This document shows, one piece after another, positions 1 to 35,682 of a stretch of DNA of 35,682 nt. Under the pieces are notes generated by a model. The model had not been told where the DNA came from and searched no databases. It worked only from the letters and a program-made list of their open reading frames with translations. Made by a program: the position numbers and the translations under genes. Each line of letters opens with the position of its first letter. Position 1 is the first letter of the stretch. This DNA is from Nanobdellota archaeon (GTDB lineage Archaea; Nanobdellota; Nanobdellia; Parvarchaeales; Parvarchaeaceae), in contig JAJZXE010000001.1 in the NCBI GenBank assembly GCA_021802505.1, forward strand, positions 1 through 35,682. The letters are read 5' to 3'.

Positions 1-484
1 TCTTATTCAGATCAAAATCAAACAGGTTATCGCCGTTCAGTACGATAAAATCATCATGAAACAGGTTCTGGTTCTTTTTTATGGCTCCGCCGGTTCCTAC
101 CGGAGTAGTTTCCTCTGAATACCTTATCCTTACGCCGAACTTGCTTCCGTCTCCGAAATACTCCTTTATCTTGCTGCCCAGGTATCCTATTGATATTATG
201 ATATCAAGAAACTCTACTTTTTTCAACTGCTCTATCACATGCTCCAGTATAGGCCGGCCGTTTACCGGCAGCATCGGTTTTGGTATCTCGTATGTCAGCG
301 GTCTCAACCTTGTGCCGGATCCTCCCGCCAGTATCAATGCGATCCTGTTTTTGTTGGGTTCAAGCTGTTCTTTTATTATCCTTTCTATGGCTATGGATCT
401 ATTAGGTATGTTTATCCCGTCAATCGTTTTGTCTATTTTTTCAAGGGTCTTTTCGTTTATCGTTATTGTTATTCTTTTCTTCAT
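1..484 (-). CDS. RHH (CopG-like) domain fused to a sugar-1-phosphate nucleotidyltransferase, C-terminally truncated by the window edge
   Basis: Own translation of the minus strand from ATG at 484: MKKRITITINEKTLEKIDKTIDGINIPNRSIAIERIIKEQLEPNKNRIALILAGGSGTRLRPLTYEIPKPMLPVNGRPILEHVIEQLKK... The first ~40 aa look like RHH; LILAGGSGTRLRPLT..IPKPMLPV is the NTP_transferase signature. Absent from the ORF track because it is open at the edge. Confidence 0.88.
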   Translation of the reverse strand, partial: MKKRITITINEKTLEKIDKTIDGINIPNRSIAIERIIKEQLEPNKNRIALILAGGSGTRLRPLTYEIPKPMLPVNGRPILEHVIEQLKKVEFLDIIISIGYLGSKIKEYFGDGSKFGVRIRYSEETTPVGTGGAIKKNQNLFHDDFIVLNGDNLFDFDLNK

Positions 485-506
485 ATAAAGTATTACGTTG
501 TCTTAC

Positions 507-1652
507 TTATAAATCTTTTTTCAGTATTACTGAGATTGCATTATCTAAGTTTTTTGTAAATCTTTTCTCATCGTATCTTTCAGAGTTTTTTGCGCCCTTT
601 ACCAGCTTAAGATAAAACGTTTTATCGGTTATTCTTTTGAGTGCATCCGCTATGTTTTTTTCATCCGCGTTCACAAGCATGCCATTGATTCCATCTTTTA
701 TGAATTCCTTAGGCCCTCCCTCGTTTACAGATATTACCGGCTTATGGTATGCAAGCGATTCAAGCGGTGTAAGTCCCGTATCCTCGTTTATCGCGAGAAA
801 AAGAGTGGCATAACAGCCGCTGTAAAATCTGTTAAGTTCCTCTTCGGACAGGTCGCTTCTGACTACTATACTGCCGCTTTCCATGGATTTTATCCGCTGA
901 AAATATTTTTCATCCTCTGCGAATCCGGCTATAACTAATTTGAAGCCGTACTTTGCGATTCCCGAGAGATTAAACGCCTTCACTGCCAGATCCTGGCGTT
1001 TGTACTTTATGAACCTGCTGGGATAAAATATTATTTTTTCTGTCTTTATTCTTGCTTTTTTAATCCTTGAATAATTTACATGCGGTCCTAAGTTGAATAT
1101 TCTGTCACCGGGCAGCAGTCTATATTCTACTATCCTCCTCTTCACTTCCTCGCTGAATACAATTGAATAATCTATCCGCTTCCATGCCGATCTCTCAAGC
1201 AGCCTGTAAATGGGTATTATCAAGGGCAGTAATACCCTGTTTTTCAGGTTTTCATTCCTGTAGTAATCATACATGGTATGCGCCGTTCGTAATGGCGTGT
1301 GGCACATCGTCACGGTCTTTTTATGTCTGTTCCTAAAGGTTATAAATTCCGCTATCCCTGCGGTCGATATCATAAATATATCATATTCTTCAAGATTCTT
1401 TATCTTTGTAAATATCATCCTGGAAAAAAGGCCGATCCCCCTGCCTATGAATCCCTTTGGTTCTGCCCTGCCCAAAACGACTACATTGTATCTATTAAAG
1501 TCAGTGAATGTCCTATCCTTATCGTAAAAAAACGTGTAGACATCACAGTCATATTTTTTATCTTCAAGAACCTTCAAAATCGCCCTCTCAACGCCGCCCT
1601 TGCTCTTTATCCAGGGCACGAAAATGGCCATCTTTATTTTTTTTACTTCCAT
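507..1652 (-). CDS. Glycosyltransferase, GT4-like (group 1)
   Basis: 381 aa; KIIFYPSRFIKYKRQDLAVKAF, and EDTGLTPLESLAYHKPVISVNEGGPKEFI as the C-terminal GT4 sugar-nucleotide motif. Confidence 0.9.
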   Translation of the reverse strand: MEVKKIKMAIFVPWIKSKGGVERAILKVLEDKKYDCDVYTFFYDKDRTFTDFNRYNVVVLGRAEPKGFIGRGIGLFSRMIFTKIKNLEEYDIFMISTAGIAEFITFRNRHKKTVTMCHTPLRTAHTMYDYYRNENLKNRVLLPLIIPIYRLLERSAWKRIDYSIVFSEEVKRRIVEYRLLPGDRIFNLGPHVNYSRIKKARIKTEKIIFYPSRFIKYKRQDLAVKAFNLSGIAKYGFKLVIAGFAEDEKYFQRIKSMESGSIVVRSDLSEEELNRFYSGCYATLFLAINEDTGLTPLESLAYHKPVISVNEGGPKEFIKDGINGMLVNADEKNIADALKRITDKTFYLKLVKGAKNSERYDEKRFTKNLDNAISVILKKDL

Positions 1653-1688
1653 TCAATATTTAATACTTGACAACCAATATTAATATTT

Positions 1689-2384
1689 ATGGCAATAACC
1701 AAAAAGGGACAGTATTCCACAGAATACGTCATAATAATGGGTATAGGTCTGGCTGTGATCGCTTCCTTTTTAGTTTACGTCATGCTATTTTACGGTTCGT
1801 TTTCATCGAGTTCGGTGGCGAGTCAGATCACGAGCGTGTCAAATTCACTCGCAAAGGAAGCAAATTATGTAGCTTCCCAAGGTCCGGGTTCAATTCAGAC
1901 CTTTCCTATTACTATTCCTTTGATAGAATCGCGGCATTCCTTTTACTGCGGCAATATAATAAAGCTGCAGACTCCCACGCAGCTGGGTATCTCACAGTCT
2001 TCCGGTAATATCTCCGGCATGCTTCCGTTGAGCGGTGGAATATACGATGCATTTGCGGAGGCGGGGAATAACCAGGTTCTGATAGGCTTAAAGTTTGCGG
2101 TTTCATTGATAAAGCAGTCTTACACAGTGTCATTTTCGGGATCCACGGCGACTCTTGATTATGCTCTTTCCTTCTATAATTTTTCCGGTGATTTAGTGGG
2201 AACATCCTTTAATTTAACTATTCTTTCAATGGGCGGCGGCTATATAACAAGTGTTACGGGCTCAACAACCTCCGGTACATATTCAGGAACGATTACTCTG
2301 CCCTCTTCGGCTTCTGCCCAGTACCTTGTTGAGATATTTCCTACAAATGCAGGGGATTACTCTTCAACGTGCATCGCCGTTTAA
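1689..2384 (+). CDS. Class III signal-peptide (type IV pilin-like) surface protein
   Basis: KKGQYSTEYVIIMGIGLAVIASFLVYVMLF: KGQxSxEY processing motif followed by a hydrophobic helix. Confidence 0.8.
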   Translation: MAITKKGQYSTEYVIIMGIGLAVIASFLVYVMLFYGSFSSSSVASQITSVSNSLAKEANYVASQGPGSIQTFPITIPLIESRHSFYCGNIIKLQTPTQLGISQSSGNISGMLPLSGGIYDAFAEAGNNQVLIGLKFAVSLIKQSYTVSFSGSTATLDYALSFYNFSGDLVGTSFNLTILSMGGGYITSVTGSTTSGTYSGTITLPSSASAQYLVEIFPTNAGDYSSTCIAV

Positions 2385-2489
2385 TCTCCGTGTGTATTTT
2401 ATAAAAGTGTGAGCATGAAAATCCATAATCCAAATCATGGTATGAAGGTTGAATAGAGGAAATAAATAGAAGGAGGCATACAATAAAAT

Positions 2490-2807
2490 ATGAAAGTGCC
2501 ATCAGATGAGGAACTGGGAGAACTTGCGGCCGATGTCGGTGATGCGCTCCTCTCCGGTCTTCCGCAGATATCCGAAACGCAGGAGGTATCCTTTGAGATA
2601 GATCTATTAACGGGAGAGATAACACCAAAGGAAGTGGTAACCGAGTCACTGCTGAACTTAGTAAACGATGCCTCGGAAACATTTTTTGACGACCTTGAAA
2701 ATACATTTGAGATAAAAAAGAAAGATATCAAAAGCATAGTGATAAGGATAGAAGGAAGAAATGGTGGTGGTTATAATATAAGTGGTAAGCTCGACCTTTA
2801 CAGATAG
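2490..2807 (+). CDS. Hypothetical acidic 105 aa protein
   Basis: Complete ORF with archaeal-like composition and no recognised domain. Confidence 0.55.
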   Translation: MKVPSDEELGELAADVGDALLSGLPQISETQEVSFEIDLLTGEITPKEVVTESLLNLVNDASETFFDDLENTFEIKKKDIKSIVIRIEGRNGGGYNISGKLDLYR

Positions 2808-2925
2808 TTAGCGGAAAGCCCGCGGCTTTAACTGTAATGGGATGTCACAAACACCAGTATATAACCTTCGGCACGTTAAAACAGAAAGCTTTAAATACTA
2901 GTTATTACCTTACTATTTAAATCTT

Positions 2926-3849
2926 ATGAAAGTAGTAACAAGCAAGCATAATGCCAAGTGCCCGTCATGCGGTAGCAATTCTGTAATATACGATAAATCA
3001 ACCGGAGAGCTGGTTTGTCAGAGTTGCGGATATGTTATAGAGGGAGATACAATAGACTACGGCAGGGAATGGCGTTCATTTGAGGATGAAAGAGACGAAG
3101 GAAAGGGAAGGATGGGTTCTCCATTAAGTTATGCAAAATACGACAAGGGGACCAGCACCGTGATCGGAAAGGCGAGTGAATCCATAAAGCTTTCAAATGC
3201 AAACAGAAGGACATTCTATAAATTAAGGAAATGGCAGCCCAGGATCTCAACGGCATACGAAAGAAATCTGAAGTTTGCTCTGACAGAATTAAGGCATGCC
3301 AGCAACAGATTGCACGTTTCAAATATAATCCAGGAGGAGGCTGCTAAAATGTACAGAGAGGCCATAACCAGAAGATTGGTCAGGGGAAGATCAATGGAAA
3401 GCGTTATTGCCGGTGCGTTATACGCTGCGGCTAGAAAACACAACCGACCGATAACCCTGGACGAGATATCAGATACATTTGAAGTCGAAAGGAAGGAAGT
3501 GGGGAAGGCCTACAGACTGCTGTGCAGGGAACTGGGCATTAAAATACTGCCGACATCCCCTAGCGACTACATCTATAAATTTGCTTCAGAACTGGGCGTT
3601 TCAAACAAGACCGTTTCGGACGCCGTTAAACTGCTCAAGGAAGCGGAAGAAAAGGGATTGACCAGCGGCAAAGGCCCGATGGGTATCGCTGCCGCAGTCC
3701 TTTACGTTGCAACCCTTATAAACAAGGAAAAGAAGACGCAGAGGGATGCCGCAAAGGCTGCAGGTATAACGGAAGTCACCATCAGAAACAGGTACAAGGA
3801 ACTTTACCGCGTCCTGAATCTGAAAGAAAGATTTAAAATAGACGACTAA
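2926..3849 (+). CDS. tfb: Transcription initiation factor IIB (TFB)
   Basis: Zinc ribbon CPSCGSNSVIYDKSTGELVCQSCGYVI, YGREWRSFEDE, and two cyclin-like repeats. TATA-like ctttaaatac upstream. Confidence 0.97.
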   Translation: MKVVTSKHNAKCPSCGSNSVIYDKSTGELVCQSCGYVIEGDTIDYGREWRSFEDERDEGKGRMGSPLSYAKYDKGTSTVIGKASESIKLSNANRRTFYKLRKWQPRISTAYERNLKFALTELRHASNRLHVSNIIQEEAAKMYREAITRRLVRGRSMESVIAGALYAAARKHNRPITLDEISDTFEVERKEVGKAYRLLCRELGIKILPTSPSDYIYKFASELGVSNKTVSDAVKLLKEAEEKGLTSGKGPMGIAAAVLYVATLINKEKKTQRDAAKAAGITEVTIRNRYKELYRVLNLKERFKIDD

Positions 3850-3891
3850 ACCGCCCTGTTAATAATATATTCAATAAAGCCTATATGACTT

Positions 3892-5028
3892 ATGGAGCTT
3901 TTCAGGGAAGGAGCTGTAAGATTCTATGCAGAGAACAAGCAGGTCAGAAAGTCCGAAGTTTTTTATAACCCAAACAGGCAGTTTGACAGGAGTTTAAACG
4001 TCCTGTTTGTCAGATGCAGCGGCAAGAAAAAACTGAAAGGATTAGAGTTGTTCTCCGGCAGCGGCGTGCGCGGTCTGAGGCTGTGCACCGAAACCGAAAA
4101 ATTCGCTTCGTTCGTCTTTAACGACATAAAATCGATAGACACCCTGGAAAAGAACATTACATTGAACGGCAAAAATCTGCGCGGCATAAGATTAGACATA
4201 AAATCACAGGACGCAAAAAGATTCGTTTCCGCCGAAAAATACGATTATATCGACATAGATCCTTTCGGGTCTCCGGCGCCTTATCTGAACACCGCATTTA
4301 CTTTAATAAAGAAAGGAGGTTTTATAGGATTGAGCGCAACCGATACCGCGGCGCTGTTTGGCAGCGCACAGAAGGCATGCATGCGTAAATACGGCTCGTT
4401 TTCATTGAAGACACCGTACAGCAATGAAATAGGCATAAGGATACTGATTAAGAAAGTGGAAGAAGTCGCAAATTCTTTCAATTTTTCCGTGAAGCCCCTG
4501 TTTTTTGATTTTAATGGTAATTTCTTAAGGCTCTACTTTTTGGTTGAAAGGATAAATAACGGGCATAACCTCGGCTTTATATGCCAGTGCAGCAAGTGTC
4601 CGAACAGAAGCACGGAAAAGTCCTTAAAATGCGGTTATTGTGGTTCAAAGATGGTCAAAGCCGGCGGCCTATGGCTTGATCCCATGTTTGATAAACCGTT
4701 TGTAAGGAATATGTACAGGACCGCAATGCATGAATCCGGGGTAGACCTGGAGTTTAATGGAGAAAATACAATGAAAATATACGGGTTGAACATTGTCAGA
4801 GGGAAAAACAAAAAAAGAATTTCTGCGGATGACTCAATAACAGATTACTTAAAAAAATTAATGAAGGAGAAAGAGACAGTGACATACTACACCACAGATG
4901 AGCTCGCTTCTTACCTAAAAACACCCGAAAAAAGCATACGGGAATTTGAGGACAAAACAGTCTTATCAAGCAAAGGTTTTAGATGGACAGCTAGTTTCGA
5001 ATCCCTTATAAAATCAAAATTCAGCTGA
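3892..5028 (+). CDS. trm1: tRNA (guanine(26)-N2)-dimethyltransferase
   Basis: LELFSGSGVRGLRL, YDYIDIDPFGSPAPYLNTAF, and a C-terminal zinc-binding region CSKCPNRSTEKSLKCGYCG. Confidence 0.95.
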   Translation: MELFREGAVRFYAENKQVRKSEVFYNPNRQFDRSLNVLFVRCSGKKKLKGLELFSGSGVRGLRLCTETEKFASFVFNDIKSIDTLEKNITLNGKNLRGIRLDIKSQDAKRFVSAEKYDYIDIDPFGSPAPYLNTAFTLIKKGGFIGLSATDTAALFGSAQKACMRKYGSFSLKTPYSNEIGIRILIKKVEEVANSFNFSVKPLFFDFNGNFLRLYFLVERINNGHNLGFICQCSKCPNRSTEKSLKCGYCGSKMVKAGGLWLDPMFDKPFVRNMYRTAMHESGVDLEFNGENTMKIYGLNIVRGKNKKRISADDSITDYLKKLMKEKETVTYYTTDELASYLKTPEKSIREFEDKTVLSSKGFRWTASFESLIKSKFS

Positions 5029-5272
5029 GCTTTATCTCCTTGTTCATTGCCTGTCCGGGCAGTCCCCTTCTGAATCTTATGACGACTCTTCCCTTGCCGC
5101 CATGCGGCTTTACTATGATCCCTTTTATTGAGGATTTTGAGAATGCTATCTCCACTTTTTTGCCGATGAACTTCTTTGCTGCTTCCCTGCTGTCCACTTT
5201 TTCTATGCTTGCTATAGCCTGGTTCATCTTCTGCGTTTTTCTTCCTCTTCTATACGATAAAAGTTTTGCCAT
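5021..5272 (-). CDS. rpl35ae: Ribosomal protein L35Ae (eL33)
   Basis: GIIVKPHGGKGRVVIRFRRGLPGQA is the L35Ae C-terminal signature; 83 aa. Confidence 0.93.
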   Translation of the reverse strand: MAKLLSYRRGRKTQKMNQAIASIEKVDSREAAKKFIGKKVEIAFSKSSIKGIIVKPHGGKGRVVIRFRRGLPGQAMNKEIKLS

Positions 5273-5273
5273 A

Positions 5274-6359
5274 TCATTCCTCCTTCTGCATGTATTTATC
5301 CGTTACTTCTTTGTCCGCCTGTTTTAACAGGTCCTTGTCTATTACGGGCTTGAGCTTTCCTTCTTTGTCCCTTAATTTATCTATTATTTTTGTTATTTTT
5401 TCGATTATATACTTTGCATCCTTCAATTTTTTATCAAATTCCTCCCCGGTTATTGATTTCACTTCGCCGTGGTCTATTCTTTTGAACCATTTCACTATAT
5501 CGTCCACCTTTTCTATGTCCTCCGCAGTAAGTACCTTCTCTTTCTGTACGGCAATCTCTTCAAGATCCTTTGCCACCTGCTTTGGAACAGGCGGTAGATA
5601 ACCGTACTCCATTAAAAGCGCCTGGCCGGCAGCTACCACCGAATTATAGAGATCCAGGCTGAGTTTTGTGCTCAATACGTTCTCCGCAAGCATTATCAGT
5701 CCCTCGGCGTTTTCTATGTTGTTGTTTATAGACTCGGTCGTTGGTATTATGTTTCCGGTTTTATACAGCATCTGTATAGGAACGAAAAAACCGGTGTCGT
5801 AAACCGCCACGCCGTCCCTTAACAATGTGAGTATGACCGGGTTTGGTTTTATTATGGAGCTCCAGAACTCCGATAAAGGATATGCCTGTGCGTGTATCTT
5901 ATCGGAAAAATCCCTCGCTATCTCGGCCATCTTTGTGAATAATCTATCCCTTAACTGTTCAAGTGTGAATTTCTGTATATCCGTATCGTCTACTATGAAT
6001 GCGACGTCTATATCTGATGTGCTTGTCATCCCTGTCTTTGTCTTTGAGCTTCCAAACACGACTATCGATTTTATGTATCTTCTGAACAGGCTTAAGACCC
6101 TTAAGAAATAGGCTCTTATTGAATTCGCATCCTTTGACGGCAATACCTTGTTGAGAATGTCAAATGATAAACCCGCAAGCTGTCCTGGAGGCTCTACCGA
6201 TTCGGCGTTTTCGCCCTCTCCGACCTCCAACCCTATAAATGAGCCCATATAGTCCACTCTTTCATTGAGCTCGTCTATCTTTGCGGATAAAGCGTCTATA
6301 GTCGAAAAAAGCTTGTTTAAAGTGGCCTCTATCGGATTTATGTTTTCAGTTTGATGCAT
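5274..6359 (-). CDS. MNT-type nucleotidyltransferase domain protein with an N-terminal coiled coil and a C-terminal helical (possibly HEPN-like) region
   Basis: VVFGSSKTKTGMTSTSDIDVAFIVDD matches GSxxxG...SDIDxxF. The C-terminal helical segment LYNSVVAAGQALLMEYGYLPPVPKQVAKDLEEIA resembles HEPN. Confidence 0.7.
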   Translation of the reverse strand: MHQTENINPIEATLNKLFSTIDALSAKIDELNERVDYMGSFIGLEVGEGENAESVEPPGQLAGLSFDILNKVLPSKDANSIRAYFLRVLSLFRRYIKSIVVFGSSKTKTGMTSTSDIDVAFIVDDTDIQKFTLEQLRDRLFTKMAEIARDFSDKIHAQAYPLSEFWSSIIKPNPVILTLLRDGVAVYDTGFFVPIQMLYKTGNIIPTTESINNNIENAEGLIMLAENVLSTKLSLDLYNSVVAAGQALLMEYGYLPPVPKQVAKDLEEIAVQKEKVLTAEDIEKVDDIVKWFKRIDHGEVKSITGEEFDKKLKDAKYIIEKITKIIDKLRDKEGKLKPVIDKDLLKQADKEVTDKYMQKEE

Positions 6360-6419
6360 GTTAACCTCCGTTAATGTGAATTTATGAATTTGATTATTTA
6401 TAAGCCTTTGTAGGATTTA

Positions 6420-6431
6420 CGGATTAATCCG
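6420..6431. promoter_or_regulatory. Perfect 12-bp palindrome CGGATTAATCCG between divergent genes
   Basis: Read directly; lies in the 137-bp intergenic region between 6359 (-) and 6497 (+). Confidence 0.4.
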
Positions 6432-6496
6432 CTTTTTCTTGTTTTTAAGGCGAATTTGCACAACACTATTTAAATTAGAAAAATCTAATAAGATTT

Positions 6497-8263
6497 ATGA
6501 ACATACGGCAGGTACAGGAGTTAGCTAAGAAGTTCAATTCCCCCCAAAGCGATACTGATGAGCTGAATAAATGGATAAACGAGCTGGAATCAATGGGTTC
6601 AAGCGCTGAGGCGCATTACAGGGGAAATGTCGATTTTAGGTATGCCGGGAAGAAAAACGATTTTGGATATGTGGGATCGGAAGAAACCGTTGATCCAGGG
6701 TTTGTAGGCAACCCTGCCGGCTACCATTTCACAAAAGACGTCTATAAGAGATATCATTTTCAGCCGGAATATTACTCGGTAATGCAGATGTTCGGCGCCC
6801 TGGAATACAAAATTCTGAGGATTGCGGAATCAGTGGATCCGTCTTCCCTTTCAAGTCTGATGAACATGGTGTTCGACAAAAGGAAAAATCTTGAAGACAG
6901 GGTAATGCAGCTTCTGGGGAGTATAAATACGGTTCTGAAGTCGATAATTGCGATAATATATGAACTCAAGGAGCTGGACAGGAACCTGTATTTTTATGAT
7001 GAGTTAAAAGACAGTGACAAGGAAAAAGCCGAAGCGGCGGAATTGGCACTGAAGAGAATTTTTCTTGACAACATAGACTCAAGAAAGGGCGGCGCAAGTC
7101 TGTCAGCTTTGTCAAGATCTCCGACGCAGAGCCAGGCCGGCCCGGGATTTATAGACATAATGTCCGTTTTTTATCAGGTTAAAAGCCTTAAGGATGTTTC
7201 CCAGATAGACAGAAACGAGCAGTACAAGAATATACTGAAGAACAGATACATAGAATATGAAAAATGGAAGGAGATAAACGGAAAGGACTTAAAAAACAGG
7301 AAGAGCATGCTCCTGCAGTACCTAAAAAGCCAGATGGGCTCTTTTGATCTCTATGTCGACTGGTGTTCAACGTATCTGTCTCTTCTCTCAAAAATGAGCT
7401 GGAATCCCTCGAAAAATGCAGCCGGTTACATGAAGGGTGCGGGTAAACCTGACGTATTTGAAAACGAGAGTTTTTCAGTAACGGCAGTTGCATTCAAACC
7501 GATATATACCGGGGAATACGACGTGGAGTATGCGCGTCTTTTTAAAAACCGCGGACCAGAAATACCGGTTACGGTCGAGCCAAAAAGTCTGGCCGGAACC
7601 CTCCTTAGCCGCGGGTATAAGGAACACGGAAGGTCATTTATATACAAAAGATTAAAAAAATACGGCCCTCTGGTCTTTGCAGCGATGAAACTTACGATGG
7701 ATTTCAAGGAAAAGCCCAGCAAAGAGGCACTGCAGCCGCCGTACGAAGGGACGGTTTATTTCCACATGTTTCCTTATTGCTTCACTCCCGAAGAGTTCTA
7801 TCTTTACAAGCAGGCAAACATGGCAAAGATACAGAAGACCGTTTTCGCTTCCGTTGATCAGACTGTTTTCCGTTCATTAAATATAATAAAAGAAGACCTT
7901 GATAAATACGTCGCTGAAGCGGATAAGGAAGAAAAGGAAAAGAAAGAAAAAGAAAACAAGAAGCCGCAGAAGGAATACGCCATCTTTGACATTTACCGCT
8001 CATTTAAGGATGATATCATGGGGGTTTCAAAGTCGTTTTCCGGTTTTTCGTCGGAACAGGGAAAGCATAAGAGGGTATTCGGTGACAAAGAGGCGGAAGT
8101 CTATGAGATGCTGGTGAACGCAAGACTTTTTTCAAGGCCGAGGCTTAAGACGGCACTGGAAACCGGTCTGTTCATATCAAACGCGGATGCCGATTATGTA
8201 TACAATGAATCAAAAAAGAGAGTTGGGCTGCTCAACTGGAAGCCGCCTTTTTCCGTGAACTGA
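6497..8263 (+). CDS. Large hypothetical protein (588 aa), first gene before an array of tiny membrane proteins
   Basis: Complete ORF with upstream TATA-like ctatttaaatta. No recognised domain; Lys/Glu-rich linker near the C-terminus. Confidence 0.75.
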   Translation: MNIRQVQELAKKFNSPQSDTDELNKWINELESMGSSAEAHYRGNVDFRYAGKKNDFGYVGSEETVDPGFVGNPAGYHFTKDVYKRYHFQPEYYSVMQMFGALEYKILRIAESVDPSSLSSLMNMVFDKRKNLEDRVMQLLGSINTVLKSIIAIIYELKELDRNLYFYDELKDSDKEKAEAAELALKRIFLDNIDSRKGGASLSALSRSPTQSQAGPGFIDIMSVFYQVKSLKDVSQIDRNEQYKNILKNRYIEYEKWKEINGKDLKNRKSMLLQYLKSQMGSFDLYVDWCSTYLSLLSKMSWNPSKNAAGYMKGAGKPDVFENESFSVTAVAFKPIYTGEYDVEYARLFKNRGPEIPVTVEPKSLAGTLLSRGYKEHGRSFIYKRLKKYGPLVFAAMKLTMDFKEKPSKEALQPPYEGTVYFHMFPYCFTPEEFYLYKQANMAKIQKTVFASVDQTVFRSLNIIKEDLDKYVAEADKEEKEKKEKENKKPQKEYAIFDIYRSFKDDIMGVSKSFSGFSSEQGKHKRVFGDKEAEVYEMLVNARLFSRPRLKTALETGLFISNADADYVYNESKKRVGLLNWKPPFSVN

Positions 8264-8265
8264 TC

Positions 8266-8439
8266 ATGAATAACAAGGGACAGATGCCGATAACGGAGAT
8301 AATCGCCATAATCCTCGCAATAATCGTACTGTTCGCCGGCATCATCATCGCACTTATATTTACGGGAGCTGGTTCAACGATCGGAAAGGACATAACGAGT
8401 GTTTTTTCGTTCAGCTGGCTTTATGGCAAGGGGATATGA
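8266..8439 (+). CDS. 57 aa single-helix membrane protein with class III-like N-terminus
   Basis: Own translation: MNNKGQMPITEIIAIILAIIVLFAGIIIALIFTGAGSTIGKDITSVFSFSWLYGKGI*. Starts 2 nt after the preceding stop; not in the ORF track (<60 aa). Confidence 0.72.
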   Translation: MNNKGQMPITEIIAIILAIIVLFAGIIIALIFTGAGSTIGKDITSVFSFSWLYGKGI

Positions 8440-8606
8440 ATAATAAGGCAGTGGTGAGCGGTGTTTTTCTCTATATTATACTGATAATAATAGGTATACT
8501 TCTCATAGTGATCTTTCTCGAGCTTTTTACCCCTTATAAATTCACGGACCTGTTCAAGGCATTTATATCAAAATCAAACAGTTTAAACGTAAGCGGTTAT
8601 ACATGA
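8436..8606 (+). CDS. 56 aa single-helix membrane protein
   Basis: ATGA overlap with the previous ORF. MNNKAVVSGVFLYIILIIIGILLIVIFLELFTPYKFTDLFKAFISKSNSLNVSGYT*. Confidence 0.72.
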   Translation: MNNKAVVSGVFLYIILIIIGILLIVIFLELFTPYKFTDLFKAFISKSNSLNVSGYT

Positions 8607-8607
8607 T

Positions 8608-8748
8608 ATGAACAAAAAAGGAGTTGAAAGCTATATACTTTTGATAATAATAACGCTGATAGTTCTTATACTGATAATAATATTTTATCTGTTCCTTTTT
8701 TCCCCCGGAACCATACACAAACTTATACCCTCCGTTCCTAGTATATAG
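8608..8748 (+). CDS. 46 aa single-helix membrane protein
   Basis: MNKKGVESYILLIIITLIVLILIIIFYLFLFSPGTIHKLIPSVPSI*, 1 nt after the previous stop. Confidence 0.72.
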   Translation: MNKKGVESYILLIIITLIVLILIIIFYLFLFSPGTIHKLIPSVPSI

Positions 8749-8749
8749 C

Positions 8750-8911
8750 ATGGAATCGGTCTGGTTTTACGTCATAGCCGTTATACTCGGGATAACCCTC
8801 ATACTGGTTTACCTCTTATTCGCAGGGCCTTCCACGCTGGCTAAGGATATATCCGGTTTTTTTTCGGGGATAGCCTCATCAATAATGTCGGGATTTAAAA
8901 CCGCTTATTAA
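8750..8911 (+). CDS. 53 aa single-helix membrane protein
   Basis: MESVWFYVIAVILGITLILVYLLFAGPSTLAKDISGFFSGIASSIMSGFKTAY*, 1 nt after the previous stop. Confidence 0.7.
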   Translation: MESVWFYVIAVILGITLILVYLLFAGPSTLAKDISGFFSGIASSIMSGFKTAY

Positions 8912-8943
8912 CATTTTTATACTTTCCAAAGCTATTAGGGATT

Positions 8944-9519
8944 ATGATTACATACAGCGAGTTTCTAAGGATAAGAAGGCAGGAGCAGGAAGACAACAGA
9001 ACGCTTACAAGATTTACAGACGATGTTCTGGAAGAGATGAAGGAGTATATAGCAATAAACAAGAACTCTCTTGAAGAAGCTAAGAAAGCGAACGATGAGA
9101 AAAGATCGGAGGAGATATCGACGCAGATAAAGAATGCAATATTTACACTGGAGCAGATAATAAATCTAAGGATGCTCAAGATAGCAAGCATGGCTGTTTT
9201 TGACGTTGACAGCGAGCAGCCGAAGATGAACATGCTTTCAAAGGAGATAATACTGTTCGATGCTCTGCTTAAACTCTCAAAAGAGCACAAGTCCGCCGTT
9301 ATAAACGAAGTCAGGCTGATAGAACCCAGAAAACTCCAGAAGGTGGAGGGGAACGACAGCAACGGCGATAAGGTGGTCATAAAGATACTTTCGGACGTGC
9401 CAAAATTCGTGTGGAGGAATGATAAGTCCTACGGGCCCTTTAGTTTCCCGAACGTTATAGAGATAGACAAGGATGTCGCGGACATACTGGTAAAAAGCGG
9501 AAAAGCAGAGAGTGTGTAA
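8944..9519 (+). CDS. GINS complex subunit (Gins51-like)
   Basis: N-terminal helical A-domain, and C-terminal B-domain-like VPKFVWRNDKSYGPFSFPNVIEIDKDVADILVKSGKAESV. Confidence 0.75.
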   Translation: MITYSEFLRIRRQEQEDNRTLTRFTDDVLEEMKEYIAINKNSLEEAKKANDEKRSEEISTQIKNAIFTLEQIINLRMLKIASMAVFDVDSEQPKMNMLSKEIILFDALLKLSKEHKSAVINEVRLIEPRKLQKVEGNDSNGDKVVIKILSDVPKFVWRNDKSYGPFSFPNVIEIDKDVADILVKSGKAESV

Positions 9520-11046
9520 ATGACATTCTTCAAGAAAAAAATAGAAGACCGGGAATATCAGACAAAAATATTTGAAACCTCAAAAACAGGGAATACTCTG
9601 GTGGTTCTGCCTACGGGATTGGGTAAAACAATAATAAGCGCGATGCTCATTGACTACCGGCTGGAGAAATATCCGAATTCAAGGATACTTTTCCTCGCCC
9701 CCACCAAACCGCTGATAAACCAGCACCTAAGAACCTTTTCCGATTTGATGTCCATTAGACTGGACATAGCAAGCGGTTCCATCTCAAGAAGCGAACGGGG
9801 AAAAATATATGAGAGGGCACAGCTTGTTTTTGCCACCCCCCAGACGATAGAAAATGACATGGAAAAAGGCATAATCGACTTTACAAGCTTCAGTCTTCTC
9901 ATAGTGGATGAAGCACATCACACCATTGGAAATTATTCCTATGTAAAGATAGCGAAGCAGTACTCCGAAAAAGCGCTGCACCCCTTGGTTTTAGGATTGA
10001 CGGCCTCTCCGGCCTCGGACAGGGAAAAGATAAAAACGATCTGCGATAATCTCCAGATAACAAACGTTGAAATAAGGTCCGATGACGACAGTGACGTGAT
10101 ACCCTACATAAAAAAGAAGGAAATAGAGGAAATCAAGGTGGATCTTCCGCAGGAAATGCTTGAGCTTGCAAACGGTGTAAAACTCATCATAAGAGACTGC
10201 ATAATCGAACTGCAGAGTGCCGGGCTCCTGAAAAACGCGCAGCAAAGCAAAATAAACAGGATAACCGTACTTCTGCTGCAGAAGAGCCTCCAGAGGCAGA
10301 TGTTCAGCGGCAAAAGATCCTACTACCTGATAAGGGGTATAATAATAACCTCGAAGCTTCTGAAGCTGTATCATGCTTATACTTTAGTGGCAACGCAGAG
10401 CCTGAGATCATTCTCGAATTTTCTTCTTAAAATAGAAGACGGGAAGGCCAAGACCGATAAAGAATTGTCTGCCGATCCAAAATTCATATCCATGAAGAAA
10501 AAAGCCGATGAATTGCTTGAAAAAGGGATGGAGCATCCAAAATTGGATAAACTGCAGTACATCTTCAATACCCATTTCTCGGAGTCGAAGAAAGCCATAA
10601 TATTTGCACAGTACAGGGATACGGTTGATATAATCTACAATAAAATCTCCGGTATAAAGGGCGTAAGGCCCGTTAAGTTCATAGGCCAGGGAAAGGGCGG
10701 CCTGTCCCAGAAAGAGCAGATCAGCATAATAAGGGATTTTGAGCAGGGCATTTACAATGTTTTAGTCTCGACAAGCGTTAGCGAGGAAGGCATGTCAATA
10801 CGAGGGGTGGATATAGCGGTTTTCTATGAGACCATACCCAGTGCCATAAGAAACATACAGAGAAGGGGCAGGGTCGGGAGGTTTGCGGCCGGATTGATCT
10901 TTATACTCATGACCAGAGGAACAACCGACGAGGGTTATTACTGGCTCTCCAAACGCAGGGAAAAAACGATGAAAAAGATAATAAAGAACATAAAGGAGAA
11001 TCCGGAAAATATAAGACAGGACGGCACACTGCACCCGTTCGTTTAA
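9520..11046 (+). CDS. Hef/FANCM-like SF2 helicase, helicase domain only
   Basis: VVLPTGLGKTIIS (I), FLAPTKPLINQH (Ia), VDEAHH (II), GLTASP (III), helical insert, QRRGRVGRF (VI). No ERCC4 nuclease domain. Confidence 0.88.
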   Translation: MTFFKKKIEDREYQTKIFETSKTGNTLVVLPTGLGKTIISAMLIDYRLEKYPNSRILFLAPTKPLINQHLRTFSDLMSIRLDIASGSISRSERGKIYERAQLVFATPQTIENDMEKGIIDFTSFSLLIVDEAHHTIGNYSYVKIAKQYSEKALHPLVLGLTASPASDREKIKTICDNLQITNVEIRSDDDSDVIPYIKKKEIEEIKVDLPQEMLELANGVKLIIRDCIIELQSAGLLKNAQQSKINRITVLLLQKSLQRQMFSGKRSYYLIRGIIITSKLLKLYHAYTLVATQSLRSFSNFLLKIEDGKAKTDKELSADPKFISMKKKADELLEKGMEHPKLDKLQYIFNTHFSESKKAIIFAQYRDTVDIIYNKISGIKGVRPVKFIGQGKGGLSQKEQISIIRDFEQGIYNVLVSTSVSEEGMSIRGVDIAVFYETIPSAIRNIQRRGRVGRFAAGLIFILMTRGTTDEGYYWLSKRREKTMKKIIKNIKENPENIRQDGTLHPFV

Positions 11047-11516
11047 CTGCCGGCGAGTTCACCTTCGCACGTGCCGCCCGCCGAATACTTTACCCCGTCT
11101 ATGGATACATTGCTGCCGGTGGTGTTTCCTATTATGATGGTGTTGATAGCGCTGTCAACAGGTGTAAATTCCCTGGAAAAAGAGCTGATTCCAACGGAAT
11201 AGTTGCCGACAAGTTCCAAAGCGGAGGGGTCTCCGCCGTTTATATTGTTCATGTAAACTTTGTATGTAAGACCGGGGCTGCCTTCTGATACTGTTATTTT
11301 GAAGGTGTTGCCGCTGGACGGACTGCTTATATTGGTCACGTTTACAGTGCACGGAGCCGGCGAACCGTTTCCCGATGTTATTATTCCCGATGGCAAAAGG
11401 GCAAAATGAAACACCGAGCTCGCTATCACAACCCCTATGACCAGAAAGGAGATAAGAAGAATTACAACTATGAAATATTCGACGGCGCTTGCTCCTTTTA
11501 CTTTGTTACCGCGCAT
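11043..11516 (-). CDS. Class III signal-peptide pilin-like protein (start revised to MRGNKVKGASAVEY)
   Basis: VKGASAVEYFIVVILLISFLVIGVVIASS matches a class III signal; the internal Met at 11516 fits better than the listed 11609 start. Confidence 0.75.
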   Translation of the reverse strand: MRGNKVKGASAVEYFIVVILLISFLVIGVVIASSVFHFALLPSGIITSGNGSPAPCTVNVTNISSPSSGNTFKITVSEGSPGLTYKVYMNNINGGDPSALELVGNYSVGISSFSREFTPVDSAINTIIIGNTTGSNVSIDGVKYSAGGTCEGELAGS

Positions 11517-12970
11517 ATGTAAATAAGGTTCCTCCCTAAAAAGTTCGGTTTCGAAATGCCTATCTCCTGCGGCAAAGAAGCAAAGAAGTAAAATAGTGAC
11601 TGGGCGCACTGCTCCAACCCGGTGGCGTATAAAGAGGAGTAAAGCAGCTTGCCGGTGTAAACCAATGCATTCGGAGCAACGTCGTTCTTACAGATTGAAT
11701 TATTATAACATTCGGCTCCGGCAAATCCGGCAAGCGTCACTCCGGCAATCAATCCCGGGTTAGAAGGGGACAGAATCTTTGCTCCTACCGCAGAAACGAC
11801 CGCTCTGGAGCATTCATACTCTATGCCCGCCGTCGGGTAATTGTTTAAAAATGTAGCGGGCGCACATTCGCTTGGCAGGCTGATGCTGCTCGGCGGAAAT
11901 CTGGTACCGACAAGAGAATTAAGATAGACTATGTATATCTGCGCTTTATTTATAGACTTGTTGCTGTTCGGATCAACGAATTTAGTTTGGCTTGAATTGC
12001 TTAAGTTCTTAAAGCTGAAAATCATATTATCCCCCGGCTTCAGATAAGTCGCATAGGATTCATTTATTATGGACGTGCTTTTTACCGCTTCCGTCAGTGT
12101 ACATGAAGGCGGGGCTTCATAGGATTTTGTTGTACTGTCATAGCCTACCGTGCAGTTGTTTCCATTACAGAAATTTTTGTATAGATCGGTGCATGAATTT
12201 GTATTTCCATTTGGAGTGGCGCATGTTCCCAAGGCGTTATTGAATGAGCAGCCCTGCGAGGCTTCGCACAGGGAACTTGTAAGGTCAAGGGCGGCAGTCG
12301 GCGCTTTGCTCCCATTTAGCGGGATATATGTCTTACTGTATCCGCTGCTAAATGAATACCCCGCGCTGCTGCTGCATTGGAAATAATTGGAGGACTGGGC
12401 TTCGCATATACTGGGATCGCTTAAATCGCATGAATATCCGTTCGGATTGGAACTGCTTAAAGGATCAGAGCAGGATTGGACTGCGGTGTGATTAAGGCAG
12501 CTTACTTCCGTAGTGTAAGCATTGCCTTCAAGATATGACGTAAGGTTGTTTATCGTCAGATTCTGGTTTGTGTTGATATCTACAACTCCGCAGGTTGCAG
12601 GGCCGTTTGGAAGAACCGTCAATCCCTGGTTTGCGCCGTACTGGTTCCAGCATGTAGCGGTGTCAATTGCTACCCCGGAAAATATCTGAGAGGGTGTAGA
12701 ACCGGGTCCGTACGCGCTTGCGGCGGTCGTGCATCCGAACAGTGGGGGAGAAATTCCTGCGGTCTTGAGTGTGCTGCTTAAACAAAAGAAGTTGGATATG
12801 CATAAACCGTTGTAGTAAAAGTTTGTAAATTCAGAGCTTACATAACATATCCCGCTGTTTGAGAGATTTACTCCCACCAAAAGAAGGTAGCCGGCGGTGG
12901 CTACTATGACTATGATGAATATGACGGCCAGTACAATAAAGATAAAGCTCTCTCCAGGAGTCTCTGCCAT
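11498..12970 (-). CDS. N-terminally anchored, Cys-rich extracytoplasmic protein (490 aa)
   Basis: MAETPGESFIFIVLAVIFIIVIVATAGYLLLVG helix, then a Cys/Asn/Ser/Thr-rich ectodomain. Confidence 0.75.
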   Translation of the reverse strand: MAETPGESFIFIVLAVIFIIVIVATAGYLLLVGVNLSNSGICYVSSEFTNFYYNGLCISNFFCLSSTLKTAGISPPLFGCTTAASAYGPGSTPSQIFSGVAIDTATCWNQYGANQGLTVLPNGPATCGVVDINTNQNLTINNLTSYLEGNAYTTEVSCLNHTAVQSCSDPLSSSNPNGYSCDLSDPSICEAQSSNYFQCSSSAGYSFSSGYSKTYIPLNGSKAPTAALDLTSSLCEASQGCSFNNALGTCATPNGNTNSCTDLYKNFCNGNNCTVGYDSTTKSYEAPPSCTLTEAVKSTSIINESYATYLKPGDNMIFSFKNLSNSSQTKFVDPNSNKSINKAQIYIVYLNSLVGTRFPPSSISLPSECAPATFLNNYPTAGIEYECSRAVVSAVGAKILSPSNPGLIAGVTLAGFAGAECYNNSICKNDVAPNALVYTGKLLYSSLYATGLEQCAQSLFYFFASLPQEIGISKPNFLGRNLIYICAVTK

Positions 12971-13034
12971 TTATTAATTAATGTATTTTCAGAATAAATA
13001 TGATATCTTGTTTTTTATACAGTGAAATGAACGG

Positions 13035-13925
13035 TTATTGCTGGGGTATACACACAAAAACCCTGCTCTGGCTGTAAACCATATAATTGCTGAGTTTTCC
13101 GCACAGGGGTATGTAATAATTGCAGCCGCTGCTTTCGTTGGCTATACTCAACGACGGATTTCCATTGCTTAAAGAACTTACGGTTTCCCTGCTCTGGTCT
13201 ACAGTCTCATTCGGATATGCGCATACAGACAAATCGTTTATCACGGGCTGACCATACCGTGCGGTGTATTCGCACTGATCTCTAAAACTGATTTGGCAGT
13301 TTTTAATTCCTCCGCTCGGATAACCAAAATAGGTGATGACGTAACTGCTGTTTGAAAGCTTGTCCGAGGGTTTTATATACTGTGCGTTTCCATTGCTTCC
13401 GTTTGTTATAAACACCATCTGCAGCGGATAACTTCCGTTGTAATTGCTGTCCAGATAATTTATAACAGAAGAGTAACTTATACTGCTGTTTTGGTTAACT
13501 ATAGAACCTTCATAACAGTTGAACATCTGATCAAGGTTCTTAGCCGAGATTATCTGCGAGCCCGTGCTTGCATCCCCGCCGGAAAACAGACTGAAGCAGC
13601 CTGAAGATTCGGTATAAAAAGCGGAAGCAAAATTCACAGCGGATTTGTCGTTTATATTCGCAGTTTGCAGGCAGTTTTTCTGCACCTGTGCGGACTGTGT
13701 GGGGTTTACTATGATGTTTGACAGTCCAAACATGGCGGTTGCATACGTAAACGGCGCAAGGAAACTGTTGACTATCTTGTACTGAGTAAATGATGTAAAG
13801 CAGCTCAGTCCGAAGCTTAAAGTCCCGAACGACGTTATTATTGAAAATGAGACCACTGCGAGTATCACTCCGGCTATTATCACAAGTATCAGGAATACAA
13901 TCGTAAGAAGTATGCCCTCTTCCAT
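13035..13925 (-). CDS. N-terminally anchored, Cys-containing extracytoplasmic protein (296 aa)
   Basis: MEEGILLTIVFLILVIIAGVILAVVSFSIITSF helix and an ectodomain with many N-x-S/T sequons. Confidence 0.75.
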   Translation of the reverse strand: MEEGILLTIVFLILVIIAGVILAVVSFSIITSFGTLSFGLSCFTSFTQYKIVNSFLAPFTYATAMFGLSNIIVNPTQSAQVQKNCLQTANINDKSAVNFASAFYTESSGCFSLFSGGDASTGSQIISAKNLDQMFNCYEGSIVNQNSSISYSSVINYLDSNYNGSYPLQMVFITNGSNGNAQYIKPSDKLSNSSYVITYFGYPSGGIKNCQISFRDQCEYTARYGQPVINDLSVCAYPNETVDQSRETVSSLSNGNPSLSIANESSGCNYYIPLCGKLSNYMVYSQSRVFVCIPQQ

Positions 13926-14083
13926 TACGCCCCACCCAATAGATTACCAAAAAACGAAAATGGTGAGCTGGTATGCGAACTTGCATAGAACAGGATTACA
14001 ATGAGGGAGATTATGGCTAGAGCCGTTATTATCACAAGCATCAGCCATATAAGCCTCCATTCAACGCTTGCTTTTTTGTTCAT
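13925..14083 (-). CDS. 52 aa single-helix membrane protein (start revised)
   Basis: MNKKASVEWRLIWLMLVIITALAIISLIVILFYASSHTSSPFSFFGNLLGGA. This start lies 3 nt past the upstream gene's stop and matches the MN(N/K)K(G/A) pattern of the 8266-8748 array. Confidence 0.65.
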   Translation of the reverse strand: MNKKASVEWRLIWLMLVIITALAIISLIVILFYASSHTSSPFSFFGNLLGGA

Positions 14084-14085
14084 AT

Positions 14086-14595
14086 TCACTGACCTACGCA
14101 GGGCGGACAATACGGTCCGTCTCCGGATATGCATGTCGGAATATTTATGGCGCAGTTCTGTATATCCGTTGCGTTGTTCGCTACTATGGTACTGTCGGCG
14201 CAGCTTTCCAGATCCGCAGTATTAGTCGGAGAAACGACGCTGCATGCACTCGTTATAGTCGAATTCGGGGCGGATATGCATGTTTGCACCGCCGCCTGAT
14301 TACCCTGGCCATTTACGAAATTATAGTAATAGCACCAATGCCGTATGCAGGTCTGCCGCGCGGTCGCCGCATTGAAGCATGCATTCTGATCATAGCAGCG
14401 GAAGAGTGTAGTACCCTCCAGCCGGTTTGCGTAGCCGTATTCCGCGCTTGTGAACTGATTCTGCAGTATATTTGTAGAAGAATCGCAGCCTATGGGGAAT
14501 ATTGAGGAATAATTGTTATAGAACAAAAAGAACATTGTTAATGATAGTATTATCCCGATAAGTATCTCAAAAAAGAAGAACTGTTCTACATCCAT
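14086..14595 (-). CDS. N-terminally anchored Cys-rich protein (169 aa)
   Basis: MDVEQFFFFEILIGIILSLTMFFLFYNNY helix; many cysteines downstream (CDQNAC, CIRHWC, YCPPC). Confidence 0.72.
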   Translation of the reverse strand: MDVEQFFFFEILIGIILSLTMFFLFYNNYSSIFPIGCDSSTNILQNQFTSAEYGYANRLEGTTLFRCYDQNACFNAATARQTCIRHWCYYYNFVNGQGNQAAVQTCISAPNSTITSACSVVSPTNTADLESCADSTIVANNATDIQNCAINIPTCISGDGPYCPPCVGQ

Positions 14596-14639
14596 TTAAT
14601 TCTTAGTTAACACTCGTTTAAATTGTTTTTATTGCTGTT

Positions 14640-15047
14640 TTATATTTTTGTTCTGTCCGCCAGTACTATTTCAAACCATTTATTTTTTCCGTCCTCTATC
14701 AGGAAATATGAACCTACAACTACCATGTTCTTAAATACGTTAAGCGCCCTTTCCCTTGCGATGTCTTCCTTGCTTACCGCCAGCTTATAGTATATGCCGC
14801 TCTTGCTTGGCCGTCTTGCATGGTTCGGTCTCGGCCTTCTGAAATCTCCTTTGCCGACCCGTACTCTCACTATTATGTAGCCCTGCTTTGCCCTGTAACC
14901 GACAGACTTGGCTTTTGCAAGCTTCGTTGGCTTATCCACCCTCTTGATTATGGGCTGGCTTCTGACGTCCTTGAGTATGTCTTTTTTTCTTTCATCGTTC
15001 TTATACAGCGCCATCTCGTTAGCGTGTATATATTTGAATGATCCCAT
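14640..15047 (-). CDS. rpl15e: Ribosomal protein L15e (eL15)
   Basis: KPTKLAKAKSVGYRAKQGYIIVRVRVGKGDFRRPRPN...RRPSKSG, NMVVVGSYFLIEDGKNKWFEIVLAD. Confidence 0.93.
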   Translation of the reverse strand: MGSFKYIHANEMALYKNDERKKDILKDVRSQPIIKRVDKPTKLAKAKSVGYRAKQGYIIVRVRVGKGDFRRPRPNHARRPSKSGIYYKLAVSKEDIARERALNVFKNMVVVGSYFLIEDGKNKWFEIVLADRTKI

Positions 15048-15092
15048 AAGGGATAATCTAAAATCTGCAAGTATAAATATCTAACTCTAAAG

Positions 15093-15530
15093 CTAATTTA
15101 TCACGTTTCCGCTCGCGGCTATTACTGGACTTGAGGATATATTGGTCGGGGTGTAATAAATGTAACCGTTTCCGGTGAATGAACTGCCTAATGACACGGA
15201 GCTTAAATTGCACTCCGTTTTCTCCAGAGCGGGCAGATAGGTCTTTGAGCATACAAAATCTGTGTAATTTACGCCGGCAATGATCATCGATATCCCGTCT
15301 ATCTTTACGTTCTCGTTGAGAAGGTTCTGAAAGTCTATATAGAAAAGTTTTTGAGAGGAGATGTAGCCCTGCTGTATAATCCCGAAGCCGGAAAAGCCGG
15401 AATAACTCGCCGCAGTGGTAGCTCCTGTCAGGCTGGGAAACAGCGTGAATATCACGTAGAATATTGATCCTATCACTATTATGGCGATGCTGTACACCAA
15501 AATAAGCTCCAAGGATTCCTGTCCTTTCAT
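15093..15530 (-). CDS. Class III signal-peptide protein
   Basis: MKGQESLELILVYSIAIIVIGSIFYVIF: KGQxSxE motif plus helix. Confidence 0.8.
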   Translation of the reverse strand: MKGQESLELILVYSIAIIVIGSIFYVIFTLFPSLTGATTAASYSGFSGFGIIQQGYISSQKLFYIDFQNLLNENVKIDGISMIIAGVNYTDFVCSKTYLPALEKTECNLSSVSLGSSFTGNGYIYYTPTNISSSPVIAASGNVIN

Positions 15531-15587
15531 ATTTTCTTATAACTCTCTTGAAATATAAGTCTGCCCAACTTTGCCGTTTAAAGACGA

Positions 15588-15658
15588 GCCTTGGGTGGGT
15601 TTCGAACCCACAACCTCCTGCTTACGAAGCAGATGCTCTGCCGTTGAGCTACCAAGGC
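15588..15658 (-). tRNA. tRNA-Thr (anticodon CGU)
   Basis: GCCTTGG-TA-GCTCAACGGCAGAGC-A-TCTGC[TTCGTAA]GCAGG-AGGTT-GTGGG[TTCGAAA]CCCAC-CCAAGGC; full cloverleaf of 71 nt, anticodon CGT. Confidence 0.95.
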
Positions 15659-15829
15659 TTATTTAAATCCTACCTGCCGGTTCACGTCTTTTTTGTATTT
15701 ATCTTCGCTGATTATATGCTTTCTTGCCTCAAAGGAGCTGCCGCAGAAAAAGCACCTTACGGTCTTCAACGACGAGGTTCTTCTGTATTTTCCGCACTTC
15801 GGGCATTTTACTATCCTATAAACTGTCAT
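15659..15829 (-). CDS. 56 aa zinc-ribbon protein
   Basis: MTVYRIVKCPKCGKYRRTSSLKTVRCFFCGSSFEARKHIISEDKYKKDVNRQVGFK*: CPxCG...CxxCG. ATGA overlap with the upstream ParA gene; stop abuts the tRNA 5' end. Confidence 0.8.
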   Translation of the reverse strand: MTVYRIVKCPKCGKYRRTSSLKTVRCFFCGSSFEARKHIISEDKYKKDVNRQVGFK

Positions 15830-16545
15830 AGTTTAATTATTTCTTTTGCCATGTTTATCAGGTCCCTGGATGCAGCACTTTTCTGCGACAGCATCACTAT
15901 GGGTATGCCGGTCTTGAGTGCCCTATACACAGTGTTGTCTTCCCTTATCTTCCACAGATTCTCTATCTTAGTAAGGTCTTTCGCCTCTTTCTCCGTTACC
16001 TGTTCTTTTATCCTGGAGTTTGTCCTGTTAAGCGCCATCCCTAGGATAGGTATGCCGGCATCATCCAATTCATCCTTTAACTTTTTTGCCTCTATTATGG
16101 ATGTTATATCAGGATTGGAGACTATTATGCAGTTCGCATTTTCTATAAGCTTTATGAATTCTATGTCATACGACGGCTTTGAATCAATTATTATAAAGTC
16201 ATATCTGTTGATTAATTTTTTAAGATGCAGGTTCAGGTTTACAAGCTTGTATACGCTTTTATCCCCTCCTTTCTTTGCGATTCTCGACGGCAGAAGGTGG
16301 AAATTCGGATTATCTCCGGTGTATACCGCGTCTTCTGGCTTTGCACTGCCGTTTAAGACGTCTTCCAGAGAATATTTAAAACCTACAAATCCATAGTAAA
16401 CGGCCACGTGCGGCGTTTCAAGATTGGCATCTACTAAAAGAGTTTTTTTGTTCAACAGGGAAATGGCAGTTGCAAGGTTGACCGCCGTTGTGGTCTTTCC
16501 AACCCCTCCCTTGGGGCTCATTATGACTATTATCTTAGCTGGCAT
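15826..16545 (-). CDS. ParA/MinD-family ATPase
   Basis: MSPKGGVGKTTTAVNLATAISLLNKKTLLVDANLETP: deviant Walker A and A'; FIIIDSKPSYD. Confidence 0.93.
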   Translation of the reverse strand: MPAKIIVIMSPKGGVGKTTTAVNLATAISLLNKKTLLVDANLETPHVAVYYGFVGFKYSLEDVLNGSAKPEDAVYTGDNPNFHLLPSRIAKKGGDKSVYKLVNLNLHLKKLINRYDFIIIDSKPSYDIEFIKLIENANCIIVSNPDITSIIEAKKLKDELDDAGIPILGMALNRTNSRIKEQVTEKEAKDLTKIENLWKIREDNTVYRALKTGIPIVMLSQKSAASRDLINMAKEIIKL

Positions 16546-16577
16546 ATTAATAGTAAAAGATGGCTTAATTAATATTT

Positions 16578-17102
16578 ATGGATAAGGGCAAAAACTGCAG
16601 TATCTGCGGAAGGGAAGCTGTCTTTTATTCCACTTATTTAAAACAGGAGCTCTGCAAGAAACACTTCGAAAGAATGCTTATGAAACGGATCAGAAGCAAT
16701 TTAAATTCCTACGGCATAAAAGACCGTTATTTTAAATTTGAGAATAAAAACAGTTGTGGCATGTCCTTTCTCAGGTTTTTTTTCAAAGACAGGGAAAGCA
16801 GCAACGGCCTGAGGCTTTACTCTTATACACTGGAGGATTTTGCACTGGCTGTAATGCGGTTTTTCCTTTTTCATGAAGAGTCAAGGATAAAAATACGGGG
16901 AAAATACGGCTTCAGTCCGCTGTACAATGTATCTGAAAACGAGATAGCGGAATTTTTCAAGTCCAAAGAAAAAGAAATATCTCCCATAACCAGAGAGGGA
17001 AAGGACAGGGCCGTGCTTGATTTTTTAAAGGACATAGAGGAAAGAAGGCCGGGCGGAATGATGTCTCTGGTAAAGGCGGGGATAACCCTCAACATTATCT
17101 GA
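16578..17102 (+). CDS. TtuA/Ncs6-like protein lacking the PP-loop (divergent paralogue)
   Basis: N-terminal zinc finger CSICGREAVFYSTYLKQELCKKHFERMLMKRIRSNLNSYGI; C-terminal FSPLYNVSENEIAEFF...LDFLKDIEERRPGGMMSLVKA as in TtuA/Ncs6; no SGGKDS. Confidence 0.6.
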   Translation: MDKGKNCSICGREAVFYSTYLKQELCKKHFERMLMKRIRSNLNSYGIKDRYFKFENKNSCGMSFLRFFFKDRESSNGLRLYSYTLEDFALAVMRFFLFHEESRIKIRGKYGFSPLYNVSENEIAEFFKSKEKEISPITREGKDRAVLDFLKDIEERRPGGMMSLVKAGITLNII

Positions 17103-17340
17103 TCTTGTAGTATTTTTTGCTTGCAGTGCTTCCCCAGCTGAATTTTCCGAGTTCATTTTTCGTTTCAACGCTGACCTTTCCTTCCTTTAATGCGGCATAT
17201 AGATAGTGGTAAACCATCCTGCTTGAAACGTTTCTTCCCCTCTTTCTTATTTCTTTGTAGATTTCATAGCCGGTTTTTTCCTGTTTGGAAACAGCGGACA
17301 GTATCTCTTCCACCAATTCCTTGTCGATTTTTCTCACCAT
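17095..17340 (-). CDS. Small winged-helix (PadR-like) DNA-binding protein
   Basis: 81 aa; EKTGYEIYKEIRKRGRNVSSRMVYHYLYAALKEGKVSVETKNELGKF...YYKI resembles a PadR-like wHTH. Confidence 0.55.
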   Translation of the reverse strand: MVRKIDKELVEEILSAVSKQEKTGYEIYKEIRKRGRNVSSRMVYHYLYAALKEGKVSVETKNELGKFSWGSTASKKYYKIR

Positions 17341-17343
17341 ATT

Positions 17344-17850
17344 TCAACCGCACTGCGGCGCCGAGTTATTGATTGAGAGGCATATGTAGCTTAATATATC
17401 GCTGTAAGCCGTCTGATTGTTCGTAAACCCGCCTATCTTATAATATTTTCCGTTGAATATTATCATCGGCACTCTGTCCTGGCCGATTGAATTGAAGAGA
17501 GATACAGCGGAATACGGGATGTCGGCCGTAGAGTTGCCGTTGTAGGCGGAGATATTGACATTCCATGCGCAGAAGTAGCCGCTGTAAAACGTATTGTTCT
17601 CCCACAAGCCGAACAGAGAGGTTGCGTTTTCAAACGAGTTTAAAGTGGAGGTGCACGTCCTGCAGTTATCGGCATAGTAAATTACGAAGGAAGGTTTTCC
17701 GGGCGAGCACAGGCCGGACATGTTGAGGCTTGTCGGATGGAAAGCGTACAATGCATCCAGAGAACGCGTTTGATAATAGAAGAAAATGGATATCAGTACT
17801 AATGCGGTTATAACCACGAAATAAACATAATATCCCCGTTTAGTTGGCAT
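17344..17850 (-). CDS. Membrane-anchored thioredoxin-fold protein
   Basis: N-terminal TM helix; FVIYYADNCRTCTSTLNSFEN (CxxC) and RVPMIIFNGKYYKIGG (cis-Pro region). Confidence 0.75.
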   Translation of the reverse strand: MPTKRGYYVYFVVITALVLISIFFYYQTRSLDALYAFHPTSLNMSGLCSPGKPSFVIYYADNCRTCTSTLNSFENATSLFGLWENNTFYSGYFCAWNVNISAYNGNSTADIPYSAVSLFNSIGQDRVPMIIFNGKYYKIGGFTNNQTAYSDILSYICLSINNSAPQCG

Positions 17851-18742
17851 AAAACGACATGTTTAATTTTTTCATTTCACTTGAACTGCAGCTGTTTGCA
17901 CCGCTTTTTATGCATATGTTGGTGACGTTTCCCAGGTTTTTATAGCTGTAACCGTAGGTAGGAGAGGAAAAGTAGGAAGGATCGACGACTACGTTGAATA
18001 TGTTTGAATAGCTGCATGCACTGGCATTCAATAAACGGTAAACGGGAAATTGGAACGGGCTGTATATCCCGGTTTCATTCGCATAATCCAAAATGTTTCC
18101 GCCGTTGCCGAAAACTATGTTTACAGGCATCTGCTTCATTTCAAGTATGGCGTTTATTTCCTCCCCTTTATTTGTACTAGCGTTGAACAGCCCTATGTCA
18201 TACTTAAGCGGCTCTATTATCGAATAATTTCCGTATTTGCTGTTTATTATGGCGCGGTAATATCCCGTCATTTCGGAATAAGTGGAATTAAACAGCTGCT
18301 GCACCTGCTTCGCATTCCTACTTCCGTTTATAAAGTCATAAAGCTGGTTTTCCGCGGCGCTGCAGTTGGTTTTGTTTTCAACGCTGCACATTGACAGAAG
18401 CGTCATATCCCTGACTATATTGTTGTATTGTTCCTGGGCCACGCTGGAATTTAATGGAATTGTTGGGAACGCCGGCTCCAGTTCATAGCTGCAGCCGAAC
18501 ACTATGGAATTATTCTGCAGTCCACCGTAAAAATAATACAAGTCCCTGTCGGAAAGCCTGCTCAGGTTTATGTTGTAACTCGAGAGAAAATCCTGCAGTT
18601 TCATGCCGTTCGTGACGTTCTGCTGCGCGTTTATGACCGCGGGTTTAAACGGATATACGTAGAGTATCGCTAGAAAAGCCGCGAGCAATACCACGGTCAA
18701 TATAAGCATTCTTATTATACTGTGATTATTTTCCATCGCCAA
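17840..18742 (-). CDS. Membrane-anchored extracytoplasmic protein, sequon-rich
   Basis: N-terminal TM helix and many N-x-S/T sites; overlaps the thioredoxin-fold gene by 11 nt. Confidence 0.65.
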   Translation of the reverse strand: MAMENNHSIIRMLILTVVLLAAFLAILYVYPFKPAVINAQQNVTNGMKLQDFLSSYNINLSRLSDRDLYYFYGGLQNNSIVFGCSYELEPAFPTIPLNSSVAQEQYNNIVRDMTLLSMCSVENKTNCSAAENQLYDFINGSRNAKQVQQLFNSTYSEMTGYYRAIINSKYGNYSIIEPLKYDIGLFNASTNKGEEINAILEMKQMPVNIVFGNGGNILDYANETGIYSPFQFPVYRLLNASACSYSNIFNVVVDPSYFSSPTYGYSYKNLGNVTNICIKSGANSCSSSEMKKLNMSFYAN

Positions 18743-19523
18743 GTTTTTCGCTTATTTTACCCGCCGTTTCTTCCGGAGAATAGTTCAGTCTCGTTATCCC
18801 CAGCGAGTCTATAGGGTCCGTTTCGCCCGCGAATATGTTGATTTCAAAGTGGTCCGTCCCGGACTGTTTTATGTTTATCGTTGCATTCTTTGGGATCTTT
18901 TTTATGATCTTTATGATAAGATTTGCGATGTCAAACGCTACAACATTGTCAAGTCCTTCTATTGCGGTGTGCTTCACCGTCGTTATCCTCATGAGCTCAT
19001 TTTTCTTCGGTGAAAACGGTACGTATGCAGCTATATTTCCCGTCTTGTACACTCCCCTGTTCCCTACATAGTTTAATCCCTCACAGACAAAGCATTTTTC
19101 CGCCCTATGCCTAGGTATCGGCAGAAGCACTAGGTCCCAGTAATCATGCCCGTTCAAATATCTGCTTATGGATATATTTTCTCCCAATCCGTATTTTTCC
19201 AGTTCTCTGGTTCTCTCGCTTATCAGCATAAGAAGCTTTTCAATGTCGTCGGCGGTGTAGCTGTTGAAACTCTGCGAGTGTTTGTCGTTTTCGACGAGTA
19301 TCTCCTCGTAACCGTGCGCGTTTGAGCGTTTAAAAAATTTGCCGTCCAGTTCATATTTTGACGGCTGCACCCTGTCCTTCAGTTCATATATCTTTACGTA
19401 ACCTTTTTTGAACTCCATCGATTTTATCTCATTCTGTGTGTAAGTGCATTCCTTGCAGCCGCTTTTCTCATCGCTTATGAGCGTGAAGCCCAAATCAACA
19501 GGATCCCACCTGAATTCTTCCAT
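18726..19523 (-). CDS. GalT-like (HIT superfamily) protein lacking HxHxQ
   Basis: AHGYEEILVENDKHSQSFNSYTADDIEKLL, CFVCEG, and TINIKQSGTDHFEINIFAG parallel GalT segments; GHDYWD sits where HSHTQ is expected. Confidence 0.55.
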   Translation of the reverse strand: MEEFRWDPVDLGFTLISDEKSGCKECTYTQNEIKSMEFKKGYVKIYELKDRVQPSKYELDGKFFKRSNAHGYEEILVENDKHSQSFNSYTADDIEKLLMLISERTRELEKYGLGENISISRYLNGHDYWDLVLLPIPRHRAEKCFVCEGLNYVGNRGVYKTGNIAAYVPFSPKKNELMRITTVKHTAIEGLDNVVAFDIANLIIKIIKKIPKNATINIKQSGTDHFEINIFAGETDPIDSLGITRLNYSPEETAGKISEKLGDGK

Positions 19524-21101
19524 TCAGCCCTCCAGCTTTGCTATTATCCTTGCATACGCAGGCCTTGTAACAAGCAAGCCTATCAGCGATGCCAGTATCG
19601 TCGTCAGCGCAAAACCCGCAAACAGACTAGCAGTGGAAAACAGCAGCGGGAACATTATCGCTGCAAACGAGAAGAAAGATACGAATATTATGAAGAAGGC
19701 CCTGCTGATCCTTTTCTTTGTGACCGCGTATTCCGCCTGGGATGAACCCCTGCGCATCTCATCCGTTATTATTATCTGGTCATCTACGGATATACCTATG
19801 CTTGCGATTATACCCGCCATGCTCGGTATATCCAGTGTCCAGTGTATTGCCGCCGCCACCCCTATTACTATGAATATTTCTGTCACACTCGTTAAAAGTA
19901 TGAGGGAAGAGATCTTATAATCCCTATATCTCAGGAATATCACGATGCTTACGAGCACGAATGCAATCAAAAGCAGGATGTAAATCTGGTTGATAAACTG
20001 GCTGCCCGCCGTCGGAGATACAGAACTTATGGATATTATTTTTAGAGGCACTGGCAGGCTGCCGGACTGCATTACTGCCTGCAGGGTTTTCATATCCAAC
20101 AGCGCCTGCTGCTGGTCCGCCCCGGATCCCTGGATCGTTATAGCACCATTGAAGTTTGTAAGTATGTTGGTGGAGATAAGCAGAGGCTGGCCCTGCTGCA
20201 CCCCATTGAGATAAAGATGTATCCGCTTGTTAAAGAATCCCGGATTGGTCGTAGAAGGCAGTAAAGATTTTACGGCGGTTTCAAAGTTCTTTGCGGATCC
20301 GCTTGCCAGCTGTATCCCAAACTGGAACTGGAATCCGTTGCTAGCACTGGGAGTCTGATAAACCCCGAACGGACAACCGGATGACAGACAGACGTCCAAA
20401 ATACTCTCGCTCGCGTTGCTGCTGTTAAAAACCGTAAAGTTGCCTATGGTAGCGTAGAATTTGCCCTGATTTTGTATCAGCGACAGCGCCTGGCTTTCCC
20501 CCACGTTTGGCATGCTTATCATGATGAACGCCTTTCCGGACAGTGCCTGTACCGTGCTTACAGTAGTTCCGCTTATCCCGTATACATCCAGTCTTTTTGA
20601 AAGGGTGGTTTCCAAAGTAGTTAAGAGAGCGGAGCTGTTGCTGCTGGAATTCGGCACAACCTCTATCTGCGTGCCTCCTATTATGTCCAGGCCGTAGTTT
20701 AGATGAGTAGATGGCACGTTTTCCGTCTGTATGGTCGATGAATTGAATGCTGTGCCGGGTTCTACGAAGATACTGGAGGTGTTGCTGACATAAATATAGG
20801 GGAATACCTCGTTTTTGTAAGTAAGCCTTAGAGTCGTATTTACCACCGCGCTTTTGTTCAATTGACTGTAAAACTGCTGTATATTGTGCACGGGTATGCC
20901 GTCCACCGCGGTTATCACCGATCCGGTCTGCAGGCCTATTATTCCCCTCGAACTCAAATTTCCTATGTACGAGTTTACGGGCATGTAAACCACCTGTGCG
21001 CCGTTTACGTTCGTTATGTTTGGCTGTATGGCCAGAAAAGAGATGACTGCCAGAACAATCATCAGTATTATCCTCCAGTCATAAAATATTGATTTAGCCA
21101 T
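19524..21101 (-). CDS. secD: Protein-export membrane protein SecD
   Basis: YGLDIIGGTQIEVVP; SMAGIIASIGISVDDQIIITDEMRR; typical SecD C-terminal TM region. Confidence 0.94.
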   Translation of the reverse strand: MAKSIFYDWRIILMIVLAVISFLAIQPNITNVNGAQVVYMPVNSYIGNLSSRGIIGLQTGSVITAVDGIPVHNIQQFYSQLNKSAVVNTTLRLTYKNEVFPYIYVSNTSSIFVEPGTAFNSSTIQTENVPSTHLNYGLDIIGGTQIEVVPNSSSNSSALLTTLETTLSKRLDVYGISGTTVSTVQALSGKAFIMISMPNVGESQALSLIQNQGKFYATIGNFTVFNSSNASESILDVCLSSGCPFGVYQTPSASNGFQFQFGIQLASGSAKNFETAVKSLLPSTTNPGFFNKRIHLYLNGVQQGQPLLISTNILTNFNGAITIQGSGADQQQALLDMKTLQAVMQSGSLPVPLKIISISSVSPTAGSQFINQIYILLLIAFVLVSIVIFLRYRDYKISSLILLTSVTEIFIVIGVAAAIHWTLDIPSMAGIIASIGISVDDQIIITDEMRRGSSQAEYAVTKKRISRAFFIIFVSFFSFAAIMFPLLFSTASLFAGFALTTILASLIGLLVTRPAYARIIAKLEG

Positions 21102-21102
21102 A

Positions 21103-22038
21103 TCAAACCTTCAGAGCCTCTTTTTCAACTTCCTTGTACTTTAAGCCGTAAAGCTGCGTCGATCCGTTCAGTATCCACACCGTGAAATCGTCGAATATTA
21201 CCCCTATTATCAGGATTATCGCTATCTCGTGCAGTGTGGAATTCGTCGTTCCGAAGAAAAGAATAAGGAACGTTACCAGCGCCGCAGCGTCCATTGTAAG
21301 CGATGTCTTTATGGTCTTTACCAGACGATAGCGCATGCTTGCCTCCTCTCTTTTTAGTATGTTTGTCGCTAGGATTATGTTTCTGTCGGCGGAGTAGCCC
21401 ATTATCATCAGTATCCCTGCTATCGATGCGGTCGAAAAGCTGAAGCCTATTATGTCAAGCACTCCGACGATGTTTATTATATCGCTTATTATGCTTATCA
21501 CGTTCGAGAAGGCCTGCCACATGCTTCTGAAATAAAACAGGGAAACCGCAGCGACAAGGACGAATGCTATCCCCAGCAGTATCAAAGAACTGTAAAGGGA
21601 GCTCTGCGCAAGCGTCGCACTCACAAAGTCTATGCTTGAATCACTGCTGTTTACCGGTACCTTTAGTATGCTTGAAAGGTCTGCCTGCAGCACTGTAGTG
21701 TTTACGTTCTTTCCCACAGTTATTGAATAGCCGGTAATGGTGTTGCTGAACGGCGCCTTCACCACACTGACAGTAACGGCCTGCTTCAACTCGCTGCCAA
21801 GAGTACTGGCTATCAATGTCGGAGACATGCTCTGGTTCGTGCTTATCACTATATTCGTTCCGCCCGCCAGTGATATGCCTTCGTTTACAGGTTCTCCGTG
21901 CACATGGTAGTAATATCCTATGAAAGAAGCGAAGGCTATCACGAATATTATGGGTATAAAAACCATCTTTCTGTAGTTCTTCAAGTAGTAATCAACCACA
22001 TTGTCTATCGTTTTGCTTACCTTGTTTCTTACGCCCAT
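21103..22038 (-). CDS. secF: Protein-export membrane protein SecF
   Basis: GISLAGGTNIVIST; SIAGILMIMGYSADRNIILATNILKREE; adjacent to secD. Confidence 0.94.
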   Translation of the reverse strand: MGVRNKVSKTIDNVVDYYLKNYRKMVFIPIIFVIAFASFIGYYYHVHGEPVNEGISLAGGTNIVISTNQSMSPTLIASTLGSELKQAVTVSVVKAPFSNTITGYSITVGKNVNTTVLQADLSSILKVPVNSSDSSIDFVSATLAQSSLYSSLILLGIAFVLVAAVSLFYFRSMWQAFSNVISIISDIINIVGVLDIIGFSFSTASIAGILMIMGYSADRNIILATNILKREEASMRYRLVKTIKTSLTMDAAALVTFLILFFGTTNSTLHEIAIILIIGVIFDDFTVWILNGSTQLYGLKYKEVEKEALKV

Positions 22039-22104
22039 AGAGAATCCATAGCCCTTGTTTTTATTTATTCTTAATGTATTCGGGTTTTTAAAGGCTTTTT
22101 ACCT

Positions 22105-22842
22105 CTATCTTTTGAAGTAATGTCTTTCGTATAATGCCGTTACTTTCGACTCATCTTTTAAGTTTTCGTATAAATCCAGCATCACCCTTCTCAGGGGGTT
22201 TTTCCACGCGTTTCTGCGCATCGCTTGATTGTAGTTTATAAGAAACTCTTTATCCTCGTTGTCAGTGCAGTACTTCCAAACGTTGTCCTTTAGCATGTAT
22301 ATCTTGTAAAGCGTTATGTCTTCATCTTTATAGCTTTTGTTCCTTTCCTGGATCACGCTGCTGCCTATCTTTCTTGCCACCCTATATCTTTCATTTTCAG
22401 TCAGGTGCGCCGCGTTCAACGACAGCGAGAACCTTACCTCATCGATACCATCGAATATCCTGTTTATTTCCTTCGCGTTATACGCCCTTTCCACCGTGTT
22501 TATCTTCCTTATTATGTTCTTTCTCCTGTGAAAAAGCAGCTCATCCGCTTTTATGGTTTCAATCTCAACTATCTCGCATACCTTTTTCCCGTTGTCATTG
22601 TAAAGTAAAATCAGGTCCGCGTTCCATTTATCCGTCTTCATCCTATCTCTGTCTTCCTTGTTTGGAGTGTAATTCATCCTTCTTCTGTAGATATAAAGCG
22701 GAAATTCTCCGTCGGCATACTGCAGATCTCTTTTCTTTTCAATGTACGAAGCCGTGGAAACCTGCATTAATTTATGGAATATAGAAGGGTTGTTGTCTAT
22801 AGTGTTTTCAACCAGTAATTCCTCTAATTTTCTATCAACCAC
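22105..22842 (-). CDS. Hypothetical protein, possible PD-(D/E)xK nuclease-like core
   Basis: WNADLILLYNDNGKKVCEIVEIETIKADELLFHRR fits D-(x)n-ExE spacing; fold assignment is tentative. Confidence 0.5.
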   Translation of the reverse strand: MVDRKLEELLVENTIDNNPSIFHKLMQVSTASYIEKKRDLQYADGEFPLYIYRRRMNYTPNKEDRDRMKTDKWNADLILLYNDNGKKVCEIVEIETIKADELLFHRRKNIIRKINTVERAYNAKEINRIFDGIDEVRFSLSLNAAHLTENERYRVARKIGSSVIQERNKSYKDEDITLYKIYMLKDNVWKYCTDNEDKEFLINYNQAMRRNAWKNPLRRVMLDLYENLKDESKVTALYERHYFKR

Positions 22843-22893
22843 GCTTTAATTAGATACTAAATAGTATAAATATTATTTGCTTTTTAGTTACTT

Positions 22894-23547
22894 ATGAAAG
22901 GGCAGTTTTCCTTCGAATTCGTGATAGATGTGGCCTTCGTTCTGCTCCTGATAGCTTTTCTTGCGGTTTTCTTCACGCATATCTCGGCCGGCAATCCCAC
23001 CGTTTCAAAAATGAACGGGATATGCTACGAGATAGCCGATTCTGTAAATTCTATTTCAACGGCCAACGGCTTTCAGACCGTGGAGTATCTTCCTCTGCTG
23101 ACATTTACAAGCTTTGAAAACTACACAATAAACATTTCCAACGGAATAATCATAATATACGAAAGTTCTCTGTACGGCGGAAAACTGCTGGCGGGGCAGG
23201 ATCTAACGTCTTGTGGTGCAAATACTATGCTGACGGAAAATGAATCATTCGGCTTATCCAACCTTGCTTTGTACACAAACGGCACTGACACGGCTCTGGC
23301 GTATGCGTATGCAAACTACTCTGACAATTTACCGAGCTATATATTTACGGGAGGTTTTACCGGACAAGTCAATCTATCCTTGGAGTATGCAAACGGGACT
23401 TATTCTACACTGACCGTACAGAATTCACCCTTTACATATTTTGCAGATACAAGATCAATCGCGTTGCCCGCGGGAATTTACAACTACGTGGCAACGAGCG
23501 TAAGCAATCCCAAAATCTATGTGGATCTGCCTTTTTCCATAGGTTAA
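22894..23547 (+). CDS. Class III signal-peptide surface protein
   Basis: MKGQFSFEFVIDVAFVLLLIAFLAVFFTHISAG. Confidence 0.8.
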   Translation: MKGQFSFEFVIDVAFVLLLIAFLAVFFTHISAGNPTVSKMNGICYEIADSVNSISTANGFQTVEYLPLLTFTSFENYTINISNGIIIIYESSLYGGKLLAGQDLTSCGANTMLTENESFGLSNLALYTNGTDTALAYAYANYSDNLPSYIFTGGFTGQVNLSLEYANGTYSTLTVQNSPFTYFADTRSIALPAGIYNYVATSVSNPKIYVDLPFSIG

Positions 23548-23671
23548 TTACTAATGGTTTTTAGCTCATAAAAAACAGTTGATTTAAATTCAATTTATAA
23601 TGAATTGCTATTTTTACCGCTAAGAATCCTTAACATTAACGTTTAAATACAACTGATTATTTAATATAATC

Positions 23672-24145
23672 ATGGTAAAAGGACAGTCAGCATTAGAATA
23701 TATGATGACTTATGGTTGGGCCATCCTGATCATAGTTATCGTAGCTGTAATCCTGTACTCTATGGGTATTTTCAACCCTAGAGCAAGCGTAACCGCAAGT
23801 AGCAGTGGATTCAGTCCATTCGCAGCCAGTGCAGCAATATGTGGTAGTAACATTACGGTAGCCTTTACGGTAGGAGGTCTTCCAAATGGTGCAACATCTG
23901 TAGCATTAGGTAAGATGTTCTTAAGTTCGGCAACCGGTACAAATACTAGTTCCGCCACAGCAACTGGTGTAGTGGGTGTATCTGTAACCTCTGGGAGTAG
24001 CTTTAAAGTTACTTTTCCGGGTATAAGTTGTGCTTCTTCGGGAGTACCGTTTACTGCTAGTGGAATATTGGAGTATAGTCTTACCACATCAGCTGGAGCG
24101 GCAAGTTATAATGCAACAGGTACGGTAGCAGGAACAAGCAGCTAA
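23672..24145 (+). CDS. Pilin-like class III signal-peptide protein, copy 1
   Basis: MVKGQSALEYMMTYGWAILIIVIVAVILYSMGIFNPR; TATA-like gtttaaatac about 25-30 nt before the ATG. Confidence 0.85.
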   Translation: MVKGQSALEYMMTYGWAILIIVIVAVILYSMGIFNPRASVTASSSGFSPFAASAAICGSNITVAFTVGGLPNGATSVALGKMFLSSATGTNTSSATATGVVGVSVTSGSSFKVTFPGISCASSGVPFTASGILEYSLTTSAGAASYNATGTVAGTSS

Positions 24146-24273
24146 ATAATTAGCTTTTGATTTTTTTATTTTTTATTTTTTAAAAGTGATTCTTTTTCAG
24201 CGTTTTAATTTAGAAATCAGTGAAAAATAGCTGTGTAAATCTAATTTAAATATAATTATTTTTTAGTATAATC

Positions 24274-24750
24274 ATGGTAAAAGGACAGTCAGCATTAGAA
24301 TATGTCATGACTTATGGTTGGGCAATCTTAATAATAGTCGTTGTGGCTGTGGTCCTTTATTCAATGGGAGTATTTAACCCAAGGAACACCGTTACGCCTA
24401 CTTCAACGGGTTTTGCACCGTTTTCAATATCTTCGGCGATCTGTAATTCCTCCGGATTAGTTGTTTCTATGAGTGCTCTTTTTAACGGAAATATAGAGTA
24501 CGCTTATCTAAATAAATTTTATTTTACTTCAGCTGTGGGCACATCTATAACTTCAGGAGTATATAATTTGAATAATGTAGAGATTACAAAAAATATACCA
24601 ATCATAATAAATATACCCCAAATTAAATGTTCTTCTCCCCATGTAGTATTCTCGTTGGCAGGAATTCTTGGATATACAGAAGCAGTTCCTGCAGTGGGTA
24701 ACAGGACACTAAATGCAAGCGGGACAATCGCTGGCACTTCCTCCAGTTAA
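24274..24750 (+). CDS. Pilin-like class III signal-peptide protein, copy 2
   Basis: MVKGQSALEYVMTYGWAILIIVVVAVVLYSMGVFNPRN; paralogous to copy 1, sharing the C-terminal ASGTIAGTSS-type ending. Confidence 0.85.
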   Translation: MVKGQSALEYVMTYGWAILIIVVVAVVLYSMGVFNPRNTVTPTSTGFAPFSISSAICNSSGLVVSMSALFNGNIEYAYLNKFYFTSAVGTSITSGVYNLNNVEITKNIPIIINIPQIKCSSPHVVFSLAGILGYTEAVPAVGNRTLNASGTIAGTSSS

Positions 24751-24779
24751 TCAAGGCTTTTAAATTCACTAAAATTATA

Positions 24780-25289
24780 ATGATTATGAAGAAAGCAGTA
24801 TACGCCGGCAGCTTCGATCCGATAACTATAGGCCATGCATGGGTGATTAAGAAATCGGCGGAGCTGTTCGATGAACTGGTGGTCGCGATAGGGGAAAACT
24901 CCACAAAGAATGAAAATTTTTCCTTCGATGAAAAGATAAAAATGATAAAAAGCGTGGTTAAACCCTTCAGGAACGTCAAGGTCGGCAGTTTTAAAGGCAA
25001 ATTCCTGGTAGATTATGCGAGGGAATTAAAGGCAAATTACATAGTAAGAGGAATAAGGACCGAAACCGATTTAGAATATGAAAAAGGGATACAGTACATA
25101 AACTCCCACATAAACGGGGGTATAACTACAGTTTTTCTCATACCTCCGGAGGATCTTTCCATAGTAAGCTCCAGTCTGGTTAGAAGTTTGGTGGGAAGCA
25201 AGAATTGGGAAAGAGTTGTAGAGGCTTATCTACCAAACAGAGAAATTTATTCGATATTTTTGCAGCATTACCTAAAGTCTAAAGAATGA
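24780..25289 (+). CDS. coaD: Pantetheine-phosphate adenylyltransferase, bacterial-type
   Basis: AVYAGSFDPITIGHAWVIKKSAELFDELVVAI; YIVRGIRTETDLEYEKGIQYINSHI; TVFLIPPEDLSIVSSSLVRSLV. Confidence 0.9.
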   Translation: MIMKKAVYAGSFDPITIGHAWVIKKSAELFDELVVAIGENSTKNENFSFDEKIKMIKSVVKPFRNVKVGSFKGKFLVDYARELKANYIVRGIRTETDLEYEKGIQYINSHINGGITTVFLIPPEDLSIVSSSLVRSLVGSKNWERVVEAYLPNREIYSIFLQHYLKSKE

Positions 25290-25397
25290 GCTCAGCTTCG
25301 CCGCCATCTTTAAAAAGCGGTCTATTCAGCAGTAAAAGTTTAAGTCCAAGTAATCTTTGGCATGCCTTATTTATTGCTTAGAGGAGTATATCTTGGA

Positions 25398-26489
25398 ATG
25401 AAAGGAGAAATAATATACACGTATTTTTATGATTTCACAGACAGGATAAATCTTACAGAGATCAAGAATTACCTGAGGGGAGCACAGGAATTTTCATTCT
25501 TTGAGTACGGCAAGGCGGTACCGGAGGGTCTGAATCCCTTTGAACTGCCGATACTCTTGAACAGCGGAAAAAAAGAGGTGAAGTTTGATTCGCTGTCCCT
25601 TTCAGTCAACGTCCAGTGCGTAATATATTCCGTCGGAGCGATGGCTATCAGGGTAAGAGCCCCGATAGAAGATATAAGCCAGCAGTTGATGGATAAGATC
25701 ACATTTGACAAGAGATTCGAGAAAAGATTCAAGGAAATAGCGGACGAAGCAAAAAACAGGGTGGAAAAGTCCCTCTCAAAGTATCTTATGGTAAAGGAAA
25801 AGAAAATATTCGAAATGTACAGGCAGTACTTCCTGGAGCAAACACCGAAGGACTTCTTTGAAAAAAACAAGAGCTGGATAGCCGGAGTATTGCTCGACGA
25901 GCAGAATTACAGGGATTTATCCGAGGATTACATAAACAACACATTGAAAAGGAACGTGGCATACTATAAATATGACTCGTTTATAATAGACTGGGACGCC
26001 ATGTTCGTAATATCCTCCAGTAACTATGAAAACGAAATTACGGTTTCAGACACGGCAAACATCCAGCTTTTAGAATACAGAGTCTATCAGGATGAGATAG
26101 ACAGGATGATAGGCTCCGTGAATGAGCGATTCAGCAGGATACAGAGAAGCCCGTGGTACATACTTCTGACAAGAAGGAACATGATAAGGCTAAGCAATAA
26201 TATAAGTGATTTCTACGCAGAATACAAGGATTTAATCGACGACGTCAACAAGATAGTCATGAGTTTCGGGGAGTGGTACCTTGCAAGAATATATGCGGCT
26301 TTGTCCGATTCTTTCAGATTGAACGACATAGAGAAAAGATTGCAGAGCACGTTTGACATGCTTGTAAACATAAGAAGCTTCATACAGGACCAGGTATCCG
26401 AGGACTCGAGTTCTTTTTTGGAATGGATAGTAATACTTCTATTTATCATTGAAATAATCATCATAGTCCTTCCGCTGTTAAAGATTTGA
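25398..26489 (+). CDS. DUF155 (RMND1/Sif2-like) membrane protein
   Basis: VLLDEQNYRDLSEDYINNTLKRNVAYYKYDSF; C-terminal SFLEWIVILLFIIEIIIIVLPL. The Met at 25398 is preceded by gaggag; the ORF track starts at 25362. Confidence 0.65.
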   Translation: MKGEIIYTYFYDFTDRINLTEIKNYLRGAQEFSFFEYGKAVPEGLNPFELPILLNSGKKEVKFDSLSLSVNVQCVIYSVGAMAIRVRAPIEDISQQLMDKITFDKRFEKRFKEIADEAKNRVEKSLSKYLMVKEKKIFEMYRQYFLEQTPKDFFEKNKSWIAGVLLDEQNYRDLSEDYINNTLKRNVAYYKYDSFIIDWDAMFVISSSNYENEITVSDTANIQLLEYRVYQDEIDRMIGSVNERFSRIQRSPWYILLTRRNMIRLSNNISDFYAEYKDLIDDVNKIVMSFGEWYLARIYAALSDSFRLNDIEKRLQSTFDMLVNIRSFIQDQVSEDSSSFLEWIVILLFIIEIIIIVLPLLKI

Positions 26490-26555
26490 TATTTATTCCT
26501 TTAACTGCAGATATAACAGAAAAGTTTAAGAATACGGTCATATCTTACATTATTA

Positions 26556-27284
26556 ATGCTTACTACGAGCAGGATCCGGTTTAAAGGAGCGGTGTTTGAT
26601 TTTGATAACACCTTAGTAGACACTAAAGATTTAATCGATAATGCTTACAGGCATGTTTTTCATGAGATAGCGGCAAAGTTCAATCTGGATGAGGATAAAC
26701 TTTTTTTGGAGGCAGGATCATTCCAAAAAGAAAAAATCAGGGAGCTTCAAGCAGCAAAAACATCATATAATCATGCGGACTGGATACTTCCTATCGTCGG
26801 AAGGTTCTCCGTAAATCTTAACAAGGAAGAGGAGGAGTACTACAAAAATCTTTTCTATTCATACGCCATCAACAACCAGAAATTCTCTGAAAAGACGGAA
26901 AGCATACTGCTGGAACTGAAGAAAAGGGGGAAAAAACTGGCTCTACTGAGTGAGAGGGACGCCGTTCCGGGGATGAAACTGCAGAGAATTAAAAATACGC
27001 CTTTTTACGGCTATTTCGACGTTATAATGATTGCCGGAGAAACTATACCTTACAGTAAAACAGACGGCAAAGGTACACCATTTCTCGAAACTGCAAAGCT
27101 TTTAGGTTTAGAGACAAATGAGGTTTTAATGATAGGGGATAGGATGGATCTGGATATACAGAATGCAAAGGAAGTAGGGATGAAAGCGGTTCTTTTTACG
27201 GGTTATCTCAAATCGCAGGAATACAGCAAATATCAGCCGGATCTTGTAATAAACGACATCAGCGAGCTGAGAAACATATTCTAA
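26556..27284 (+). CDS. HAD-superfamily hydrolase
   Basis: VFDFDNTLVDTKD (motif I); VLMIGDRMDLDIQNAKEVGMKAVLF (motif IV). Confidence 0.9.
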   Translation: MLTTSRIRFKGAVFDFDNTLVDTKDLIDNAYRHVFHEIAAKFNLDEDKLFLEAGSFQKEKIRELQAAKTSYNHADWILPIVGRFSVNLNKEEEEYYKNLFYSYAINNQKFSEKTESILLELKKRGKKLALLSERDAVPGMKLQRIKNTPFYGYFDVIMIAGETIPYSKTDGKGTPFLETAKLLGLETNEVLMIGDRMDLDIQNAKEVGMKAVLFTGYLKSQEYSKYQPDLVINDISELRNIF

Positions 27285-27295
27285 AAAGCGCTTGT

Positions 27296-27946
27296 TTAAG
27301 GATCATTATCCGATTCCTTGATCTCTATGCTTAGTTCTTTTATGAACTTTTTAAGAAAGGACTTCCTTCTGGATGCAATTTTTCTTGCCGTTCTGGTATG
27401 GATTCTTTCATTAACTTTCAAAAGGCGGGTAAAAAACAGGTCCAGCGAATATCTGGAGTTATCCGGCTTTCTTTTTGTTGAAAACGGATCTTTCAAATCA
27501 TAAAAAGCGGATACATGCATCGGTGCTGATGATCCGAAGGTTCTCATTATAGCCACCGCTCCGGTGGATTCCAGGAGATCTGCATCCTGCAGAATCATTG
27601 CTTCTATAGACTTCGGTTTTATGTTCCTTGAGAAAGAGCATACGGATATGCAATAACTGACTTTTTCTATCTTGCTTTTAGGGTATCCTTTCATCTTTGT
27701 GAGTATTTTACCGGCAAAAGCCGCACTGTCTTCATGTTCTCTGTCATATTTTTCAGTCCCTTTATAAACCAATACGTCGTGGAAGATCGCTGCCGGTATA
27801 ATTACATCAAGGTCGGCATTTTCCTCCTTTGCTATTTTCACGGCCAATCCAAGCACTCTGCAGGCGTGTCCAAAATCATGGGAGATATCATTGTTGATCT
27901 TCTTTTTGGCAATCCTTAATAATTCATTTACAAGCTCCTTTTTCAC
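27296..27946 (-). CDS. HD-domain phosphohydrolase (probable GTG start at 27946)
   Basis: HDFGHACRVLGLAVKIAKEENADLDVIIPAAIFHDVLVY; DADLLESTGAVAI. The N-terminal extension in the track (to 28045) looks non-conserved. Confidence 0.8.
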   Translation of the reverse strand: MKKELVNELLRIAKKKINNDISHDFGHACRVLGLAVKIAKEENADLDVIIPAAIFHDVLVYKGTEKYDREHEDSAAFAGKILTKMKGYPKSKIEKVSYCISVCSFSRNIKPKSIEAMILQDADLLESTGAVAIMRTFGSSAPMHVSAFYDLKDPFSTKRKPDNSRYSLDLFFTRLLKVNERIHTRTARKIASRRKSFLKKFIKELSIEIKESDNDP

Positions 27947-28043
27947 TGTAAATATCTTATGTTCTAATATTAATGTTTGTTGAGCTTTCAGTTTCTTTGA
28001 ATGGATTAGTGCAGATTCACGCTGTAAACGCATCTGGAAAGAC

Positions 28044-28223
28044 ATGCTGCGCAGGTTTATGGAAGACCTTTATGGGTTTCTCAGGGATTATTACAAGTGG
28101 AATAACTCCGAAGCAGGATTTGCGTCTGATAAGATTAGGAGCGGGTGGAAGATCTGGCAGAAAAGAGAAGACAGGATAAAGACCTCACTTCCTTGCAAGG
28201 CGGCCTGGCACAATCTTATGTGA
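28044..28223 (+). CDS. Small hypothetical ORF (59 aa)
   Basis: MLRRFMEDLYGFLRDYYKWNNSEAGFASDKIRSGWKIWQKREDRIKTSLPCKAAWHNLM*; protein-like composition, below the ORF-track cut-off. Confidence 0.35.
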   Translation: MLRRFMEDLYGFLRDYYKWNNSEAGFASDKIRSGWKIWQKREDRIKTSLPCKAAWHNLM

Positions 28224-28340
28224 TGTGAATAAAGGAACTTATATCCCAGAGCCTCTTTTTACACAAAATTAATAACTGTTTTTGATTTTTCTGATAGTGC
28301 AATTTAAGTCCAATCTAATCTTTAGCATGTAAAAAATATC

Positions 28341-28410
28341 GCCCAGAGAGGGTTTGATCCCTCTCTGTCCAGTCCTCGAAGCTCTTTATTTCTTCGATTC
28401 CGCTCTGGGC
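28341..28410 (-). ncRNA. Candidate tRNA-like/hairpin RNA of unknown type
   Basis: Minus strand: GCCCAGA...GAGGG[ATCAAA]CCCTC-TCTGGGC (acceptor-like 7 bp continuous with a T-arm-like 5 bp), plus hairpin TCGAAG[AAATAAAGAG]CTTCGA. TATA-like gatataatatac about 20 nt upstream on the minus strand; TTTTTT just past the 3' end. Confidence 0.4.
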
Positions 28411-28560
28411 ACACAACCCTACCCGGGTATATTATATCTCGTCCTTAATTGAACTTAATATAACTTCTTACTTTATCTCTAGAAACTCGATATATTTATA
28501 AGAAAGTTCCGATACTCAAAGTCAAAAAATAGATTAATTTACTGAGCTGCTTATTTTTAT

Positions 28561-29670
28561 ATGGATGAAATAAGATTAACGCAGGAATTAGTGAAGATAC
28601 CCTCTGAAAATCCTCCTGGGAACGAAAGAAAAATCGCAGAATTCGTGGCGAATTTTCTTGATAACCTCGATATTAAAAATGAGATAGTGGAGATAGACCA
28701 GGACAGGTTTAATGTTATAGCCGAGATAGGCAAAGGAGAAGGTCTCGCACTGAGCAGTCATATGGATACTGTTCCGGTGGGCGACGTGAAAACGTGGAAA
28801 CACGGTCCTTTCTCGGGAGATATCTCGGATGGAAAGGTCTACGGCAGAGGGACGACCGATACAAAGGGCGGCCTATCCAGCATACTGACGGCGTTATCGA
28901 GGGTGGATTTAAAAAACCCGGAAAGAAGGCTCGTATTACTGTTTGTTTGCGACGAAGAAGTGGATTCCCGCGGATCCAAATGGATCATAAACAATCGGAA
29001 AAAATTCCTCTCGGAAGTTAAATACGGCATAACCACCGAAGCCACAAACAATAAGATACGGATAGCACAGAAAGGCTTAGTGCAGGTTAGGGTAAAATTC
29101 AGCGGAAAAGCCGCCCATGCTTCTAAGCCGTGGATGGGCAAGAATGCCGTAGATGATGCTGTAAGATTTATTAGCGAACTTCACAGACGGAAGAAGCATC
29201 TTCTTGGGATCAAAGACGACATGCTTGGGAACGGGACGATTAATATCGGCAGAATAGTCGGGGGCGTAAAAGTAAACATGGTCCCAGGTTCCTGTGAGGT
29301 AGATATAGATAGAAGAATAGTATATAGGGAAACGCCTAGCCTTGTACTTAGAGATTATGAAAAAATTCTTAAGGATCTCAAGATCCGGGCTAAGATCGAG
29401 CAACTCTGCGAGCCGATATGGCCATTTAAATTAAATAAAGACTCTAAGATAATAAGCATGATATCCTCTGCCATAAAAACAGAAGTAGTTGGGGATACGG
29501 GTTACACTGAGGCAGAACTTTACAGCAGGAGGGCCGGCATAGACTTCGTGGCATTTGGTCCTGGGAATTCGACGGTGGCACACGCAGCCGACGAGTACGT
29601 CGAGGTGTCAAAATTAAAACATGCCACCAGCATGTTAGAGAGTCTCATAAAAACTTGGCTTACACAGTAG
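28561..29670 (+). CDS. M20-family peptidase/deacylase (ArgE/DapE-like)
   Basis: LALSSHMDTVPVGD, YGRGTTDTKGGLSSIL, FVCDEEVDSRGSKW, and C-terminal AFGPGNSTVAHAADEYV. Confidence 0.92.
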   Translation: MDEIRLTQELVKIPSENPPGNERKIAEFVANFLDNLDIKNEIVEIDQDRFNVIAEIGKGEGLALSSHMDTVPVGDVKTWKHGPFSGDISDGKVYGRGTTDTKGGLSSILTALSRVDLKNPERRLVLLFVCDEEVDSRGSKWIINNRKKFLSEVKYGITTEATNNKIRIAQKGLVQVRVKFSGKAAHASKPWMGKNAVDDAVRFISELHRRKKHLLGIKDDMLGNGTINIGRIVGGVKVNMVPGSCEVDIDRRIVYRETPSLVLRDYEKILKDLKIRAKIEQLCEPIWPFKLNKDSKIISMISSAIKTEVVGDTGYTEAELYSRRAGIDFVAFGPGNSTVAHAADEYVEVSKLKHATSMLESLIKTWLTQ

Positions 29671-29760
29671 AAGATTTAAATTATCTTGCCTGCAACTGCA
29701 TATCATATGGTTAAATTCGTGATTTTCCAGCTTGCATTTTTATAAAATTAAACAAAAGAC

Positions 29761-29795
29761 GGGCATCGAAATTAAATTTATATGCCCCGAACGGG
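29761..29795 (+). repeat. Direct repeat copy A: displaced tRNA-Glu 3' end plus 3' flank (att-like)
   Basis: gggcatcgaaattaaatttatatgccccgaacggg; 33/35 identical to 30374-30408. Confidence 0.85.
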
Positions 29796-30050
29796 CTGTG
29801 GCATTCCTGCTATATTAAAATGGTTACTTTAAGATTCGGATGTATTTAAGTGTTTAATCTTAACACATGTTGCTGTAAAAGTTATTTTGTCATACTATTA
29901 GGAGGATGATACTTAATTTAGAGGGTTTCTACGGAGCCGTAATAATTAAACACATAAAAATGTCAACAAATGTCATAAATTATGAAAACAGGCAGTTTTG
30001 CATGAAAAGTACAGGTGGACTCGTGCACATGCACAAACGCTCTTAAAACA

Positions 30051-30060
30051 TTTAAATATA
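30051..30060 (+). promoter_or_regulatory. TATA box for the candidate RNA at 30081
   Basis: aacatttaaatatagat; about 26 nt upstream of the predicted RNA 5' end. Confidence 0.5.
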
Positions 30061-30080
30061 GATACATTCTTAGTTGGAAT

Positions 30081-30165
30081 ATGAATGGGTAAGTCCAGAT
30101 CCAATATGTATACCTTCTGGTGTACCTTACCTGACTTGTCAAGTTGAGGGTTTGGGGCCATTCAT
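30081..30165 (+). ncRNA. Candidate structured small RNA next to a DUF3800-like fragment
   Basis: Closing stem ATGAATGG/CCATTCAT (8 bp), GGTAAG/CTTACC, hairpin GTATACC[TTCT]GGTGTAC (includes a U-G pair valid only on +), TATA upstream, tttgttttt tract downstream. Confidence 0.5.
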
Positions 30166-30392
30166 GATTTGTTTTTCCATAGCTCTATATTATCTTTATT
30201 GACTATCTTATCTCTTATAATATTAAAATAGAAATCATCGTTTAAATTCCATTTTCTGTGTACGGACCACGCAACGAAGTCAACTACTAATAAACCATTA
30301 TCTGTAAATGATTCAACTTGATTAAACTTTATCTTCTTGCCAGAAAAAACTTTTTTAATATAATTCTCAAACTGGGCATCGAAATTAAATTC
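30162..30392 (-). pseudogene. 5'-truncated DUF3800-like C-terminal fragment
   Basis: Own translation: EFNFDAQFENYIKKVFSGKKIKFNQVESFTDNGLLVVDFVAWSVHRKWNLNDDFYFNIIRDKIVNKDNIELWKNKS*; DUF3800 C-terminal pattern (GLxxxDFVAWxxxRK...FYxxIxxKI). No start codon; truncated at the att-like repeat. Confidence 0.65.
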
Positions 30393-30408
30393 ATATGCCC
30401 CGACCGGG
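30374..30408 (+). repeat. Direct repeat copy B: overlaps the 3' end of the intact tRNA-Glu gene
   Basis: gggcatcgaaattaaattcatatgccccgaccggg. Confidence 0.85.
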
Positions 30409-30468
30409 ATTTGAACCCGGGTTTCCGCCTCGAAAGGGCGGAGTCCTTGGCCTCTAGACTATCGGGGC
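30397..30468 (-). tRNA. tRNA-Glu (anticodon UUC)
   Basis: GCCCCGA-TA-GTCTAGAGGCCAAGGAC-T-CCGCC[CTTTCGA]GGCGG-AAAC-CCGGG[TTCAAAT]CCCGG-TCGGGGC; 72 nt, full cloverleaf. Confidence 0.96.
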
Positions 30469-30522
30469 ATACTTTATGTAGAAACCATTTAAACATTTAA
30501 ACATTAAGGCGTTTAAATAGAT

Positions 30523-31743
30523 ATGCCGAACGTAACGTTTTATTTCGAGGTTCACCAGCCTTACAGGCTGAAAAGAGTATACTCTTTCATAGAGGGCAAA
30601 GAGTTCATAGACATCGATAAAAACAGAGAAATATTCAACAAGGTGGCGGATAAATGCTACATACCCATGACTAAGCTTTTGATTGATTTAGTCAAGGAGT
30701 ATCCGGAATTTAAGGTGAATTTTTCTCTGACAGGGGTTTTTCTAGAGCAGGCGGAGATGTTCAGGCCGGAGGTTATACCGTTATTCCAGGAATTATTTGA
30801 TACAGGAAACATGGAACTGCTCGATGAGACCTACTATCACTCACTGTCTTATCTTATAGACAAAAAGGAGTTCATAGACCAGGTAAAGCAGCATAAATCC
30901 CTGATGTATCACTATTTCAAATTTCATCCGAAGGTTTTCAGGAATACCGAAGCACTTTATTCAAATGAGATAGCGGATACAGTGTCAAAGTTGGGTTACA
31001 CCGGTATAATAGCTGAGGGATGGGACAGGGTTTTGGGGTGGCGTTCGCCAAATTATGTTTATACAGATCCGGAGGATAAAATAAAGGTCCTTTTGAGAAA
31101 TTACAAGTTAAGCGATGATATTGCATTTCGTTTTTCTACTCCGACATGGAACGAGTTTCCGTTGACCGCCGACAAGTATTCAAATTGGATAGCAAACAAC
31201 GAAGGAACAACGGTAAATCTTTTCATGGACTATGAAACGTTTGGTGAGCACCAGTGGAAGGAAACGGGAATATTCGACTTTGTGAGGGATCTGCCGGGCA
31301 AGCTTATACACAAAGGGGTAGGATTCAACAAGGTTTCCGAGGCATTAAAACCAAAGGCAGTCGGCATGGTTGACGTCCCGTATTATCTTTCATGGGCGGA
31401 TATGGACAGGGATCTTTCGGCATGGCTCGGCAACCAGATGCAGGACGCTGCATTTAAAAAACTTAAATCCATGCAAAATGAAGTGATGTCGACTGAAAAC
31501 GACGAACTTATAAAAAGGTGGAGGGTTCTCCAGACTTCGGATAATTTCTATTATATGTGCACAAAATGGTTTTCCGACGGGGACATCCATAAATACTTCA
31601 ATGCCTACTCTTCTCCGTACATAGCTTATCTGAATTATATGAACATAATATCGCAGCTGGATGCAACGGTTAAATCTTTCTTAAGGCTGCGTCATAAGCC
31701 TGCAGATAAACAGGAAGGAACTTTTCCCAGCCAAACTGACTAG
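30523..31743 (+). CDS. Glycoside hydrolase family 57 (alpha-amylase/amylopullulanase-like)
   Basis: VTFYFEVHQPYRL, VNFSLTGVFLEQ, FRNTEALYSNEIADTVSKLGYTGIIAEGWDRVLGWRSPNYVY, LFMDYETFGEHQW. Confidence 0.92.
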   Translation: MPNVTFYFEVHQPYRLKRVYSFIEGKEFIDIDKNREIFNKVADKCYIPMTKLLIDLVKEYPEFKVNFSLTGVFLEQAEMFRPEVIPLFQELFDTGNMELLDETYYHSLSYLIDKKEFIDQVKQHKSLMYHYFKFHPKVFRNTEALYSNEIADTVSKLGYTGIIAEGWDRVLGWRSPNYVYTDPEDKIKVLLRNYKLSDDIAFRFSTPTWNEFPLTADKYSNWIANNEGTTVNLFMDYETFGEHQWKETGIFDFVRDLPGKLIHKGVGFNKVSEALKPKAVGMVDVPYYLSWADMDRDLSAWLGNQMQDAAFKKLKSMQNEVMSTENDELIKRWRVLQTSDNFYYMCTKWFSDGDIHKYFNAYSSPYIAYLNYMNIISQLDATVKSFLRLRHKPADKQEGTFPSQTD

Positions 31744-33439
31744 CGAGTTCGTTTGCGGAGATTTTCAGTTTTAGCAGGTCATCTTCATTCATCAGGGCTA
31801 TCTTCATCATGTCTTTTGCTATCTGCACAGTGCAGTCATCTCTCTTTTTGCCGAGCATTCTCTCCACAAAAACACCCTTGTATCCGTCCTTATAATCATT
31901 TAACAGATACTGTCCGAACCCGCTGTAATCCGACGTGAACGATATGGACATGTATGCGGCGGCTTCCAGCGGGGTATAACCGAACGGCTCATATTTTGAC
32001 AGGAAAAAGCCCGCGGTCGAAAGCGCCAGCATCTCGTAATAAGTCAGGTTTAAAAGCTCGTCTCCGACAGCCAGGTATTTCGGGTAAAATACGACCTTTA
32101 CGTGGTTTTGGGCCGAGTTCTCCAGGCCGTTTTCATGCAGCTTGTTTAATATTGCATCGTTGTATTCGGGATAAGACAACATAAACGGTGTAAGCGGCGG
32201 GTTCGTGGGCTTTGGTCTCCTTAGCTGCTTTAATAGTCTCTTGGAGTCATTTATCATTTTGCTGTATGCCCTGTCTGTATTCTGTTCTTCCATTTCTACG
32301 GAAGAAGAAACGACCGAATCGAAATTTTTAAGGTCCTCGTCCAGAGCGGATTTTATGCTCATGTAGGTAAGATAGTTTGCCACTACATCGTTTCTTACTC
32401 CCACCGTGCCTGACGGAACCGCTATCAGTGCTATGACGTAATTGTCATCCGCCAGCATCTTGTCGAGTTTTCCCAGAGCATCTATGAATACATCGTATCC
32501 CTTGTCATAAAATTCATACCGTCCGCTCGTTACAAAAACCCTCAGATTATTCGGGTTAAGGTCGTAATATGGCAGGAAGTAGGCGTTCAGGAAATTATTG
32601 AGTTTCTTCTTTGCGTTTACCCTCATAGCGCTTAATTCGTCGGTTGCCGGCAGATTATCCGTGTCTATCCCGTTTATTGTCACAAAATCGACTTTCTTCC
32701 CGAGTATGACTTCCGCTTCCTTTGCCACTACTCTGCTTACTGCCGTGAATATCGTTGCATTAAACGCCCCGGCTTTTTCCGTAAAATGTTTTGCCGCTAT
32801 CCCGTATTTATACGGCATATCCGTGGTTATGCCAGTGTTTGAAATAACATAGGTGTTTGTGTTGCCGCCGGAATATGAGATCGCTCTGCCTAAGACAGTT
32901 GCATGTATGGTGAAGACCGTGGGTATTTTAACTTTTTTGTATTTAAGGTACAGCACCGCGCCGGCGGAGAGCCATTCGTGCGCCTGCACAACTATGCTGC
33001 TTTTTATGGTCTTGCTGAGCGCTTCTATCACTGCCCCCGCCGCGTATGACCATGCCAGCGGCTCATTGTAATCGTCGGGAGAATTAAGGGAATCTATCTT
33101 AAAATTGTCCCAGAAATCCTTTTTTACCTCGTTCACGTGCTTATTTTCGAATTCCTTTGCGTCTATCAAAAGTATGTTTACGTCGTTTGCCGACGACCAT
33201 TTTCCAAAGTATACCTTTATGCCATCCAGTTTTATGTCGCTCATTGCATCCTTTATGAACTGCGGTGGAGGGCTTTCCAGGAATTCAACGGCCGCCTGAT
33301 TCGGGTTGTAAAACCCTACCGCTAGGTAATTATCACCAAACTGTTTTTTCATGTACGAGGATTTGGATGTCAGAACCGTCCATATGCCTCCGACCTTGTT
33401 GCCGGCTTCAAACGAAACCTCTATAAGAAATCTGTCCAT
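31670..33439 (-). CDS. Glycogen synthase, GT3/GYS-like
   Basis: EVSFEAGNKVGGIWTVLTSKSSYM; VQAHEWLSAGAVLYLK; SKYEPFGYTPLEAAAY. Confidence 0.88.
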   Translation of the reverse strand: MDRFLIEVSFEAGNKVGGIWTVLTSKSSYMKKQFGDNYLAVGFYNPNQAAVEFLESPPPQFIKDAMSDIKLDGIKVYFGKWSSANDVNILLIDAKEFENKHVNEVKKDFWDNFKIDSLNSPDDYNEPLAWSYAAGAVIEALSKTIKSSIVVQAHEWLSAGAVLYLKYKKVKIPTVFTIHATVLGRAISYSGGNTNTYVISNTGITTDMPYKYGIAAKHFTEKAGAFNATIFTAVSRVVAKEAEVILGKKVDFVTINGIDTDNLPATDELSAMRVNAKKKLNNFLNAYFLPYYDLNPNNLRVFVTSGRYEFYDKGYDVFIDALGKLDKMLADDNYVIALIAVPSGTVGVRNDVVANYLTYMSIKSALDEDLKNFDSVVSSSVEMEEQNTDRAYSKMINDSKRLLKQLRRPKPTNPPLTPFMLSYPEYNDAILNKLHENGLENSAQNHVKVVFYPKYLAVGDELLNLTYYEMLALSTAGFFLSKYEPFGYTPLEAAAYMSISFTSDYSGFGQYLLNDYKDGYKGVFVERMLGKKRDDCTVQIAKDMMKIALMNEDDLLKLKISANELASQFGWEKFLPVYLQAYDAALRKI

Positions 33440-33516
33440 TGTTTTATAACTACATATGCGAATAAAAAACTATCAAATAAGAAAGCTTTAATTATACCGT
33501 ATGTAATATACTAAAA

Positions 33517-34437
33517 ATGGTAGAAAAAGTCATTATAATAGGCTCAGGCCCGGCGGGTTATACTGCCGCAATATACGCGGTAAGGGATGGTCTTGATCCG
33601 CTGCTTATGAGGGGTTTTGAGGTCGGCGGGCAGCTGATGCTTACCTCACAGGTCGAGAATTTTCCGGGGTTTAAATCCATTCTCGGTCCGGATTTAATGG
33701 ATAAGCTGGCGGAACAGGTCTCTTCCCTTAAATGCAGGGTAATAGACGATAATGTCTCAAAAGTAGATTTGGGTTCATATCCTTACAGGGTTTACGTTAA
33801 CGACAAGGAGTATGAAGCTTATTCAATAATCATAGCGACCGGTGCTTCCGCGAGATGGTTAGGCTTAGAAAACGAAAAAAGACTCGTAGGAAAAGGCGTT
33901 TCCGGCTGCGCTATTTGCGACGGGGCTTTCTTTAAAAATAAAAGTGTCGTAGTCGTCGGAGGCGGAGACAGTGCGATGGAAGATGCGAGCTATCTCGCCA
34001 CCCTTACCGATTCCGTTACCTTAATCCACAGGAAGCACGAGTTCAGGGCGAGTAAGATAATGCAGGACAGGGTGCTTTCAAACAAGAAAATAAATATAAT
34101 CTGGGACAGCGAGGTCATTGACGTGCTTGGAAAGGAGCATGTCGAGGGCGTGAAGATAAAGAACGTAAAGACTGGAGAGGAAAAAGAGATAAAAACGGAC
34201 GGATTCTTCCTTGCGATAGGCCACAATCCTAATACTGAGATATTCAAAGGACAGATAGCGATGGATGAAAACGGTTATATACAGACCAGCGAATTTACAA
34301 AGACCAGTAAGGAAGGGGTATTCGCCGCCGGGGACGTGCAGGATAAACGCTACAAGCAGGCGGTGATCGCAGCCGGATGGGGAAGCATGTGTGCGATAGA
34401 CGCGAGGAAATTTCTGGAAGAAAAGAAATTAAACTGA
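33517..34437 (+). CDS. trxB: Thioredoxin reductase
   Basis: IIGSGPAGYTAAIYAVR; GVSGCAICDGAFFKNKSVVVVGGGDSAMEDA; FAAGDVQDKRYKQAVIAAGWG. Confidence 0.95.
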   Translation: MVEKVIIIGSGPAGYTAAIYAVRDGLDPLLMRGFEVGGQLMLTSQVENFPGFKSILGPDLMDKLAEQVSSLKCRVIDDNVSKVDLGSYPYRVYVNDKEYEAYSIIIATGASARWLGLENEKRLVGKGVSGCAICDGAFFKNKSVVVVGGGDSAMEDASYLATLTDSVTLIHRKHEFRASKIMQDRVLSNKKINIIWDSEVIDVLGKEHVEGVKIKNVKTGEEKEIKTDGFFLAIGHNPNTEIFKGQIAMDENGYIQTSEFTKTSKEGVFAAGDVQDKRYKQAVIAAGWGSMCAIDARKFLEEKKLN

Positions 34438-35400
34438 GAGTTTAGTCTCTCTGAATTTTTTTGCGTATTCCTCGGGAACAGTCGTGTTTACAAATACACT
34501 CTGCCCCAGCTCTATTCCCGCAAGATTGGAAAGCCGCGGGTATATCTCTATGTGCATGTGATACTCCTCCTCTGTTTTGCTTTCGTGTATGACAAAATTA
34601 TAAGACTGGCGGCCGAACATTTTTACATTCGTTCTTATTATGGTTTTAAGGCCTTCGACAAGGTCCTCTTTTTCCTGTTCGTTTAACTCCATTAAGTAGT
34701 TTACGTGTCTTTTCGGCAGTATCATCGATTCGCCGGCAAATCTCGAGCCGTAGGGGGCTATCGCGGCTACACTGTCCGTTTCGAAAAGAATCCTTTCGCT
34801 CTCCTTTTTTACCGCGTCTTCATAGAGGCATGTATTGTTTTCCTTCCTGTAATCTCTCATTTTCTGCAGTTCGAGCTCTTGTATCCCAAGCGTTTCCGGC
34901 CAGGCGATTATCTGCGTGTGTGAGTGTCCGATGCTTGCGCCGCCGCTGGCACCGTAGTTTTTGAATACCATGACATGTTTTATGTAATTTCGCGAGTAAA
35001 GATCCTCTTCTCTTTCTATCAGCGTATTGATCCATTCCAGCGATTTTTTTATATCCATGTCCTCGAATTTTTCAAAGTGATCCGGCGTTTCTATCAGAAC
35101 TTCGTTGTAACCATACCCCGAAATATAACTAAAGAATCCTTTTCCGTATTCAAGGGGAGTAGAGCCGTTCAGTTCGGGAAACTTGTTTCTTATGACCATT
35201 GACGTCCACGGTTCGTTTACATGCATTATCTCCAGATTCTTCCTGTCGACCGTGTCTCTCTCGAACGGGCAGTCTTTGAGGTTCTTTGCGCCCTCGTCCT
35301 CCATTTCGAGTTCCACCGGTCGGTGCTCCCTTCCGGGGACGATTACGGAGTAATATCCCGTTCTGTAATCGGTTCTTATCTCGCTTTCCAGTTCGTCCAT
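34429..35400 (-). CDS. galT: Galactose-1-phosphate uridylyltransferase
   Basis: GYNEVLIETPDH, KNYGASGGASIGHSHTQIIAWP (HxHxQ), EEYHMHIEIYPR. Confidence 0.93.
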   Translation of the reverse strand: MDELESEIRTDYRTGYYSVIVPGREHRPVELEMEDEGAKNLKDCPFERDTVDRKNLEIMHVNEPWTSMVIRNKFPELNGSTPLEYGKGFFSYISGYGYNEVLIETPDHFEKFEDMDIKKSLEWINTLIEREEDLYSRNYIKHVMVFKNYGASGGASIGHSHTQIIAWPETLGIQELELQKMRDYRKENNTCLYEDAVKKESERILFETDSVAAIAPYGSRFAGESMILPKRHVNYLMELNEQEKEDLVEGLKTIIRTNVKMFGRQSYNFVIHESKTEEEYHMHIEIYPRLSNLAGIELGQSVFVNTTVPEEYAKKFRETKLSV

Positions 35401-35489
35401 TTTACTGTGAACAAGTTTTTAGATTTAAAGTTTTAAGGGGGGCTTTTTCGTTGTCTGCATTTATTTTATTCAAATCAAGGGGAGAAAAC

Positions 35490-35500
35490 TTTAAATATAA
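35490..35500 (+). promoter_or_regulatory. TATA box of the thermosome gene
   Basis: gagaaaactttaaatataacatt, BRE/TATA-like. Confidence 0.55.
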
Positions 35501-35575
35501 CATTAATCTCTATTACACATATCCGTGCTGTATTGCATCGGATATATTGTAAAATTATTATAAGGAGGTACAAAT

Positions 35576-35682
35576 ATGGCAGAAGGAATTCAACCGATTT
35601 TCATCTTACCCGAAGGATACAACAGAACGAGCGGAAAAGATGCGCAGAGGAACAATATAGCGGCTGCAAAGGCCGTTGCTAA
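35576..35682 (+). CDS. Thermosome (group II chaperonin) subunit, N-terminal part (cut by window)
   Basis: [35 protein letters not shown]...; Shine-Dalgarno ggaggt upstream. Confidence 0.9.

Follow-up and report, generated by a model that had tools for sequence, protein, structure and literature searches.

A predicted small structured RNA convergent with DUF3800 genes in archaea, with a remnant copy beside a tRNA-Glu gene of a Nanobdellota archaeon

The DNA analyzed here, referred to as the window, is the full 35,682-nt stretch of contig JAJZXE010000001.1 from a Nanobdellota archaeon. It carries a tRNA-Glu gene flanked by a short segment in which the 3' end of a truncated DUF3800 gene meets, on the opposite strand, a putative structured RNA (hereafter the window copy). 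The features of this locus are listed in Table 1; the open frame around the gene fragment runs from 30395 to 30165 (minus strand).

Table 1. Features of the DUF3800/RNA locus and the adjoining tRNA-Glu gene; coordinates are those of the window.
Feature	Coordinates	Strand	Basis or remark
Att-like direct repeat, left copy	29738-29800		Direct repeat
TATA box tttaaatata, putative RNA promoter	30051-30060	+	Starts 30 nt ahead of the first base of the outer stem
Predicted structured RNA of the archaeal DUF3800-associated family, 85 nt	30081-30165	+	Covariance models excluding the window; fold
Outer stem P1, 5' arm ATGAATGG	30081-30088	+	Pairs with 30158-30165; fold; P1 covaries in the family
Internal loop GUAAGU, conserved and unpaired	30089-30094	+	Family: near-invariant GGUAA, then CC
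Stem P2, 5' arm CCAGAUCC	30095-30102	+	Pairs with 30148-30155; fold; covariation in the family
Hairpin P3, GUAUACC-UUCU-GGUGUAC	30108-30125	+	Sequence and structure both conserved
Linker, exceeding that of relatives by about 12 nt	30126-30147	+	12-nt insertion in cmsearch alignments
Stem P2, 3' arm GGGUUUGG	30148-30155	+	Fold; R3 match
Outer stem P1, 3' arm CCATTCAT = CCAUUCAU	30158-30165	+	Abuts the DUF3800 stop codon on the opposite strand
Oligo-T tract TTTTT, probable transcription end	30172-30176	+	Sequence; relatives T-rich at +2 to +7
DUF3800 (RNase HII-like) C-terminal fragment, 77 aa	30165-30386	-	Stop codon 30167-30165
Att-like direct repeat, right copy	30351-30413		Overlaps the 3' end of tRNA-Glu
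tRNA-Glu (TTC), integration target	30395-30469	-	tRNA prediction

The TATA box, both arms of P1, the arms of hairpin P3 (GTATACC at 30108-30114 and GGTGTAC at 30119-30125) and the T-tract lie exactly where an earlier sequence-only reading of this DNA had placed them. The inner stem that it proposed, GGTAAG paired with CTTACC, is not part of the conserved fold and was ruled out, as the GUAAGU loop is conserved as unpaired across the family and the second stem is instead formed by CCAGAUCC and GGGUUUGG. The RNA was assigned correctly to the plus strand: on this strand 30081-30165 folds with -27.8 kcal/mol, better than dinucleotide shuffles (z = -2.4, vs. -0.4 for the minus strand), and its G-U pairs make the fold specific to that strand. 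The energy alone is weak evidence, because 2.1% of the 85-nt windows taken on both strands of the whole window sequence fold equally well or better. All helices of the window copy pair, and the longer linker is predicted to form an extra small hairpin peculiar to it. A 62-aa ORF antisense to the RNA (30161-29973) was rejected as a gene; it has no Pfam hit, and the stem covariation described below explains the conserved DNA better.

The gene fragment, previously described only as DUF3800-like, proved to be the C-terminus of a DUF3800 protein. By itself it gives no hit against Pfam, but it matches an intact PF12686 (DUF3800) protein with an E-value of 5e-8, and its best match is the intact DUF3800 homolog of locus L156 (46% identity over 71 aa, E 3e-19). 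Six-frame searches of related genomes retrieved intact homologs of about 205-240 aa, and both of the two tested by Pfam belong to PF12686; no close relatives of the fragment were found in viral contigs. Residues invariant among DUF3800 proteins include an N-terminal Asp-Glu as well as two single Asp residues, one central and one C-terminal. Having lost the N-terminal half, the fragment lacks the Asp-Glu motif and the central Asp, and the invariant His and Gln (H159 and Q169 in the numbering of alignment A12) are replaced, from which it is inferred to be inactive. The same genome contains a second, intact DUF3800 gene (L157, 1414-2133, contig 1; 38.5 bits to PF12686), whose product is a possible trans partner of the window RNA, an action for which there are no data. 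A GC-rich stem-loop 3' of this second gene was considered as an RNA and discarded, since it folds no better than chance (z = -1.2).

Relatives of the RNA were sought through the protein: DUF3800 homologs of the fragment at 30165-30386 (minus strand) were collected and the DNA past their stop codons was inspected, so that the family was defined without the window copy. In nine of these homologs (eight at first, then L021) the same motif occurs on the opposite strand past the stop codon and comprises an outer stem, a GGUAA loop, CC followed by a second stem, and a hairpin GUGUACC/GGUGCAC. At a tenth locus (L020) the convergent position is occupied by an RNA that scores above threshold as Rfam DUF3800-III. 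In the nine-sequence alignment (A4) 96% of the cells are paired, vs. 78% in shuffles, compensatory changes occur at 14 of the 22 pairs, and the covariation score is 0.611, compared with 0.254 when shuffled and at most 0.148 when the partners are slid. An alignment of 46 sequences, whose fitting to the model biases it in that direction (A4 was made without such fitting), is 93.5% paired and shows many U-G and G-U pairs, changes on both sides at 17 of 22 pairs (8 of 9 compensatory in P2) and a score of 0.528 vs. 0.182. Covariation among homologs, the absence of which would have counted against the sequence-only reading, is strong in both alignments. The consensus architecture is P1, GUAA internal loop, P2, P3 hairpin (GURYACC/GGUGYAC), P2' and P1'.

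The flanks of the structure are conserved as well. Among 46 related loci the TATA score reaches at least 7/8 in 45, the best match in most cases begins 28-30 nt ahead of the outer stem, a spacing that the window fits, and a T-rich stretch follows at +2 to +7; the promoter and oligo-T end recognized earlier in the window, both retained, occupy positions common to its relatives. The usual distance from an archaeal TATA box to the start of transcription places that start at the structure itself. Since the TATA spacing and the T-rich end flank P1, the transcript would be a closed structure with no free 5' or 3' tail that could act as a guide. In the absence of transcript data, comparative evidence identifies 30081-30165 as a real small structured RNA, albeit a predicted one, and it is very probable, by inference, that it is transcribed.

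Membership of the window copy was assessed with three covariance models from which the window sequence was absent: R1 (nine relatives), R2 (42 sequences, mostly of the GUAAAA type) and R3 (five sequences of the GUAAGU type). Each has a sole match in the window (35.7 kb), at 30083-30163 on the plus strand, with 21.3 bits (E = 1.4e-3) for R1, 16.0 bits (E = 0.066) for R2 and 30.0 bits (E = 4.2e-6) for R3; over the whole 763-kb genome the R3 match has an E-value of 8.9e-5. R1 is the cleanest test because R3 was built after the GUAAGU type of the window had been seen, and the weak score from the broad R2 marks the window copy as a divergent member. It nevertheless meets the P1-GUAA-P2-P3 structure, the convergent DUF3800 3' end and the TATA and T-rich positions. 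As L156, the best match of the gene fragment, also has a GUAAGU-type RNA, gene and RNA of the window would belong to the same branch. On these grounds the window copy is assigned to the archaeal DUF3800-associated RNA family. R3 hits in one further genome (L159 and L160 in G362) resemble a repeat without DUF3800 and were set aside.

None of the DUF3800 RNA motifs listed in Rfam describes this family. A scan of the window with Rfam 15 at the gathering threshold recovered two tRNAs and nothing else, a permissive Rfam search of the locus gave no match, and neither did DUF3800-III (RF02962) against the window RNA (110 bases, E up to 10). No RNA of the family was recognized at the gathering threshold among the loci tested: members score below the 43.8 bits required by DUF3800-III, and the relatives closest to the window reach 22.5 and 20.3 bits. 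DUF3800-III resembles the family in that it adjoins DUF3800 genes, shows GUAAGUCC and a second stem after its outer stem, and is convergent in L020; it differs in its Rfam model of 108 nt and in its junction, and the DUF3800-III of L020 is matched by none of R1, R2 and R3. DUF3800-VII (RF02967), seen in viral contigs, and DUF3800-IX (RF02968), seen in a Saccharibacteria contig near a DUF3800 match, are likewise small structured RNAs beside DUF3800 genes but match neither the archaeal family nor the window. The suggestion that the window RNA is of a kind named after DUF3800 holds as far as its association with that gene in archaea is concerned and fails for the published Rfam motifs, none of which is met at threshold. 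The family is best regarded, from sequence comparison, as new, unlisted in Rfam 15 and related to DUF3800-III. BLASTN searches with the RNA returned only short, chance-like matches in 93 relatives and nothing meaningful in phages.

R1 detects 20 copies in 18 of the 371 genomes of the phylum and four more in the family of G035; an intact DUF3800 gene adjoins 16 of these 24. For a wider scan of GTDB genomes the closer DUF3800 alignment A7 was used, as the diverse alignment A6 was too variable for the collection; it yielded 40 loci, in 35 of which the RNA lies on the opposite strand at the 3' end of the gene. Hosts include Nanoarchaeota, Pacearchaeota, Woesearchaeota, Micrarchaeota, Diapherotrites, Methanoperedens, Methanolobus, Thermoplasmatales, Methanobacteriaceae and one member of the Bacteroidota. 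On plasmid II of Methanobacterium congolense an RNA-matching sequence and the 3' end of a DUF3800-annotated gene are some 150 bp apart, again in convergent orientation. The convergence noted in the window, where the RNA ends on the stop codon of the fragment, and its archaeal setting are therefore recurrent traits seen in dozens of archaea. In several pairs of loci DNA similarity extends for about 700 bp, from approximately the 5' end of the RNA to the start of the gene, between unrelated flanks, which indicates that RNA and gene travel together. A long insertion relative to the model was observed in the copy of Candidatus ainarchaeum (L113, 3104-3204), with the rest of the module intact.

This arrangement could also mean that the RNA regulates DUF3800 mRNA as an antisense or convergent transcript, limiting expression through 3'-end collision or pairing. 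The RNA does abut or overlap the stop codon in some loci (the window and L010), yet in many others it overlaps the mRNA little or not at all, compensatory changes preserve the internal fold, and orphan copies survive where no target gene is left; regulation of this type is considered very unlikely.

The surroundings of the window copy support the proposal that it lies in a tRNA-integrated remnant. A direct repeat of 63 nt (78% identity, with a nearly identical core of about 40 nt), which includes the 3' end of tRNA-Glu and the copies of which are 613 bp apart, brackets the segment; the DUF3800 fragment begins at the right copy, and the front of the gene is lost. In several congeners the tRNA is conserved together with the gene that adjoins it opposite the 3' flank, and this flank differs in each of the 15 congener loci inspected, which points to a site where DNA comes and goes and hence to an apparent integration hotspot. 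None of the congeners searched has the window RNA. Elsewhere in the window, between two genes, the minus strand of 28340-28410 has a strong fold closed by GCCCAGAG/CTCTGGGC (z = -4.8 in the 85-nt scan and -3.0 over 28290-28440), which resembles a degenerate tRNA and is called by neither ARAGORN nor Rfam.

A setting of this kind raises the question of whether the structure acts as DNA, being the end, the recombination site or a folded single-stranded form of an element of about 700 bp moved by DUF3800. RNase H-fold proteins include transposases and integrases, homology of the module is bounded by the RNA and the start of the gene, and the window copy lies next to a tRNA and between att-like repeats. 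The positioned TATA boxes ahead and T-rich ends behind, the strand specificity imposed by G-U pairs, a fold search for DUF3800 that gives RNase HII and not integrases, and the lack of a predicted tRNA gene in 19 of 20 other RNA loci all oppose a DNA element, which appears highly improbable.

In several loci the RNA has outlived its gene. Besides the window, a readable DUF3800 C-terminus without a full open frame accompanies the RNA of L153, only the last DUF3800 codons are left beside those of L066 and L069, and no clear DUF3800 adjoins those of L073, L077, L081, L082 and L083. The window copy is accordingly interpreted as the putative remnant of a module whose gene front was lost and whose RNA structure stayed intact. 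Whether the window RNA still functions is less clear, and there is almost an even chance that it is a neutral leftover without present function, the family being real in either case: its neighboring gene lacks the N-terminus and residues invariant in homologs, the RNA is divergent and congeners searched do not have it. The pairing of all its helices, the persistence of TATA box and T-tract and the intact DUF3800 on contig 1, as a possible partner in trans, speak against such neutrality.

Two viral contigs carry the RNA as a solitary element. In one (L162, 8917-8989; R1 41.9 bits, R3 46.3 bits; 89-kb contig) it precedes terminase genes, and in the other (L163, 8763-8829; R1 66.4 bits; 39-kb contig) it lies among apparent tail genes. 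The stretches inspected, 18.6 kb of the first contig and 12.7 kb of the second, revealed no DUF3800; the rest of the contigs was outside the scope of the search and may possibly encode one. Three further viral pattern matches (L164-L166) do not fold as the family does and were judged to be chance. Viral RNAs without an adjoining gene suggest, without proving it, that the RNA controls the DUF3800 protein. Phages carry solitary mimics of antitoxin RNAs (pseudo-ToxI; PMC5086642), and viruses encode solitary crRNA mimics as RNA anti-CRISPRs (Racr; PMC10651486). Because the solitary viral copies fit this pattern, restraint of the protein by the RNA is favored, by inference, over help.

An AlphaFold2 model of DUF3800 (pLDDT 93.8, pTM 0.90) has RNase HII/H2 enzymes as its 22 best PDB matches, among them the archaeal RNase HII 1eke (E 5e-7, TM 0.58), and the fold, as modeled, resembles RNase HII, which also shares with DUF3800 the N-terminal Asp-Glu and further conserved Asp residues. 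The best match is only 19% identical, and DUF3800 is distinguished by invariant H, S and Q residues near the C-terminus and by the attached RNA gene. The family has been described as having an RNase H fold with a catalytic rearrangement (PMC10910872) and as associated with non-coding RNAs and some Cas12 systems (PMC10910872; PMC12669027).

The latter association bears on another explanation, in which DUF3800 depends for its activity on the RNA as a positive cofactor that provides a scaffold or specificity, for example when cutting foreign nucleic acid. Some Cas12a2 (V-A2) and VI-F CRISPR loci include DUF3800 as an accessory gene (PMC10910872; PMC12669027), for which such a role has been proposed, one module lies close to a CRISPR array in Methanolobus psychrotolerans, and the conserved loop sequences resemble a protein-binding site. 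Closure of the RNA by P1 right after the predicted start, however, leaves no free guide, and an inhibitor better fits RNAs that outlast the gene or are carried by viruses without an adjoining DUF3800, so that a cofactor role is held to be unlikely.

The family, its structure, its promoter position, its association with DUF3800, the predicted protein fold and the local decay of the gene are established by the analysis; the mechanism they may serve is a proposal. An intact module would produce an RNA of about 70 nt, with its own promoter and oligo-T end, that meets the 3' end of the gene for an RNase HII-like protein. The protein would recognize the conserved internal loop and the P3 hairpin, and the nuclease would be held inactive in the resulting complex, as by RNA antitoxins; viruses may borrow the RNA as a decoy, and the copy next to tRNA-Glu would have lost the front of the gene and kept the RNA. 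That the window RNA is the surviving half of such a module, the RNA of which binds the nuclease and keeps it inactive, is proposed with moderate confidence. Taken separately, binding of the RNA to DUF3800 is fairly likely, an inference without binding data. Restraint in preference to help remains tentative, as neither inhibition nor DUF3800 activity is supported by data; orphan RNAs may be neutral leftovers, and no relative of RNase HII is known to be toxic.

Such a module would resemble type III toxin-antitoxin systems (ToxIN, CptIN, AbiQ), in which a nuclease gene is paired with a small structured RNA and whose antitoxins, as mentioned above, can be mimicked by RNAs carried by phages. The antitoxins known from type III systems consist of pseudoknotted repeats located upstream of the toxin gene. 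The archaeal RNA, in contrast, is single and convergent, with its own promoter position, no repeats and no established pseudoknot, so it does not meet the type III criterion of tandem repeats that precede the toxin gene and are transcribed together with it; the nuclease fold of DUF3800 is, furthermore, RNase HII-like. With Racr it has in common the solitary viral copies of a host defense RNA, although Racr mimic CRISPR repeats and the archaeal RNA is a neighbor of DUF3800, with an inferred effect. In its widest form, the hypothesis holds that DUF3800 and its RNA are an archaeal defense based on an RNA-restrained nuclease, similar to type III but with convergent genes and an RNase HII-like effector, which tailed viruses escape by means of solitary decoy RNAs placed among their packaging or tail genes and in which orphan host copies, such as that of the window, could protect in trans; this is speculative and rather unlikely.

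No function has been assigned to the widespread DUF3800 family or to the candidate RNAs repeatedly seen next to its genes. To this picture the analysis adds a strongly covarying family of archaeal RNAs that goes unrecognized by Rfam 15, its tail-to-tail position with DUF3800 in methanogens, Thermoplasmatales and DPANN archaea, a predicted RNase HII-like fold for the protein, and the occurrence of the RNA in two viral contigs without an adjoining gene. As plasmid II of M. congolense carries the module, the function of a DUF3800 RNA becomes directly testable in a cultured methanogen.

Some observations on the neighborhood of the modules may be added. The module of Methanolobus psychrotolerans (L109, 3585-4794) lies about 400 bp from the CRISPR array. 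A protein whose family is unknown and whose N-terminus bears an HxDxS-like motif recurs near the module in three genomes (L155, 677-1225; L153, 2-274; and the L077 region), and the two tested gave no significant Pfam match. Lastly, the modules of L154 and L156, which come from two genera and differ in RNA type, lie between genes that look homologous, which suggests that the modules are orthologous or share an insertion site.
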